From Mitsuaria sp. GD03876 (GTDB lineage: Bacteria; Pseudomonadota; Gammaproteobacteria; Burkholderiales; Burkholderiaceae_C), in NCBI RefSeq assembly GCF_029840635.1, contig NZ_JAOCCU010000009.1, positions 1-64,000 on the forward strand: a stretch of 64,000 nucleotides of DNA, in the 5' to 3' direction. Each line of letters opens with the position of its first letter. Position 1 is the first letter of the stretch. A model generated the notes under the pieces. That model saw only the letters and a list, made by a program, of their open reading frames with translations. It was not told where the DNA came from and did no database searches. The translations under genes were made by a program, and so were the position numbers. Positions 1-64,000 of the stretch are shown in pieces.

Positions 1-1
1 G

Positions 2-352
2 CCGGCCTCCGCCGCATCCGCGCCGCTCGGCAACGGGCGTTCGACGCTGAACCTGGCGCTGCCCAAGGGCGCCGCCACCGGACCGGGCGATCCGCGCTTC
101 CAGATGGCCGACCAGGTCCGCAACGATCCACGCTCCCACAGCGAGCGGCGCACCGTCGAATCCGCGATCGCCGACGCCGCCGGCACCCTGCCGGTCGTGA
201 CCAGCGAGTCGACCAGCGGATCCGGCTCGAAGGTGGTCCGCCAGGGCCGCAAGTGCATGCGGGTCTACGAGAACCGGATCGCCGCGCTCAATCCGACCGA
301 CGACCGGCTCAAGGACGCGCCGATGATGGTGGGCGGCTGTTTCGGCAAGTAG
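2..352 (+). CDS. C-terminal part of an unidentified protein (5' end outside window)
   Basis: An open frame enters from the left edge without a start and stops with TAG, giving 116 visible residues. The visible part is Ala/Gly-rich at first. It then has a polar stretch, and ends with two cysteines (KCMRVYENR and the final GGCFGK). I see no family motif. An ATG at 104 could be a start, but the frame is open and equally codon-biased upstream, so a truncated longer gene is more likely. The terminal Cys pair and Ser/Gly-rich stretch would suit a periplasmic protein, but no signal peptide is visible. Function unknown. Confidence 0.6.
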   Translation, partial: PASAASAPLGNGRSTLNLALPKGAATGPGDPRFQMADQVRNDPRSHSERRTVESAIADAAGTLPVVTSESTSGSGSKVVRQGRKCMRVYENRIAALNPTDDRLKDAPMMVGGCFGK

Positions 353-363
353 CTCGTCACAGG

Positions 364-393
364 CCGGAAGCCGGAAGCCGGAAGCCGGAAGCC
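364..393. repeat. Short tandem repeat, 4 x CCGGAAG
   Basis: Four back-to-back copies of the heptamer CCGGAAG lie in the 98-base gap between the first partial gene and the convergent AraC gene. It looks like a simple microsatellite. I see no terminator-like stem in this gap. Confidence 0.8.
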
Positions 394-450
394 GCGAGCC
401 GCGACGGTCGAGCCGGTGGTGGCCTCGCGCCGTCGGCCCGTCCCGTCCCG

Positions 451-1563
451 TCAGAGGCCGAGCCGGGAAGCCGGCGCGTCGCGCCAGCGGGCCGCGTCGC
501 GCGACGGCGGCGTGCCGTAGAGCCGGCTGTACTCGCGGCTGAACTGCGACGGGCTCTCGTAGCCGACCGCGTGGCCGGCGCGCGCGACCTCCAGGCCCTC
601 GGCCACCAGCAGCCGGCGCGCTTCCTGCAGCCGCAGCTGCTTCTGGTACTGCAGCGGGCTCATCGAAGTCAGCGCGCGGAAGTGGTGGTGCAGCGACGAG
701 GCGCTCATGTGCGCCTCCTTCGCCAGCGCCTCGATGCGCAGCGGCTGCGCGTAGTGCGCCTTGAGCCAGCGGATCGCCCGATGCACGCGCTGCGTCTGGC
801 TGTCGGCGCGGGCGACCTGCGCCAGGCGCTCGCCCTGCTCGGAGCGCAGCACGCGGTAGACCAGCTCGCGCATCGCCATCGGCGCCAGCGCGGCATGGTC
901 TTCCGGATGGTCCAGCAGCCGCATCAGCCGCACCGCCGCGTCCAGCATGTCCGGTGTCACGTCGCTGACGAACAGGCCGCGACCCGGTTCGTCGGCGCCC
1001 TTGTCGCCCTTGTCGCCCTTGTCGCCGCCTTGACCAACGCCGGCGCTGCCGTCGCTGGCACTGGCACTGGCACTGGCGCCGTTGCCGTTGCCGTTGCCGC
1101 CGTTCCCGCTCCGGGGCGTTCCCCGCGGCGGCGGGCCGGATTGCGCCACCAGCTCGGCGACCTCCTCGGGGTCGAAGTCCAGCCTCAGGCACAGGTAGGG
1201 CCGCTCGGGCGACGCGTCGGTCACCCGGGCGCTGACCGGCAGGTCGGTCGTGAACACCATGAAGCGCGCCGCGTCGTACACGTAGCGCTCTTCCCCGAGG
1301 CGCACTTCCTTCGCCCCCTGCGCGATCACGCACAGCGACGCCGGCTGCACCGCGTGCGCCATCTCGCCGCCGGGCGCGTCCAGCCGGATCGCCAGCACCC
1401 GGGGCAGCGCGGTGGCCCAGAGGCCCTCGCGCGGGGCGTGGCGCCGCAGCAGGTCCGCCAGCGTGGCGGTGGCGGAGGCGGCCGTCGGCGCGACCGCCGC
1501 CGGTGTGGCCACGGTGGCCTGCATGGTCGGGGTCGTGACCTGCGTTGACGTCGAATCGCTCAT
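451..1563 (-). CDS. AraC-family transcriptional regulator (first of a tandem pair)
   Basis: This 370-residue protein has an N-terminal AraC_N-type cupin region (about residues 35-170) and a C-terminal double helix-turn-helix (about 265-360, with HMSASSLHHHF and GYESPSQFSREYSRLYG). Such proteins bind DNA and often control adjacent oxidoreductases. Between the domains (about 150-205) is a low-complexity insert of GNGNGN, ASASAS and GDKGDKGDK repeats, encoded by 6- and 9-base microsatellites, which makes the protein longer than its neighbour. It lies 10 bases downstream of the second AraC gene on the same strand, so the two are probably co-transcribed. Ligand and targets are unknown. Confidence 0.9.
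   Translation of the reverse strand: MSDSTSTQVTTPTMQATVATPAAVAPTAASATATLADLLRRHAPREGLWATALPRVLAIRLDAPGGEMAHAVQPASLCVIAQGAKEVRLGEERYVYDAARFMVFTTDLPVSARVTDASPERPYLCLRLDFDPEEVAELVAQSGPPPRGTPRSGNGGNGNGNGASASASASDGSAGVGQGGDKGDKGDKGADEPGRGLFVSDVTPDMLDAAVRLMRLLDHPEDHAALAPMAMRELVYRVLRSEQGERLAQVARADSQTQRVHRAIRWLKAHYAQPLRIEALAKEAHMSASSLHHHFRALTSMSPLQYQKQLRLQEARRLLVAEGLEVARAGHAVGYESPSQFSREYSRLYGTPPSRDAARWRDAPASRLGL
999..1102. repeat. Microsatellites inside the AraC gene
   Basis: The + strand shows three copies of a 9-mer (TTGTCGCCC), then a run of CTGGCA hexamers and a run of GTTGCC hexamers. Read on the minus strand they encode GDK, AS and GN repeats in the inter-domain linker. The CTGGCA hexamer is the same unit found in two NRPS genes at 47.3 and 59.7 kb. 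Confidence 0.85.
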
Positions 1564-1573
1564 GCGCTCACCC

Positions 1574-2515
1574 TCACCCGGCGCGCATGAGCTGCTCGAT
1601 GTCGGCTCGCGGCGGCGTGCCGAAGAGCCGGCGGTACTCGCGGCTGAACTGCGAGGCGCTCTCGTAGCCGACCTGGTGCGCGGCCGCCGCGGCGTCCAGC
1701 CCGCTGCCCAGCATCAGCCGGCGCGCGTGCTGCAGCCGCAGCTGCTTCTGGTACTGCATCGGCGACATGCTGGTCAGCTGCTTGAAGCGCTGGTGCAGCG
1801 TGGACGCGCTCATGTGCGCGACCTCGGCCAGCTCGTCGATGCTGATCGGCTCGTGGAAGCGGCGGTTGAGCTCGTCGATCGCGCGGGCGAGGCGGCGCGT
1901 CGCGCTGTCCTGCTGCGCCAGCGCGCGCAGCCGCGGCCCCAGCGGCCCGGTCAGCACGCGGTAGAAGATCTCGCGCTGCAGCAGCGGCGCCAGCACGCGC
2001 TGGTCCTGCGGGTTGTCCAGCAGCTGCATCAGCCGCAGCGCCGCGCCGAGCAGCGCCTCGGATACCGGCGCCACGTTCAGCCCCGCGTGCGCGGGCGCCG
2101 GCGCGTCGCCGCAGGCCGGCCCGACCTCCAGCATCAGCTCGGCCAGCGTCGCGGTGTCGCAGTCGATGCGCACGCACAGGTAGGGCTTGTCGGGCGTGGC
2201 CTCGATCACGCCACCCTTGGGCAGCATCGGCATCGACACGAGCAGGAAATGCAGCGGGTCGTAGTACAGCGTCTGCGTGCCCAGCTCCACCTTCTTGCGC
2301 CCCTGCAGCACGATGGCCAGGCCCGGCTCGTACAGCGCGGGCGCGGTCTTGGGCGTGCTGCAGCTGGCCTTGATCAGCTGGAGGCAGGGGATGGCGGTGA
2401 CGCGCGAGCCGTCGCCGTCGACGTGGCGCAGGGTCAGGTCCACCATCTGCGCGCGCAGGGCCTGCAGCGCGCCGGGGAACCCGTCGGCCTGGGAAATCGG
2501 GATGGGAGCGACCAT
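1574..2515 (-). CDS. AraC-family transcriptional regulator (second of pair), divergent from an aldo/keto reductase
   Basis: This 313-residue regulator has an AraC_N-type sensor domain (about 20-170) and a C-terminal HTH pair (about 205-305, HMSASTLHQRF and GYESASQFSREYRRLFG). I chose the ATG at 2515 because the family alignment begins just after it (MVAPIPISQ). The frame is open upstream, but that extension is Arg/Pro-rich shadow sequence. It is paralogous to the next AraC gene and reads away from the aldo/keto reductase at 2704, the usual layout for a regulator of that enzyme. Control of the reductase is inference. Confidence 0.9.
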   Translation of the reverse strand: MVAPIPISQADGFPGALQALRAQMVDLTLRHVDGDGSRVTAIPCLQLIKASCSTPKTAPALYEPGLAIVLQGRKKVELGTQTLYYDPLHFLLVSMPMLPKGGVIEATPDKPYLCVRIDCDTATLAELMLEVGPACGDAPAPAHAGLNVAPVSEALLGAALRLMQLLDNPQDQRVLAPLLQREIFYRVLTGPLGPRLRALAQQDSATRRLARAIDELNRRFHEPISIDELAEVAHMSASTLHQRFKQLTSMSPMQYQKQLRLQHARRLMLGSGLDAAAAAHQVGYESASQFSREYRRLFGTPPRADIEQLMRAG

Positions 2516-2703
2516 GCGGCGGATTGTGCAAGTGCCTCGCGCGCGCCGCCAGCGCCTGCCCGCGCGTGGCGCCGGGTTCCGGACGATTGGGCAAGGACGG
2601 GCGAGGTTTGCGCTGGTTGGACCGGGGGGCGGATTCCTAAGCTGACGGACATCGCGGCGTTCATGCCGAAGGCCGCGTCCACCTCGCTTCAAGGAGTAGC
2701 GCC

Positions 2704-3732
2704 ATGACCATCATGTCCAGGGAACCGCTCAACAACCTGCCGCAGCTGCCGCGCCGCCGCCTGGGCGCGCACGGGCCGGAGGTCTCCGCGCTCGGGCTCG
2801 GCTGCATGGGGATGTCCGACTTCTACGGCCCCGCCGACGAGGCCACGTCGATGGCCGTCCTGCACCGCGCGCTGGACCTCGGGATGAACTTCCTCGACAC
2901 GTCCGACATCTACGGCAACGGCGCCAACGAGCGCCTGCTGTCGGGCCTGCTGGCCAACCGCCGCCGCGAGGTCGTGCTGGCCACGAAGTTCGGCATCGTC
3001 CGCAACGCGCAAGGCCTGTCCGCCGGCGTCGACGGCCGCCCGGCCCATGTCCACGCGTCCTGCGACGCCAGCCTGCGCCGGCTCGGCGTCAACCACATCG
3101 ACCTGTACTACCTGCACCGCGTCGACAGGTCGGTGCCGATCGAGGAGACGGTCGGCGCGATGGCCGAGCTGGTGCGCGCGGGCAAGGTGCGCCACCTCGG
3201 CCTGTCCGAGGCCTCGGCCGAGACGATCCGCCGCGCCCACAAGGTGCATCCGATCGCGGCGGTGCAGTCGGAGTACTCGCTGTGGACCCGCGACGTCGAG
3301 GCCGAGGTGCTGCCGACCTGCCGCGAGCTGGGCATCGCGCTGGTGCCGTACAGCCCGCTGGGCCGCGGCTTCCTGACCGGCGCGATCCGCAGCGCCGGCC
3401 AGTTGGCGGCCGACGACTGGCGGCGCGTCAACCCGCGCTTCCAGGACGGCCACCTGGCGCAGAACCTGGCGCTGGCCGACGCGATCGTCGCCCTGGCGCG
3501 CGACCACGGCCTGGCGCCGGCCCAGCTCGCGCTGGCCTGGCTGCTGGACCGCGGTCCGGACGTGGTGCCGATCCCGGGCACGCGCTCGACCGCGCGGCTG
3601 GAGGAGAACGCGATGGCCGCGCGGATCCGCCTCAACGACGTGCTGCGCGAGGAACTGCGCGACCTGCTGGAAGCGCATCCGGTCGCCGGGGAGCGTTATC
3701 CGGAGGTGTCGATGGCGCTCGTCAACGCCTGA
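2704..3732 (+). CDS. Aldo/keto reductase
   Basis: This 342-residue cytosolic NADPH-dependent carbonyl reductase has a TIM-barrel fold. The catalytic residues are visible: Asp and Tyr in [13 protein letters not shown], Lys in ATKFG and His in YYLHRVD. The nucleotide-binding C-terminus ([15 protein letters not shown]) marks the group of AKR13-like reductases often induced by electrophiles. An AAGGAG ribosome site sits 7 bases before the ATG. The divergent AraC gene is its likely regulator. Substrate not determinable. Confidence 0.93.
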
Positions 3733-3824
3733 TCGGCGCCTGATCGACGAGGACTCCGGCGTCGCGTCCCGGCGCGGCGAGCAGCAGCCCGGCCGGCCCC
3801 GCCCGCCGGGCTTTCTTCATGCCC

Positions 3825-4922
3825 TCAGGCAGTGAGGCCGAGGAAGGCCGCCATGTCGGCGTAGGCCTCGTCGAGGGCCGCCCGGAAGGCGGCGTCGCGC
3901 GGCCGCTTGTCGATGAAGCCGAGCTCGGGCACGAGCGTTCCGCCCTCGACTCGCAGGTTGGCCCAGCCGATGACGCGCTCGCCCCAGAGCATCGGCAGCG
4001 CGTAATGGCCCATCGTGCGCTTGGCCGCCGGCGTGTAGGCCTCGAAGCGGTAGGCCCAGCCCCACAGCCGCTCGAAGCGGCGGCGGTCCCAGACCAGCGG
4101 ATCGAACGGCGCGAGGAAGCGCAGCCGGTCCGGCTCGACGCGGTGGGCGCGCGAGGCCGGGTTCTCGTCGGCGGGCCAGTACCAGACCTCGCCGTCGACC
4201 TTCGCATGCGCCCAGCGCGTCTTCGCGTGCTTGAGCACCGCGCGGGCCTCGGCCTTCAGGTGCGGCGCGCCGTAGCCCAGCAGCGTCGTCAGGTAGCCCA
4301 GGCTGGGCGAGGGCAGCGGCGCGTACAGCGCCACGATCATGTCCAGCAGCGCGGCCGCGCGCGCGTGGCGGGCCTCGGGGCTGTCGTCCTGCGGCGCGTG
4401 GTCGATCGCCTCGTAGACCCGCGTGCCCGAGTCGCGCCGCGCCACGCGCAGCAGGCCGCGGTAGTGCATGCCGTCCAGCAGGTGGGTGCTGGCGTTGAGC
4501 TCGCCGCCCCAGTAGCCCTCGACGCGGCCGTGGGTGAAGGCCTTCAGCACGTCCTGCGGATGGGTGCGGCCGCGCGCGCGGACGAATTCGAGCACCTCGG
4601 CCGCGCGGGCATGCATCGCGTCGTCCCAGGCGCGACGCGCCACCCGCGGGTGCAGCAGCGCCAGCGTCTCGCGCGCCAGGAAGCCGTAGTTGACGAGGCA
4701 GTCCTCCTCGACCGCCAGCCGCGCGTAGCGCGACTCGAGCTGCCCGGCGCGGTAGTCCTTGACCCGGTGCATCAGGATCAGGTCCTGCGCCCGCGCCGGC
4801 GCGCGGATCGGGTCGGCCTGCACGAAGCCCAGGCGCTGGATCGCGCGCAGCAGCGTGGTTGGCTTGAAGAAGGTGCGGGCGATGGCATGACGCCGCAGCG
4901 CGTCGTGGTCGATCACGGGCAT
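3825..4922 (-). CDS. YcaQ/AlkZ-like winged-helix DNA glycosylase
   Basis: This 365-residue protein belongs to the HTH_42 family, which includes AlkZ and YcaQ, glycosylases that unhook interstrand crosslinks and bulky alkyl lesions. The N-terminal segment has GFVQADPIRAPARAQDL. Its Q-A-D triad (residues 35-37) resembles the QxD motif I associate with YcaQ-type members rather than the QxQ of AlkZ. The C-terminal FDPLVWDRRRFERLWG and GYAPML-like stretch are family hallmarks. The ATG at 4922 begins the conserved helix (MPVIDHDALRRHAI). The frame is open for more than 1 kb upstream, but only as shadow of the next gene. Confidence 0.85.
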   Translation of the reverse strand: MPVIDHDALRRHAIARTFFKPTTLLRAIQRLGFVQADPIRAPARAQDLILMHRVKDYRAGQLESRYARLAVEEDCLVNYGFLARETLALLHPRVARRAWDDAMHARAAEVLEFVRARGRTHPQDVLKAFTHGRVEGYWGGELNASTHLLDGMHYRGLLRVARRDSGTRVYEAIDHAPQDDSPEARHARAAALLDMIVALYAPLPSPSLGYLTTLLGYGAPHLKAEARAVLKHAKTRWAHAKVDGEVWYWPADENPASRAHRVEPDRLRFLAPFDPLVWDRRRFERLWGWAYRFEAYTPAAKRTMGHYALPMLWGERVIGWANLRVEGGTLVPELGFIDKRPRDAAFRAALDEAYADMAAFLGLTA

Positions 4923-5000
4923 GAGGAAGGGCGAGGGTCGAAAGGCGGAAACGGTAACGCCGATCCGTCCTGGACGTGTCAGCAGGGCGGGGCGTGTAGC

Positions 5001-5030
5001 GGGTTGGAGCGGGTTGGAGCGGGTTGGAGC
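5001..5030. repeat. Three tandem copies of a 10-mer (GGGTTGGAGC)
   Basis: Three perfect decamer repeats lie in the 146-base gap between the glycosylase gene and the first diguanylate cyclase gene. No known protein-binding site is recognised. Confidence 0.85.
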
Positions 5031-5068
5031 GAGCAGGGCGAGGCGGGCACGCTGGCCCGCCATCCGGC

Positions 5069-6076
5069 TCACAACGGCGCGAAGCCGCTGGGCGCCTGCT
5101 CGACGGTGTCCATCTGCATCTCGAAGCTGAAGAAGCGGTTGCGGCCGCGGGACTTGGCCGTGTAGAGCGCGTCGTCGGAGCGCCGCAGCAGGCCCTCGAC
5201 CGAGGTGTCGGCATCGGGCACGCAGGTGGTGATGCCGCCGGAGAGGGTGACGTAGGACTCGACCGAGTCGGGGTGCAGCATGTTGCAGTTGCGCAGCGTG
5301 CGCATCACCGCCCGGGCGAAGGTCATCGCGCCGGAGCGCGGCGTGCCCGGCAGGATCAGCGCGAACTCCTCGCCGCCGTAGCGCGCGGCGCAGTCGCGCG
5401 GGCGCCGGCAGGTCTGCTGCAGCAGCAGTGCCACGCGCTGCAGGCAGGCGTCGCCGGCGAGGTGGCCGTAGCTGTCGTTGTAGCGCTTGAAGTGGTCGAT
5501 GTCGCACAGCACCAGCGTCAGCGGCTGCTGGTCGCGCCGGGCGCAGGCGATCTCCTGGCCGAGCCGGGCGTCGAAGGCACGGCGGTTCATCAGCCGCGTC
5601 AGCGGGTCCTCGCCGGAGAGCTTCTCCAGCCGCTCGTTGCTGTTGCGCAGCTCGTCCGAGACCTCCAGCAGCCGCGCCTGCATCCGTCGCAGCCGCTGCA
5701 TCGCGCGCAGCTTGGCCTGCAGCACGGTGTTGGAGACGGGCTTGACCAGGTAGTCGTCGCCGCCGGACTCGATGCCCTGCCAGAGGTCCTGGTCGCGGTC
5801 GCGGCTGGACAGGAAGATGATCGGCGTCCAGCCGCCGTTCTCGTGCGCGCGCATCTGGCTGGCGACCCAGTAGCCGTCGTGGCCCGGCATCTCGACATCC
5901 AGCAGCACCAGGTCCGGGCGGTCGCCGTCGAAGCGCGCCAGCGCGCTGTCGCCGCCGTCGGCCTCCAGCGTGTGGTGGCCGATCGCCTGGAGCTGGCTGC
6001 ACAGGAAGCCGCGCGTGCTCGCCTGGTCGTCCACGACGAGGATGCGGAGCGGCGGCAGCGAGGCGGAGGGATCCAT
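5069..6076 (-). CDS. Response regulator with GGDEF domain (diguanylate cyclase), copy 1
   Basis: This 335-residue cytosolic signalling protein would make cyclic di-GMP when phosphorylated. Residues 1-130 form a CheY-like receiver with the acidic pair in LVVDDQ, the phospho-acceptor in LLDVEMPGHDGY and the Lys in VKPVS. A helical linker follows, then a GGDEF domain (about 165-330) with active-site GGEEF in RYGGEEFALILPG. An RxxD inhibitory site (RPRD) lies five residues before GGEEF, so product feedback is expected. It lies 85 bases downstream of a paralogue with the same architecture. No sensor kinase is nearby. Confidence 0.93.
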   Translation of the reverse strand: MDPSASLPPLRILVVDDQASTRGFLCSQLQAIGHHTLEADGGDSALARFDGDRPDLVLLDVEMPGHDGYWVASQMRAHENGGWTPIIFLSSRDRDQDLWQGIESGGDDYLVKPVSNTVLQAKLRAMQRLRRMQARLLEVSDELRNSNERLEKLSGEDPLTRLMNRRAFDARLGQEIACARRDQQPLTLVLCDIDHFKRYNDSYGHLAGDACLQRVALLLQQTCRRPRDCAARYGGEEFALILPGTPRSGAMTFARAVMRTLRNCNMLHPDSVESYVTLSGGITTCVPDADTSVEGLLRRSDDALYTAKSRGRNRFFSFEMQMDTVEQAPSGFAPL

Positions 6077-6161
6077 GGCCGGCGGCGTCGACAGGCGGCA
6101 GCGAGGCGTGCCGACGCCGATTATGCGGGGCGGGTCCGCGGCCCGGCAGCCCGGGTATGCC

Positions 6162-7196
6162 TCAAGTGGGGGACGGCGGCGGGGCGGCGGCCGGGCCGGC
6201 CTGGCGGCGCTGCTCCCGGGTGTCCATCTGCATCTCGTAGCTGAAGAAACGGTTCCGGCCGGTGGACTTGGCGTTGTAGAGCGCGTCGTCGGCGCGGATG
6301 ATCAGCCCCTCGGCGCTGGTGCTGTCGTCGGGCAGGCAGGTGGTGATGCCGCCCGAGAGGGTGATCGTCGCCCCGGTGGGCGAATCCGGATGGGGGATGG
6401 CCGCCAGCTCCACGGTGCGCATCAGCGCGCGGGCGTAGGTCATCGCGCCGGAGCGCGGCGTGTTGGGCAGGATCAGCGCGAATTCCTCGCCGCCGTAGCG
6501 GCCGGCGCAGTCGCTGGGGCGGCGGCAGGTTTCCTTGAGCAGTTGGCCGACGCGGCGCAGGCAGGCGTCGCCGGCGACGTGGCCGGCGGCGTCGTTGTAG
6601 CGCTTGAAGTGGTCGACGTCGCACAGCATCAGCGTCAGCGGCTTGCCCTCGCGGCGCGCCAGGTCCAGTTCCTGCTGCAGCCGCGCGTCCAGCGCGCGCC
6701 GGTTCATCAGGCCGGTCAGCGCGTCGACGCTGGACAGCTCCTCGAGCTGCGCGTTGGCCGCGCGCAGGTCCTCCGACATCTGCACCAGCCGCGCGCGCAT
6801 CTGCGCCAGGCGCTGCATCGCGCGCAGCTTGGCGTGCAGGATCATCGCGGAGACCGGCTTGACGAGGTAGTCGTCGCCGCCGGCCTCGATGCCCTTCCAG
6901 ACGTCCTCGTCCTGGTTGAACTGCGACAGGAAGATGATCGGCGTCCAGCCGCCGGGCTCGGCGGCGCGCATCTCGCGGGCGGTCCAGTAGCCGTCGTGGC
7001 CCGGCATCTCCACGTCCAGCAGCACCAGGTCGGGCCGGTAGCGGCGGAACAGCTCCAGCGCCCACTCGGCGCTGTCGGCCTCCAGCACGCGGTGGCCGGT
7101 GCGGTCCAGCTCGGCGGTCAGCGCGACGCGGGTGGCGCTCTGGTCGTCGACGATCAGGATGGTCAGCGGGGACGGCGTGGCGGGCGGGGCATGCAT
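6162..7196 (-). CDS. Response regulator with GGDEF domain (diguanylate cyclase), copy 2
   Basis: This 344-residue paralogue of the downstream gene has a receiver (IVDDQ, LLDVEMPGHDGYW, VKPVS), a linker helix rich in LRAMQRL-like heptads, and a GGDEF domain with intact GGEEF and an RPSD inhibitory site five residues before it. The two proteins match closely along their length, including the FFSYEMQMDT/FFSFEMQMDT ends, so they look like a tandem duplication. Both should be active c-di-GMP synthases. It probably heads a two-gene operon; the input kinase is not in the window. Confidence 0.93.
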   Translation of the reverse strand: MHAPPATPSPLTILIVDDQSATRVALTAELDRTGHRVLEADSAEWALELFRRYRPDLVLLDVEMPGHDGYWTAREMRAAEPGGWTPIIFLSQFNQDEDVWKGIEAGGDDYLVKPVSAMILHAKLRAMQRLAQMRARLVQMSEDLRAANAQLEELSSVDALTGLMNRRALDARLQQELDLARREGKPLTLMLCDVDHFKRYNDAAGHVAGDACLRRVGQLLKETCRRPSDCAGRYGGEEFALILPNTPRSGAMTYARALMRTVELAAIPHPDSPTGATITLSGGITTCLPDDSTSAEGLIIRADDALYNAKSTGRNRFFSYEMQMDTREQRRQAGPAAAPPPSPT

Positions 7197-7233
7197 CCGG
7201 CGATTCTGCCGCGCGGACCGCGCGCCGGAAATG

Positions 7234-7260
7234 CTCAGGGCCGCGCGAGGCGGCCCTGAG
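7234..7260 (-). terminator. Hairpin downstream of metK
   Basis: A perfect 11-bp inverted repeat (CTCAGGGCCGC and its complement) with a 5-base loop sits about 80 bases past the metK stop and before the GGDEF gene on the same strand. It has no T-run, so Rho-independent function is uncertain; it may only protect the 3' end. Confidence 0.5.
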
Positions 7261-7342
7261 TCGGGGGATCAAGTCGCCGCGGGTGCGGCAAATGACCGGT
7301 CCGGGGTGAGGGGAATTACAGACTCACGGTGCGAGTCGGGGC

Positions 7343-8521
7343 TTACAGCCCCGCTGCTGCGCGCAGCGCCTTCGCTTTGTCAGTCCGCTCCCAGCTGAAC
7401 TCCGGCTCCTCGCGGCCGAAGTGGCCGTAGGCCGCCGTCTTGCCGTAGATCGGGCGCAGCAGGTCCAGCATCTGGATGATGCCCTTGGGACGCAGGTCGA
7501 AGTGCTCGTTGACCAGCGCGGCGATCTTGTCGTCGGAGATGACGCCGGTGCCTTCGGTGTAGACGGTGACGTTCATCGGACGGGCCACGCCGATCGCGTA
7601 GGCGACCTGGATCTGGCACTGCTTGGCCAGGCCCGCGGCCACGATGTTCTTGGCCACGTAGCGCGCCGCGTAGGCGGCCGAGCGGTCGACCTTCGTCGGG
7701 TCCTTGCCCGAGAACGCGCCGCCGCCGTGCGGGCAGGCGCCGCCGTAGGTGTCGACGATGATCTTGCGGCCGGTCAGGCCGCAGTCGCCCTGCGGGCCGC
7801 CGATGACGAAGCGGCCGGTCGGGTTGACCAGGTACTTCGTGTCCACCAGCCACTCCTTGGGCAGCACCGGCTTGATGATCTCCTCGATGACGGCCTCGTA
7901 GAACTCGGGCTTCATCTTGTCGCCCAGCGACATCTCCGGCGCGTGCTGCGTCGACAGCACGACGGTGTCGATGCTGTGCGGCTTGCCGTCGACGTAGCGC
8001 ATCGTGACCTGGCTCTTGGCGTCCGGACGCAGGAAGGGCAGCCGGCCGTCCTTGCGCAGTTGGGCCTGGCGCTCGACCAGGCGGTGCGCGTAGTAGATCG
8101 GCGCGGGCATCAGCTCGGGCGTCTCGTCGCAGGCGTAGCCGAACATCAGGCCCTGGTCGCCGGCCCCGGTGTTGAGGTGGTCGTCGGAGGCCTGGTCCAC
8201 GCCCTGCGCGATGTCGTTGCTCTGCTTGTCATAGGCCACGAGCACCGCGCAGCCCTTGTAGTCGATGCCGTATTCGGTGTTGTCGTAGCCGATGCGCTTG
8301 ATCGTGTCGCGCGCGACCTGGATGTAGTCGACGTGGGCGTTGGTCGTGATCTCGCCGGCCAGCACCACCAGGCCGGTGTTGCACAGCGTCTCGGCGGCGA
8401 CGCGGGAGCGCGGGTCCTGGGCCAGGATCGCGTCGAGGATGGCGTCGGAGATCTGGTCGGCCACCTTGTCGGGATGGCCTTCGGACACGGATTCCGAGGT
8501 GAAGAGGAAATCGCTCGCCAA
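7343..8521 (-). CDS. metK: S-adenosylmethionine synthase
   Basis: This 392-residue enzyme makes S-adenosylmethionine from methionine and ATP in the cytosol. The three-domain MetK fold is complete: [18 protein letters not shown] near the N-terminus, the adenine-binding [12 protein letters not shown] loop, and the phosphate loop [19 protein letters not shown]. The start is a TTG at 8521, preceded by CAGGAG 8 bases upstream; no ATG gives a better fit. The gene diverges from lpxL. Its 5' leader, from a TATAAT box at 8645-8650, is about 115 nt long and contains alternative pairings, noted separately. Confidence 0.97.
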
Positions 8522-8637
8522 TTTAAACTCCTGTGATGCAGTCTTCGGGCGTTGCCGAGACCTGGGAGTCAGGCGGCGAACGCTTTAGCGGAATTTGTGA
8601 ATCGCCCCGCAAGTTGTCCAGATTAACTCGGCGATTG
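8522..8637 (-). promoter_or_regulatory. Structured 5' leader of metK with mutually exclusive pairings
   Basis: On the minus strand AATCGCC (8636-8630) can pair with GGCGATT (8606-8600). The overlapping GCCGAG (8632-8627) can instead pair with CTCGGC (8559-8554). The two stems share bases 8630-8632, so both cannot form at once. The ribosome site CAGGAG follows the second stem. This resembles a switch-type leader, but I recognise no named SAM riboswitch class. Confidence 0.35.
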
Positions 8638-8644
8638 GGGGCGG

Positions 8645-8650
8645 ATTATA
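8645..8650 (-). promoter_or_regulatory. Likely -10 box for metK
   Basis: The minus strand reads TATAAT exactly. The upstream hexamer at a 17-base spacing (GACGCC) is a poor -35, so an activator or an extended element may help. It lies 124 bases before the metK start codon. Confidence 0.5.
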
Positions 8651-8682
8651 GGAAAGAGCCCGCACAGGGCGTCGGACGGTCG

Positions 8683-9573
8683 ATGGGAAAACTTGGGACT
8701 TATGCGCTGATTGCCCTGTTGTGGCTGCTCCACTGGCTGCCGCTGCGCTGGCTGGCCGCCCTGGGCTGGGGGCTGGGCGCGCTGCTGCATCGCGTGGCCG
8801 GATCGCGCCGGCGCGTGGCGCGGCGCAACGTCGAGCTCTGCTTCCCCGACATGCCGCTGGCCGAGCGTGAAGCGCTCGTGAAGGAACACTTCGGCTGGCT
8901 GGGCCGCAGCCTGCTCGAGCGCGGCCTGCTCTGGTTCGCCTCCGATCGCCGGCTGCTGCGGCTGATGCGCATCGAGGGCAACATCAAGCTCTCCGAGCAG
9001 GTCGACCGCCCGGTGATGTGGCTGATGCCGCACTTCGTGGGCCTGGACTGGATCGGGCCGGCGCTGATGCTCAACCAGGCGCGTCCCGGCGCCAGCATCT
9101 ACCAGCGCCAGAGCAACGCGGTCTTCGACGACGCGCTGCGCCGGGCGCGCTCGCGCTTCGGCACGACCAAGCTGGTCGACCGCCAGGAAGGCGTGCGCAG
9201 CGTGCTGCGGGCGATCCGCGACGGCTATTCCTTCCTGAACCTGCCCGACATGGACTTCGGCCCGAAGGACTCGGCCTTCATCCCGTTCTTCGGCGTGCCG
9301 GCCAACACGCTGCTGGCGCCGGCCAAGATCGCCGAGACCATGAAGATGGTGGTGCAGCCGGTGATCGTGACGATGCTGCCCAAGGGCGAGGGCATCGTGA
9401 TCCACGCGCACGAGCCGCTGGCGGGGTACCCGAGCGGCGACGTGGAGGCCGATGCGAACCACTTCCATCGCTGGCTCGAAGCGCGCATCCGGGAGAATCC
9501 GGCCCAGTACTTCTGGGTCCACAAGCGATTCAAGACCCGCCCGCCCGGCGAGCCGTCGCTGTATTCCCGATAA
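8683..9573 (+). CDS. lpxL: Lipid A biosynthesis lauroyl-type acyltransferase (LpxL/HtrB family)
   Basis: This 296-residue inner-membrane acyltransferase adds a secondary acyl chain to Kdo2-lipid IVA. An N-terminal hydrophobic anchor (about residues 5-35, LIALLWLLHWLPL) precedes the catalytic HX4D motif seen as MPHFVGLDW. The chain continues through NLPDMDFG and ends with the family ENPAQYFWVHKRFKTRP, which binds the acyl donor. I chose the ATG at 8683 because the anchor starts there; the frame is open back to 8533 but without anchor-like sequence. It is followed after 9 bases by dapF. Acyl-chain length specificity cannot be read. Confidence 0.93.
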   Translation: MGKLGTYALIALLWLLHWLPLRWLAALGWGLGALLHRVAGSRRRVARRNVELCFPDMPLAEREALVKEHFGWLGRSLLERGLLWFASDRRLLRLMRIEGNIKLSEQVDRPVMWLMPHFVGLDWIGPALMLNQARPGASIYQRQSNAVFDDALRRARSRFGTTKLVDRQEGVRSVLRAIRDGYSFLNLPDMDFGPKDSAFIPFFGVPANTLLAPAKIAETMKMVVQPVIVTMLPKGEGIVIHAHEPLAGYPSGDVEADANHFHRWLEARIRENPAQYFWVHKRFKTRPPGEPSLYSR

Positions 9574-9582
9574 TCCGCCCCC

Positions 9583-10461
9583 ATGAAACTGCGCTTCACC
9601 AAGATGCAGGGCGCCGGCAACGACTTCGTCGTGCTGGACGCCACGCGAGAGCCGATGCCGCTGAGCAGCGAGCAGCTGCGGCGCGTGGCCGACCGCCGCT
9701 TCGGCGTGGGCTGCGACCAGGTGCTGGTGATCGAGGCGGCCAGGACGCCCGGCGTCGACTTCGGCTACCGCATCTTCAACGCCGACGGCTCCGAGGTGGA
9801 GCAGTGCGGCAACGGCGCGCGCTGCTTCGTGCGCTTCGTCGTCGACAAGGGCCTGACCGACAAGCGGACCATCCGCGTCCAGACGGTCAACGCGCTGCTG
9901 GAGCTGCGCCTGCGCGAGGACGGCCGCGTCACCGTGGACATGGGCGCCCCGGTCTTCGACCTGCCGAGCATCCCGTTCGATCCGAAGGGCGCGACGCCGC
10001 GGCCGATGAACGACAACTACGTGACGTGGCCGCTCGAGCTGGGCGACGGCATGACGGCGGAGGTCGCCGTGCTGTCGATGGGCAACCCGCACGCGGTGCA
10101 GCGCGTCGACGACGTCGACCACGCGCCGGTGGGCATCGTCGGGCCGCTGGTGGAGAACCACGAGGCATTCCCGCGTCGCGTCAACGCCGGTTTCCTGCAG
10201 GTGATCAGCCGCCGCGAGGTGAAGCTGCGCGTCTTCGAGCGCGGCGCCGGCGAGACGCTGGCCTGCGGCACCGGCGCGTGCGCGGCGGTGGTCGCGGGGA
10301 TCCGGCTGGGCTGGCTGGACGAGGCGGTCGAGGTGCACACGCGCGGCGGCGACCTGCGCATCGAATGGGCCGGCATGACGCCGGGCGGCCCGGGGCTGTC
10401 GGCCCCGGTCTACATGACAGGGCCGGCGCAGACGGTCTTTGAAGGAGAAATCGAACTGTGA
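9583..10461 (+). CDS. dapF: Diaminopimelate epimerase
   Basis: This 292-residue cytosolic enzyme interconverts LL- and meso-diaminopimelate for lysine and peptidoglycan synthesis. Both catalytic cysteines are present: the first in the EQCGNGARC motif and the second in ACGTGACA. The N-terminal [13 protein letters not shown] is the family signature. It follows lpxL by 9 bases, and its TGA overlaps the GTG start of the next gene. Confidence 0.97.
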
Positions 10462-11168
10462 GCGGCATCGAAGGCATCACCGAACAAGACATCGCCGACT
10501 ACCTGGCGAATGACCCGGCGTTCTTCGAACGCCACGCCGAGCTGCTGGCCAATGTCCGGATCTCGCATCCGCACGGCCAGCGCGCGGTGTCGCTGCAGGA
10601 GCGCCAGGCGGAACTGCTGCGCGACAAGATCCGCGGCCTGGAGCACAAGATCATCGAGATGATCCGCAACGGGCAGGAGAACGTCGCGATCGCCGACCGG
10701 CTGCACCGCTGGACGCTGGCGCTGATGCTGACGCGCGACGACAGCCAGCTGCCCGAGGTGCTGCTGCGCGAGCTGCGCCACCAGTTCCTGATCCCGCAGG
10801 CCAACCTGCGGCTGTGGAACGTCGACGCCGGCCATGCGCTGGCGCCGTTCGCGGCCGAGGTCAGCGCCGACGTGAAGACCTTCGTCGGCAGCCTGAACCA
10901 GCCGTACTGCGGCATCAATTCGGGCTTCGAGGCGGCGCGCTGGCTGGAGGACGACGTGGCCTCGCTGGCGCTGGTGCCGCTGACCGCGGGCGCGCCGGCG
11001 CAGCCGTTCGGGCTGCTGGTGCTGGGCTCGCCGGATCCGACGCGCTACACGGCGGAGATGGGGACCGAGTTCCTGGCCCGCGTCGGCGAGATCGCGAGCG
11101 CCGCGCTGTCGCGCCTGCTGGACGCCGATCCGCATGCCCACGCCCATGTCGCCGTCCAGCCTGACTGA
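10458..11168 (+). CDS. DUF484 family protein
   Basis: This 236-residue cytosolic protein belongs to the DUF484 (GAF-like) family commonly found between dapF and xerC in beta- and gammaproteobacteria. The N-terminal [18 protein letters not shown] and the ISHPHG segment are typical, followed by a coiled coil (about 45-75) and a GAF-like fold. The start is a GTG overlapping the dapF stop (GTGA), implying translational coupling. Its 3' end overlaps xerC by 35 bases. The role is unknown; the fixed neighbourhood suggests a link to chromosome or cell-wall processes. Confidence 0.9.
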
Positions 11169-12075
11169 CGAGCAGCACCGCTACCTGGAGTTCCTGCGTG
11201 TGCAGCGCCGCCTGGCGGAGCGCACGCTGACCCTGTACTCGGACGCGCTGCGGCGGCTGGCCGCTTTCGCCGCGGCGGAGGACCTGGCGCTGATGCGCCT
11301 GTCGGCGCCACAGGCGCGGCGTTTCCTCGCCAAGCTGCACACCGAGTCCCTCAAGCCCCGCACGCTGGCGCTGATCCTGTCGGCCTGGCGCGGCTGGTAC
11401 CGCTGGCTGGGCCAGCAGGGCCTGGTCGACGCCAATCCGATCGCCGACCTGCACGCGCCCAAGCAGGGCCGGCCGCTGCCCAAGGCGCTCGGCGTCGACG
11501 ACGCGGTGCGCCTGGCCGATCACCACCAGGGCGCGGCCGATCCGGTCGCCGAGGCGCTGGAGCGCTGCGTGGTGGAGCTGCTGTACGGCAGCGGGCTGCG
11601 GGTGTCGGAGCTGGTGGGCCTGGACGTGCGCCATCACGCCGTCTCGGCCGGCTGGATCGTGCCGGAGGCGGCCGAGGCGCAGGTCCTGGGCAAGGGCGCC
11701 AAGCGGCGCGCCGTGCCGCTGGGCTCGGCGTCGATGACGGCGCTGGGCGACTGGCTCGCCGTGCGCGGCCAGTGGGCCGCGGCGGACGAACCGGCGCTGC
11801 TGGTCGGTCCGCGCGGCCACCGGCTGAGCGCCGACCAGGTCCGCAAGCGCCTGAAGCAGCGCGCGCTGGCGGCGGGCATGCCCACGCATGTCCATCCGCA
11901 CATGCTGCGCCACTCGTTCGCGTCGCACCTGCTGCAAAGCAGCGGCGACCTGCGCGCGGTCCAGGAACTGCTGGGCCACGCCAACATCAGCACCACCCAG
12001 GTCTACACGCGGCTGGACTTCCAGCACCTGGCCAAGGTCTACGACGCGGCGCACCCGCGTGCCCGCAAGAAATAA
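11134..12075 (+). CDS. xerC: Site-specific tyrosine recombinase XerC
   Basis: This 313-residue recombinase acts with XerD at dif to resolve chromosome dimers at division. It has the N-terminal core-binding (SAM-like) domain and the C-terminal catalytic domain. The Arg of SGLRVSEL (about 156), HxxR in HMLRHSF (256-259), His of LGHANIS and the nucleophile Tyr in TQVYTRLD (about 291) are all present. The start at 11134 lies within the DUF484 gene; an in-frame ATG at 11146 is an alternative. Context (dapF-DUF484-xerC) supports XerC over a phage integrase. Confidence 0.94.
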   Translation: MPTPMSPSSLTDEQHRYLEFLRVQRRLAERTLTLYSDALRRLAAFAAAEDLALMRLSAPQARRFLAKLHTESLKPRTLALILSAWRGWYRWLGQQGLVDANPIADLHAPKQGRPLPKALGVDDAVRLADHHQGAADPVAEALERCVVELLYGSGLRVSELVGLDVRHHAVSAGWIVPEAAEAQVLGKGAKRRAVPLGSASMTALGDWLAVRGQWAAADEPALLVGPRGHRLSADQVRKRLKQRALAAGMPTHVHPHMLRHSFASHLLQSSGDLRAVQELLGHANISTTQVYTRLDFQHLAKVYDAAHPRARKK

Positions 12076-12088
12076 CCGACTGCCCCCG

Positions 12089-13708
12089 ATGCCCCGCTTC
12101 GTTCCGCCCGCTCCGACCTTCCCCGCCTTCCCGACCCGTCCGCTGCTGCTGTGCTCGGCGCTGCTCGCCGCGCAGCTGCAGGCGCATGCGCAATCGAGCG
12201 CCCCGGCGCCGTCGGCCGATCCCGCCGGCGCGGCCGGCGCGAAGGTCGTCACCGCGACCGACAGCCGTCCCGCGGCCTTCGAGCTGAACTGGTCGCCGAT
12301 CACGATGCCCACCGGCGAGAAGACCGCCTTCCTGAGCGCGAGCTACATGGTCGCGATCAACGAGGACTGGGGCCTGGGCCCGGCCGCGTACGGCGCGGCC
12401 AAGGGGGCGTACGGCGGCCTGTTCACCGTCGGCTTCAACGTGCAGCGGCGCTTCCGCATCGCGCAGGACTGGCACCTGGCCGCGAGCCTGTACGCGGGCG
12501 CGGGCGGCGGTGTCAGCTCCGACCAGGTGCGTCCCGGCGGCGGCCTGATGCTGCGGCCGGAGCTGTCGCTGCGGCGCGAGTTCGGCAACTGGTACGCCGG
12601 CGTGGGCGTGTCGCACGTGACCTTCCCCAACGGCAACGGGAACATCCGCGACACCGGCGTCGCGTTCACGATCGGGCGGATGGACCGGTTCCTGAGCTTC
12701 TCGCCGAGCGAGTCGGGCTCGCCGGGTCGCACCGGCGACCGCACCGGCATGGGCTTCGATGAGATCGCGCTGAGCGCCGGTGTCGAGAAGCCACGCAGCG
12801 GCAGCCGCACGCGCGGCGGCGTGCCGCTGACGGGCCGCAAGGGCAAGGCCGGCGGCGACCTGCGGCAGTACTTCGGCAACGGCGCGTCGTGGTGGGGCCT
12901 GGAGGCCTCGGGCGCCGCGTCGGGCGGTCACGACGGCTACATGGAGATCCTGGCCAACGCCGGCCAGGACTGGGGCATCGGCAGCGAGCGGCTGCGCATC
13001 GGCGGCCAGTTGTCGTTCGGCCTGGGCGGCGGCGGCGACATGGACACCGGCGGCGGCTGGCTGGTGCGGGTCGGCCCGACGCTGCGCTGGATCACGCCGT
13101 GGGGCCCGACGCTGCGGCTGGACGCGGGCTACATGAAGGCGCCGTGGGGCAACTACGACTCGCTGCAGGTGCGGGGCTCGGTGGCGCTGCCGCTGGAGAA
13201 GGCCTCGCGCATCCTGAGCAGCCCGCCGCTGGAGGCGGGCACGGTGCGCGCGCAGACCTGGTACCTGAGCGTCCCGCACTTCAAGGAATTCGTCTTCAAG
13301 GATGGCAGCCGCGCCGGCGTGACCGGGCTGGGGCTGGGCATGACGCGCGACTTCGGCGGCCCCTGGTACGGCGTGGCCCACGCGGGCAGCGCGGCGCTGG
13401 GCAAGGCGGGCGCGTTCTCGTACGGCATGTTCGGCCTGGGCGCGCAGACGCCCAAGTGGAACGGCCTGCGCTTCGGCGCCGAGGGGCTGGTCGGCGCGGC
13501 CGGCGGCGGCGGCGTGCAGGTCGGCGGCGGCGCGGTGTCGCAGGGCGAGCTGTGGGGCCAATGGGAAGGCACCGGCAAGGACCGGCTGCGGGTCAAGGTC
13601 GGCGTCGGCCAGTGGAAGGCGCTGGGCGGCGAGAAGCACAGCACCCCGATGGTCAGCCTGAACATCGGCTGGGCGTTCGGGACGCTGGGGCCGGCGGCCA
13701 GGCGCTGA
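12089..13708 (+). CDS. Exported protein of unknown function, probable outer-membrane barrel
   Basis: This 539-residue protein has an apparent signal peptide (hydrophobic LLLCSALLAAQLQAHAQ, cleavage after AHAQ at about residue 35). The mature part is rich in Gly and aromatics, with alternating short hydrophobic strands such as YAGVGVSHVTF and LRLDAGYMKAPWG typical of beta-barrels. It ends without the usual C-terminal Phe (GTLGPAARR). It starts 13 bases after xerC and may be co-transcribed. I do not recognise a named family. A Gly/Asp-rich strand pattern around residues 300-340 (GGGGDMDTGGGW) may be a loop. Confidence 0.7.
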   Translation: MPRFVPPAPTFPAFPTRPLLLCSALLAAQLQAHAQSSAPAPSADPAGAAGAKVVTATDSRPAAFELNWSPITMPTGEKTAFLSASYMVAINEDWGLGPAAYGAAKGAYGGLFTVGFNVQRRFRIAQDWHLAASLYAGAGGGVSSDQVRPGGGLMLRPELSLRREFGNWYAGVGVSHVTFPNGNGNIRDTGVAFTIGRMDRFLSFSPSESGSPGRTGDRTGMGFDEIALSAGVEKPRSGSRTRGGVPLTGRKGKAGGDLRQYFGNGASWWGLEASGAASGGHDGYMEILANAGQDWGIGSERLRIGGQLSFGLGGGGDMDTGGGWLVRVGPTLRWITPWGPTLRLDAGYMKAPWGNYDSLQVRGSVALPLEKASRILSSPPLEAGTVRAQTWYLSVPHFKEFVFKDGSRAGVTGLGLGMTRDFGGPWYGVAHAGSAALGKAGAFSYGMFGLGAQTPKWNGLRFGAEGLVGAAGGGGVQVGGGAVSQGELWGQWEGTGKDRLRVKVGVGQWKALGGEKHSTPMVSLNIGWAFGTLGPAARR

Positions 13709-13781
13709 CGGCGCCGACGGCGCGGCGGTCCTTCGGCGCCACCGGGAGGCGGCGCGACGCCTGACCTGGACGAATTATTGA

Positions 13782-13836
13782 GTTTTATCGGCCAGATCGA
13801 TAAATTATCGCTTTGCCGATAATTGGCCGATAAAAC
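13782..13836. promoter_or_regulatory. Cluster of TTATCG/CGATAA repeats over the ATPase start
   Basis: A 13-bp perfect inverted repeat (GTTTTATCGGCCA at 13782-13794, complement at 13824-13836) encloses further copies. TTATCG or CGATAA occurs five times in 49 bases (13785, 13798, 13805, 13817, 13828). The patch is AT-rich against 70% GC surroundings and covers the TTG start at 13823. An operator for autoregulation or a cis-site for the ATPase is the simplest reading; neither is shown. Confidence 0.6.
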
Positions 13837-15025
13837 GATGATCGCCTTTCCCCGAACCGACCTTGCCCAGCAGCTGGCGTCGGCCTTGCTGGGCCAGTCG
13901 CTGTTCGGCGACGCCCACAACGGCCTGTTCCTGTCCGCGCCGCGGCGCACCGGCAAGTCCACCTTCCTGCAAAGCGACCTGCAGCCCGCGCTCGAGGCGG
14001 CGGGCGCCGTGGTCGTCTACACGGACCTGTGGGGCGACACCGGGCGGGATCCGGCGCTGGTGATCGCGGACGCCATCGGGCGGGCGCTCGAACCGCAACT
14101 CGGGCTGGTGGCGCGGGCCGCGAAGAAGGCCGGCCTGGACAAGCTCAGCCTGGCGGGCTGGCTGCAGGTGGATACCAGCCGGATCGGGCGCCTGGACGGG
14201 CTGACGCTGGTCGAGGCGCTGCGCGCGCTGCACGAGACCGCCGGCAAGCCGGTCGCGCTGATCATCGACGAGGCCCAGCATGCGCTGACCAGCGAACGCG
14301 GCGAGGCGGCGATGACCTCGCTGAAGTCCGCGCGCGACCAGCTCAACCGCCGCGACGCGGTCAACCTGATGCTGGTGATGTCCGGATCCGATCGCGACAA
14401 GCTGATGCGCCTGGTCCATTCGAACGCGGCGCCGTTCTTCGGTTCCCAGGTGCAGCGGATGCCGCCGCTGGGGGCGGACTTCATCGCCCACGTCGCCACG
14501 CTGATCGAGGCCCAGCGTCCGTCGCTGGCGCCGGTGGACCAGGCGGCGCTGCAGCGGTCCTTCGAGGCCTTCGGCCATCGGCCGCAGCTGTTCATGGCGG
14601 CGTTGGGCGAGGTGCTGAGCCCGCTGTCCGGCGTGCGCGGCCGCTTCGAGGCGGCGCTGCTGGAGGCCGCCGCCGCGCGGCAGCGCGTGGATGCCGAGCA
14701 GATGGAATCGGACTTCCTCGGGCTCAAGCCGATCGAGCAGGTGGTGCTGTGGCGGATGCTGGACCAGGGCAGCCTGTTCCGTCCCTACGACGCGGAGGCG
14801 CTGCGCTTCTACGCCGAATTGCTGGCGCAGCCCACCACGGTGGCGATGGCGCAGCGGGCGCTGGAATCGCTGCGCCAGCGGATGCCGGCGCTGGTGTGGA
14901 AGTCGGCCCGGGGCGAGTACGCGGTGCAGGATTCGTCGATGCACCGCTGGTTCGAGGCGCGTCGCCAGGCGGGCGAGTGGCCGCCGGTGCCGCGCCAGGT
15001 GCTGGCGGGTGTCGGCGACGACTGA
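13823..15025 (+). CDS. AAA-type ATPase of unknown role
   Basis: This protein of about 400 residues has a P-loop near the N-terminus (SAPRRTGKST), a Walker B strand (VALIIDEAQHAL) and a sensor-like LMLVMSGSD. A C-terminal winged-helix-like region (about 290-385) follows. The fold fits the archaeal-ATPase/STAND-like group that binds DNA or partners as a molecular switch. The start is either TTG 13823 or ATG 13838; neither has a clear ribosome site and both lie in the palindromic repeat cluster. It sits between core genes as a single-gene unit, and 30 bases separate it from rlmI. It may be a genomic newcomer. Confidence 0.75.
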   Translation: MADKTMIAFPRTDLAQQLASALLGQSLFGDAHNGLFLSAPRRTGKSTFLQSDLQPALEAAGAVVVYTDLWGDTGRDPALVIADAIGRALEPQLGLVARAAKKAGLDKLSLAGWLQVDTSRIGRLDGLTLVEALRALHETAGKPVALIIDEAQHALTSERGEAAMTSLKSARDQLNRRDAVNLMLVMSGSDRDKLMRLVHSNAAPFFGSQVQRMPPLGADFIAHVATLIEAQRPSLAPVDQAALQRSFEAFGHRPQLFMAALGEVLSPLSGVRGRFEAALLEAAAARQRVDAEQMESDFLGLKPIEQVVLWRMLDQGSLFRPYDAEALRFYAELLAQPTTVAMAQRALESLRQRMPALVWKSARGEYAVQDSSMHRWFEARRQAGEWPPVPRQVLAGVGDD

Positions 15026-15055
15026 GCCGTCGTCATCGGGGACAATCCCGCCCCT

Positions 15056-16237
15056 ATGAAATCCATCCGACTGCGCGAGGGCAAGGACCGCTCGCTGCTG
15101 CGCCGCCATCCGTGGGTGTTCCAGGGCTCCATCGAGAAGGGCAAGGCCGACGCGGGCGAGACGGTGCGCGTCGAATCCGCCGAGGGCGCCTTCCTGTGCT
15201 GGGCCTCGTACAGCCCGGAGTCGTTGATCCGCGTGCGGGCCTGGAGCTTCGACGAGCACGAGCGCATCGACGCCGCCTTCTTCGAACGCCGCATCGCCGC
15301 GGCGATCGCGCTGCGCGCGCGCATGCCGATCGACTCGGACGCGGTGCGCCTGATCCACGGCGAGGCCGACGGCCTGCCCGGACTGATCGTCGACCGCTAC
15401 GGCGACACGCTCAGCGCGCAGTTCCAGTCCGCCGGCACCGAGCGCTGGAAGCAGACCATCGCCGATCACCTGCTCGCGCAGACCGGCCTGACGCGCCTGT
15501 ACGAGCGCTCGGACGCGAACGTGCGCACGCTCGAGGGCATGGCCCCGGTCACCGGCTGGCTGCGTGGCGACGGCGGCACCGAGCTCGTGATCTCGGAGAA
15601 CCAGTGGAAGCTCAGCCTGGACGTGGCCGAGGGCCACAAGACCGGCTACTACCTCGACCAGCGCGACAACCGCCGCAAGTTCGCCGAGGCGGTGAAGCAC
15701 TACGGCTGCCGGTCGGTGCTGAACTGCTTCAGCTACACCGGCGGCTTCTCCGTCGCGGCGCTGGCCGGCGGCGCGACCGAGGTGATCAGCGTCGACTCGT
15801 CGGCGCCCGCGCTGGCCCGCGCGACGGCGCACGTCGCGCTCAACGGCTTCGATCCGGCGCGCCACACGGCGCTGGACGCGGACGTCAACCACACGCTGCG
15901 CGACCTGCTCAAGCAGGGTCGCCGCTTCGACGCGATCGTGCTGGACCCGCCGAAGTTCGCGCCGACGGCCGCGCATGCCGAACGCGCCGCGCGCGCCTAC
16001 AAGGACATCAACCGCCTCGGGCTGATGCTGCTCAATCCGGGCGGCCTGCTGTTCACCTTCTCGTGCTCGGGCGGCGTGGGGCCGGAGCTGTTCCACAAGA
16101 TCGTGGCCGGCGCCGGCATCGACGCGGGCGTGGACGGGCTGATCCTGGACCGGGTCGGCGCGACGCCCGATCACCCGCAGACGATCTATTTCCCCGAGGG
16201 CGAGTACCTCAAGGGCCTGCTGATCCTCAAGCGCTGA
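15056..16237 (+). CDS. rlmI: 23S rRNA m5C methyltransferase, RlmI type
   Basis: This 393-residue class I SAM-dependent methyltransferase methylates a cytosine in 23S rRNA (C1962 in E. coli). A PUA-like domain comes first (RRHPWVFQGSIEKG), then an EEHEAD-like middle and a Rossmann methyltransferase core with NCFSYTGGFSVAAL (SAM loop), LDPPKFAP (motif IV) and FTFSCSGGV, where the Cys would be the catalytic residue. Length and motifs match RlmI/YccW. It is convergent with the Lrp-type regulator, with 3 bases between the stops. Confidence 0.92.
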   Translation: MKSIRLREGKDRSLLRRHPWVFQGSIEKGKADAGETVRVESAEGAFLCWASYSPESLIRVRAWSFDEHERIDAAFFERRIAAAIALRARMPIDSDAVRLIHGEADGLPGLIVDRYGDTLSAQFQSAGTERWKQTIADHLLAQTGLTRLYERSDANVRTLEGMAPVTGWLRGDGGTELVISENQWKLSLDVAEGHKTGYYLDQRDNRRKFAEAVKHYGCRSVLNCFSYTGGFSVAALAGGATEVISVDSSAPALARATAHVALNGFDPARHTALDADVNHTLRDLLKQGRRFDAIVLDPPKFAPTAAHAERAARAYKDINRLGLMLLNPGGLLFTFSCSGGVGPELFHKIVAGAGIDAGVDGLILDRVGATPDHPQTIYFPEGEYLKGLLILKR

Positions 16238-16240
16238 GGG

Positions 16241-16720
16241 TCAGGGCGCCGGCAGCGCCAGGCGGGGCTCGAATTTCGCCCGCTTGACGCTGAAGAAGGC
16301 CTTCACGTTGCGGACGTTGGCCTGCTGCGTGAACAGCCGCTGCACCAGCGCGTGATAGGCCGGCATGTCCGGCACCTGCAGCACCAGCACGAAGTCCGGC
16401 CCCGGCGCGACGCGCCAGCACTGCTGGACCTCGGGCGCCGCCACGGCGATCGCCTCGAACGCGTCCAGGTGCTCGGCGCCCTGGCGGTCGAGCGTGATCT
16501 CCACCAGCGCCGACAGGCCCGCGCCCAGCTTCTCCGGCGACAGGATGGCGACCTGTTTCTCGATCACGCCGGTCTCGACCAGCCGCCTCACGCGGCGCAG
16601 GCAGGTGGCGGGGGAGACATGGGCGCGCTCCGCCAGCGCCTGGTTGGACAGCGACGCGTCCTGCTGCAGCAGGTCCAACACCCGCAAGTCGATGGCGTCC
16701 AGGGTGACAGAAGATTCCAT
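16241..16720 (-). CDS. Lrp/AsnC-family transcriptional regulator
   Basis: This 159-residue regulator has an N-terminal HTH (about residues 8-55, SNQALAERAHVSPATCLRRVRRL) and a C-terminal RAM ligand-binding domain (about 70-150). Members bind amino acids and wrap DNA as octamers or hexadecamers. I prefer the ATG at 16720: the alternative ATG at 16750 lies inside a palindromic operator-like site and adds ten residues not typical of the family. The upstream region, shared with glmS, carries phased TTCACC/GGTGAA half-sites that suggest autoregulation. Confidence 0.9.
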   Translation of the reverse strand: MESSVTLDAIDLRVLDLLQQDASLSNQALAERAHVSPATCLRRVRRLVETGVIEKQVAILSPEKLGAGLSALVEITLDRQGAEHLDAFEAIAVAAPEVQQCWRVAPGPDFVLVLQVPDMPAYHALVQRLFTQQANVRNVKAFFSVKRAKFEPRLALPAP

Positions 16721-16732
16721 GCTTGATGCTTC

Positions 16733-16790
16733 GGTGAAAGAATTCACCATGTGGTGAATGCGATGACTGATTCTTTCACCAAGTAGTGAA
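16733..16790. promoter_or_regulatory. Phased TTCACC/GGTGAA half-sites between the Lrp-type gene and glmS
   Basis: Half-sites alternate in orientation: GGTGAA 16733-16738, TTCACC 16743-16748, GGTGAA 16753-16758, TTCACC 16775-16780, and GTGAA 16786-16790. Steps are 10, 10, 22 and 11 bases, about one or two DNA turns. The central pair forms the near-perfect palindrome ATTCACCA-TG-TGGTGAAT (16742-16759). This fits cooperative binding by an Lrp/AsnC multimer. Confidence 0.6.
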
Positions 16791-16868
16791 GTTTGAAAGC
16801 ATCCACCTTGCCGACCTGCCTAGCATCGCGCCATTCTCAATTCGACCGGAACTCCCGGGGAGACCAGC

Positions 16869-18743
16869 ATGTGCGGCATCGTCGGCGCAGTCAGCCAAAA
16901 AGACATCGTTCCCATCCTGATCGAGGGCCTGAAGCGCCTCGAGTACCGCGGTTATGACTCCTGCGGCGTGGCGGTGCACCAGGACGGCCAACTGCGCCGG
17001 GCGCGCAGCACCTCGCGGGTGTCGGAGCTGCAGACGCTGGCGGCGCAGGACGGCGTGGCCGCCGGCACCGGCATCGCGCACACGCGCTGGGCGACGCACG
17101 GCGCGCCGGCGGTGCACAACGCGCATCCGCACTTCTCGCACGGCCCGGGCGCCGAGGCGCACGAGCTGCCGGGCCGCATCGCGCTGGTCCACAACGGGAT
17201 CATCGAGAACCACGACGAGCTGCGCGCCGAGCTCAAGGGCCGTGGCTACGTGTTCCACAGCCAGACCGACACCGAGGTCATCGCGCACCTGGTCGATTTC
17301 CATTACCACGGCGACCTGCTGGAGGCGGTGCAGACGGCGGTGGGCCAGCTGCGCGGCGCGTATGCGATCGCGGTGTTCCACAAGGACGAGCCGCACCGCG
17401 TGATCGGCGCGCGCGAGGGCTCGCCGCTGGTGCTGGGCGTCGGCAAGGACGACAGCGCGGGCGCGAACTTCCTGGCGTCGGACGCGATGGCGCTGGCGGG
17501 CGTGACCGACCAGATCGTCTACCTGGAGGAGGGCGATGTCGTCGACCTGCAGTTGGGCCGTTACTGGATCAGCAGCAAGGACGCGGCGACGGGCCGCTTC
17601 GTCAATGTCGAGCGCGAGGTGAAGACCGTGCAGGCGCACAGCGGCGCGGCGGAACTGGGCCCGTACCGGCATTACATGCAGAAGGAGATCTTCGAGCAGC
17701 CGGTGGCGATCGCCAACACGCTGGACGCCGTGACGGGCATCAGCCCGGAGCTGTTCGGCGACGGCGCGTACCGCGTGTTCAAGGAAGTGGACTCGGTGCT
17801 GATCCTGGCGTGCGGGACCAGCTACTACGCGGGCTCGACGGCGAAGTACTGGCTGGAGAGCATCGCCAAGATCCCGACCAGCGTGGAGATCGCCAGCGAG
17901 TACCGCTACCGCGACAGCGTGCCGAACCCGCGCACGCTGGTGGTGACGATCACGCAGAGCGGCGAGACGGCGGACACGCTGGCGGCGCTGAAGCATGCGC
18001 GCTCGCTGGGGATGCAGCACACGCTGACGGTGTGCAACGTGCCGACGAGCGCGATGGTGCGCGAATGCGCGCTGGCCTACATCACGCGGGCGGGCGCGGA
18101 GATCGGCGTGGCGTCGACGAAGGCGTTCACGACGCAGCTGGTGGGGCTGTTCCTGCTGACGCTGGCGCTGGCGCAGACGCGCGGGCACCTCAGCGAGGAA
18201 CAGGAGGCGGAGCACCTGAAGGCGCTGCGTCACCTGCCGGTGGCGGTGCAGGCGGTGCTGGCGCTGGAGCCGCAGGTGATCGCGTGGAGCGAGGAGTTCG
18301 CGCGCAAGGAAAACGCGCTGTTCCTGGGCCGCGGGCTGCATTACCCGATCGCGCTGGAAGGGGCGCTCAAGCTCAAGGAAATCAGCTACATCCACGCGGA
18401 GGCGTACCCGGCGGGTGAGTTGAAGCACGGCCCGCTGGCGCTGGTGACGGCGCAGATGCCGGTGGTGACGGTGGCGCCGAACGACGCGCTGCTGGAGAAG
18501 CTCAAGAGCAACATGCAGGAAGTGCGGGCGCGGGGCGGGGAGCTGTTCGTGTTCGCGGACGGCGACACGAAGATCGACAGCGAGCAGGGGCTGCATGTGA
18601 TCCGGATGCCGGAGCACTACGGCGCGCTGAGCGCGATCCTGCATACGGTGCCGCTGCAACTGCTGGCGTATCACACGGCGTGCGCGCGGGGCACGGACGT
18701 GGACAAGCCGCGGAACCTGGCGAAGAGCGTGACGGTGGAGTGA
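16869..18743 (+). CDS. glmS: Glutamine-fructose-6-phosphate aminotransferase (isomerizing)
   Basis: This 624-residue cytosolic enzyme makes glucosamine-6-phosphate, the first committed step to UDP-GlcNAc. Cys2 (MCGIVGAV) is the glutaminase nucleophile, and [10 protein letters not shown] and [13 protein letters not shown] line the amidotransferase site. Two SIS sugar-isomerase domains follow ([26 protein letters not shown]), and the protein ends with the conserved [11 protein letters not shown]. It is somewhat longer than the roughly 610 residues usual, because of short glutaminase-domain loops. It is convergent with the anti-sigma gene. A degraded copy of part of its 3' third occurs at 29.2 kb. 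Confidence 0.97.
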
Positions 18744-18798
18744 GCGGGCTGGGGCCTCGTCGGCTGGACACCGGGACCGGCGTGGCACCAGGGGCGGA

Positions 18799-19515
18799 TC
18801 AGACGCCTCCCGCGGACACGATCGGTCCGGTGGGCTTGCCGGTCGGAGACCCTCCGGCGGGCTCGAGGCTGACGGCGAACGCGCTGGTGTCCAGCAGCAG
18901 ATCCGCGCGATTCACCGTGGTCGGCGCTTCTCCAGCGCGGATCAATCCGAGCGAACGAGGCGCGCCGACTTTCGGGACGGCCCACAGCTCCAGCGCGTGG
19001 GCGCCATCGACGGTGACGGGCGCCAACGGCTTCAGCACCAGCGCGCGCCCATCCGCCGACACGCTCGCCACGAAGCCCGTCGGCATGAGTTGAAGACCCT
19101 CCGGCGTGCTGCGAAGCACGACCACCACGGGCGGGGCCTCGGGCAACGGGCGGCTCAGCATCGCGGCGAGCACCAGCGACGCGGCGATCGCGCCCGCGCT
19201 GATGCCCCGCCACAACAGCAACTGGGCGCCGCGGCGCTTCATGCGCTCAGCGCCGCCGTCGGTCGCCGCCGGCGCTTCGTTGGCGCTGCCGAACAGCCGC
19301 GCCTGGATGCCGGCCCACACGCGCTCGGGTGGCTCCACCGCCTCCACTTGGCCGGCGAGCAACTGCAGCCGCGCGTGCCACCGGGCCGCCGCCAGCGCCA
19401 GCGCGGGATGGGCGGGCATCAGTCGCTCGAAGCGGCGCCGCGCGCCGCCCCGGAGCGTGCCCAGCGCGTAGTCCGCGGCCAGGCGTTCGGCGCGTTCGCG
19501 GTGTCCGTAGTCCAT
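18799..19515 (-). CDS. Anti-sigma factor, RskA (anti-sigma-K) type
   Basis: This 238-residue protein would hold the upstream ECF sigma factor at the inner membrane. Residues 1-90 form a helical sigma-binding domain (ERAERLAADYALGTLRGGARRRFE, the anti-sigma domain without the zinc HxxxCxxC motif). One membrane segment follows at about 118-138 (ISAGAIAASLVLAAMLS), then a periplasmic RskA domain with DGAHALELWAVPK and LGLIRAG. It overlaps the sigma gene by one base (TGATG), so the pair is translationally coupled. RskA proteins are released by regulated proteolysis; the signal here is unknown. Confidence 0.9.
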   Translation of the reverse strand: MDYGHRERAERLAADYALGTLRGGARRRFERLMPAHPALALAAARWHARLQLLAGQVEAVEPPERVWAGIQARLFGSANEAPAATDGGAERMKRRGAQLLLWRGISAGAIAASLVLAAMLSRPLPEAPPVVVVLRSTPEGLQLMPTGFVASVSADGRALVLKPLAPVTVDGAHALELWAVPKVGAPRSLGLIRAGEAPTTVNRADLLLDTSAFAVSLEPAGGSPTGKPTGPIVSAGGV

Positions 19516-20216
19516 CAGGACGCCTTTCCGAACGCGCCCAGGCGCTCCGTCGCGCGGTCCAGGCAACTGCGCAGGCTCTGCAGCCCGCGGCGGACCCAGC
19601 TCTTCACCGTGCCCAGGGGCTGGCTCATGTGCTCGGCCACCTCGGCGTGCGACAGCCCCTGGTAATAGGCCAGCGCCAGGCTGCTGCGCTGCTCGCCGCT
19701 CAACCGGTCCATGCAATGCGCCAGCGCGTGGGCCCGGCTCGCGTCGTCGAGCAATTGAAGGGGGCCGGGCGTATCGCTCGGAAGGCCCGCGAGCAGGTCC
19801 GGTTCATGCGACGCCGGATCGCCGGCGTACCCTTCCAGCCCTCCAAAGCGGCTGATCGTGACGGGCTGGGCGGCCTTGCGCCGCATGCTGTCGATGGCGC
19901 GATGGCGAGCGATCGCGGTGAGCCAGGCCATCGCCTGGCCCTGGTCGCGATCGAAGGCCGCGGCCTGGCGCCAGACCGACAGGTAGATCTCCTGCAGGAC
20001 ATCCTCCGCCAAGGCCCGGTCGCGGTTGATGCGGAGCACGAAGCCGAACAGCGTCGCGCTGGTGGCCCGATAGAGCTGCGCGAAGGCGTCCCGGTCGGAC
20101 CGCGCCACGCGGTGCATCAGCTCCGCCAGCCAGTCGTCCCGTTGGGCATGCACGGCCTGCGCGGCCGCCCCCGTGTGTCCGGAACCCGCGTCTGAGGCGT
20201 CGGAGGAAGGTGTCAT
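19515..20216 (-). CDS. ECF RNA polymerase sigma factor, SigK-like
   Basis: This protein of up to 233 residues has sigma region 2 (DAFAQLYRATSATLFGFVLRI to WLTAIARHRAIDSMRR) and region 4 (LSGEQRSSLALAYYQGLSHAEVAEHM, PLGTVKSWVRRGL). Pairing with an RskA protein places it near SigK. The ATG at 20216 lies only about 10 bases from a promoter-like CGTA element, so the mRNA may be leaderless. Alternatively translation may begin at GTG 20153, which would give the more usual length. The element upstream of this gene also occurs before the DUF3455 and DUF4331 genes, implying autoregulation and a defined local regulon. Confidence 0.92.
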   Translation of the reverse strand: MTPSSDASDAGSGHTGAAAQAVHAQRDDWLAELMHRVARSDRDAFAQLYRATSATLFGFVLRINRDRALAEDVLQEIYLSVWRQAAAFDRDQGQAMAWLTAIARHRAIDSMRRKAAQPVTISRFGGLEGYAGDPASHEPDLLAGLPSDTPGPLQLLDDASRAHALAHCMDRLSGEQRSSLALAYYQGLSHAEVAEHMSQPLGTVKSWVRRGLQSLRSCLDRATERLGAFGKAS

Positions 20217-20225
20217 GCCGCGTTG

Positions 20226-20250
20226 TACGCAGCGCGCGCCGGATTGGATG
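20226..20250 (-). promoter_or_regulatory. ECF-type promoter element before the sigma gene (copy 1)
   Basis: The minus strand reads CATCCAAT, 13 bases, then CGTA. Spacing and sequence match the elements at 20946-20970 and 27522-27546. The CATCC core resembles the -35 I recall for mycobacterial SigK. The CGTA is about 10 bases before the annotated ATG. Confidence 0.7.
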
Positions 20251-20302
20251 ACCGCGGTGGACCTGGATGCCCGATCCCCGCGCCGGCACGGGCCGCGACC
20301 GC

Positions 20303-20893
20303 TCAACGCATGGCCACGGGCGTCCAGAAGATGTAGTCCGCCTGGTAGTCCACGACCTGCTTCTGGCCGAGGCTCGTGGCGTCGCAGGCGGTGCGCGGCG
20401 CCACGCCGCCCTGGGTCGCCACGCGCTGGACATGGCTGACGCCCTGCATCACCCCGGTGCCCGTGGCCGGATTCGCCTTCACCAGCTGCAGCGGGATGCT
20501 GTCCGCGCCGGCCGGCGCGACGGCGAGCTGGGTGGCGGTGATCTTGGAGCCATCCCGCGATTCCCAGGTCGCGGGCGGGCCGTAATACTTGCCGACCGTT
20601 TGTCCCTGGCGGTCCTTCAGCGTGGCGTCGGGGCCGACGAAGACCCATTCGAATTGCCCTGCCGCGTCCTTCTTCGCCCGGCATTCATAGGTGATCCGGC
20701 CGACGCCCACGGTCTCCATGGCGATCTGGTGGCCTTGCGGCACCTGCACCGCGGCGGGCAGGCCGGCCTGCGAGAAGGCCGGCGCCCGGGCGCCGGAGGA
20801 GCCGGACATGGCGCAGGCGCCGAGCATCACGACCGGCGCCAGCGGCGCCAACAGCGTCAGGACGGACTTCGCGCGGGGGGACATCGTGTTCAT
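20303..20893 (-). CDS. DUF3455 domain lipoprotein
   Basis: This 196-residue exported protein has a signal sequence ending in a lipobox (VVMLGAC at about residue 27), so it is probably lipidated. The mature part is DUF3455: VPQGHQIAMETVGVGRITYEC, FEWVFVGPDATL, GKYYGPPATWESRDGS, and the end VVDYQADYIFW. The function of the domain is unknown. It follows the TonB-receptor gene by 51 bases and has its own copy of the CATCCAA-N14-CGTA element inside the end of that gene. Membership of the sigma regulon is inferred from that element. Confidence 0.88.
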   Translation of the reverse strand: MNTMSPRAKSVLTLLAPLAPVVMLGACAMSGSSGARAPAFSQAGLPAAVQVPQGHQIAMETVGVGRITYECRAKKDAAGQFEWVFVGPDATLKDRQGQTVGKYYGPPATWESRDGSKITATQLAVAPAGADSIPLQLVKANPATGTGVMQGVSHVQRVATQGGVAPRTACDATSLGQKQVVDYQADYIFWTPVAMR

Positions 20894-20944
20894 CGCAGCT
20901 CCTCGTGGGGTGGGACAAGGCCGCCCGGCCCTGCCTGAGACGCT

Positions 20945-23161
20945 CTACGCAGGCCGACCCGCCTTGGATGCATTGCTTTCCGATCGCCACGACGCGGATT
21001 TCCCGGCTCGGAAGCGCCGGCGGACCGTGACGCGCCAGGTCCGCGGTTCCGCCGGATGCAGATGCCGATCCGCGACCGGAGCCGTTTCACCGGGAAGGCG
21101 GGACTCGTAGAAGTACTCGATGTCGTTGACACGCCGGTCGAACAGGTTGAACACGTCCAGCGTCCATTCGGTCTTCGGGCTCAGCTGCCTGCTCACGCGC
21201 AGGTTGGCCGTCAACGAGGACCGCGAGCGCGCGCTGTTGTCCTCGATCAGCGGCGCCGAGCCGAGGTAGCGCCACTGCAGGCTCGCGGACCAGGGACCGA
21301 CGTCCTTCATCGTCACGCCGACGGAGGCGACCCGGTCGACGGCGTTGGGGATGCGGCGCCCGGCCGGGTCGCGATCCGCGAAGCGCGCGCGGGTCCAGGC
21401 CAGGTCCGCGTCGATCAGCAGCCACGGGAGCGGGACGAACCGGTTGTTCCACTCCACCCCGCGCCGCGTGCTGGGGCGGTTGGCCTCGGTCGATCCGGCA
21501 TCGCCGACGTACAGGAGCTCCGAGTCGAAGTCCAGTCGCCACACCGCCAGCGACGTCTGCAGGCCCGGCAGCCATTCGCTGCGCAGCCCGACCTCGCGGC
21601 CGCGGGCACGGACCAGCCCGGGGACGGCGTCCACGGCGTCGCCCGAGCGCGGGTCGACACGGGTGGTGACGCCGCGCGCGTCGTTGCTGTGCAAGCCGCG
21701 GCCGGCGTTGAGGAACAGCTCGGTCCTCGCCCACGGGCCGAGCACCAGCGACCCCGTCGGCGACACCGCCGAGTGACGGGCCGCGCCCGAGTTCAGCGGT
21801 TGCGACAGGCTGTCCACGTGGAAGCGCGCCTGGTCCGCGCGCAGGCCGATCACCGCGCGGGCCCAGGGCGTCAGCTCGATGCCGGTCTGCGCGAACACGC
21901 TGGACAGCGTCTCCCGCACGCGATCGTCCCGCGTCGTGCCTACGACGGCCCGTGCCGCGGTGTCGAACAGCCCCACGCGCGCGCGATCCTGGCGCACTTG
22001 AACGCCGGCCTCGCTGCGGGCCGGCCAGGCGCCGATCGAATGCTCGACCGCATGGCTGGCGCTGAAGCCGCGGACGTGGCGATCGTCCTGCTGGGCGAAC
22101 TGGTCGCCGGTGTCCGGGCGCTCCAGCGCATAGGTGAAGTTGGAGTACAGCGACAGGCGATACGCCACCGCATAGGCCGCCGCGCGGGTCGTGCGCGCGC
22201 CGTCCTGCCGCGACCAGTCGACCGAGACACCGGTGCGCCGGGTCCGGCCGCCGTCGGTCGTATCGATCGCGTCGAAGCGTCCGAAGGGCCGGCCTTGAAA
22301 GGTCCCGGCCTCGATGAGCCGTTGCGGCACCTGGTCGGTGGCCGTCCAGTCCGCGCGGTAGTCCATCAGGCCCACGCGCCACCGGTCGTCGCCGTGGGCG
22401 CCTGACAGGCTCAGCAGCAGGTTGCGGCGATGGAGCCTTTCCGGCACGCGCCAGGGGCCGTCGTTGCCCATCGCCTCGACGGCACCCAACGCCTGCACGC
22501 CGTCGGCGACGCGGGCGGATCCGGCCGCGAGCGCGCGCCGGTAGCGGCCCTCCCCGGCGGTGAGGCTCACGAAGGGCGCGTCGAGTTGGCGCAGGTAGTC
22601 GATGTCGGCGGAGCCCGCCGCGGAGAAGTCGCCATTGCGCGCGAAGTACGGCCCCTTGCGGTAGTCGATGCGCTCGACCAACTCCGGGATCAGGAAGTTC
22701 AGGTCGGCATACCCCTGGCCGTGGGCGTGGCTCGGCATGTTCACCGGCACGCCCATCACGCTCGTGGCGAAGTCCGTCCCGTGATCCAGGTTGAAGCCGC
22801 GCAGGAAGTACTGGTTGGCCTTCCCGTCGCCGCTGTGCTGCGTGACGATCAGGCCGGGCACGAACTCCAGGACTTCGCCCGGCCTCAGCACCGGGCGATG
22901 CTTGAGCAGCGGTGCCCGGATCGTTCCTTGCGACGCGGCGTCGCTGCTGCCGACCGCGTTGTCGTAGTGCCGGCCGTCGACCTGGACCCGCATCAGGGTC
23001 ACCGGCGGCGACGGCTCGGATGCCGCCCCCGCCGGCGCCGCGTCGGACGACTCGGCGGGCCGGACGCCGGCCGGCGCCTCGGGACCGGGCGAGGCGCTCG
23101 CCGCCGCGCCCAGGAGGATCAACGCCGGGAGGGCGGCCATGCGAAGCGTTCTGGTCGTCAT
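20945..23161 (-). CDS. TonB-dependent outer-membrane receptor
   Basis: This 738-residue protein has a signal peptide (LPALILLGAAASAS), a periplasmic plug domain (about 60-190, with PGEVLEFVPGLIVTQHSG, ANQYFLRGFNLDHGTDF and RIDYRKGPYFARNGDF) and a 22-strand-type barrel ending at RRRFRAGK. An uncommon tail of about 17 residues follows. It imports a scarce substrate with TonB energy. Nothing in its sequence identifies the substrate, and no Fur box precedes it. It overlaps the HupE/UreJ-like gene by 4 bases (ATGA), so the two are translationally coupled. Confidence 0.92.
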   Translation of the reverse strand: MTTRTLRMAALPALILLGAAASASPGPEAPAGVRPAESSDAAPAGAASEPSPPVTLMRVQVDGRHYDNAVGSSDAASQGTIRAPLLKHRPVLRPGEVLEFVPGLIVTQHSGDGKANQYFLRGFNLDHGTDFATSVMGVPVNMPSHAHGQGYADLNFLIPELVERIDYRKGPYFARNGDFSAAGSADIDYLRQLDAPFVSLTAGEGRYRRALAAGSARVADGVQALGAVEAMGNDGPWRVPERLHRRNLLLSLSGAHGDDRWRVGLMDYRADWTATDQVPQRLIEAGTFQGRPFGRFDAIDTTDGGRTRRTGVSVDWSRQDGARTTRAAAYAVAYRLSLYSNFTYALERPDTGDQFAQQDDRHVRGFSASHAVEHSIGAWPARSEAGVQVRQDRARVGLFDTAARAVVGTTRDDRVRETLSSVFAQTGIELTPWARAVIGLRADQARFHVDSLSQPLNSGAARHSAVSPTGSLVLGPWARTELFLNAGRGLHSNDARGVTTRVDPRSGDAVDAVPGLVRARGREVGLRSEWLPGLQTSLAVWRLDFDSELLYVGDAGSTEANRPSTRRGVEWNNRFVPLPWLLIDADLAWTRARFADRDPAGRRIPNAVDRVASVGVTMKDVGPWSASLQWRYLGSAPLIEDNSARSRSSLTANLRVSRQLSPKTEWTLDVFNLFDRRVNDIEYFYESRLPGETAPVADRHLHPAEPRTWRVTVRRRFRAGKSASWRSESNASKAGRPA
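20946..20970 (-). promoter_or_regulatory. ECF-type promoter element before the DUF3455 gene (copy 2)
   Basis: The minus strand reads CATCCAAG, 13 bases, then CGTA. The element overlaps the last codons of the TonB-receptor gene and ends 52 bases before the DUF3455 ATG. Spacing is identical to the two other copies. Confidence 0.7.
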
Positions 23162-24363
23162 CCGCCGAGCCCCAGGAGCCGCAGGTCGAAGAGGCGTTCG
23201 ACGAGCCACACGATCGCGATGGCCGCGACGGCGACCGAGCACGCGTCCAGCACCCAGCGCGGATACCCCCGCCAGCGACGCGCGGTCCATGCCAAGGGCA
23301 CGAGCGCGGCGACGATCGTCAACTGCCCGGCCTCCACGCCGAGGTTGAAGAGCACCAGCGGCAGCGCGAGATCGGCGTGCGCCAGTCCGAGGTCCTTCAA
23401 CGCGCTCGCGAAGCCGAAGCCATGCACCAGCCCGAAGGCGAAGGTGAGCCGCCATCGCGTCTCCACCAGCACGGGCCGGAGGTTGTTGAGCGCGGCCAGC
23501 AGCACGCTCAGCGCGATGAGGCTCTCCACCCATCGGGACGGCGGATTCAGCACGTCGAAGACGGCCAGGCCCAGCGTGATCGAGTGCGCGACGGTGAACG
23601 CGGTCACCACGCCGAGCACGCGCCAGAACGCGGGCCGCCAAGCCGCGGCGGGCCACCAACGGTCTCCCGACCGCGTCAGGACGGCCGGCAACAGCAGCAC
23701 GACGAGGAAGAGCACATGGTCGACGCCGATCCAGATGTGGTGCACGCCATCCAGGAAGAGGGCCAGCGATCCGGCCGGATCGGCCGATCCGCCATCCTGC
23801 GAGGGGCAGCTCGCGCCGGACGCGGGGCCGAGTCCTAGGGGCAGGCTCAGCGCCGCGCTGCCCGGCGCGATGACGGTGGTCCGCGTCGACCCCGCCATCG
23901 TCCGCGCGAGGATGCCCCGATGCGTCGGATCGGTCGCGGCGAAGAGGCCGTACGACAGGGAGGCGGTCGCCGGCGAAGCCGTGCACGACCACGTCCGCGT
24001 CAGCACCGCATACCGGCCATCGCTGTGCTGGTCCAGTTGCAGCGGCGCGAACGCGCCGGGCATGCAGGCGGCGCCGGCGGCATCGCCCACCTCCAGCCGC
24101 AGGTCGCGGCCGACGAGCGCCTCGATGTCGGCGGTGCGGCCTCGCACCTCGCCCCAGCGCAGCAGCCCGTCGTCGTCCGCGTCCAGCACGAGGTCGCGGT
24201 CCAGGTCCCGAAGGGCGATGTCGGCCCGCAACGTCACCTGCCAGCCGTCGACCGAGAGCCGCAGGTAGGCGTCGCTCGCCTTGTGCGCCCAGGCCGCGGG
24301 AGCGAGGCCCGAGAGCGCGAGGGCCATCGCCGCGGCGACCCGCCAGGCACCAGGCCCGCTCAT
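23158..24363 (-). CDS. HupE/UreJ family membrane protein
   Basis: This 401-residue protein has a signal peptide ending at WAHKASDAYLRL. A soluble exported N-terminal half (about 25-190) follows, with an acidic EF-hand-like run (LDADDDGLLRWGEVRG, about 55-75) that could bind a divalent cation. The C-terminal half is a six- to seven-helix HupE_UreJ_2 domain with VDHVLFLVVLLLP, HSITLGLA, FGLVHGFGFASAL and LFNLGVEAGQ. Relatives are proposed metal (Ni/Co) permeases, but transport has rarely been shown. The His-rich helix motifs suggest metal contact. It is coupled to both neighbours by 4-base overlaps. Confidence 0.9.
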   Translation of the reverse strand: MSGPGAWRVAAAMALALSGLAPAAWAHKASDAYLRLSVDGWQVTLRADIALRDLDRDLVLDADDDGLLRWGEVRGRTADIEALVGRDLRLEVGDAAGAACMPGAFAPLQLDQHSDGRYAVLTRTWSCTASPATASLSYGLFAATDPTHRGILARTMAGSTRTTVIAPGSAALSLPLGLGPASGASCPSQDGGSADPAGSLALFLDGVHHIWIGVDHVLFLVVLLLPAVLTRSGDRWWPAAAWRPAFWRVLGVVTAFTVAHSITLGLAVFDVLNPPSRWVESLIALSVLLAALNNLRPVLVETRWRLTFAFGLVHGFGFASALKDLGLAHADLALPLVLFNLGVEAGQLTIVAALVPLAWTARRWRGYPRWVLDACSVAVAAIAIVWLVERLFDLRLLGLGG

Positions 24364-25586
24364 CCCGGCTCCTCGATCCGGCGGTCCCGCAGGCCGTGCT
24401 CGCGGGCGAAGGCGCGCACCGGCGCGGCCGACTCCGGGTGGCCGGCGGCCTGCGCGGCGCGCACCAGCAACACGGCATCCGCGGGCTCGCGCTGGAGGGC
24501 CCAGTTCAGCTCGGCCTGCCGCAGCGCGAGCGGGGCATCACCGAGGACATCCAGCGCGAAGCGCGCGCGTTCCCGCGCATGACTGGTGTCGCCGCGCAGC
24601 GCGGCCGCGTCGAAGCGCGCCTGCATCTCGGTCTTCGCCGGGACCGCGTCCGGGGCGCCCATCTGCTTCCAGGCGATGGCGAGCCGAAGCAACAAGGCAT
24701 CGGGCAACGCGGAGAGCAACGGGCCGGTCTCCGTGGCCTGGCCCGCCCGCACCAGCGACGCGGCCTGTGCCGGACGTCCCGCGTCCAGCAGCCAATCGGC
24801 ATAGGCCGCGCGCGCGTACAGGCCGTCGTCGAGCGACAAGGCCTTCGCATACAGCGCGCCCGCCTCCGGACGGCCCTGGCGTTCGGCCAGTTCCGCCTGC
24901 AGCAGCGCCAGCCAGGCGTGCGGCGCCTGCGGCGCGCGATCCAGCGCCGCGAGCCGGTCGCGCGCCGCGCGGTCCCGCCCCTGCAGGCTGTCGAGTTCCG
25001 CCAGGCAGGCCTGGCCGTGCGGCAGCGACAGCGGCGGCGCGGCGAGCCGCTCGCACCCGGAGCGGGCCTCGTCCCAGCGTCCGCGCACCTGCAGCACGCC
25101 GGCGCGGGTGAACTCGGCCTGCGCGCGCAACGCGGGCGCCAGGTCGCGCTCGCGCAGCAACCGGTCGAGCTCCGTCAACGCCGGATCGAAATCGTGCTGC
25201 GCCTGCAGCACCGTGGCCTTGAGCAGCCGGACCGCCGGGGGCGCCGCGGGATCCGTCCACCACGGGCGCAGCCAGGCTTGCGCGGTGCCCAGGTCCCGCG
25301 GATCGCCGAAGCGGCGGCCGCGGTCGATGGCCTCGCGGGCCGCGCGCAAGGCCAGGCCCAGGTCCCGGGGCTGCTGGGCCAGCACCCGTTGCTCCGCGCG
25401 CAGCCGCGCCCGTTCCGTCGCCGATCCGGCGCGCGACGGCAGCCGTTCCACGACCTCGTCGTCGTGTCGAGGGCGGGACGGCTCGGCCACCGCGGCGGCC
25501 ATCGCGATCGCGAGGAGGATCGCGAGGGCCCGCGGCAGGGACGACGGGGCCGGGCCGGCGAGCGCCTCGACCCGTTCGGCGCTCAC
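24360..25586 (-). CDS. Exported TPR-like repeat protein
   Basis: This 408-residue protein starts with GTG, overlapping the preceding stop (GTGA). An N-terminal hydrophobic stretch (LPRALAILLAIAMAAAVA, about 15-32) is a signal peptide or anchor. The rest is alpha-helical with Ala/Leu-rich 30-40-residue repeats (for example FDPALTELDRLLRERDLAPALRA and WLALLQAELAERQGRPEAGAL), consistent with tetratricopeptide repeats in the periplasm. It probably scaffolds partners of the HupE/TonB system. It has no catalytic motif. Confidence 0.8.
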   Translation of the reverse strand: MSAERVEALAGPAPSSLPRALAILLAIAMAAAVAEPSRPRHDDEVVERLPSRAGSATERARLRAEQRVLAQQPRDLGLALRAAREAIDRGRRFGDPRDLGTAQAWLRPWWTDPAAPPAVRLLKATVLQAQHDFDPALTELDRLLRERDLAPALRAQAEFTRAGVLQVRGRWDEARSGCERLAAPPLSLPHGQACLAELDSLQGRDRAARDRLAALDRAPQAPHAWLALLQAELAERQGRPEAGALYAKALSLDDGLYARAAYADWLLDAGRPAQAASLVRAGQATETGPLLSALPDALLLRLAIAWKQMGAPDAVPAKTEMQARFDAAALRGDTSHARERARFALDVLGDAPLALRQAELNWALQREPADAVLLVRAAQAAGHPESAAPVRAFAREHGLRDRRIEEPG

Positions 25587-25909
25587 GTGACGGGCGCCGG
25601 TTCGTCGGTCTCGCTGGTGGGGGGCACCGTCACGTTGTCGGCCGTCAGCGGCTCCGCGGTCTCGCTGCCGGACTGGGCCGTCGTCAGCGTGAACTGCGTG
25701 TAGGCGGCGGGCGAGGCCAGCGCGCTGTCCGGGATGGCGCCGCCGGCGGGCTGGCCCGGCATGTCGGTCGCGTCGTCGCCGCCGCCGCCGAAGCAGCCGG
25801 CCACGAGCGTCGCGGCGGCGATCGCCGTCAGGCGCAGCGCGGGGCGCCGCCACCGGTTGGCCGGATCCGGCGCGGTCCGGCCGGCCGTGACAGGGAAGGG
25901 CGTGGTCAT
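25583..25909 (-). CDS. Small lipoprotein of unknown function
   Basis: This protein is 108 residues from the ATG at 25909, chosen because AGGAAGGAG lies 6 bases upstream; an ATG at 25927 would include that ribosome site in the coding region. A signal sequence ends in a lipobox (TLVAGC, about residue 39), followed by GGGGDD. The mature part is short, Thr/Pro/Glu-rich and probably disordered (TVPPTSETDEPAPVT). It lies between the DUF4331 and TPR genes within the same operon. No family recognised. Confidence 0.75.
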   Translation of the reverse strand: MTTPFPVTAGRTAPDPANRWRRPALRLTAIAAATLVAGCFGGGGDDATDMPGQPAGGAIPDSALASPAAYTQFTLTTAQSGSETAEPLTADNVTVPPTSETDEPAPVT

Positions 25910-25923
25910 GACGGGCTCCTTCC

Positions 25924-27453
25924 TCACTGGGTACCGCCGGCGGGCGTGTACAGGTAGGGGAATCCAGGCAGCAGCGGCACGACGGCCTGATCGACCGCGT
26001 CATGCAGCTTCAGCGAGGTGGCGCCCAGCGGCACCGCCGAGGGCTTGCACGCCGCGCCGAAACCCAGCGCGTCGGTGTCGCCGTTGGCCATGCACAAGCC
26101 GCCCATCACCGCCACGAGGGAGATGTCGACGACGTCGTCCTTCGGCCGGCGTCCGTTGGGGAATCCCGCGTTGTCGCTGCCATGCGCGAGCAGGTTGCCC
26201 ACGACGCCCAGCCGGTTCTGCTGCGCGAAGGGGACGGCCGCGATGGACGTGTTCAGGCGCAGTTCCTCGGACGCGACGACGTTGGCGGGCTGGTTGACGT
26301 TCTTGATGCCGGTGAGGAAGGTCGTCACCAGGTCGTTGCGCGGCAGGTTGGTCGGCGCGGCGTTGCCCAGCCCGAGCACCGTCGAGAGCAGCGCCGGCAG
26401 CGTGGGATGGGTCACGTAGGTGGCGAACTGCGTGTCGTCCTTGGGCTTGGACGCGTTGAAGCGGTCCTTGTCGGGCAGGCCGATCACGACCTCGTTGACC
26501 AGCGGCATGCCGAGCCGGGAGACCTGCACCCAGGCGCCGCCGGCCTTGTCGCTGTTCTGGTGCCCGGCCTTCGGGGCCGGATCGAGGATGCGCGCCTGGC
26601 GCATGCTGGCCGTGGTCCAGCCGCCGATGACCGGCTCATTGCCGGCGACCAGGCAGCTCTTGTGCACTTCCAGCGCGAGGGTCGTGACGTTCTTGCCGTC
26701 CAGCGTGTTGGGCGCGGCGTTGATTTGGGCCGGATCGGTGATCACGCCCACCGGCGCGTTCACCAGGTCGAAGATCGTTCCCAGGTTGACGGCGAAGGGA
26801 TCCTTGCGTTGCCCCGCGAAGACCTTGGCCGGCTGGGCGCACCCCGGGATCGTCACCGCATAGACGTGCTTGGCGGCGTAGGCCGCGTAGTCGGCGATGG
26901 TCTTCTTGCCGATGTTGTCGACCGGCTTGTCGAAGGTGGCGGAGCCGCCGGTGGCGTTCGTGATCGACGCCCGCGTGCCGGAGCGGCGGTCGCCCCGGAC
27001 GATGTCGACGGTGTAGGTCTCGTTGAGGTTGAGGGTGGCGGCCTTGGGGTCGGCCACGGCGCCGGACTGGATGAGCGGGATGGGCACGCTCTTGTCGCCG
27101 ATGGTCAGCGCGGTGGCCTTGAGCGAGTGCTTGAACCGGAACTGGAAGGTGATGTCTTCCTTGGCGTCGCCGTTGTTGTCGACATGGATCTCGTAGAGCG
27201 CGTTCGGATCCAGCGAGAAGTAGTTGGGGCCGCCATACGGGTCCTGCAGCGGTAGGTAGTTCGCGATGAGCGTGACGTAGTCGGTGCGGCCGGGCTCGTA
27301 GCTCATGAACAGGTAGAAATCCGTCGCGTCCGCCTTGGGGACGGTGGTGATGAATGGCGCTTCCCGATGGCTGGAGGCGAAGGCCAATCCGGCGCACAGC
27401 ACGCTGGCGGCGATGCACCCGGCGCGAAGACGCGTCGATGGGGACGGGGTCAT
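25924..27453 (-). CDS. DUF4331 family exported protein
   Basis: This 509-residue protein has a signal peptide (CIAASVLCAGLAFAS) followed directly by SSHREAPFI and DATDFYLFMSYEPGR, the typical DUF4331 N-terminus. DUF4331 continues with DNNGDAKEDITFQFRF, NRLGVVGNLLAHG and GRRPKDDVVDISL. The acidic DNNGDAKED run resembles a Ca-binding loop. The ATG at 27453 has AGGAG 9 bases upstream. It is the first gene of the long minus-strand unit and has its own sigma-type promoter element. DUF4331 genes often neighbour HupE/UreJ-like and TPR genes, from memory, but no role is established. Confidence 0.9.
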   Translation of the reverse strand: MTPSPSTRLRAGCIAASVLCAGLAFASSHREAPFITTVPKADATDFYLFMSYEPGRTDYVTLIANYLPLQDPYGGPNYFSLDPNALYEIHVDNNGDAKEDITFQFRFKHSLKATALTIGDKSVPIPLIQSGAVADPKAATLNLNETYTVDIVRGDRRSGTRASITNATGGSATFDKPVDNIGKKTIADYAAYAAKHVYAVTIPGCAQPAKVFAGQRKDPFAVNLGTIFDLVNAPVGVITDPAQINAAPNTLDGKNVTTLALEVHKSCLVAGNEPVIGGWTTASMRQARILDPAPKAGHQNSDKAGGAWVQVSRLGMPLVNEVVIGLPDKDRFNASKPKDDTQFATYVTHPTLPALLSTVLGLGNAAPTNLPRNDLVTTFLTGIKNVNQPANVVASEELRLNTSIAAVPFAQQNRLGVVGNLLAHGSDNAGFPNGRRPKDDVVDISLVAVMGGLCMANGDTDALGFGAACKPSAVPLGATSLKLHDAVDQAVVPLLPGFPYLYTPAGGTQ

Positions 27454-27765
27454 GGAGGGCTCCTCGGCGTTGAGGGAACGGTGTGGTGGAGGCGGACGGT
27501 CATGACCCGTCCAGGTCGTCTTACGCGCCGGAGACCGACTTGGATGCATGCGATCCGCGCATGTCTTGAAGGTCCAGGCCGGCGCCGTTCACGCTGGGCA
27601 AGGACGCGCCCCGTCGGGCCCGGGGCCTGTCGGCGGAATCCGGGACGCACGCGAAGCAACGCCATGCATCCGATCGGATGGGCGATGCGTACGCGCGCGC
27701 GGTCGTCGGCGAGGTCTTCATCGCGGCTGGCGTCGATCACCAGGGTGGCGAGCGTCCCCCGTGCT
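27454..27765. other. Intergenic region with the operon promoter
   Basis: These 312 bases separate the DUF4331 gene from the glycosyltransferase gene on the same strand. They contain the promoter element at 27522-27546 and an otherwise unremarkable GC-rich stretch. No terminator or small gene is evident. Confidence 0.7.
27522..27546 (-). promoter_or_regulatory. ECF-type promoter element before the DUF4331 operon (copy 3)
   Basis: The minus strand reads CATCCAAG, 13 bases, then CGTA, followed by AGAC. It lies 69 bases before the DUF4331 ATG. The first nine bases (GCATCCAAG) are identical to copy 2. Confidence 0.7.
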
Positions 27766-28725
27766 TCAAGCCCGCGACGACGCCGCGAGTTCCGGCAGTT
27801 CGTCGGCGACGACGCTGCCGGGCAATGGCCTGGCGTGCGCGCACTGGCGGCCGAGCCGGTCTCGCTCGGCGCTGCGGAGCTTGACCAGTGGGGTGTCCTG
27901 CCGTCGGCCCCAGCCCATCAAGGCGAGCATCAGGCGCCACCGTCGCCAGCCCGTGCGGGACTGGTAGAAGTAGGCGCGGTCTTGCGCCGGCAGCAGGTGG
28001 ATGTTGAACGGGCCGTCGCGTCGCATCACGACGCGTGCCGCGACGTGCATGACCAGGTACCGCGGCGAGTTGATGCCCGATAGCAGCTCGTCCCGCGCCG
28101 GACCGAGCCCTGCCAGGTAGGTGGCCTCGCCCAGCGCGAGCGCGTGTCGCAGCTCGCTTTCCCAGGCCAGGACGAATCGATCGCCCGGCGGCGCCGCGAA
28201 GCACCAGTTCTCGAGGAAGGGCCATGTCCCCGGCGCGGCAGTCGCGGCGGCGTTGCCCGCGTGGAGGTGAAAGCCGCTCAGTCCGCGCTTGCGCGTCGCC
28301 AGCGCCAGCAGCCAGTCGGGCGAGCGCGTCAGGAACAGGCTCGCGTCCATCCACAGCCCGCCATGGCGCCCGACCAGGGCGACCCGAAGCCAATCCGCTT
28401 GGCGATAGGCCGCCCAGGTGTCGAATGACTCGGGCATCGGCTGCCCATCGAGCGCTTCGGCGATCACGCCAGGGTGCAACACGCGGATGTCGTAGTCCGG
28501 CGCGTGACGCCGCCAGTTGGCGACGCAGGCCGCGACCACCGGGGGCAGCTCGCGGGTGTGCCAATAGGACCAGATGACGCGAGGGACTCGCCGTCTTTCC
28601 GGCATGACATGGGCCTGGCTGGTCCAGCTCGGCAGCGAGCGGGAGGATCGAGTGCAAGCGCGATGAAGCAGGCGGGTGACCGGCCGCATCACTGCGAGGA
28701 TCGTCGAGCAGAGGGTGAGCTTCAT
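27766..28725 (-). CDS. Capsular polysaccharide synthesis-type glycosyltransferase (GT32-like)
   Basis: This 319-residue protein carries the Caps_synth/GT32 pattern: PRVIWSYWHTRELPP near residue 48, then YDIRVLHP, and the nucleotide-sugar site ADWLRVALVGRHGGLWMDASLFL with the metal-binding Asp. Such enzymes transfer sugars to polysaccharide or lipid acceptors at the cytosolic face. The ATG at 28725 begins the family alignment; upstream sequence in frame is shadow. It is a lone gene with no neighbouring polysaccharide cluster, next to the gene-poor region with the glmS fragment, which hints at acquisition. Sugar and acceptor unknown. Confidence 0.82.
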   Translation of the reverse strand: MKLTLCSTILAVMRPVTRLLHRACTRSSRSLPSWTSQAHVMPERRRVPRVIWSYWHTRELPPVVAACVANWRRHAPDYDIRVLHPGVIAEALDGQPMPESFDTWAAYRQADWLRVALVGRHGGLWMDASLFLTRSPDWLLALATRKRGLSGFHLHAGNAAATAAPGTWPFLENWCFAAPPGDRFVLAWESELRHALALGEATYLAGLGPARDELLSGINSPRYLVMHVAARVVMRRDGPFNIHLLPAQDRAYFYQSRTGWRRWRLMLALMGWGRRQDTPLVKLRSAERDRLGRQCAHARPLPGSVVADELPELAASSRA

Positions 28726-29153
28726 GGCCGCCGATGCAGCGTGGTCGCGCTGCAGGCCATGAGATGGAGGGGGAAGAACGTCGCGCCGTGCATGGTGGAG
28801 GTCGCCGTGGTTCTTCCATGGACGACTGGCACTGCGTGTGCGCTCCACCGGGAAGCGGCGTGGGTACTGCGATGGCCTGTTGTACAGGGCACGGTTCGGC
28901 GCGGGGCGGGCGGCGCGAAGTCGTGGCGGTGAGGGCGAAGTCAACGGTCGCAGACTTCGTTGGTTGGGAACAAGTCAGCCGGGTCGATCCGTTCGGGCTG
29001 GGGTACTCCGATGGCGCAGGGGCCTTGGGCGAGTCCATTGCGCGCCGACGAGGCGCTGCCGCCTCAAGGCCGCGGGACGCAACGGCGTCCCGTCCAGGGG
29101 AGTCCTCCGGTCTTGACCTTCAGAGCGTTACTGCGGCGCGCACACCAGTGTTA
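28726..29153. other. Gene-poor stretch
   Basis: No convincing gene lies here. Several overlapping short open frames on the + strand lack ribosome sites, family motifs or coding-like third-position bias. The stretch ends where the glmS-like fragment begins and may be decayed foreign DNA. Confidence 0.6.
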
Positions 29154-29262
29154 GAGAAGCTCAAGAGCAACATGCAGGAAGGGGGGGCGCAAGGAGGGCG
29201 CTGTGCGTGGTCGCAGGCGGCGGCACGAAATCGACTGAGAGCAAGCGGCTGCATGTGATCCG
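29154..29262 (+). pseudogene. Degraded fragment of glmS
   Basis: The first 28 bases (29154-29181) are identical to glmS 18495-18522, and 29247-29262 matches glmS at about 18589-18604. The blocks are 109 bases apart overall here against 110 in glmS, so the segment is collinear and has diverged in between (codons for [10 protein letters not shown] through GLHVIRM). It has frameshifts and an in-frame stop and cannot be functional. It is a relic of a duplication or of an element that carried glmS sequence. Confidence 0.85.
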
Positions 29263-29317
29263 AATGCGGCAGGATCCAATGATCGAGCGGAACTGGTGCT
29301 AGGTCGATGCGCGAGTG

Positions 29318-30067
29318 CTATGTGCGTGCCGTAGTCAGCTCGATGAGTTTGCTGCCGAAATTGCGCAGGATGAAGACCCGGGCAAAGCCTGTCCTGAAGG
29401 TCGCCGTCTCCACCTGGTCCGCGCTGTTGAACCAGGTCGACATCGTCCCGCTGTCGGTGACGATCACCAGCCAAGCTTCATCGCACTGACGCAGGTACTC
29501 AACAATGTTGGCATCCTTGGTGTCGATGATGGCGCCCACAATGTCCGACGTCATCGGCTCCGCCCAAGTCGAGCCAGTGGTGCCAAAGAAGCTCTCCGTC
29601 AGGCCGTCGAAACGCGCCACTCGGATGTAGTCGACTTCCTCGGGGAAGTAGTCGCGGTTGACCCAGTCGTATTGCTCGCGACTGGAGATCGTGCCTTCGG
29701 GCGGGACGTTTCGCTTGGCCAATTCGGAAATCTTGGCGGCCAGAGGTTCGATGTCCTTGCGGCGATAGGACAGGTCCTTCAGGTGGACGCAGCAGTCGAT
29801 GGGCGGAGCACCTTCGCCGTCGTATAGCACCTTCGCGCGCTGGACGATCTGGTGGCGAATGGCCTCCCGGCCTTGCATGGGAACGGGCTGACTGTCCTTG
29901 GCGCGGTGCAGCTCGGTGATCTCGATCCCGATAATGCGATCGGCGGCGTTAACCAAGAAGTCCGGCTGTTCGCGCTCGTCGATGGCGCCTTGCGGGAAGT
30001 CAGCGAGCAGGTCACGGACTCGGTCGAGGTATCGGCGTTCGAGGTCCTTCTTGGCTTGGCGGGTCAT
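29318..30067 (-). CDS. Hypothetical protein, possibly nuclease-like
   Basis: This protein is 249 residues from the ATG at 30067, chosen because MTRQAKKDLERRYLDRVRDLL begins a compact domain; the frame continues upstream without support. I recognise no family. An acidic-hydrophobic run DFLVNAADRIIGIEITELHR resembles the D...ExK core of PD-(D/E)XK nucleases, but with Thr in place of Lys, so catalysis is doubtful. The C-terminal half has WLVIVTDSGTMSTWF and FARVFILRNF strands. Base composition is less GC-rich than the neighbours, and the gene lies next to the glmS relic, suggesting an accessory or transferred gene. Confidence 0.6.
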   Translation of the reverse strand: MTRQAKKDLERRYLDRVRDLLADFPQGAIDEREQPDFLVNAADRIIGIEITELHRAKDSQPVPMQGREAIRHQIVQRAKVLYDGEGAPPIDCCVHLKDLSYRRKDIEPLAAKISELAKRNVPPEGTISSREQYDWVNRDYFPEEVDYIRVARFDGLTESFFGTTGSTWAEPMTSDIVGAIIDTKDANIVEYLRQCDEAWLVIVTDSGTMSTWFNSADQVETATFRTGFARVFILRNFGSKLIELTTART

Positions 30068-30279
30068 GCGGAGATGGTGAATGGGGAATCCAACAGTGTC
30101 TCCGCCGGGGCCAGTGTCTGCGCAGCTGCATGCCGCAAAACTGCCCGAAGCATCTTGGCGGACATGTTTGTTATCGACGCTTCGAGCGTTGCCGAATTGA
30201 GCGAGCGGATCCGTCAGCAAGGCTGAATTGGGCTGGCGAAGATCGATAGCTTTGCGAAGACTACGAAGATGGTTAAGAA

Positions 30280-30684
30280 ATGACGCGTCTCCAATCGATC
30301 CTCCTGGGCGCCGTGCTCCTCGGCGGCGGCGTCGCCGCCTGGTATTTCGGCAGTTCCTACGTCACCACCTTCCAGGGGGGCATCGACGAGAAGGCCGAGT
30401 GGTCCGTCCTTCAAGCCGCGTACCAGACCAACAAGGACAAGACCACCGAAGGCTGTTCACCGCTGAGCTACGCCTATCGCGACTCGAAGGCCATTGGTTT
30501 CCAGTCGCCGCAAGGCCGGGTCTGGATCCTGACGACGCCCAGCGCCGATGGCGCCGTCAAGGCGATGCCGGAGGGCGTGAAGTTCTACGCCCCGAAGAGC
30601 GGCCTTGACGCCGCCGTCGCCGGCGTGAGCGACCCCAAGGTCCTCGCCTTCATCCGCCAGAACGCGATCCCCGGCTGTCCATGA
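30280..30684 (+). CDS. Small membrane-anchored hypothetical protein
   Basis: This 134-residue protein has one N-terminal hydrophobic segment (about 5-24, SILLGAVLLGGGVAAWYF), either signal anchor or uncleaved signal. The periplasmic remainder is 110 residues with two cysteines (GCSPL and the final PGCP) that could form a disulfide. The ribosome site is weak (TTAAGAA). No family recognised. Confidence 0.65.
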   Translation: MTRLQSILLGAVLLGGGVAAWYFGSSYVTTFQGGIDEKAEWSVLQAAYQTNKDKTTEGCSPLSYAYRDSKAIGFQSPQGRVWILTTPSADGAVKAMPEGVKFYAPKSGLDAAVAGVSDPKVLAFIRQNAIPGCP

Positions 30685-30722
30685 CCGAGAAGTGGGCCGT
30701 CGCGCGCGGGGCCCCGATGTGG

Positions 30723-31673
30723 CTATGCCGGCGTCAACATGCCCTGGGCCGCCGAATCGATGACGGCCTCGACATCGTCTTCGGCGTTCATGAAGGCGCG
30801 GATGCAAAGGTCGACGAAGCCGCGCACCTTCGGATCCATGTAGCGGCTTGACGCAAACAAGGCATGAACAGGGGCCGGCTCTTCTGCCCACCCTGGCAAC
30901 ACCCGTTGGAGCGACCCGTCCGCCACATGCGCAGCAGCCATGAAGCGTGGCAACTGCGCGATGCCGATGCCCTCCAGCGCCAGATTCTTGGCCGCGACCG
31001 TGCTGCTCACGGCAGCGCGCGGCGGCTCTGAGATCTCCGCGGTTTCCGAACCGTTGAGGAGGGTCCAGAACGGACGCCCGCGTCGCGTTTTCATGATGAG
31101 GTCATGGTTGGCCAAGTCCCCGACCGCCGACAGCGCCGGAGCGTCGCGCAGGTAGCCAGGAGCCGCGTACAGCCCGTATGCCACCTCGCCCAACCGGCGC
31201 GCTGACAGGCCCGAGTCGGGCAGCGCGCCGACGCGGATGGCCACGTCGACCCCCTCGTGAATGATGTCCACCAGGCGGTTCGTGTACTCCGCCTCGATGG
31301 TCACCTTCGGAGACACCTTCAGGAAGGCTGCAAGCCACCGGTCCACCACGAGGGGGCCGTACTCGGACCCCGCCGTGATCTTGAGCAGCCCTTTCGGCTC
31401 TCCAGACTGTTGGGCGACGGCGGCCTCGGCGGCCTCCGCGGCCGACAGGATGCAGACGGCCCGCTCCAGGTAGTCGCGCCCGACCTCGGTGACGCTCAGC
31501 CGGCGCGTCGAGCGGGTCAGCAGCCGCGCTCCGAGCTTCTCCTCCATGCGCGAAACGATGCGGCTGAGCCTGGCCTTGTCGGTGCCCAGGCGGTCGGCGG
31601 CCGTCGTGAACGAGCCGTCGGTCACCACGGCAACGAAGGCCCGCATCTCGGCCAAGTCGATTGATGTCGTCAT
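30723..31673 (-). CDS. LysR-family transcriptional regulator
   Basis: This 316-residue protein has the LysR winged helix-turn-helix at residues 5-65 (MRAFVAVVTDGSFTTAADRLGTDKARLSRIVSRMEEKLGARLL in pieces) and a two-lobed effector domain (about 90-295) of the DmlR/CrgA-like group. The ATG at 31673 is the normal LysR start. It diverges from an NADP-oxidoreductase-like gene 110 bases away, and a TTTGTGG/CCACAAA inverted repeat lies between them. Repressor or activator of the two downstream oxidoreductases is the likely role. The effector is unknown. Confidence 0.92.
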   Translation of the reverse strand: MTTSIDLAEMRAFVAVVTDGSFTTAADRLGTDKARLSRIVSRMEEKLGARLLTRSTRRLSVTEVGRDYLERAVCILSAAEAAEAAVAQQSGEPKGLLKITAGSEYGPLVVDRWLAAFLKVSPKVTIEAEYTNRLVDIIHEGVDVAIRVGALPDSGLSARRLGEVAYGLYAAPGYLRDAPALSAVGDLANHDLIMKTRRGRPFWTLLNGSETAEISEPPRAAVSSTVAAKNLALEGIGIAQLPRFMAAAHVADGSLQRVLPGWAEEPAPVHALFASSRYMDPKVRGFVDLCIRAFMNAEDDVEAVIDSAAQGMLTPA

Positions 31674-31682
31674 GGACAACAG

Positions 31683-31724
31683 TTTGTGGCACGGAGATCC
31701 ATTTATCAATGTTGGACCCACAAA
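31683..31724. promoter_or_regulatory. Inverted repeat between the LysR gene and its divergent neighbour
   Basis: TTTGTGG (31683-31689) and its exact complement CCACAAA (31718-31724) flank a 28-base AT-richer core containing ATTTATCAAT. The position suits LysR binding and a divergent promoter. The long spacing is unusual for one LysR box. Confidence 0.4.
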
Positions 31725-31783
31725 TAGAGTGGCGTTGTCGGTCGGCGGAAACCGCCGACTTCACCGTCAACTGGGACCTTCAC

Positions 31784-32587
31784 ATGACACAAACCATCGG
31801 AATCATCGGCTCCGGCCTCGCCGGCAAAGCCGTGGCCCACCTCGCCGTCGCGGCGGGCCGCAAAGTCGTGATCAGCAATTCGCGCGGCCCGGAATCCCTG
31901 GCCGCGCTGGTCAAGGAACTCGGTCCGCTGGCCCGTGCCGGCACGGTCGATGAGGCCATCGCCGCCGCTGACATCGTCGCGCTGTCCATCCCGCTGCCCC
32001 GGTTCGAGTCGCTGCCAGCGGCCAGGTTTGCCGGCAAGGTGGTCATCGACCAAACCAACTACTACCCCGGCATGGGCGACTTCCGCAGGGCCGACCTGGA
32101 CAACGGCGAGCTCACCTCGAGCGAGCTCATCCAGACGTACCTGGCCGGCGCGAAAGTGGTCAAGGGCATCCACAACATCGGCTGGCACCACATGCAGTTC
32201 AACGCGCGGCCGAAGGGCGATGACCAGCGCACCACGCTGCCGATCGCAGGGGATGACGCGGCAGCCAAGGCCGTCGTCTCGCAGTTCATCCAGGACGTGG
32301 GCTACGACGTGCTCGATGTCGGTTCGCTCGCCAACAGCTGGCGCATCGAGCCCAACACGCCGATCTACTTCTGGCCGTACGCGCCCACGATCCCTGAAGG
32401 CCTGACCCAGGAGCAGGCGAAGAAGGTCTACCAGCAAGCCGGCAAGCCGCTGACGCCGGACGCGGCTCGACGGATCGTCGACACGACGGTACGCCCATCC
32501 CCGATCGGCGGCACGTTGGACGGCCTTCCGCCGATCCACATCGCGCTCTTTCTCGAACTGGCGAGCGCCGACACCGTTCAGCGCTAA
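31784..32587 (+). CDS. NADP-binding oxidoreductase (F420-dependent NADP reductase-like family)
   Basis: This 267-residue protein has an N-terminal Rossmann fold (GIIGSGLAGKAVAHLA, then VISNSRGPESL, where Asn/Ser/Arg suggest NADP over NAD). The ADIVALSIPL and VIDQTNYYPG strands follow. It belongs to the NAD-binding F420-oxidoreductase/YrpG-like group; the F420 itself is unlikely in Burkholderiales, so another acceptor is probable. It starts 110 bases from the divergent LysR gene and is followed by a short-chain dehydrogenase on the same strand. Confidence 0.85.
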   Translation: MTQTIGIIGSGLAGKAVAHLAVAAGRKVVISNSRGPESLAALVKELGPLARAGTVDEAIAAADIVALSIPLPRFESLPAARFAGKVVIDQTNYYPGMGDFRRADLDNGELTSSELIQTYLAGAKVVKGIHNIGWHHMQFNARPKGDDQRTTLPIAGDDAAAKAVVSQFIQDVGYDVLDVGSLANSWRIEPNTPIYFWPYAPTIPEGLTQEQAKKVYQQAGKPLTPDAARRIVDTTVRPSPIGGTLDGLPPIHIALFLELASADTVQR

Positions 32588-32688
32588 CCCACCGCCCTTC
32601 GCATCGCGATGACGACAGGCCGGCCGTGCGTTGCCGGCCGGTCATTTCCCATTCGCGAGGCAGACGAGTTAGACGAGAAGGAAACCCC

Positions 32689-33456
32689 ATGTCCAAGTCA
32701 CTGACAAACAAGACCGCGCTGGTCACCGGCGGATCACGCGGCATCGGGCGCGCCATCGCGGAGCGCCTCGCGGCGGAGGGTGCGACGGTCGCGCTCACCT
32801 ACAGCCAAAGCAAGGCGGGGGCCGATGAGGCCGTTGCTGCGATCACGAAAGCCGGCGGCGCGGCGTTCGCGCTCCACGCCGACCTCCTGGACGCCCGCGC
32901 GATCCCGACGCTGTTCGAGCGCCTGGACCTCGAACTCACCCAGCGAAACGGCAGCAACACGCTCGATATCCTGGTCAACAACGCCGGCAACTCCGGTTGG
33001 GGCGGTCTGGCAGACGCGACGCCGGAGAGCTGGGACACCATCGTCGCGGTCCACGCGCGTGCGCCGTTCTTCGTGGTGCAAGCCGCGCTGAGCCGCCTGG
33101 CCAACGGCGGACGCATCGTCAACATCTCCTCCGGCGCCGGCATCCGCGCGATGAATGTCGTCCCGATCTATTCGATGGCGAAGGCGGCGATCAACAACCT
33201 GACTCACGCGCTTGCCGCGGAGCTTGGCCCGAAGCAGATCACCGTCAATGCGGTCGCACCTGGCTGGATCAGCACCGACATGAATGCGGCGGTTCGCGAG
33301 AACGCCGAGATGGTGAAGGCCATCGAAGGCGACACCGCCCTGGGTCGGTTCGGCGAGACCGCCGAAGTCGCCGCCGTCGTCGCCTTCCTGGCGTCGAATG
33401 AAGGCCGCTGGGTGACCGCGCAGATCATCGAGGCGAGCGGCGGCTACAAGCTCTGA
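32689..33456 (+). CDS. Short-chain dehydrogenase/reductase
   Basis: This 255-residue classical SDR has the cofactor loop TGGSRGIGRA, NNAG at about 95, catalytic Ser in NISSGAG, and Tyr/Lys in IYSMAKAA. It resembles 3-oxoacyl-ACP reductase-like SDRs (FabG group), but no substrate can be assigned. The ATG at 32689 has GAGAAGGAAA just upstream. It probably shares LysR control with the preceding oxidoreductase. Confidence 0.92.
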   Translation: MSKSLTNKTALVTGGSRGIGRAIAERLAAEGATVALTYSQSKAGADEAVAAITKAGGAAFALHADLLDARAIPTLFERLDLELTQRNGSNTLDILVNNAGNSGWGGLADATPESWDTIVAVHARAPFFVVQAALSRLANGGRIVNISSGAGIRAMNVVPIYSMAKAAINNLTHALAAELGPKQITVNAVAPGWISTDMNAAVRENAEMVKAIEGDTALGRFGETAEVAAVVAFLASNEGRWVTAQIIEASGGYKL

Positions 33457-33461
33457 GCCCC

Positions 33462-33722
33462 TCACCCCAACGCCACCCAATCCGACACGAAGTTCCCCTC
33501 CCCATCCGGCTTCTGCGGCGCCAGCGTGCTCACCAGCGTCGCGAGCGTCCTTGTCGACACCCGGCACGCTTCCTCCGCGGTCGCGTACTCGCCGTGCAGC
33601 AGCAGTTTCTGATGGTGGGTCTGTCCGTCGCGCTCGAAGCGTCGTACCAGCACCGGCGTGAATTTGCCGGACGGGCACGCATCGCAACTCGACTCGACGG
33701 TCAATCGCATCGCGTGGCTCAT
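33462..33722 (-). CDS. Small hypothetical protein
   Basis: This 86-residue protein starts from the ATG at 33722 (MSHAMRLTVE). It contains a CDAC pair near residue 14, then VLVRRFERDGQTHHQKLLLHGEYATAEEAC. It is basic and soluble. No family recognised. It is convergent with the SDR gene, with 5 bases between. Confidence 0.6.
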   Translation of the reverse strand: MSHAMRLTVESSCDACPSGKFTPVLVRRFERDGQTHHQKLLLHGEYATAEEACRVSTRTLATLVSTLAPQKPDGEGNFVSDWVALG

Positions 33723-33839
33723 CGAAATTCCCAACAACCGTTCTTGTGGGAAGAGCCTACGCGCCCACCCGGGCGAGCGCGCCCAGCCGGCAGGCCGTCG
33801 CGCTGTCGGCATCCAGGCGGGGGCGGCGTCGGTCCCGGC

Positions 33840-34265
33840 CTACGGCGGCGAGGCCTCCGGCCGCTCGGCCAGCCGTGACAGCACCGCCTTCAACTGCGCC
33901 AGCATCAACGGCTTGGTCAGGTAGGCATCCATCCCGGCCGCGCGGCACTCCTCCTCCTCCGCCCGCCCCGAGTGCGCCGTCAGCGCCACGATCGAGAAGC
34001 GCGGCATCTCCCCGGCCGCCTGCCGCCGCCGCAACTCCCGCGTGGCCTGCACGCCGGTGACGCCGGGCATCGACATGTCCATCAGCACGATGGCCGGGGC
34101 CTCCGCCAGGCAGGCCTCGATGGCCTCCGCCGCGCTGCTCGCCAGCGCCACCGCGTAGCCCAGCAGCCGCACCATCTCCGACGCCAGCAGGCGATTGACG
34201 GCGTCGTCGTCGACGACGAGCACGAGCACCGGGGGCGGCGGGGCGGGCGAAGCGGTGTCCATCAT
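33840..34265 (-). CDS. Orphan receiver-domain protein (CheY-like)
   Basis: This 141-residue single receiver domain has the acidic pair in LVVDDDAVNR, the phospho-acceptor in LMDMSMPGVTG, Thr in ALTAHS and Lys in LTKPL. There is no output domain. The VDDDAVNR form is typical of receivers split from hybrid histidine kinases. Start ATG 34265 or 34262 (two adjacent Met codons). No kinase is nearby, so it probably serves a phosphorelay encoded elsewhere. Confidence 0.88.
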   Translation of the reverse strand: MMDTASPAPPPPVLVLVVDDDAVNRLLASEMVRLLGYAVALASSAAEAIEACLAEAPAIVLMDMSMPGVTGVQATRELRRRQAAGEMPRFSIVALTAHSGRAEEEECRAAGMDAYLTKPLMLAQLKAVLSRLAERPEASPP

Positions 34266-34465
34266 GTGCGGGCAGTCAGCTGGCAGTGGTGGGCATCGAC
34301 ATCGGGCAACAGGCGTTCCCAAGCCGGCGGGCCGCGCGTCGAGGAGGCGATCCGCGGGCCGCGCATTCTCGATCCGGCGTTGAAAGTGTTTGCGCCGGAG
34401 CGGACTTACCAAGCCCGGGGCGAATTTCTACAGTGGGCACGTCCCCCTTTGAAAGGAATCCCGAC

Positions 34466-34759
34466 ATGCCCGCCGCCTACGTGGTCTTCCTCAAGGAAGC
34501 CGTCCACGACGAAGAAGAACTCGCCCGCTACCAGGCCGCCGTCGGCGGCACCTTCGCCGGCCATCCCGTGGAGTTCCTCGCCACCTATGGCGAGCAGGAA
34601 ATGCTCGAGGGAGCGCCGGTCGACGGCGTCGTCCTCCTCAAGTTCCCCGACCTCGACGCCGCCCGGCGCTGGTATCGCAGCCCCGAGTACCAGGCCGCCG
34701 CCAGCCATCGCTTCAAGGGCGCGACCTATCGCGCCGTCATCGTCGCCGGCCGCGACTGA
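34466..34759 (+). CDS. DUF1330 family protein
   Basis: This 97-residue ferredoxin-like alpha/beta protein of the DUF1330 (dimeric barrel) family has VVFLKEAVHDEEELARYQ, then VVLLKFPDLDAARRWYRSPEYQ and the end YRAVIVAGRD. A GAAAGGAA ribosome site precedes the ATG. Members are stress-related or isomerase-like, without an established reaction. It is followed 68 bases later by a GlcG-type gene. Confidence 0.85.
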   Translation: MPAAYVVFLKEAVHDEEELARYQAAVGGTFAGHPVEFLATYGEQEMLEGAPVDGVVLLKFPDLDAARRWYRSPEYQAAASHRFKGATYRAVIVAGRD

Positions 34760-34827
34760 CCGCGCCAGTCCCACCGCCCCATCGCCCCATCGCCAACACG
34801 ACCTCCACGTCCTCCCGAAGCCAACCC

Positions 34828-35277
34828 ATGACCACCTCGACCCCCACGGCCAACGCCGTCCACGCCACGGCCTCCATCACCCGCGATGCCGCGCTGTCCC
34901 TGCTCGCCGCCGCCCGCGACTCGTCGCGCGAGATCGGCATCGAGGTCGCCATCGCCATCACCGACGCCGGCGGCCACCTCGTCGCCTTCGAGCGCAGCGA
35001 CGCCGCGCCCTTCCTGACCGCCGGCATCGCCATCGACAAGGCCTGGACCGCGGCCTCCTTCGGCCTGGACACCCTCACCTGGAACCACGTCGTCGCCGCC
35101 CCCGTCACCGCGCCGCTGGCGCACCACCCGCGCGTCATGGCCGTCGGCGGCGGCGTGCCGATCCTGGTGGACGGGCGCATCGTCGGCGGCGTCGGCATCT
35201 CGGGCGGCAACGCGCAGCAGGATCACGACGCCGCCCTCGCGGCGCTGCGGGCCACGGGCTTCGCCACCGATAAGTAA
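34828..35277 (+). CDS. GlcG/HbpS-family protein
   Basis: This 149-residue protein of the GlcG/HbpS-like (COG3193) family has ITDAGGHLVAFERSDAAPFLT, IDKAWTAASFG and the Gly-rich VGGGVPILVDGRIVGGVGISGG. Streptomyces HbpS binds haem, but most members have no known role. The N-terminus has no signal peptide, so the protein is cytosolic. It probably forms a transcription unit with the DUF1330 gene. Confidence 0.88.
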   Translation: MTTSTPTANAVHATASITRDAALSLLAAARDSSREIGIEVAIAITDAGGHLVAFERSDAAPFLTAGIAIDKAWTAASFGLDTLTWNHVVAAPVTAPLAHHPRVMAVGGGVPILVDGRIVGGVGISGGNAQQDHDAALAALRATGFATDK

Positions 35278-35291
35278 TTCGCGCTTTTCAG

Positions 35292-35312
35292 GCCCGCGGG
35301 GGCCGCGCGGGC
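35292..35312. terminator. Short GC hairpin after the GlcG-type gene
   Basis: GCCCGCG and its complement CGCGGGC enclose a 7-base loop 15 bases past the stop. It has no T-run after it, only AAAAAG further on. A weak terminator at best. Confidence 0.35.
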
Positions 35313-35419
35313 GCAGCGCCAAAAAGAGCGGTGCATGCGCCTAATCGGGACGGGGAAGGGCTCGGCACCATGCCGGCACTGGGCATCGAGACGCCCGCCT
35401 CCCCACTCCCGAGACCCCC

Positions 35420-36532
35420 ATGACACTCACTCGAATCGCCGCGTCGGTCGCCCTGGCGGCCGCCGCGATGAACAGCCACGCCGTCACGCCGATCGGCGAC
35501 TACCTCACCTTCAGCGGCTTCGGCACGCTCGGTTATGTCCGCGCCGACACCGACCAGGGCCAGTACCGCCGCGAGTTCCAGCAGAAGGGCGCGGACAAGT
35601 CCGGCTCGCTGCTCGTGGACAGCAACCTGGGCCTGCAGCTGACGGCCACCGCCAACGACTGGCTGTCGGCCACCGTGCAGACGCTCACCGCGGAGCGCGA
35701 CGACGACAAGCTGAGCACCCGCTTCGAATGGGCCTTCGTGAAGGTCGCGCCCGTCGAGGGCCTGTCCGTGCGCGTCGGGCAGATGAACGTGCCCAACTTC
35801 CTGGTGTCGGCCTCGCGCCGCATCGGCTACGCCAACACCACGCTGCGCCCCGCCAACGAGGTCTACGGCCTGGACCTGCTCAGCGGCGGTCTGCGCGGCG
35901 CCGACGTGTCCTACCGCCTCCCCGTCGGCGACAACAAGTTCACCGCCACCGTGCTCGGCGGCCGCTCCAAGGCCGGCCCCACCGATGTCGACTCGCTGCG
36001 CGGCGTCAACGGCGTCTGGGACGGCAACTGGTACACGCTGCGCCTGGGCTACGTCGAGGCCAAGCCCGACCTGCCCGGCGAGCTCCAGGCCCTGCTGCCC
36101 GCCGGCCAGTCGCTGTCGGATGCGAAGTACCAGTTCTCCGGCTTCGGCTTCACCGTCGACCGCAACGACGTCGTGATGCAGGGCGAGTTCGTGAAGCGCC
36201 GCTACAAGCTCTTCAACACGCTGATCGCCGCGGACGCCTGGTACCTGATGGCGGGTTACCGGATGGGCGCGTTCCTGCCGTACGCGCAGGTGGCGCAGGT
36301 GCGTCCGGCCAAGGACGCGGTCACCGCGCCGCAACGCACGCTGTCCGCCGGCGTGCGCTGGGATGCCTTCTCCAGCGCGGCGCTGAAGTTCCAGGTCGAA
36401 CGCGTGGACACCCGCGGCACCGCCGGCGCGAGCTTCATCACCGCGCCGGTCCTGACCGCCATCGGGCCCTTGCCCGGTCCCATCACGCGCCCCGTCACCA
36501 CGGTCAGCGCCAGCATCGACTTCGCCTTCTGA
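35420..36532 (+). CDS. Outer-membrane porin-like protein
   Basis: This 370-residue protein has a signal peptide ([13 protein letters not shown]). The mature barrel begins [16 protein letters not shown] and ends with the outer-membrane signature SASIDFAF (C-terminal Phe). Strands such as [24 protein letters not shown] and [21 protein letters not shown] are porin-like. It heads a compact trio with a small phosphate-binding-like protein (8-base gap) and a chemotaxis receptor, suggesting joint sensing or uptake of an anion or small solute. Confidence 0.82.
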
Positions 36533-36540
36533 GCCCCATC

Positions 36541-36942
36541 ATGAACAAGCACAGTGTGTTGGCCGCGGTCGTGCTGGCCGTCGCCGCGTCCCAGGGCGTC
36601 CAGGCGCAGACCGTCGTGGTCGGCCATCCCGGCGCCGAAGCCTTGAGCAACGCGCAGATCGTGGACGTCTACCTCGGCAAGAGCCAGGCGGCGACGCCGC
36701 TGGACCTGCCGGAATCGGCCTCGACGCGCACCGCCTTCTATCAATCGGCCACCGGCAAGGACCTCGCGCAGGTGAAGTCGCTGTGGGCGCGGCTGATCTT
36801 CACCGGCGTGGCCAAGCCGCCCAAGGTGCTGGCCGACGCGGCCGCGGTGAAGAAGGAAGTCGCCGCCAATCCCAAGGCCATCGGCTACATCGACAAGTCG
36901 GCCGTGGACGGCAGCGTCAAGGTGCTGGCCACCTTCAACTGA
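36541..36942 (+). CDS. Small periplasmic phosphate-binding-like protein
   Basis: This 133-residue exported protein has a signal peptide ([16 protein letters not shown]). The mature part, with [22 protein letters not shown] and [21 protein letters not shown], matches one lobe of PstS-like phosphate-binding proteins. At less than half the usual size it is a single-lobe version, not obviously truncated by a frameshift. No transporter genes follow. The chemotaxis receptor 32 bases downstream may read its occupancy. Confidence 0.82.
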
Positions 36943-36974
36943 TCGGCCGGCCGTCCGCCGGAACAGGTGTGCAG

Positions 36975-38489
36975 ATGAACCTCAAGACCCGCATCGCGCT
37001 GCTGCCCGCGCTGGCCGCGCTGATCTTCGGCATCGGGATCGCCGTGGTGCTGTCCTTCTCGACGCGCACGCTCGCCGTGATCCATGCGCTGGAGTCGCAG
37101 GACTATCCCTACCTCGTCGCGACGAACCAGGCCTCGGCCCAGTTCGAGGCGCTGGGCGGGCTCTTCCAGTCCGCGGTCGCGGAAGGGGAGAAGCGCCAGC
37201 TGGACCAGGCGGCCGAACGCGCCGGCGCGATGCGCAAGGTGATCGCGTCGATCCAGGCGCTGGACGGCCGCGCCGACGCCGGCGCGCGGCTGCTGCGCGA
37301 CTTCGACGCGTATTACGGCGCGTCGGTGGAGACGGTGGAGATGATCCTGGGCCTGCGCACCGGCGACCAGGCCGGCGCGGTGGCGCGGATGCAGGGCGCG
37401 CAGAAGGCCTTCGAGCAGGCGCTCGCGGCCGCGCGCACCGACGCGCGGGAGGGCCTGGACGGTGCCCTGGCGCGCGCCGAGGGCGGCGTTCGCGCCGGCC
37501 TGTCGGTGACGGTGGGGTGCGGCGTGGTGGTGGTGCTCTGCCTGGCGCTGGGCTCCTGGCTGTTGATCGTCGGCGTGTGGCGCCAGCTGGGCGGCGAGCC
37601 CGAGTACGCGCGCCAGGTGATGCGCCGCATGGCGGAGGGCGACCTGTCGCAGCGGATCGAGGTCGCGCGCGGCACCGACCACAGCCTGCTGGCGGCGGTG
37701 CGCGACATGGCGCGCGGCCTGTCGGGCCTCGTCGCGGAGGTGCGCGGCGGGACGGAGTCGATCGGCGTGGCCTCGCGCCAGATCGCGGCCGGCAACCAGG
37801 ACCTGTCGGGACGGACCGAGCGGCAGGCGGGCTCGCTGGAGGAGACCTCGTCGCACATGCGCCAGCTCACCGAGGCGGTGCACCAGAGCGCGGACGCGGC
37901 CAGCCAGGCGAATCAGTTGGCCGGCAACGCCGCCGCGGTGGCGCTCAAGGGCGGCGAGGTGGTGGGACGCGTGGTGTCGACGATGGAGGAGATCAGCGCG
38001 AGCTCGCGCCGCATCGGCGACATCATCGGGACCATCGACAGCATCGCGTTCCAGACCAACATCCTCGCGCTGAACGCGGCGGTGGAGGCGGCGCGCGCCG
38101 GCGAGCAGGGACGGGGTTTCGCCGTCGTCGCCGGGGAGGTGCGGGCGCTCGCGCAACGCAGCGCCGAGGCGGCGCGCGAGATCAAGACGCTGATCGCCGC
38201 GAGCATGGAAGGCGTGGACGCCGGATCGCGGCTGGTGCGAGACGCTGGCGACACGATGCGCGACATCATGACCAGCGCGCAGCGGGTCTCGGACATCGTC
38301 GGCGACATCACCGCGGCGTCGCTCGAGCAGAGCACGGGGATCGGGCAGGTCAACCAGTCGATCGTCGACCTGGATCGCATGACGCAGCAGAACGCGGCGC
38401 TCGTCGAGGAGGCCGCCGCGGCGGCGCAGAGCCTGGAGCAGCAGGCCGACGGGTTGGAATCGGCGGTGGCGATCTTCAAGCTGGCGTGA
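36975..38489 (+). CDS. Methyl-accepting chemotaxis protein
   Basis: This 504-residue receptor has TM1 at about 8-30, a periplasmic helical sensor of roughly 150 residues, TM2 at about 178-200, a HAMP domain ([14 protein letters not shown]) and a long cytoplasmic coiled coil. The coiled coil contains the CheA-binding tip [25 protein letters not shown] (quoted in part: [20 protein letters not shown]). Glu/Gln methylation heptads flank it. It is a Tar-like class without a CheR-binding pentapeptide. It closes the porin trio, so its ligand may be the solute these proteins bind. Confidence 0.93.
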
Positions 38490-38510
38490 GGGGGAGGGAG
38501 CACCCCGCGC

Positions 38511-38816
38511 TCACGCCCCCAGCCACCGCAGCCATCGCGGCCGCCACGACAGCACCATCGCGATCGTGATGGCCGAGCCGGCCAGCAGCATGAACCACAC
38601 CAGCACCGCCATCGACGGGTGATCCGCGCCGAGGCACAGCAGCAGCGATCCCACGACCGCCACGCTCCCGGCGATCCTCAGTAGCAACGCCCGCCTCGGC
38701 GCCAGCGCGCGCGGCGCGTGCGCCTGGTCCCAGTGCGTCTCCATCGCCAGCGCCAGCCAGCCGAAGCCGACCAGCGCCGCGACCGCGGCACCCGCGAGCA
38801 GCATCGCTTCAGTCAT
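38511..38816 (-). CDS. DUF3325 membrane protein
   Basis: This 101-residue protein with three predicted helices (MLLAGAAVAALVGFGWLALA, IAGSVAVVGSLLLCLG, LVWFMLLAGSAITIAMVL) and the DHPSMAVLVWF motif fits DUF3325, a small component of iron-related PepSY operons. It overlaps the PepSY gene by 8 bases. Its role is unknown. It is convergent with the chemotaxis receptor. Confidence 0.82.
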   Translation of the reverse strand: MTEAMLLAGAAVAALVGFGWLALAMETHWDQAHAPRALAPRRALLLRIAGSVAVVGSLLLCLGADHPSMAVLVWFMLLAGSAITIAMVLSWRPRWLRWLGA

Positions 38817-40488
38817 CGCCGGCCTCCGCCGCCACCAACCCCGCGGGCATCGCCGCCGTCTCGGCGCGCCGTTGCCGTCGGCGCAGCATCCCCGCCGCGC
38901 CGAGCGTCACGCCCGCCAGCGCCAGCAGCGCGAGGTCCACGCCGGCCACCGGCCAGTAACCCGCGCCGATCGTGCGGATCAGGTGATCGCCGGTGGTGGC
39001 CGCGTTGGCGACCACCGCCGCCACCGCGACGCCGGCCACCAGCACGCATTGCTCGCGCCACGCGGGATTCATCCGGCCCTGCAGCACCGCGCCGCCACGC
39101 GCGAACGCGTGCACCATCGCCGCGGCCCAGGCCGACCAGAACACCGTCTGTTCCCAGTCGCCCTTGCCGGCCAGCGTGTCGGGCAACAGCCGGTTGGCCA
39201 CCAGCATCGCCACCGTCGCCAGCAGCATGCCGGTGACCGTCGTCACCGCCATCGCGTCGACGACGCGCGATCCCTGCCCGCCGTTCTTCGCATGCTGCTG
39301 CTTGCGCTTCTCCACGAAGAAGACGAAGCCCGTGGCGATGCACACGCAGCCCGCCAGGCCGCCCAGCACATACAGCCAGCGCAGCAGCCAGTGCCGGAAG
39401 TGCTGCAGGTGCAGCCCGGTCAGGAACTCGTTGACCTCGTCGACCGCGGTGCGCGGCGGGTCCTCGCGCAGCAGCTCGCCGGTGCTCGCCTTGAAGTGGA
39501 TGCCCTCGCCGGTCAGCGCGACGCGGTCGGTGCCGGCGCGGTAGACGCTGACGTAGGCGTTGGCGTCGCCGACATGCTGCACGCCGAGGAAGCCGACATC
39601 CCCCGCCATGCCCTTGGCGGCCCAGCGCCGCTGCGCCTCCGCGACCATCGCGTCCACCGACGCCAGGCCGCCGGGGATGCCGGCGCGCTCGTGCGGCAGG
39701 CCGGTCTGGCGGGCCTCGACCTTCTCGCTGAGCTCGTGCAGGTCATGCAGCTGCGTGTGCGCGACCGGGAAATAGATGCCCGCGAACACCACCAGCCCGG
39801 TGAACGCGAAGAAGAAGTGGAAGGGCAGCGCCACCACGCCGGTCAGGTTGTGCAGGTCCAGCACGCCGCGCTGCGTGCTGCGGTCGCGGCGGAAGGTGAA
39901 GAACTCGCGGAACAGCTTGCGGTGCATCACCACGCCGCTCACCAGCGCCGCCAGCATCGTCAGCGCCGCCAGCCCGACGATCCAGTAGCCCAGGTCCTTC
40001 CAGTGCAGGTTCAGGCTGTAGTGCATCGGATAGAAGAACTGGCTGCCGATGCGCAGGTGGCTCTGCGGCAGCAGCCGGCCGTCGCGCGGGTCCAGCACCT
40101 GGATCGCCCAGGCGGTCTCCTCCGGGTCCTTGGCGCGCGGCACTTCGTAGCCGGCGAAGACCTGCACGATCGGGTCGCGGTGCGTCGTGTACGCGCCCCA
40201 GCTGCGCACGACGTCGAAGTGCCGCGGCACCTCGCCCTCCACCTTGCCCGCCAGCGCGGCGATCGCGGCCTCGTCGGGCTGCAGCCGCTCCAGCGCCGGC
40301 TTGAGCAGCGCATCGAAGGAGGGCATCGGCTGCGGCTCGAAGCGCGATTGCGGGATCGCCCAGCGGTCGATCTCGCGATCGAACACCGACAGCGAGCCGA
40401 AGAAGAACACCACCACCAGCACGAAGCCCATCACGAGGCCGAACCACGTGTGCAGCCAGGCCATCGACAGTCGCAAGTTCGAGAACAT
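38809..40488 (-). CDS. PepSY-associated membrane protein (iron-uptake type)
   Basis: This 559-residue inner-membrane protein belongs to the PepSY_TM family. TM1 is at 13-35 (WFGLVMGFVLVVVFFFGSL), followed by a periplasmic PepSY-like region, helices at about 185-205 and 235-260 (HNLTGVVALPFHFFFAFTGLVVF with conserved His), a second PepSY region, and four C-terminal helices. Such proteins are proposed ferric-siderophore reductases or assembly factors. It is flanked by DUF3649 and DUF3325 genes and is divergent from a siderophore sigma factor, so intracellular release of iron from the siderophore is the likely role. Confidence 0.88.
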   Translation of the reverse strand: MFSNLRLSMAWLHTWFGLVMGFVLVVVFFFGSLSVFDREIDRWAIPQSRFEPQPMPSFDALLKPALERLQPDEAAIAALAGKVEGEVPRHFDVVRSWGAYTTHRDPIVQVFAGYEVPRAKDPEETAWAIQVLDPRDGRLLPQSHLRIGSQFFYPMHYSLNLHWKDLGYWIVGLAALTMLAALVSGVVMHRKLFREFFTFRRDRSTQRGVLDLHNLTGVVALPFHFFFAFTGLVVFAGIYFPVAHTQLHDLHELSEKVEARQTGLPHERAGIPGGLASVDAMVAEAQRRWAAKGMAGDVGFLGVQHVGDANAYVSVYRAGTDRVALTGEGIHFKASTGELLREDPPRTAVDEVNEFLTGLHLQHFRHWLLRWLYVLGGLAGCVCIATGFVFFVEKRKQQHAKNGGQGSRVVDAMAVTTVTGMLLATVAMLVANRLLPDTLAGKGDWEQTVFWSAWAAAMVHAFARGGAVLQGRMNPAWREQCVLVAGVAVAAVVANAATTGDHLIRTIGAGYWPVAGVDLALLALAGVTLGAAGMLRRRQRRAETAAMPAGLVAAEAGDD

Positions 40489-40500
40489 CGGCCGCTCCCT

Positions 40501-40821
40501 TCAGGCCAGCGCGCGCTGGATCAGCGACGCCGCGCCGGTCATCGCGCCCGCGCCGGCCAGCAGCACGATCCACACCCGCGCCAGGCTGCGCGCCGCGATG
40601 GCCCAGCAGAACAGCACCAGGTACAGCAGCAGCCCCAGCATCGCCGACAGGTGCTCGGCATCGTGGAAGGACATCCCGGCCGCGTACGCGCCGCTCAGGC
40701 ACAGCGCGATGAAGCCCCAGCAGAACGCATAGGCGCCGCCCACGGCGGCGGCGATGCGCAGCAGGATCGGCAGGACGAGCGACACGCGCGACGCGGCGGC
40801 GGGGGAGGTCGATGCGGGCAT
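40501..40821 (-). CDS. DUF3649 membrane protein
   Basis: This 106-residue protein has three helices (LRIAAAVGGAYAFCWGFIALCL, LSAMLGLLLYLVLFCWAIAA, VWIVLLAGAGAMTGAASLI) and the FHDAEHLSAMLG motif of DUF3649, annotated as an iron-transport accessory. The ATG at 40821 is inside the shared regulatory region with the sigma gene. It is first in the DUF3649-PepSY-DUF3325 operon (12-base gap to PepSY). Confidence 0.85.
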   Translation of the reverse strand: MPASTSPAAASRVSLVLPILLRIAAAVGGAYAFCWGFIALCLSGAYAAGMSFHDAEHLSAMLGLLLYLVLFCWAIAARSLARVWIVLLAGAGAMTGAASLIQRALA

Positions 40822-40901
40822 GGCAGGGCAGAAGAAAGTGACCACCCTGTTAACCCTTGCAGGTTCACCGGCCAAAGCCGTGGGTCGCTTCCCGTGTGCT
40901 A

Positions 40902-40926
40902 CATAATGAGAATGATTCCTATTATT
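40902..40926. promoter_or_regulatory. Fur-box-like site
   Basis: The sequence CATAAT, GAGAAT, a G spacer, then ATTCCT and ATTATT matches the hexamer form of the Fur box in three of the four hexamers (two match 5 of 6 bases each; ATTATT also fits). It lies between the divergent DUF3649 operon and the FecI-like sigma gene, 35 bases before the sigma ATG, a position where Fur would repress both. Confidence 0.7.
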
Positions 40927-40960
40927 CGACAAAACGGGGAAGCCAACCAGGGGGTTTGGG

Positions 40961-41506
40961 ATGTCATGCCCAGAGGAAGCCATCGAAATTTCCGTCGCGC
41001 CACAGAGTGATCTCACCGAGGTCTTCGTCGAGAACCGGTCGCGGCTGCGGCGGGTCGCGCTGTCCATCGTCCAGAACGCGCAAGGCGCGGAGGACGTGCT
41101 GCAGGACGCCTATCTGAAGCTGCTCGGCGCGGAAACCGCCTTGCAGGTCCACCAGCCGCTGGCCTATTGCAGCCAGATCGTGCGCAACATGGCGCGCGAC
41201 CACCTGCGCCGCTCGGCCTTCGAGTCGGGGCTGATGGCGCTCGAGGAAGAAGGCCAGCACGTGCCCGCCACGCACGGCCAGCCGGAGCTGCAGGCGATGC
41301 GGCGCCAAAACATCGCGATCCTGAGCGACGCGCTGGACGCGGTGCCGGTGCGCACCCGCATCGCCTACGAGATGTACATCGTGCGCGGCATGACGCAGCG
41401 CGACATCAGCAAGGCGCTCGAGGTCTCGCTGGGCCTGGTCAACGCGCTGATCGCCGAGGCCGGCGAGGTGCTGACCAGCCGGCGCCACCTGATGGCCTGG
41501 GACTAG
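40961..41506 (+). CDS. FecI-like ECF sigma factor (iron-starvation type)
   Basis: This 181-residue protein has sigma region 2 (VFVENRSRLRRVALSIVQNAQGAEDVLQDAYLKLL in pieces) and region 4 (VRTRIAYEMYIVRGMTQRDISKALEVSLGLVNALI). The family and position match the PvdS/FecI-type sigma genes that control siderophore clusters. The Fur-box-like site just upstream makes it the iron switch for the biosynthetic genes. No full-length FecR or TonB receptor is adjacent, only an N-domain-only FecR-like protein 63 bases downstream. Confidence 0.92.
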   Translation: MSCPEEAIEISVAPQSDLTEVFVENRSRLRRVALSIVQNAQGAEDVLQDAYLKLLGAETALQVHQPLAYCSQIVRNMARDHLRRSAFESGLMALEEEGQHVPATHGQPELQAMRRQNIAILSDALDAVPVRTRIAYEMYIVRGMTQRDISKALEVSLGLVNALIAEAGEVLTSRRHLMAWD

Positions 41507-41569
41507 GGCGAAGACCGACATCGGCGCGAGAACGGCGGCGTTACCATCGCGCGCTGATCCCGTTACCGA

Positions 41570-41869
41570 ATGTTGTCGTCCGTGCCCCCCTCCCATCCCC
41601 GCGACTCTCACGACGATCCCGTCTGGCGCACCGCCTGGGACTGGCTGCAGCGCGCGCAGGACACGGCGCTGAGCGACGACGAACTGGCCGCGCGGGACGC
41701 GTGGCTGCGGGCCGATCCCGTGCACCGCCAGCGCTACGACGAGGCCCTGCGGCTGTGGGCCGAGGCCAGCCTGGTGCCGACCCGCCATGTCGATCCCGAT
41801 CCCGAGGTCCCGCTGGACCTCGAGGCGCTGCGCAAGGCCTTCCGCGACGGCGGGTCCTCCACCTCCTGA
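41570..41869 (+). CDS. FecR N-terminal domain protein (DUF4880), no membrane part
   Basis: This 99-residue protein consists of the sigma-binding FecR N-terminal domain only: WRTAWDWLQRAQDTALSDDELAARDAWLRADPVHRQRYDEALRLW, given here in its known order. It has no transmembrane helix, periplasmic FecR domain or STN-interacting end. It may act as a soluble sigma modulator. The ATG at 41570 is used; GTG 41582 is an alternative. The stop is clean, so it does not look like a fresh frameshift. It is followed by 175 bases without a gene before mbtH. Confidence 0.82.
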   Translation: MLSSVPPSHPRDSHDDPVWRTAWDWLQRAQDTALSDDELAARDAWLRADPVHRQRYDEALRLWAEASLVPTRHVDPDPEVPLDLEALRKAFRDGGSSTS

Positions 41870-42044
41870 GCCCCGCGCGAAAGCGCGCGCCGCGCCTTCG
41901 TTCCGGCCCGGAACGACGTCCGTTTCCCCGCTGTTGAACATCCCGAGGCGCTCGTTCGTCATGGACGCATGAGCAGCCCGGCTGCCCGGCATCCCGCCGG
42001 CGCGCCGCCGTCGGCCGCTCGCTGTCCACCGCACGGGGAGCCCC

Positions 42045-42287
42045 ATGTCCAGCAGTTGTTTCGATCGCGACGGCGAAGTCTTCATCGTCCTCGTCAATCA
42101 CGAGGACCAGTACTCGATCTGGCCGCAATGGAAGGCCGTGCCCGGCGGCTGGCGCGTCGTCGAGGGCATCCAGGGCGACAAGCAGGCGGTCACTGAATTC
42201 GTCGACCGGACCTGGACCGACATGCGCCCGCGCTCGCTGCGCGAGTGGATGGCCGCGCAGGCCGGCGAGGGCGCCGCCGCGTCGTGA
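42045..42287 (+). CDS. MbtH-like NRPS accessory protein
   Basis: This 80-residue protein binds and activates NRPS adenylation domains. The signature is intact: VLVNHEDQYSIWP, then KAVPGGW and the C-terminal TDMRPRSLREW. Its TGA overlaps the GTG of the thioesterase gene. It opens the biosynthetic operon. Confidence 0.95.
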   Translation: MSSSCFDRDGEVFIVLVNHEDQYSIWPQWKAVPGGWRVVEGIQGDKQAVTEFVDRTWTDMRPRSLREWMAAQAGEGAAAS

Positions 42288-43048
42288 CGGACACGGCCGG
42301 GACCGCCGCGATGAAGCTGTTGTTGCTGCCCTGCGCGGGCGCGAGCGCGACGATGTACCTGCGCTGGCGCCGCGCGCTGCCAGCCTGGCTGCAGCTGGTG
42401 CCGCTGGAGCTGCCGGGCCGCGGCGCGCGCTTCGGCGAGCCCTTCGTCGACGACTTCGACACCCTGGTCGAGCGGCTCTGCGACGAGTACGCGGGCGAGT
42501 TCCACGGCCGCTACGCGCTGCTGGGCCACAGCATGGGCGCGCTGCTGGCGCATGGCGTCGCGCGCCGCCTGCAGGCGCAGTCGCGGCCGCTGCCACGGTG
42601 GCTGGTCGTCAGCGCGAGCGCGGCGCCGTCGCGGCGCGATCCGTCGCGTTTCGAGGGTCTGCAGGACGACGCCACGCTGATCGCCGAGCTGCGCCGCCAG
42701 GGCGGCACGCCGGACGAGGTCTTCGGCAACGCCGAGCTGCTGCGCATGACGCTGGACACGCTGGCCGCCGACTACCGCGTCTGCGCGAGCTTCCGGCCGC
42801 GATCGCCGTCGTCATCGGGGTTGCGGCTGCCGATGCCGATCCTGGCCTGGGGCGGCCGCGCCGACGCGATCGCGCCCGCGGACCTGGAAGCCTGGTCGCT
42901 GGAGACCACCGGCCGCTTCGCGCTGGACTGGTTCGACGGCGGCCACTTCTTCATCCGCCACCAGGAGCCGCAGGTGCTGGCCGCGCTGGCCAGCGCATTG
43001 CGTCCCTTGGCGCCGGAGACGAGCCATGCGGGCGTTGCCGCTGCCTGA
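42284..43048 (+). CDS. Type II thioesterase
   Basis: This 254-residue alpha/beta hydrolase probably removes wrong acyl groups from the carrier domains. The nucleophile Ser sits in GHSMGA, the acid in GGRADAIA and the His in FDGGHFFI. The N-terminal LLLPCAGASATMYLRWRR is typical of the family. The GTG start overlaps the MbtH stop; the next Met (42311) is an alternative. It overlaps the PPTase gene by 23 bases. Confidence 0.92.
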   Translation: MTDTAGTAAMKLLLLPCAGASATMYLRWRRALPAWLQLVPLELPGRGARFGEPFVDDFDTLVERLCDEYAGEFHGRYALLGHSMGALLAHGVARRLQAQSRPLPRWLVVSASAAPSRRDPSRFEGLQDDATLIAELRRQGGTPDEVFGNAELLRMTLDTLAADYRVCASFRPRSPSSSGLRLPMPILAWGGRADAIAPADLEAWSLETTGRFALDWFDGGHFFIRHQEPQVLAALASALRPLAPETSHAGVAAA

Positions 43049-43727
43049 CGTCGTCGCGCCGCGCATCGAGGTCTTCGAGCTCGCGCTGGACCTCGCCGCG
43101 CCGCTGCCCGACGAGGACTGGGCGCTGCTGGACGACGACGAGCGCCGTCGCGCGCGCCGGTTGCTGCGTCATCCGGACCAGGTGCGCTTCGTGCGCACGC
43201 GCGCCGCGCTGCGGCGGCTGCTGGCCGAGCGGCTGCGCCGCCGCCCGCGCGACCTGCGCTTCACGCTCAACCGCCACGGCAAGCCGCGGCTGTGCGCGGC
43301 GCTACGCCGGCGCGGGCCGCTCGCCTTCAACGTGGCCCATGCCGGCAGCTTCGCGCTGATCGCGCTGAGCGCGCGCGGCCCCGTCGGCGTCGACATCGAA
43401 TGCCGCTCGCCCGCGCTCGACCCCGATGAACTGGCGCCGACGGCGCTGTCGCCGATGGAGCGCCACTTGCGGCCCGGCGAGCGCGTCGACTTCCTCGACG
43501 GCTGGACCGCCAAGGAAGCGGTGCTCAAGGCGCTGGGCTTGGGCATCGGCGAGCACCTGCAGCGCCTGGCCATCCTCCGGCCCGAGGCCGGCCGCCACCA
43601 GTACGGCCTGCGCCACGAGGCCTTCGACCTCAGTCCGGTGACCGCGTGCCGGTTGCCGGCGCCCGATGGCTACGCCGCGTCGCTGGCGTGGCTGGATCTC
43701 TCGCCTCTTCAGGAAGCAGTTGCATGA
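43026..43727 (+). CDS. 4'-phosphopantetheinyl transferase (Sfp type)
   Basis: This 233-residue enzyme attaches the pantetheine arm to carrier-protein serines. The three motifs are visible: FNVAHAG, GVDIE and WTAKEAVLKALGLG. The length fits Sfp-type enzymes. It overlaps the thioesterase gene by 23 bases and the next gene by 4 (ATGA). It presumably loads the NRPS/PKS carriers encoded downstream. Confidence 0.93.
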   Translation: MRALPLPDVVAPRIEVFELALDLAAPLPDEDWALLDDDERRRARRLLRHPDQVRFVRTRAALRRLLAERLRRRPRDLRFTLNRHGKPRLCAALRRRGPLAFNVAHAGSFALIALSARGPVGVDIECRSPALDPDELAPTALSPMERHLRPGERVDFLDGWTAKEAVLKALGLGIGEHLQRLAILRPEAGRHQYGLRHEAFDLSPVTACRLPAPDGYAASLAWLDLSPLQEAVA

Positions 43728-44701
43728 AAGCAGGAATGGGAACTCTGGAACGCCGCGCGCCCGAAGGCTCGCTGTTGCCCGCGCTGATCGAGCCCGAGAC
43801 CTTCGGCGAACCGCTGATGGACGCGCTCGCGCGCCGGCGCGGCGAGATCGAGACGCTGGTGGGCACGGTCGGCGGCGTGCTGCTGCGCGGCTTCGACGTG
43901 CCGGACGCGGCGGCCTTCCGCGCGTTCGCCGCCGGCTTCGGCCATCCGCTGCTGTCCTACGAGTTCGGCTCGACGCCGCGCTCCGAGGTCGGCGCCGGGG
44001 TCTACACCTCGACCGAGTACCCGGCGCACCAGTCCATCCCGCTGCACAACGAGCAGGCCTACACGCGGGAGTGGCCGATGAAGATCTGGTTCCACTGCGT
44101 CACCGCGTCGCCCGAGGGCGGCGAGACGCCGATCGCCGACAGCCGCGCGGTGCTGCGCCGCATGCCGCCGGCGATCCGCGCGCGCTTCGAGCCCGGCATC
44201 CTGTACGTGCGCAACTACGGCGACTTCGACGTGCCCTGGCAGAAGGTGTTCAACACCACCGCGCCGGCCGACGTCGAGCGCTACTGCAGCGCCAACGAGA
44301 TCCGCTGGGAATGGCAGCCCGACGGCAGCCTGCGCACGACGCAGCGTTGCCAGGCCGTCGAGACGCATCCGCGCGCCGGCGAGGCGGTCTGGTTCAACCA
44401 GGCCCACCTGTTCCACGCGTCCAACCTGCCGCCCGAGGTGCGCGAGTCGCTCGAGGACCTGCTCGGCGTGGAGAACCTGCCTCGCAACACCTTCTTCGCC
44501 GACGGTTCGCCGATCCCGGACGGCCTGCTCGACGAGGTGCGCGCGGTGCTGGACGCGGAGACGGTGTCCTTCCGCTGGGAAGCCGGCGACGTGCTGATGC
44601 TCGACAACATGCTGGCCGCGCATGCGCGCAGCCCCTTCCGCGGTCCGCGCAAGGTCATCGTCGCGATGGCCGAGCCGCACGGCAACCTCGGCCGCTTCTG
44701 A
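43724..44701 (+). CDS. TauD/SyrP-like Fe(II)/2-oxoglutarate dioxygenase, probable Asp beta-hydroxylase
   Basis: This 325-residue enzyme has the iron-binding HxE ([11 protein letters not shown], a Glu in place of the usual Asp), the distal His in [11 protein letters not shown] and the Arg following. It resembles SyrP, which hydroxylates Asp on a carrier protein, and homologues in siderophore clusters give beta-hydroxyaspartate, a photoreactive iron ligand. No Asp-coding adenylation domain lies in the window, so the substrate module may be further downstream. It overlaps the PPTase gene by 4 bases. Confidence 0.85.
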
Positions 44702-44711
44702 GGCGGCCGCG

Positions 44712-47700
44712 ATGCGCCCGATGCCTGCGATGACCTCGACCACCGAACCCCGCCCGACCATGTCCACGACCCCGCCGACGTCCGCGCCCCGCCATTTCGT
44801 CGCCCATGTGCGCGCGCTCGCCGAGCAGCGGCCCGAGGACGTCGCGCTGGTCGTCGTCCACGACCGCGACGGCGGCGACGAGGACGTGAGCCTCAGCTAC
44901 GCCGGGCTCGACCGGCGCGTGCGCGCGCTGGCCGCGACGCTGCAGCAGCGCTTCGACGCGGGCGACCGCGCGCTGATCCTGCTCGAGAACGGCGACCACT
45001 ACGTCGTGTCCTTCCTCGCCTGCCTCTACGCGGGGCTGACGGCGGTGCCGGCCTTCCCGCCGGAGACGACGCGGCAGCAGCACCTGGCGCGGCTGCGCGG
45101 CATGGTCGCGGATTCGCAGGCGCGCTGCGTGCTGACGATCCAATCGGTCGCGGACCAGTTCCGGTCGGCGCTGGACGAGCTCTCGGGCGTGAGCGTGCTC
45201 GCGGTGGAGACCTTCGACGACGCGACCGAGGCGGACGCGGCGCGCTGGCGCGCGCACGAGCCGCGCGGGGACGACATCGCGTTCCTGCAATACACGTCGG
45301 GATCGACCTCGGCGCCCAAGGGCGTGATGGTCAGCCACGACAGCCTGATGGCCAACGAGCGCGCGATCGAGGAAGGCCTGTCGGTCGGGCCGGACGACGT
45401 GTTCGTGACCTGGCTGCCGCTGTTCCACGACATGGGGCTGATCGGCGGCATGCTGCAGCCGCTGCATCGCGGCATCAAGCTGGTGCTGATGCCGACCCGG
45501 TTGATGCTGGAGCGGCCGGTGCGCTGGCTGCAGGCGATCTCGCGCCACCGCGGCACGATCAGCGGCGGGCCGGACTTCTCGTACCGGCTGTGCATCGACC
45601 GCGTGCGCGACGCGCAGCGGGAGACGCTGGATCTGTCCAGCTGGCGCGTCGCGTTCTCCGGCGCGGAGCCGGTGCGGCACGACACGCTGCGCGACTTCGT
45701 CGAGCGTTTCGAGCCGGCGGGGTTCCCGCCGGCGGCGCTGTATCCCTGCTATGGACTGGCCGAGGCGACGTTGTTCGTGACTGGCGGCGTGCGCGGAGAA
45801 GGGCTGGTCGCGACCGCGTTCGATGCCGCCGCGCTGGCGCAGGGCAGGGCGAATGTCGCGATGGCGCTGGCGCAAGGCGCGGTGCCGCAAGGGGCCGTAC
45901 CGACGGCGGCGGGTGCCTCCGGACCGAATGACGTCGCGGGGCGCGAATCGACCACGCTGGTGGCCTGCGGCAAGGCGGCGTCTCACCACGAGGTGCGGAT
46001 CGTCGACGCGGCGTCGGGCGAGGCGCTGCCGGCGGGGCGCGTCGGCGAGATCTGGGCGAGCGGACCCAGCATCGCCTCGGGCTACTGGCAGAAGCCGAGC
46101 GAGAGCGCCGAGACCTTCGTCGAGCGCGACGGCCGGCGCTGGCTGCGCACCGGCGACCTGGGCGCGCTGCACGACGGGCGGCTCTACGTCACCGGACGGC
46201 TGAAGGACATGATCATCGTCCGCGGCCACAACCTGTACCCGCAGGACATCGAGCGCGCGATCGAGGCGGCGGTCGAGGCCGTGCGCAAGGGCCGCGTCGC
46301 GGCCTTCCGCGCGGAGTCCGAGGGCGTCGAGGGTATCGGCGTGGCGGCGGAGGTGTCGCGCGGGTTGCAGAAGCTGGTGGCGCCCCAGGCGCTCGCAGAC
46401 CTGCTGGCGGAAGTGGTGAGCGAGCAGGCCGGCGAGGCGCCGGTCGCGATCGCGCTACTCAACCCGGGTGGGCTGCCGAAGACCTCCAGCGGCAAGCTGC
46501 AGCGCGCGGCCTGCCGCGCCGGCTGGAACGAGCGGACGCTCGATGCCTACGCGTTGTTCGAGCGTGGGCGGCCCGTGGCGATCGAGGGTGCATCCGCGAG
46601 TGCCGCTGCCGCCGCCGGCGCGAAGGCATCGAGCACGAGCACAAGCACAAGCACAAGCACGATTGCCAACGACGGGTTGGTGGGCGGGCGCGTGTCATCC
46701 GCGATCGCGATGGACGACACGGCGCAAGCGCTCGCCCTGCTCTGGCGCGAGGTGCTGGGCCTCGAGGCAGATCGCGCCTGCACGGCGGAGTCTCACTTCT
46801 TCGCGCTGGGCGGCAACTCGCTGCTGGCGGTGCAACTGGCCGCGCGCGTCGCCGCGCAGTGGGGCGTCGACTTCCCGCCGAAGCGGGTCTTCGAGCACGC
46901 GAGGCTGCATGCGCAGGCCGAGGCGGTCCGGTCCGCGGCGCCCGCTGCCCGCGAGGCGGCCATCGCGCCGCTGTCGCCGGAACTGCGGCGCGGCCCGCTG
47001 CCGCTGTCTTCCGCGCAGCAACAGCATTACTTCCTCTGGCAGCTGGATCCCGGCAGCAGCGCGTATCACGTGCCGTGCGTGCTGCGCGTCACTGGCGACA
47101 TCGATCCCGAGCGCCTTCAGCGCGCGTTCGCCGCGCTGCTCGCTCGGCATGACGCGCTGCGCGCCACCTTCCATGTCCGCCAGGACGGCGAGCTCGAACA
47201 GCGCATCGATTCCGCAGCGGTGGTGCCGCTTCGGTTTGTCGACGCCACCACCACCACTTCCACCTCCGGCATGGCTGACATCGCCAGCGGCACCGGCACC
47301 AGCACTGGCGCTGGCGCTGGCACTGGCGCTGGCACTGGTGCTGGCACTGGCACTGGCACCGGCGCTCGCACTGCCACTGGCGCAGACACGAACGACGAGT
47401 GGAGCGGTGTGGTTCATCGTCTCGTCGATCCCCTGATCGCAGAACCCTTCGACCTGGCGCGCGGCCCGGTGATCCGCGCGCTGCACGCGCGGCTGGCCGA
47501 GCGCGAGCATCTGCTGGCGGTGGTCGTGCATCACATCGCGGCGGATGGCGCGTCGTTGCAGACGCTGGTCGACGAGCTCGCCGCGCTGTACGCCGGCGAA
47601 CTCCCGCCGCCTGCGCTGCAGTACGGCGACTACGCCGTGTGGCAGCGCGAGCGCCAGGACCCGGCGCTCCTGCAACCGCGGCTGGACTTCTGGCGCTCGC

Positions 47701-50603
47701 AACTGAGCGGCGACGACGGCCGCGTCGCGCCTCCGCTGGTGCTGCCGACGGACCGCCCGCGCGGTCGGCAGGCGCGCCACCGGGCGATCGCCCACGCCGT
47801 AGCGCTGCCCGCCGACGTCGTCGCAGGCCTGCGCCGGCAGGGCGGCGCCGAAGGCACCTCGCTCTTCATGAGCCTGCTGGCCGGCTTCCAGGTGCTGCTG
47901 CATCGCTTCACCGGCCAACGCGAGATCCGCGTCGGCGCGCCCTTCGCGAACCGGCCGCTGCCGCAGCTGCAAGGGCTGATCGGCTGCTTCGTCAACACGC
48001 TGGTGCTGCGCGCCGACATCGATGGCGGCGACCGCCTTGACGCCGTCGTGCGCCAGGTGCGGCGGACGGTGATCGACGCGCAATCCCACCAGGACCTGCC
48101 GCTGGACCGCCTGGTCCGCGAGCTGCACCCGCAGCGCGGTCTGGAGGCGCAGCCGTTGTTCCAGGTGGTCTTCAATCACCTGGCGGTCGATCACGATCGG
48201 GCGAGCCGCCTGACCGGCTGGACCGTCGCCGACGAGCCGGTGCTGCCCGAGCATGCGCAGTTCGAGCTGGTGCTCGAGACGCAGGAACTGGCCAGCGGCG
48301 CGGTGCAGGTGCGCCTGATCGGTGCCGCCGAGCTCTTCGAGCCGGCCACGCTGGCGCGAATGACGCGCCACTACGAAGCCGTCCTGCGCGCGTTGGCCAC
48401 GACGCCGGACGTTCCGGTGCGGGACATCGCGCTGCTGGATGCGCCGGAGCAGGCGCTGCTGTGCCAGTGGGGCGTCAATACCGACGCACGCAAGACGGCG
48501 GATCCCGTGCATCGCCTGTTCGAGCGCCACGCCGCCGCGCGGCCGGACGCACCGGCCCTGCTGTTCGGCGACGAGGTGATCGCCTACGGCGAGCTGAACC
48601 GGCGTGCCAACCGACTGGCACGTCGCCTGCGGGAGCAAGGCGTGGGCCCCGAGGTCCTGGTGGGCGTGGCGATGACGCGCTCGCCAGCGCTGATCGTGAG
48701 CCTGCTGGCCGTGCTCAAGGCCGGTGGCGCTTACGTTCCGCTGGATCCTGCTCATCCGCCCGAACGCCTGAGGACCATGGCGGAGAACAGCGGCATGCAG
48801 CTGCTGCTCACGCGACGGGATGAGTCCGCGCGCCTGCCGGCCTTCGACGCTGCGCGCGCGGCGCCGAGGCTCGTCCAGCTCGATGACATCGAGGCGGCGC
48901 GGTCGCCCGAAGGCGGTATCGACGCCGATGCCGACCTCGATCTGGATCTTTCGACCAACCCGGGCCAGCTCGCTTACGTCATCTACACCTCGGGGTCGAC
49001 CGGCGTGCCCAAGGGCGTCGCGGTCGCGCACGGGCCGTTCGCGATGCATTGCGTCGAGACAGCCGATCTCTACGAGATGGGCCCGCACTCGCGCGAGCTG
49101 CACTTCTTGTCGTTCTCCTTCGACGGCGCGCACGAGCGCCTGTTCACCGCGCTGTGCTGCGGCGCCTCGCTGCTGCTGCGCGACGACGGCCTGCTGGCGC
49201 CGCGAGACGCGCTGGCCGCCATCGGCCGGCACGGCGTCACCAACGCCGGTTTCCCGGCCGTCTACCTGCAGGAGCTCGCGCACGCCGCGGCCTCGCAGGG
49301 CGACGCGCCACCGGTGCACCTGTACTCGTTCGGCGGCGAGGCGATGCCCCGCGAAGGGCTGGAGCTCGCGCAGCGTCACCTGCGCGCCGGCATCCTGATC
49401 AACGGCTACGGTCCCACCGAGACCGTGGTCACGCCGACGCTGTGGAAGTCGCGCACCGACGCGCCGTTGCCTGACGCCGCCTATGCGCCGATCGGCCGCC
49501 CGGTCGGCGACCGGCAGGCCTACGTGCTCGACGCCGAGCTCAACCTCCTGCCGCCCGGCCTGGTGGGCGAGCTGTACCTCGGCGGCAGCGGACTCGCGCG
49601 TGGTTACCTGTCGCGCGGCGGCCTGACGGCGGAGCGCTTCGTCGCTGACCCGTTCGACGCGCAGGGCGGCCGTCTCTACCGCACCGGCGACCTGGTGCGC
49701 TGGAACGCGGATGGGCAGCTGGAGTACCTCGGCCGCGCGGACCAGCAGATCAAGATCCGCGGCTTCCGCATTGAGCCTGGCGAGATCGAGACCGCGCTGC
49801 TGGCCCAGGCCGGCGTGCGGCAGGCCGCCGTCGTGGTGCGGCCGGGTGCCGCGGGCCCCAGCCTGGTGGCCTATGTCTCGCCTCGCGTCGGCCAGACGCT
49901 CGAGTCCGCCGCCGTGCGCGAGCAGCTGTCCGACCGACTGCCTGACTACATGGTGCCGAGCGCGGTGGTCGTGCTCGACGCGCTGCCGACCACCGTCAAT
50001 GGCAAGGTCGACCGCCAGGCGCTGCCGGAGCCGACGCGCGTGGCGGCGAAGGCCGGGGAATCCCGTTCCGGCGAGCCTGGCCAGGCGAGCGACGCGAGCG
50101 CTGTCGCCAACGTCGGCAATGCAGGCAATGCAGGCAATGCAGGCAATGCAGGCAATGCAGGCAATGCAGGCAATGCAGGCAGCGACCTGGAGCAGGAACT
50201 GGCGGCGCTGCTCGCTGAAGTGCTGGGCGTGCCGCGTGTCGGTCTCACCGACAACTTCTTCGACCTCGGCGGCCATTCGCTGCTGCTGATCCGGCTGCAC
50301 CGGTTGCTGGAGGACCGGCTGCAGGCCGGCCTGAGCGTGGTCGATCTCTTCAAGCATCCCAATGTCGAGGCGCTCGCGCGGCGCATCCGTCACGGACGGC
50401 GAGGCGTCGATGCCGCGGGCGGCGCGGGCGCCGCGGCATCCGACGGCATGGCCTCGGCCGGCCGCTTCGTCGCCAGTGCCGCCGCGGTCGCCGGCGCCGA
50501 CGACACCGCCGCGGACACGGTCGCCGCCTCGGGCATCGAGGGCGAACGCCGCCGCGACGCGCTGCTCCAACGGCGCAAGCGCCTCACCGAAAGGACCAAC
50601 TGA
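44712..50603 (+). CDS. NRPS module 1 with fatty acyl-AMP ligase: FAAL-ACP-C-A-PCP
   Basis: This 1963-residue synthetase starts with a fatty acyl-AMP ligase (residues about 20-600, [11 protein letters not shown] at 194) that loads a fatty acid on the ACP (Ser about 703). A condensation domain follows (about 760-1200, HHIAADG at 940). The adenylation domain is at about 1260-1770, with [11 protein letters not shown] near 1424, and the last PCP has its Ser at about 1856. By eye the A-domain code is DGEASGGVT plus K. The Glu at the third position suits a basic residue (Orn, Arg or similar), low confidence. Start ATG 44712 with GAGGCGG upstream. Repeats occur in the FAAL-ACP linker, the C domain and before the PCP. 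Confidence 0.92.
46632..46661. repeat. Hexamer repeat in the FAAL-ACP linker
   Basis: Five copies of AGCAC(A/G) encode Ser-Thr repeats between the ligase and the carrier protein of the first NRPS, a linker likely to tolerate length change. Confidence 0.85.
47289..47390. repeat. GGCACT/GGCGCT microsatellite in condensation domain 1
   Basis: A long run of 6-base units encodes Gly-Thr and Gly-Ala repeats (TGTGTG, GAGAGT types). It lies between the strand VPLRFVDA and the helix EPFDLARGP. The same loop is expanded in the two later C domains. Confidence 0.85.
50115..50177. repeat. Seven copies of a 9-mer (GGCAATGCA) before PCP 1
   Basis: Seven perfect 9-base copies encode Gly-Asn-Ala repeats (NAG in frame) in the A-PCP linker. 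Perfect identity implies recent expansion or slippage. Confidence 0.9.
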
Positions 50604-53600
50604 TGGATGCGCAAGAGGAGCTGCAGGCGCTCGGCCTGGACAGCGGGCTGGAGATCGCCATCGTCGGCATGGCCGGGCGTTTCCCTGACGCGGCGGACAT
50701 CGACGCCTTCTGGCGCAACCTGCGCGACGGCGTCGAGTCCGTGCGCCGCTACACCGACGACGAACTGCGCGCGCGGGGCGTTCCCGAGTCGCTGCTGGAC
50801 GACCCGCTCTACGTGAAGTCCGGCGTTCCCTTCGACGGCGCCGAGCTGTTCGACGCCGAGTTCTTCGGCTACACGCCGCGCGACGCCGAGACGCTCGACC
50901 CGCAGCACCGGGTGTTCCTCGAATGCGCCTGGACCGCGCTGGAGCACGCCGGCTATGACACGGCGCGCCTTGCCGGCCGGGTCGGCGTCTACGCCGGCAC
51001 CGGCGCGGCCACCTACCTGATGCGCCATCTGCTGCCGCGCGAGCGGCTGGCGCAGGGCGGCCAGATCGCCGATCTGCTGGGCCTGCTCGGCGGCAACATG
51101 GCCGATGCGCTGTGCACCCGCGTGGCCTACAAGCTGGACCTGCGCGGCCCGGCGGTGACGGTGCAGACGGCGTGCTCGACCTCGCTGGCGGCGGTGCATG
51201 GCGCGGTGCAAGCGCTGCTGGGCCAGGAGTGCGACATGGCGCTGGCGGGCGGCGTGTCGCTGAACCTGCTGCAGACGGCCGGGTATCGGCACCAGCCCGG
51301 CGCGATCTTCTCGCCCGACGGCCATTGCCGCGCGTTCGACGCGCAGGCGGCCGGCACGGTGCTGGGCAGCGGCGCCGGGGTGGTCGTGCTCAAGCGGCTG
51401 GAGGACGCCTGGCGCGATGGCGACACCATCCACGCCGTCATCCGCGGCAGCGCGGCCAACAACGATGGCGCGGACAAGGTCGGGTTCACCGCGCCCAGCG
51501 TGAACGGACAGGCCGCGGTGATCCGCGCGGCGCAGGCGGTGGCCGGCGTGCCGGCGCGCAGCATCGGGTATGTCGAGGCGCATGGCACCGGGACGGCGCT
51601 CGGCGATCCGATCGAGATCGAGGCGTTGACGACGGCGTTCCTGGCCGATGGCCGGCGCGAGGTCGACCAGCCCTGGTGCGCCATCGGCTCGGTGAAGACC
51701 AACGTGGGGCACCTGGATGCCGCCGCCGGCGTCACGGGGCTGATCAAGACGGTGCTGGCGCTGCGTCATCGCACGCTGCCGCCGAGCCTCAACTTCGAGC
51801 GCCCGAATCCGCGCATCGCGTTCGATCGCAGCCCGTTCCGCGTCAACGCGCAAACGCGGCCGTGGCCGCGCGGCGAGACGCCGCGGCGCGCGGGTGTCAG
51901 CGCGTTCGGCATCGGCGGGACCAACGTGCATGTGGTGCTGGAGGAGGCGCCCGAGGTCGCGCGGGTCGACGCAGGCGAAGGGGCGGACGCTTCGATCCGA
52001 GCGGGCTCATCGGACGCATCGAGTGCCGCGGGCTCGACGGGCACCGTGAAGGCGGCGACGCGCTGGCAAGTCCTGCCGCTGTCGGCCCGCGATGAGACGG
52101 CGCTCAACGCGCAGCGAGCGCGGCTTTCGGACTGGCTGCGAGAGCACCCTGAGCAGCCGCTCGTGGATGTCGCTCACACGCTGCAGCACGGGCGACGCGT
52201 CTTCGCGCGGCGATCGGCGGTCGTGGCCAACGAGCACGGCCTCGCGGCCGAATTGCTGACCGCTCCCGCGGCGGTCCCGAATGCCGGCGTGGCCGCTGCT
52301 TCGACTGCCGGCTCGACTGCCTACGGATCTCAGGCAACGCCGGAGGTCGTGTTCCTGTTCCCCGGCAGCGGCGCGCAACACATCCACATGGGTGCGGCGC
52401 TGTATCGCAGCAGCGCGGTGTACCGGGCCGAGCTCGATGCCTGCCTCGACCTGCTGCGCCAGCGCGAAGGGCTCGACCTGCGCGACGGGCTGTTCCCCGC
52501 GGCCGGCGACGAGCAGGCCGCCACCGACCGCCTGTCGCGCATGTCGGTGATGCAGCCGGCGCTCTTCGCCGTCGAGTACGCGATGGCGAAGTGGTGGATG
52601 CACCTCGGCGTGACGCCGTCGCTGATGCTCGGCCACAGCCTGGGCGAGTACGTCGCTGCCTGCCTCGCCGGCGTGTTCACCTTGGAGGACGCGCTGCACA
52701 TCGTCGCGGTGCGCGGCCGCCTGCTGCAGTCGATCGAGGGCGGCGCGATGACGGCCGTGCCGATGAGCGAGGCGGAGCTGCGTCCGCTCCTGGGCGACGG
52801 ATGCGACCTGGCCGCGGTCAATGGCGAGGCGCTGTGCGTGCTCGCCGGCCCGCTGGAGGCGGTCGATCGCGCCGAGCGCGCGCTGTCGCGGCAATGCCTG
52901 CCGCGCCGCCTGCACGTCCGGGCGGCGGCGCATTCGGCGCTGACCGAACCGATCGTCGCGGACCTGGAGCGCACGATCGCGGCGGTGCCGCGCCGGGCGC
53001 CGACCATCCCGTTCGTCTCCAACCTGACCGGGCGGACCGTCACGGCCGAGGAAGCGTGCGACCCGGCTTACTGGGGCCGCCACCTGCGCGGCACGGTGCG
53101 TTTCGTCGACGGGCTCGCGAGCGTGCTGGCCACGCCGGGCCGCGTGCTGCTGGAGGTCGGTCCGGGCGAGACGCTCACGGGCCTCGCGCGCCAGCACCGG
53201 GATCGGGCGGCCGCGGTGGCGATCACCGCCTGCCAGGCGCATCCGCAACAGCATGAGCGCGATCCGCGCCAGCTCGCCGGCGCGGTGGCCACGCTTTGGA
53301 CGGCTGGCGTCGACATCGACTGGGCGGCATACCAGCCGACTGCCGGTCGCCGGCGCGTCCCGCTGCCGGGTTATCCGTTCCAGCGTCGTCGGCATTGGAT
53401 CGAGGCGGCGGAGGAGGGCAACGCGGCATCTACGGCATCGGCCGCGACCTCTGCGACGCCTGCGACCGGCAGCGCCGTCGCCGCGGATTCGCTCTATCTG
53501 CCGGGTTGGGAGCGTGAGTCGCTTCCGGCGATGCCAGCAGCGGATGCGCACGAGACCGCGGCAATGTCCGATGCCGGTATCGCGCTGCTGATGGCGGCAT

Positions 53601-55363
53601 CGGATTCCGCGCTGGCGCGTGCTCTCGCGCCGCGCCTGAGCGCCCAAGGTCTGAAAGTCGTGCACGTGGTGCCCGGCGAAGGCTTCAGCCACCCCGAGCC
53701 GGATCTCTATCTCGTCCGCCCGGATCGCGCGGACGACCTCGCGGCGGTGCTCGAGGCCATCCGAACTGACGGTCCCGTGACACGGGCGCTTCACCTCTTC
53801 GGCGTCGGCGCGGGCGGCGAGCCTGGCACCGGCGACGATGCCTACTTCAGCTTGCTCGCGCTGCTGCAGGCGCTGGAGCGCCAGTCATCGAGCACCGATC
53901 GCGCCGCGGCGCCGGTCGTCGCGGTGATCGCCGACGGCATCGGCGACGTGTCCGGCAGTGAAGCGCTGTCGCCGATGAAAGCGGCGATGCTCGGCCTGGC
54001 CAAGGTGGCCGGACAAGAGTACCCGGGGCTGGACTGCCGGGTGATAGACGTGCCGAAGCCTTCCGCCGTGACAGCCGCGGCGGCGGCGGCCGTGCTCGCG
54101 GAGCTCGACCGCGGCAAGGACTTCCTCGTCGCGTTGCGCGGCCAGCAGCGCTGGGGGCGTCGATACCGGCCGATGCCGGCCGACCTGCCGCGTCATGCGC
54201 GCCTGCGTCGTGGCGGCACCTACCTGATCACCGGCGGCCTGGGCGCGGTGGGCATGGCGCTGGCGCGCCACCTCGCCCGCGAGTGGAACGCTCGGATCGC
54301 CTTGCTCGGCCGGACGCCGCTGCCGCCGAAGTCCGACTGGTCGGCGATCGTCGCCGCCTCGGACACCCCTGCGGTTCTTCAGCAGAAGCTGAAGGAACTG
54401 ATCGAGCTCGAAGCCTCCGGCGCGGAGGTGCTGACCGTGACCGCCGACGTGCTCGACGACCGCGCGCTGCACGCGGCGTTGGAGCAAGTCCGCGCGCGAT
54501 TCGGCGCCATCCATGGCGTGATCCATGCCGTCGTGCATCCGGCGCGCGGCCTGATCGGCCAACGCTCGCGCGAGGCCGTCGAGGACGCCTGGGCGTCCAA
54601 GATCCACGGCACGCGTCGGCTGCTGGACGCGGTCGCCGCGGAGCCTCTGGACTTCGTCCTGCTGTGCTCCTCGATCGCCGCGTTGATCGGCGGCCTGAGC
54701 CACAGCGACTACGCCGCGGCCAATGCCGCGATGGACGCGCTTGCCGCTGCCGAACGCCAGGCCACCGGGTTGCCGGTGGTAGCCGTCAACTGGGACGCCT
54801 GGCGCGATGTCGGCATCGCGGTCGACATGGACATGCCCGACGGCGTCGGTCTCGACGAGGCCAGCGGCGTGCGCGCGTTCGAGCGCATCCTGCTCGGCCC
54901 CGACGTGGCGCAGGTCGCGGTGTCCACCACGGCGCTCGAAGCCCGGCTCGGTCCGCTGGACCAGGACATGCTCGCGGCGCTGGACGCGCTCGGCGACGAG
55001 CCGCCGTCCACGCCGACGCTGTCCGCCCAGCCGCGCCCGGTCCTCCCGACCGCCTTCACCGCGCCCGAGGGCGTGCTGCAGGAGGGGCTGTCGGCGATCT
55101 GGACCGAGATGCTGGGCATCGCGCCGATCGGCGCCGACGACAGCCTGTTCGACCTCGGCGGCGATTCGCTGCTGGCGATCCGCCTGCTGTCGCGGGTGCG
55201 CAAGGTCTACGGCGTCGAGCTCCACCCGGCGGACTTCTTCCGCGCCCCCACCATCGCCCTGCAGGCCGACGAGATCGAACGCCGCCTGCTGGACGAGATC
55301 GAACAGCTGCCCCCGGACGACGAAACGTCCGGCGCGCCCGAATCGATGAGCGTTGCCCCATGA
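50603..55363 (+). CDS. Polyketide synthase: KS-AT-KR-ACP
   Basis: This 1586-residue type I PKS extends the module-1 aminoacyl chain by one unit. KS (about 16-445): Cys191 in TACSTSL, HGTGTALGDP and KTNVGHL. AT (about 575-880): Ser679 in GHSLGEYVA; the position that reads HAFH or YASH in typical ATs is AAAHS here, so malonyl or methylmalonyl cannot be assigned. KR (about 1205-1400): ITGGLGAVG and SDYAAAN with NWDAW. ACP Ser1522 in GGDSLL. No DH, ER or methyltransferase, so the product should be a beta-hydroxy gamma-amino acid unit. Its ATG overlaps the NRPS stop by one base. Confidence 0.94.
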   Translation: MDAQEELQALGLDSGLEIAIVGMAGRFPDAADIDAFWRNLRDGVESVRRYTDDELRARGVPESLLDDPLYVKSGVPFDGAELFDAEFFGYTPRDAETLDPQHRVFLECAWTALEHAGYDTARLAGRVGVYAGTGAATYLMRHLLPRERLAQGGQIADLLGLLGGNMADALCTRVAYKLDLRGPAVTVQTACSTSLAAVHGAVQALLGQECDMALAGGVSLNLLQTAGYRHQPGAIFSPDGHCRAFDAQAAGTVLGSGAGVVVLKRLEDAWRDGDTIHAVIRGSAANNDGADKVGFTAPSVNGQAAVIRAAQAVAGVPARSIGYVEAHGTGTALGDPIEIEALTTAFLADGRREVDQPWCAIGSVKTNVGHLDAAAGVTGLIKTVLALRHRTLPPSLNFERPNPRIAFDRSPFRVNAQTRPWPRGETPRRAGVSAFGIGGTNVHVVLEEAPEVARVDAGEGADASIRAGSSDASSAAGSTGTVKAATRWQVLPLSARDETALNAQRARLSDWLREHPEQPLVDVAHTLQHGRRVFARRSAVVANEHGLAAELLTAPAAVPNAGVAAASTAGSTAYGSQATPEVVFLFPGSGAQHIHMGAALYRSSAVYRAELDACLDLLRQREGLDLRDGLFPAAGDEQAATDRLSRMSVMQPALFAVEYAMAKWWMHLGVTPSLMLGHSLGEYVAACLAGVFTLEDALHIVAVRGRLLQSIEGGAMTAVPMSEAELRPLLGDGCDLAAVNGEALCVLAGPLEAVDRAERALSRQCLPRRLHVRAAAHSALTEPIVADLERTIAAVPRRAPTIPFVSNLTGRTVTAEEACDPAYWGRHLRGTVRFVDGLASVLATPGRVLLEVGPGETLTGLARQHRDRAAAVAITACQAHPQQHERDPRQLAGAVATLWTAGVDIDWAAYQPTAGRRRVPLPGYPFQRRRHWIEAAEEGNAASTASAATSATPATGSAVAADSLYLPGWERESLPAMPAADAHETAAMSDAGIALLMAASDSALARALAPRLSAQGLKVVHVVPGEGFSHPEPDLYLVRPDRADDLAAVLEAIRTDGPVTRALHLFGVGAGGEPGTGDDAYFSLLALLQALERQSSSTDRAAAPVVAVIADGIGDVSGSEALSPMKAAMLGLAKVAGQEYPGLDCRVIDVPKPSAVTAAAAAAVLAELDRGKDFLVALRGQQRWGRRYRPMPADLPRHARLRRGGTYLITGGLGAVGMALARHLAREWNARIALLGRTPLPPKSDWSAIVAASDTPAVLQQKLKELIELEASGAEVLTVTADVLDDRALHAALEQVRARFGAIHGVIHAVVHPARGLIGQRSREAVEDAWASKIHGTRRLLDAVAAEPLDFVLLCSSIAALIGGLSHSDYAAANAAMDALAAAERQATGLPVVAVNWDAWRDVGIAVDMDMPDGVGLDEASGVRAFERILLGPDVAQVAVSTTALEARLGPLDQDMLAALDALGDEPPSTPTLSAQPRPVLPTAFTAPEGVLQEGLSAIWTEMLGIAPIGADDSLFDLGGDSLLAIRLLSRVRKVYGVELHPADFFRAPTIALQADEIERRLLDEIEQLPPDDETSGAPESMSVAP

Positions 55364-58300
55364 CCGACTCCAACGACCTCTCCCAGCGCCGCGCGCGGCT
55401 GTCCGACGCGCAGCTGCAGCTTCTTCAACGTCGGATGGCTGGCGGCGGCGCTGCGTCGGCAAGAAGCGCCGTGGCCGGCGCTGCCGCCGATGTGGATCGG
55501 ATGACGGGCGCGGCGAGCGCCGCGGCCGCCCAGGGCGGGGCGGGCGCGACGGGCGCGATGGGCGCGACGGGCGCGATGGGCGCGACGGGCGCGATGGGCG
55601 CGACGGGCGCGCTGAAGACGCCGGCCTCGCGGCCGCACGACGCGGAGATCGTCCGCGGCCACGACGCCGTCGGCCCGGCCACGGCAGCGCAGCGCGGCCA
55701 GTGGTTCCTGTGGCGCATGAATCCCGACAGCACCGCGTATCACGTGGGCGGCGGGCTGAAGCTGACCGGCGCGCTCGACGCGTCGGCGCTGCGCGTCGCG
55801 ATCGAGCAGGTCATCGCGCGTCACGAGGCGCTGCGGACCGTCTTCGAGACGGCCGACGATGGCGCCTTGTCCCAACGGGTGCTGCCGACGGCGCCGGTCC
55901 ACCTGCCGTGCGTGGACCTTTCGACGACGGAGCTTGCGACGGTCGAAACCGGCGAAAGACGTGACAGGTACGAGGAGCAAGAGGCGCACGAGGAACACGA
56001 GGCACATGAGGCACATGAGGCACATGAGGCGCGCGAGAGACGCGAGGCGCGCGAGGCGCGCCGCCAGCAAGCTGTTCATGACGCCTGCGCCGCGGCCTTC
56101 GACCTCCAGCGCGGGCCGCTGCTGCGCGCGGTGCTGGTGAAGCATTCGCCCGAAGCGCACGAGCTGCTGCTCTGCCTGCATCACGCGGTCTCGGACGCCT
56201 GGTCGGTGGAGCTGATCCTGGCGGAGCTTCCGGCGCTCTACGCCGCGGCGCTGCGCGGAAGCGCGGCGAACCGGCCGCTGCCGGAGATCCGTTTCCTGGA
56301 CTTCGCGAACTGGCAGCGCGCCTGGCTGGACGGACCCGACGGGCAGCGCGAGCTCGCCTGGTGGCGCGAGCGCCTCGGCGAGGACGTCGAGCCGCTGCTG
56401 CTGCCCACCGACCATCCGCGCGGCGGACCGGAAGGCCGCCCGGCCGCGGTCCTGCTGGAACTGCCGTCGACGCTCGCCACCGGCCTGCGCGACGCCGCGC
56501 GCCGTCAGGGCGGCACGCTGTTCATGGCGCTGGCGGCCGCCTGCCACGCGCTGCTGTTCCGCTACACCGGCCAGCCGGCCATCCGCACCGGCCTGCCGGT
56601 CGCGAACCGGAACCGGCCCGAAGTCGCCGGCGTCGTCGGCTTCTTCGTCAACACCGTGGTGCTGCAGAGCGCCGTGTCGTCGCGGATGACGCTGGCCCAG
56701 CTGTTCGCGCAGATGCGGGGGACGGCGCTCGACGCGCTGGCGCATCAGGAACTGCCCTTCGAGCGCCTGGTCGAGGCGCTGAAGCCCTCGCGCGCGGGTG
56801 GGGCCTCGCCGTTGTTCCAGGTGCTGTTCAACCATCTTCGGCTGGATGAGCGCTCGGCGCCCGCCTGGCCGGGCCTCGCCGTGGAACGCGTGGACCTCGG
56901 CGAGCGCAGCGCGCCCTTCGAGCTGACGATCGAGACCGCCGAGCATGCGGACGGTCGCGTCCAGGTGTGGTTCCGCTACGCGAGCGCGCTGTTCGACCGC
57001 GCGACGATCGAGCGGATGGGCGGGCACTACCTCGCGCTGCTGCGCGCGCTGTGCGAGACACCGGATCTCGCGATTGGCGACGTCGTCCTGCCGGATGCCG
57101 AGGAGCGGCGGCAACTCGCGCAGTGGGGCGGGCGCGAGGACCTCGTCGTCACGGACCTGATCCATCAGCGCTTCGAGGCGCATGCGCGCCGGGACCCCGA
57201 GGCCATCGCGCTGGTGCAGGGCGAGCGACGGATGAGTTACGGCGAACTCGACCGCGCGGCGGATCGACTCGCGCATCGGCTGCGCGAGCAAGGCGTCGAC
57301 ATCGAGAGCCGCGTCGGCCTCGCGGTGGAGCGGTCGATCGAGATGGTCGTCGGGATGTTGGCGATCCTGAAGGCCGGAGGCGCGTACGTGCCGCTCGATC
57401 CGGCCTATCCGGCGGACCGGCTGGCGTTCATGGCGCAGGACTGCGGACTCGCGCTGCTGCTGTGCGATGGGGACCATCCGGCGTTGGCCGAGGTGCAGGT
57501 GCCGCGGATCGATCTGCGCGCCGATACCGAGGCGGCGGCACGACCCTCACCCCAACCCTCTCCCGCAAGCGGGAGAGGGAGTCAGTCTTCGCAGGCCCCG
57601 GCCCTGGCCCAGAGCCAGAGACAGAGCCAGGGCCAGGGCCAGGGCCAGGGCCGGGGCCGGGCTCTGCCGTCGCCGAGCGGCGCCCAGCGGCAGGACCAGC
57701 TTGCGTATGTCATCTACACGTCGGGATCGACGGGGCGGCCGAAGGGCGCGCAGCTCACGCATGCGAACGTGGTCCGGCTGCTCGACGCCAGCGACCGTCA
57801 TTTCCACTTCGGTCCGGACGACGTCTGGACGCTGTTCCATTCCTATGCCTTCGACTTCTCGGTGTGGGAACTGTTCGGCGCGCTGTGCACCGGCGGCCGC
57901 GTCGTCGTCGTGCCGCATCTCGTCAGCCGGTCACCGCGCGAGTTCCTCGACCTGCTGCGCGAGCAGCGCGTCACCGTGCTCAACCAGACGCCGTCGGCGT
58001 TCAAGCAGCTGATGCATGTCGCGGCGCAGGACCTCTCCACGGACACCTCGGCGCAGCAGCGAGCTTCAGGGACCTCCGAGGACATGACCGACCCGGCCGG
58101 TCTGTCGTTGCGGTGGGTGATCTTCGGCGGCGAGGCGCTGGAGCCGCGCAGCCTGCGGCCCTGGGCCGAGCGCTTCGGCCTGGCCCGGCCGCGCCTGATC
58201 AACATGTATGGCATCACCGAGACCACGGTGCATGTGAGCCACCGGCCGATCGAGGTCGCCGATCTCGAGGACGGCGGCAGTCCGATGGGCCGCGCGTTGC

Positions 58301-59244
58301 CCGACCTCGGCCTGCAACTGCTGGACAGCGAGCTGCAGCCGGTGCCGATCGGCGTGCCGGGCGAGCTCTTCGTCAGCGGATCCGGCCTGGCGCGTGGCTA
58401 CCTGGGGCGGCCCGGGCTCACGGCCTCCCGCTTCATCGCGGACCCGAACGATCCGTCGGGTGGCAGGCTTTATCGCACCGGCGACCTGGCGCGCTGGCGC
58501 GCCGACGGCGACATCGAGTACCTGGGCCGCATCGACGAGCAAGTCAAGATCCGCGGCTTCCGGATCGAGCTGGGCGAGATCGAGTCCCAGCTGCTCGCGC
58601 AGCCCGGGGTGCGCGAGGCCGCCGTGCTGGTGGACAAGGGCGCGGGCGGGCCGCGCCTCGTGGCGTTCGTCACGGCGAAGCTGCGCGATGGTCGCGATCC
58701 CGACGCCCTCGATCTCCGCGTCCGCGATTCCGGTGCCGGTGCCGGAACTCGCGAGGCTGTCGCCGCGGAGGCGCTCGATGTCGAGACGCTGCGTCGTCAG
58801 ATCGCCGCCTCGCTTCCGGAGCACATGGTGCCCTCGGCGATCGTGGTGCTGGACGCGCTGCCGCTGAACGCCAACGGCAAGCTCGACCGGCGCGCGCTGC
58901 CGATGCCCGAAGCGGGCACCAGCCGCGGCGGCGAGCCGCCCCGCGGCCCGGACGAGATCGCGCTGGCCGCGATCTGGTCGTCCGTGCTGGGCGCCGCCCG
59001 CGTCGGACGCGACGACGACTTCTTCGACCTCGGCGGGCACTCCCTCGCCATCGTGCAGGTGCAGGCGCAGGCCGAGTCGCACTGGGGCGTGGCCCTGCCG
59101 CTGCGCCGCTTCTTCGAACTGCGGACGCTGTCCGCGCTGGCGGCCGAACTGGCCGCGCTGCAGCCGCAGGCGGCGCGGCAAACCGACAAGGACCTCGACG
59201 ACATGGACCGCTTGCTGGGATCGCTGGAGACGCTGGAGTCCTGA
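55360..59244 (+). CDS. NRPS module 2: C-A-PCP with threonine code
   Basis: This 1294-residue synthetase has a C domain (about 100-560; HHAVSDA at 274, so the final Gly of HHxxxDG is Ala), an A domain (about 590-1150) and a PCP (Ser about 1228). The A-domain code reads DFWNIGMVH plus K, the known Thr code, supported by [23 protein letters not shown] and [11 protein letters not shown]-terminal GATGAM repeats (61-85), an acidic EAHE repeat in the C domain and a long low-complexity insert before the A-domain core P-loop are unusual. Start overlaps the PKS stop (ATGA). The end overlaps the next gene by one base. Confidence 0.93.
55543..55614. repeat. 18-bp tandem repeat at the N-terminus of NRPS 2
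   Basis: Four copies of GGCGCGACGGGCGCGATG (the last with one change) encode Gly-Ala-Thr-Gly-Ala-Met repeats, a collagen-like glycine-rich tract before the C domain. Confidence 0.9.
55972..56064. repeat. Repeat tract in condensation domain 2
   Basis: Copies of a 9-mer (GAGGCACAT and variants) and 6-mers encode EAHE and EAR/RE repeats between VDLSTTEL and FDLQRGPLL. This is the same loop as the expansions in C domains 1 and 3. Confidence 0.85.
57543..57660. repeat. REP-like hairpin plus hexamer repeat inside the module-2 A domain
   Basis: The element begins with a CCCTCACCCC lead and has an 11-bp stem (57556-57566 with 57569-57579, AA loop) like the intergenic REP elements widespread in Proteobacteria. 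It is followed by CCAGGG and similar hexamers (about 57606-57660). Translated, it gives a Pro/Ser then Gln/Gly-rich stretch just before the A-domain P-loop YTSGSTG, and the frame is kept. Confidence 0.75.
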
Positions 59245-62200
59245 TGGAACAGAAGAAGCGAGACATCGCCGAGCGCTTCGCGCGACTGCCGGCGGACAAG
59301 CAGGTGGCGTTCGTCCGCGCGCTGGACGCGCAGGGCATCGCCTTCGCCGGGCTGCCGATCGTCGCCATGCCCGAGGGGCAGGAGGCGCCGCTGTCCCATG
59401 CGCAGCGGCGGCAGTGGTTCCTGTGGCGGATGGACCCGGCGAGCAGCGCGTATCACGTGGCCGGCGCCGTGGCGCTGGCAGGCAAGCTGGATGTCGATGC
59501 CCTGCGCGCCGCGTTCACCGCGATCGTCGGCCGGCATGAGGCGCTGCGCACGGTGTTCGAAGCGACCGACGATGGATTGGCGCGCCCCGTGGTGCAGCCG
59601 CCCGGGCCGGTCACCGTGGTGGACATCGAGATCGAGGCAAGCCCGACGTCCATCGCCGACGCCAAGTCTGCCGCTGGCACCGCCACTGCCGCTGCCGCTA
59701 GCACTGGCACTGGCACTGGCGCTGGCACTGGCACTGGCACTGGCACGGGTGCGCGGGGCGACGCCGCGCGCGACGATCGCGCCCACGCCGCGCGCGACGC
59801 TCGCGTCGATGCGGCGATCCGCCGCTTCGCCGAGGAGCCGTTCGACCTGACCCGCGGTCCGTTGCTGCGCGTCGGGCTCGCCGACGCCGGCCCGGATCGG
59901 CGCGTGCTGGTGCTCGCGATGCATCACATCGTGTCGGACGGCGCGTCGCTGCAGCTGATCGTCGACGAGTTCGTGCGCGAGTACCGCGCCCGCGTGGGCG
60001 GTCGATCGTCCGACCTGCAAGCGCCCGCGTTGCGCTACGTCGACTACGCCGCCTGGCAGCGCCGCTGGATGGAGGCGGGCGGCAAGGACAGCCAGCTTGC
60101 GTACTGGGTCGAACGTCTCGGTCGCGAGCAGCCGGTGCTGCAGCTCCCCACCGACCATCCGCGCCGCGCCGACGGCCGTTATCGCGCGGCGGTGCACGCG
60201 GTGTCGCTGCCGCGCCCGCTGCTCGACGCCCTGCGCGAGCGCGCCCGGCTAAGCGACGCGACGCCGTTCATGCTGCTGCTGGCCGGCTACCAGGCGCTGC
60301 TGCACCGGCTGACCGGCCAGACCGACCTGCGCGTCGGCGTCCCGGTGGCCAACCGGCACCGGGCGGAAGCGGCCGGGATCGTCGGCCTGTTCGTCAACAC
60401 GCAGGTGCTGCGCGCCGTCGTCGACGGCCGCAGCCGACTCGACGCGCTCATCGCGGCCACGCGCGAGGCGGTCCTCGGCGCGCAAACGCATCAGGACCTG
60501 CCGTTCGAGCATCTCGTCGACGCGCTGCAGCCGGAGCGCAGCCTCACGACCTCGCCGCTGTTCCAGGCGATGTTCAACCACCAGCGCCGTGATCTCGAGG
60601 GCCTGCAATCGCTGCCGGGACTCGCGCTGACCGAGTACCCGCTGGGCGAGCCGAGCGCCCAATTCGAGCTGGTGCTCAACGTCGTGGAGACGCCGGACGG
60701 CGGGGCGACGGCGAGCTTCTCGTATGCCGCCGAGCTCTTCGCGCCCGACAGCATCGCGCGCTTCGCCGGGCACTACCTGCGACTGCTGTCGGCCATCGCC
60801 GAGACGCCCTCGCGGCGCCTCGCCGAGGTCGATCTGCCTGGCGACGCAGAACAAGCGCTGCTGCGCGACTGGGGCGTCAACGTGGCGCGCTACGACGCGC
60901 CGGCTCCCGTGCACGAGCTGTTCGAGACCCACGCCCGCGCGCAGCCCGAGGCCACCGCGCTGATCCTCGGCGACGAGCGCATCGGCTACGACGCGTTGAA
61001 CCGGCGCGCCAATCGCCTCGCGCATCGGCTGATCGCGCTCGGCCTGACGCCGGAGTCGCGCGTCGGCGTCCTGCTGGAGCGGTCGATCGACCTCGTCGTC
61101 GCCGTGCTGGCCGTGTGCAAGGCCGGTGGTGCCTACGTGCCGATGGACCCGGCCTATCCGCCGCAACGCCTGGCCTTCATGGCCGAGGACTGCGGCATCG
61201 CGCTGCTGCTGACGCAGTCGTCGCTGGCCGGCGTGATCGAGGGTGACGTTCGCCGCCTGTTGCTGGACGAGCTTCCGCTCGACGACGGCGTCGACGCCGA
61301 TCCGGCGCTGCCGATCCATGGCGACCAACTGGCCTACGTGATCTACACCTCGGGCTCGACGGGCCGCCCTAAGGGCGTGGCGGTCGCGCACGGGCCGTTC
61401 AGCATGCATTGCCAGGAGACGGCGGTCGTCTACGAGATGGACGCCAACTCGCGCGAACTGCATTTCCTGTCGTTCTCCTTCGACGGCGCGCAGGAGCGGC
61501 TGTTCACCGCGCTGTGCTGCGGCGCGAGCCTGGTGCTGCGCGACGCGGAGCTGTGGTCGCCGGACCGCACCTTGGCCGCGATGCGCGAGCACGCGGTCAC
61601 CAACGCCGGATTCCCCCCGGCCTACCTGCAGGCCGTGGCGGCCGAAGCGCGCCAAGCCGGCGGCGTGCCACCGCTGAAGCTGATCTCGTTCGGTGGCGAG
61701 GCGATGCCGCGCGCGGGAATCGCGCTGGTCGACGAGCAGCTGCGCCCCGATCTGCTGATCAACGGCTACGGCCCGACGGAGACCGTCGTCACGCCGGTGC
61801 TGTGGAAGGCGCGCCGAGGCACGGCCGAGGTGAACTTCGCCTCGGCCTACGCGCCGATCGGCCGCCCGGTGGGCGACCGCACGGCGCGGGTGCTCGACGC
61901 CGACCTGGCGCTGCTGCCGCCGGGCGTGCCGGGCGAGCTGTACCTCGGCGGCGCGGGTGTCGCGCGCGGCTACCTGGGACGCGCCGGCCTGACGGCGGAA
62001 CGCTTCGTCGCCGATCCGTTCGATCCGGCCGGGGGCCGCCTCTACCGCACCGGCGACCGCGTGCGCTGGAACGAGGATGGCCAGCTCGAGTACCTCGGCC
62101 GCATCGACCAGCAGCTCAAGATCCAGGGCTTCCGCATCGAGCCGGGGGAGATCGAGTCGCTGCTGCGCCAGCAGCCCGAGGTCGGCGAGGCCGCGGTGGT

Positions 62201-64000
62201 CGCGGGGCAGGGCGCGTCCGGCGCGCGGTTGCTCGCCTACGTGTCACCGCGCGATGGCCATCGGATCGACGCCACGTTGCTGCGCGCGCGCCTGGCCGCC
62301 AGCCTGCCCGAGCACATGGTGCCCGCGGCGATCGTCGCGCTGGATGTGTTGCCGCGCACGGTGAACGGCAAGCTCGACCGCGAGGCGCTGCCCGAGCCCA
62401 CGCTGGCGGCGACCCGCGCCTACGCCGCGCCGCAAGGCGAGGTCGAGACGGCGCTCGCGGCGATCTGGGCCGAGCTGCTCGGCGCGCCGCGTGTCGGGCG
62501 CCATGACAACTTCTTCGAGCTGGGCGGCGATTCGATCCTCAGCCTGCAGGTCGTGGCGCGCGCCCGCCGGGCGGGCTGGCGTCTGATGCCGCGGCAGCTC
62601 TTCGAGCATCAGAGCATCGCCGAGCTGGCACCCGTTGCCGTGGCGCTCGCGGGCGACGCGGCGGTAGCGCGTCGGGAAGCGAGTGGGGCTGCGCGCGGGA
62701 CCAGCGCGTTCGATGCCGAGGGATCGTGGATGGGCATCCGCGAGGGTGTCGAGGCGGACCAGGGGATGGCCGTCGGCGACGTGCCGTTGCTGCCGATCCA
62801 AGCCGACTTCTTCGCCAGCGCGGTGACGCACCGTCACCACTGGAACCAGGCCGTGCTGTTGCGCAGCGATGCGGCGCTGTCCCAGCCGGCGCTGCAGGAG
62901 GCGCTTGAGGCGCTGCTGGACCAGCACGACGCGCTGCGCCTGCGCTATCGCCAGGACGCGGACGGCCGCTGGACGCAGACCTACGAAGACATGCCGGCAT
63001 CGCAACGCCGGGAACTGCTGTGGTGGCGCCGCGCCGACGACGCACGCGCGCTGACGGTCTTGTGTGACGAGGTTCAGCGCAGCCTTGACCTCGCGCGTGG
63101 TCCGTTGCTGCGCGGGTTGGGCGTGGCGATGGCCGACGGCTCGTGGCGTCTGCTGCTGGTCGTCCATCACCTCGTCGTCGACGGCGTGTCCTGGCGCGTG
63201 TTGCTCGAGGACCTGCAGGCGGCCCACGCGCAACGTCTTGCCGGACAACCCTGCGCGCTGCCGCCGAAGACCGCGAGCCTGCAGGAATGGGCGAACGCGC
63301 TCCAGCGCCGTGCCGAGGACCCTGCGGCACATGCGGAACTCGACCACTGGCGCGCGCTGATCGGCATGCCGGTGGCGTTGCCCTGCGAGCGCCCCAACGG
63401 CCCGCGCGCGCTGTCCGCAATCGACACCGTCGAGCTGCGCCTGGACGCCGCGACGACCGAGGCGCTGCTCAAGCGCGCGCCCGCGGCCTACCGCACGCAG
63501 GTCAACGACCTGCTGCTGACCGCGCTCGGCCGCGCCCTGTGCGCCTGGAGCGGCCATGAGCGCCTGCTGATCGATCTCGAAGGCCACGGGCGCGAGGACT
63601 GGGGCGACGCGCCTGATGTCTCGCGCACCGTCGGCTGGTTCACCAGCCTGTTCCCCGTCGCGATCGACGCGTCGGGCGACGCCGGCGCCGCGCTGAAGCG
63701 GGTCAAGGAGACGCTTCGCCGCGTTCCGTTGCGCGGTCTCGGCTTCGGCGTGCTGCGTCACCTCGGCGGCGACGCGCAGCGCGCGGCGCTGGCCGAGGTG
63801 CCTCGCCCGCAGGTCGTCTTCAACTACCTGGGCCAGGTCGACAGCGGCTTCGACGCCGGCGCCTGGCGCGTCGCGACCGAAAGCGCCGGCGCGCCGATGG
63901 ACGAGACCGCCGACCAGTCGCACGAGTTCGCGATCAACGGCCAGGTGCTGGACGGCGCGCTGACGCTGCGCGTCGGCTACAGCCGCGAGCGTCACGACGC
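59244..64000 (+). CDS. NRPS module 3: C-A-PCP-E (3' end outside window)
   Basis: The first 1585 residues are visible. The C domain (about 45-500, HHIVSDG at 227), A domain (about 530-1060, [11 protein letters not shown] near 699), PCP (Ser about 1096 in GGDSIL) and an epimerisation domain (about 1170 onward; HHLVVDGVSWR at 1307) are in order. The A-domain code by eye is DGEASGGVT plus K, identical to module 1, so the same or a similar residue, here epimerised to D. The N-terminal [19 protein letters not shown] is a docking-like helix. The frame is open at the window edge; more modules and a terminal thioesterase are expected beyond. Confidence 0.93.
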   Translation, partial: MEQKKRDIAERFARLPADKQVAFVRALDAQGIAFAGLPIVAMPEGQEAPLSHAQRRQWFLWRMDPASSAYHVAGAVALAGKLDVDALRAAFTAIVGRHEALRTVFEATDDGLARPVVQPPGPVTVVDIEIEASPTSIADAKSAAGTATAAAASTGTGTGAGTGTGTGTGARGDAARDDRAHAARDARVDAAIRRFAEEPFDLTRGPLLRVGLADAGPDRRVLVLAMHHIVSDGASLQLIVDEFVREYRARVGGRSSDLQAPALRYVDYAAWQRRWMEAGGKDSQLAYWVERLGREQPVLQLPTDHPRRADGRYRAAVHAVSLPRPLLDALRERARLSDATPFMLLLAGYQALLHRLTGQTDLRVGVPVANRHRAEAAGIVGLFVNTQVLRAVVDGRSRLDALIAATREAVLGAQTHQDLPFEHLVDALQPERSLTTSPLFQAMFNHQRRDLEGLQSLPGLALTEYPLGEPSAQFELVLNVVETPDGGATASFSYAAELFAPDSIARFAGHYLRLLSAIAETPSRRLAEVDLPGDAEQALLRDWGVNVARYDAPAPVHELFETHARAQPEATALILGDERIGYDALNRRANRLAHRLIALGLTPESRVGVLLERSIDLVVAVLAVCKAGGAYVPMDPAYPPQRLAFMAEDCGIALLLTQSSLAGVIEGDVRRLLLDELPLDDGVDADPALPIHGDQLAYVIYTSGSTGRPKGVAVAHGPFSMHCQETAVVYEMDANSRELHFLSFSFDGAQERLFTALCCGASLVLRDAELWSPDRTLAAMREHAVTNAGFPPAYLQAVAAEARQAGGVPPLKLISFGGEAMPRAGIALVDEQLRPDLLINGYGPTETVVTPVLWKARRGTAEVNFASAYAPIGRPVGDRTARVLDADLALLPPGVPGELYLGGAGVARGYLGRAGLTAERFVADPFDPAGGRLYRTGDRVRWNEDGQLEYLGRIDQQLKIQGFRIEPGEIESLLRQQPEVGEAAVVAGQGASGARLLAYVSPRDGHRIDATLLRARLAASLPEHMVPAAIVALDVLPRTVNGKLDREALPEPTLAATRAYAAPQGEVETALAAIWAELLGAPRVGRHDNFFELGGDSILSLQVVARARRAGWRLMPRQLFEHQSIAELAPVAVALAGDAAVARREASGAARGTSAFDAEGSWMGIREGVEADQGMAVGDVPLLPIQADFFASAVTHRHHWNQAVLLRSDAALSQPALQEALEALLDQHDALRLRYRQDADGRWTQTYEDMPASQRRELLWWRRADDARALTVLCDEVQRSLDLARGPLLRGLGVAMADGSWRLLLVVHHLVVDGVSWRVLLEDLQAAHAQRLAGQPCALPPKTASLQEWANALQRRAEDPAAHAELDHWRALIGMPVALPCERPNGPRALSAIDTVELRLDAATTEALLKRAPAAYRTQVNDLLLTALGRALCAWSGHERLLIDLEGHGREDWGDAPDVSRTVGWFTSLFPVAIDASGDAGAALKRVKETLRRVPLRGLGFGVLRHLGGDAQRAALAEVPRPQVVFNYLGQVDSGFDAGAWRVATESAGAPMDETADQSHEFAINGQVLDGALTLRVGYSRERHD
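59694..59751. repeat. GGCACT microsatellite in condensation domain 3
   Basis: A run of GGCACT hexamers with one GGCGCT encodes a Gly-Thr repeat. It sits between TVVDIEIE and EPFDLTRGP, the loop also expanded in C domains 1 and 2. The unit is the same as in C domain 1. Confidence 0.85.

Follow-up and report, generated by a model that had tools for sequence, protein, structure and literature searches.

The four sites found in the analysed stretch of 64,000 nucleotides (the window) are very probably promoters at which a stress-response sigma factor initiates transcription, and in many relatives this signal precedes the corresponding, poorly understood envelope genes. From the sequence, we consider it highly probable that they belong to a compact SigK-type regulon, in which the sigma factor is held by RskA and drives sites 1–3 and the outward site 4. 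The sites are interpreted as promoters because their spacing is fixed at 16 nt, they stand just before orthologous genes, they occur together with the sigma ortholog and they are enriched in sigma-bearing genomes. The initial annotation had proposed that the sigma factor drives three units. The comparative tests support this proposal, but the window itself contains four or more sites of the regulon, a further one lies elsewhere in the genome, and a second factor, SigK2, may share the control.

Sites in the window and their consensus

Three copies of CATCCAA(G/T)-N13-CGTA on the minus strand, each correctly oriented, had been reported. Both statements are exact: the copies of 25 bases are located at 20226–20250, 20946–20970 and 27522–27546, and the sigma start codon lies 9 nt beyond the end of site 1, that of DUF3455 52 nt beyond site 2 and that of DUF4331 68 nt beyond site 3. 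Site 1 (20226..20250, minus strand; CATCCAA-N14-CGTA) is the predicted promoter of the sigma gene, and its matrix score is 25.8 bits, or 20.0 bits with its own locus left out of training. Site 2 (20946..20972, minus strand; TGCATCCA-N14-GCGTA) is the predicted promoter of the DUF3455 gene. It scores 26.9 bits and shares bases with the stop codon of the TonB-receptor gene that lies upstream. Site 3 (27522..27548, minus strand) is the predicted promoter of the DUF4331 operon, and an orthologous site is present in all seven same-genus loci with DUF4331 examined.

The three sites are thus real, but the set was incomplete. Site 4 (27665..27691, plus strand), which is divergent and matches the consensus exactly, had been overlooked. 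No Pfam family was matched in the four plus-strand frames around and beyond it. A site 121–123 nt from the DUF4331 site is also present in three other genomes of the same genus.

A scan of the whole genome (6,360,071 bases, 94 contigs) with CATCCAA-N13..15-CGTA gave exactly three matches, all in the window, and the reversed pattern gave one. The "AA" of the proposed core CATCCAA proved to be over-fitted, and the conserved core is CATCC[A/G]-N15-CGTA. The corrected consensus is YGCATCC[A/G]-N14-GCGTA, in which CATCC and CGTA are 16 nt apart. Its three exact matches in 6.36 Mb are sites 2, 3 and 4, in one cluster. The matrix and consensus were built from 35 sites, mostly of relatives (the window supplied two), which were picked by CATCC-N16-CGTA from the stretches upstream of DUF4331 and sigma genes. 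Matrix scores for DUF4331 and sigma loci are therefore partly circular, even with leave-one-out training. This circularity does not affect the DUF3455 loci, the reversed controls or the counts made at different spacings.

The sigma factor, RskA and the predicted target genes

The SigK-like ECF sigma factor (19515..20216, minus strand; 233 aa) consists of sigma2 and sigma4 domains (Sigma70_r2, 2.1e-14; Sigma70_r4_2, 2.6e-13). Its nearest PDB relative is SigK (4nqw, E 2e-31). Cys168 and Cys218 are invariant in all 20 aligned orthologs (of 30 loci), and are aligned with the two cysteines of the 4nqw structure. The numbering of the SigK pair as C133/C183, and its role, are given in PMC7509140 and PMC8103513. 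The score against the NCBIfam SigK model NF007228 is 160.3 bits, below the cut-off of 226, and the protein is therefore named SigK-like, rather than SigK by that model. The RskA-type anti-sigma gene (18799..19515, minus strand; RskA_C, E 4.8e-20) adjoins the sigma gene in the same direction, and its start overlaps the sigma stop codon. An rskA match was found in 30/30 sigma loci.

The DUF3455 protein (20303..20893, minus strand) is a predicted β-barrel and is predicted to resemble AbyU/dirigent proteins. The operon behind site 3 lies entirely on the minus strand. It begins with the DUF4331 gene (25924..27453, E 9.2e-150), followed by a small lipoprotein-like gene (25583..25909), which matches no family and retains its synteny in several relatives. 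The third gene (24360..25583) encodes a TPR-like protein with a weak NCBIfam repeat match under the cut-off and no Pfam match. A HupE/UreJ_2 membrane protein (23158..24363, E 1.1e-47) and a TonB-dependent receptor (20945..23161), the last gene of the operon, complete the unit. None of the papers searched names DUF4331.

In the proposed mechanism, the adjacent membrane anti-sigma factor RskA would keep the ECF sigma factor inactive. On release from RskA, the sigma factor with RNA polymerase would read YGCATCC[A/G] as the −35 element and GCGTA as the −10 element. Transcription of sigma–rskA would start from site 1, that of DUF3455 from site 2 and that of the DUF4331–lipoprotein–TPR–HupE–TonB operon from site 3, and site 4 would fire outward. 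The start point would be 7–9 nt past CGTA. As the sigma start codon is only 9 nt past the −10 element, the sigma mRNA is probably leaderless. Autoregulation of the sigma factor, also claimed in the initial annotation, is likely here (site 1). It is not general, because only 10/30 sigma loci have a site within 400 nt. In relatives, genes for SodC, GPx, peroxiredoxin, MsrP, fasciclin and CFA synthase are located behind the same motif, and the regulon may therefore act in envelope oxidative or metal stress. DUF1295 and FAD amine oxidase genes are also found behind it.

Comparative tests and alternative explanations

Among 30 DUF4331 loci, CATCC-N16-CGTA is located within 400 nt upstream in 24, and other spacings gave counts of 0–2. 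With each locus left out in turn, the matrix reached at least 10 bits upstream of DUF4331 in 29/30 loci, and its maximum inside the DUF4331 genes was 2.7 bits (control, 30 loci). Inside sigma genes, at least 10 bits were reached in 3/30 loci (top score, 16.2), so the matrix is not fully specific. In DUF3455 loci, which were outside the motif training, the motif was found in 7/8, at the spacing of 16 only.

Co-occurrence was examined with 54 DUF4331 copies from a sample of 150 genomes. Where the genome has a close sigma ortholog, CATCC-N16-CGTA precedes 29/33 copies, versus 4/21 in the other genomes (Fisher p 4.8e-7). One of the four motif-bearing copies without a close ortholog comes from a genome given as 100% complete (G171). 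Genome-wide, the 29 sigma-bearing genomes have 1.41 sites per Mb and the 19 genomes without the ortholog have 0.52, and the reversed control gave 0.12 and 0.14 per Mb, respectively. The genomes without the ortholog are still above their reversed control (0.52 versus 0.14 per Mb). The comparative locus sets partly overlap, as some named loci come from the same genomes as unnamed loci of other sets (for example, L195 and G073 are one genome).

The main alternative concerns which factor reads the sites. A further site outside the window, on contig C15 (C15:34512; 21.8 bits), precedes a second DUF3455–SigK–RskA–SodC module. This module contains SigK2 (42% identical to the window's sigma factor), DUF3455-2, RskA2, a TPR protein and SodC. 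SigK2 itself thus lies behind this site of the same type, and two paralogous factors could read the sites. Distant SigK-like factors are also found near the same motif: in 41 distant loci that carry a relative of the sigma gene, 24 sites were counted, versus 0 in the reversed sequence, and 16 of the 24 are located within 350 nt upstream of the sigma gene or 1.1–1.5 kb past its start. SigK2 could then read some or all of the promoters, either by itself or alongside the factor encoded in the window. We consider this rather unlikely. In genomes with only a more distant factor, CATCC precedes DUF4331 in 0/8 copies (AATCC in 3/8), in contrast to the 29/33 with the ortholog, and the sites are linked to the window's own sigma gene. 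The window's sigma factor, not its paralog, would be the one that binds them.

The motif would not be a promoter if it were a repeat element or the operator of a conventional regulator. Site 4 has no gene family in its direction, some sites in relatives face antisense regions, and the motif is on the opposite strand in 6/30 DUF4331 upstream stretches. Nevertheless, two half-elements with a single fixed spacing and fixed polarity are typical of an ECF promoter, the sites precede orthologous start codons, their distribution tracks the sigma factor as described above, and no sigma-70-type promoter was found across 20150–28100. This explanation is very improbable. Chance resemblance among three GC-rich sites is more improbable still. 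With up to two mismatches at fixed spacing, the genome gave 535 matches versus 522 for the reversed control, which is background, and the originally reported pattern occurs in 46/60 genomes of relatives with 123 matches versus 79 reversed. Chance is contradicted by 0/100 dinucleotide shuffles of the window containing that pattern, by the whole-genome counts and by the conservation across genera.

Relation to known systems

The window's system belongs to the known SigK/RskA kind and is a new member of it. The motif recognized by eye is now a tested promoter consensus, which can be used for scanning proteobacterial SigK/RskA systems. The unexplained families DUF4331 and DUF3455 are placed in a definite regulon beside genes for oxidative stress and metal handling, and regulon membership offers a direct route to their function. 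Tentatively, and with rather less than even confidence, we suggest that YGCATCC[A/G]-N15-CGTA is common to SigK-like factors of Beta-, Alpha- and Gammaproteobacteria, with a core envelope redox/metal regulon marked by the families DUF4331 and DUF3455 as its signature members. Part of the same picture, for this lineage, would be that the sigma factor is translated from a leaderless mRNA and that a non-coding transcript arises from a conserved promoter diverging from that of DUF4331.

The RskA partner, the two conserved cysteines and the best PDB relative, 4nqw, resemble SigK–RskA of Mycobacterium tuberculosis. This likeness extends to the genes that follow the motif in relatives (fasciclin, DUF1295, FAD amine oxidase and CFA synthase), and enzymes of this kind are also encoded at the sigK locus of mycobacteria. 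The mycobacterial SigK promoter consensus may be CCATCC / CGTA-like, and the motif here is YGCATCCR-N14-GCGTA. The fasciclin genes of the relatives are presumably of the MPT70/MPT83 type. In contrast to M. tuberculosis, the targets here are DUF4331, DUF3455, TonB, HupE and TPR genes, and the host is Gram-negative.

SigK–RskA of M. tuberculosis is ECF18 (PMC7509140), and ECF19 is the group with the anti-sigma factor AS19-1 (PMC7406223, PMC7509140). The window's factor resembles ECF19 in also being proteobacterial and SigK-like. Helix 1 of the window's RskA (ERLAADYALGTL) resembles the AS19-1 motif HTLAGAYALDAL given in PMC7406223, in a comparison by eye only. According to PMC6527743, SmRpoE4/SnSigE (ECF26) control sulfite-oxidation regulons. 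These are likewise small ECF regulons with few periplasmic redox genes, and their −10 element CGTC is similar to CGTA, whereas their −35 element is GGAAT instead of GCATCC and their targets are different.

Probable promoter sites and gene order around the sigma gene

The initial annotation proposed that three CATCCAA(G/T)-N13-CGTA promoters define the regulon of the ECF sigma factor. The three copies were found on the minus strand where it had placed them, at 20226–20250 (site 1), 20946–20970 (site 2) and 27522–27546 (site 3), and the pattern was absent from all 100 dinucleotide shuffles of the window. A scan of the window's own genome (6,360,071 bases, 94 contigs) for CATCCAA-N13..15-CGTA gave exactly three matches, which are those of the window, and the reversed pattern gave one. 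When up to two mismatches were allowed, 535 matches were obtained versus 522 for the reversed control, and thus the loose pattern is uninformative.

All the genes concerned are on the minus strand. Reading from right to left, site 3 precedes the DUF4331 gene (25924–27453), which is followed by a small lipoprotein-like gene, a TPR-like gene, a HupE/UreJ_2 gene and a TonB-dependent receptor gene (20945–23161). Site 2 overlaps the stop codon of the receptor gene and precedes the DUF3455 gene (20303–20893). Site 1 precedes the sigma gene (19515–20216), the start codon of which lies 9 nt past the end of the site, and the RskA-type anti-sigma gene (18799–19515) is the last of the series. The annotation is correct on the sites, and they are very probably promoters as it proposed. 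According to structure prediction with good confidence, the DUF3455 protein is a small beta-barrel like AbyU-type cyclases and dirigent proteins.

Among known structures, the sigma factor best matches M. tuberculosis SigK (E 2e-31), and Roseateles noduli and R. aquatilis carry the closest named relatives of its gene. The two cysteines aligning with the SigK pair, the redox role of which is described in PMC7509140 and PMC8103513, do not vary among the 20 orthologs (from 30 loci) that were aligned. As the NCBIfam SigK model gives 160 bits, under its cut-off of 226, the factor is named SigK-like. The reading as a whole draws on parts of PMC7509140, PMC7406223, PMC4821874, PMC6527743 and PMC8103513.

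Conservation of the site in the family

Among 150 genomes of the family, 53 have a match to the sigma factor at E ≤1e-35, and 48 have DUF4331 at E ≤1e-40. CATCC-N16-CGTA is present within 400 nt upstream in 24 of the 30 DUF4331 loci returned, and each other spacing from 10 to 23 was found 0 to 2 times. On the opposite strand, spacing 16 was found six times, and at least two of these sites, those of G073 (R. violae) and G022, are accounted for by a divergently oriented sigma gene. A position weight matrix was built from 35 CATCC-N16-CGTA sites before DUF4331 and sigma genes. With the tested locus omitted, it scores at least 10 bits upstream in 29/30 DUF4331 loci, and 2.7 bits at most within the DUF4331 genes. 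The interiors of sigma genes reach at least 10 bits in 3/30 cases (top 16.2), and thus scores of about 10–16 require context. The CATCCAA-type sites stand, but the motif is better worded as YGCATCC[A/G]-N14-GCGTA. This corrected consensus has three exact matches in 6.36 Mb, all inside the window, namely site 2, site 3 and an additional copy on the plus strand at 27665–27691 (site 4). Site 1 deviates from it in the bases immediately 5' of CATCC. Autoregulation is plausible in the window; however, a direct site within 400 nt is found in only 10 of 30 sigma loci, and therefore autoregulation is no family rule.

Each of the 54 DUF4331 copies was classed by whether its genome has a close ortholog of the sigma factor, defined by a score of at least 190 bits. 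CATCC-N16-CGTA precedes 29/33 copies in genomes with the ortholog versus 4/21 in the remaining genomes (Fisher p 4.8e-7, where related genomes are non-independent). Three of the four misses have a 1- or 2-base variant of CATCC (AATCC or CGTCC) with unchanged spacing. The four exceptions having CATCC and no close ortholog are in genomes of 100, 93, 86 and 80% completeness. AATCC replaces CATCC at equal spacing before eight of the 21 copies without a close ortholog (L095, L119, L153, L154, L156, L159, L160 and L162), as if the -35 element and the sigma factor had changed jointly. The DUF3455 loci were kept out of matrix construction, and seven of eight have the site within 250 nt, with spacing 16 only. 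In the named-genome set, 12/17 DUF4331 genes have the site; the five misses are four distant loci and L208, in which DUF4331 is located after a DUF3455 gene that carries the site.

Genome-wide counts and regulon content

YGCATCCR-N15-CGTA was counted in 58 genomes selected from the larger set. The 29 sigma-bearing genomes (of 31 with a close ortholog, omitting the window's own and G143, 76% complete) have 212 sites in 150 Mb (1.41 per Mb), versus 38 in 73.6 Mb (0.52 per Mb) for 19 genomes with no match (Mann–Whitney p 1.5e-6). The latter are from 20 listed by name (97 in all), omitting G023 (65% complete). Ten of the 22 genomes with only a weaker match have 33 sites in 39.9 Mb (0.83 per Mb). 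For the sigma-bearing, no-match and weaker-match groups, the reversed pattern is found at 0.12, 0.14 and 0.33 per Mb, respectively. The sigma-less genomes thus exceed their control (0.52 versus 0.14 per Mb), an excess not fully explained, which may be due to other SigK-like factors. In the window's own genome, a second SigK-like factor must be considered. Among its fetched loci, the next-best site (contig C15, position 34512; 21.8 bits) is directly before a second DUF3455 gene (38% identical), followed by SigK2 (42% identical), an RskA-type protein, a TPR protein and a Cu/Zn superoxide dismutase (SodC). The module lies within C15 31000–42000 (L340), behind a site of like type.

A set of 41 more distantly related loci (Sphingomonas, Phenylobacterium, Stenotrophomonas, Caballeronia, Pandoraea and others) contains 31 copies of CATCC-N16-CGTA versus 1–5 at other spacings, and 24 copies of the stricter G[CA]ATCCR-N15-CGTA versus 0 in the reversed sequence. 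Sixteen of these 24 strict sites are either at most 350 nt 5' of the sigma gene or 1.1–1.5 kb past its start, at the beginning of the next unit. Ten downstream proteins there are fasciclin (2), FAD amine oxidase (2), DUF1295, fatty-acid desaturase, Lipoprotein_15, a sigma factor, DUF4331 (in one gammaproteobacterium) and one without a family. In Burkholderiales, 33 downstream frames were picked in 30 regions, from 40 fetched around genome-wide matches. They include TonB receptor (3), CFA synthase (3), fasciclin (2), glutathione peroxidase (2), DUF3455 (2) and BD-FAE hydrolase (2). Cu/Zn SOD, AhpC/TSA peroxiredoxin, molybdopterin oxidoreductase (MsrP according to NCBIfam), NicO nickel transporter, DUF3034 and DUF4198 occur once each, alongside others. 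Eight of the 33 have no Pfam family, and one of these is a BufA2 bufferin according to NCBIfam, which was run on six proteins. Of the proposed regulon of three units, the three sites hold, but its extent is larger than claimed. The gene content suggests envelope oxidative and metal stress as its theme.

Sigma leader and the divergent site

The sigma start codon is located 9 or 10 nt past CGTA in the window, G116, G022, R. violae and G020, namely in 5/10 sigma loci of the first set with a direct site, and likewise in four additional loci of the genus, of which three have CTGATCC at the -35 position. The N-termini from that ATG are alike (MTPPSEDSG, MTSPSDESG, MTTPSDDSG and MTPSSDDPV; MTPSSDASD in the window). 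At ECF promoters, transcription usually starts about 7–9 nt past the -10 element, so that the sigma mRNA would be nearly leaderless in these loci. Seven loci for which no direct sigma site is listed (L182, L186, L205, L210, L218, L221 and L222) carry a copy of the motif about 3 to 3.6 kb 5' of the sigma gene. This copy is flanked by a cytochrome c gene and a convergent gene, and is directed antisense across purU towards the sigma gene.

The sigma ortholog is present in 10/16 same-genus genomes, the window's included. Nine same-genus loci were fetched in addition to the window; the seven that contain DUF4331 all have its site, with CATCC 91–97 nt 5' of the start codon. The divergent site is also present in G010, G005 and G008 (L350, L352 and L353), where, as in the window, its start is 121–123 nt from that of the DUF4331 site, and two of the three have AATCC. 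No sequence conservation was found past the divergent site in the four same-genus genomes, and four plus-strand frames around or past site 4 in the window matched no Pfam family. The other strand past site 4 carries a Caps_synth-type gene in the window and a different gene in R. noduli. In R. violae and G022, the sigma gene itself is divergent from DUF4331. Thus, site 4 may be a remnant of that arrangement, or it may be the source of a non-coding RNA. In the window, the -35 half of site 4 forms a perfect palindrome of 14 bases (CATCCGATCGGATG). A similar pair of sites, 124 nt apart, is located 5' of the sigma gene on an R. aquatilis contig (L355).
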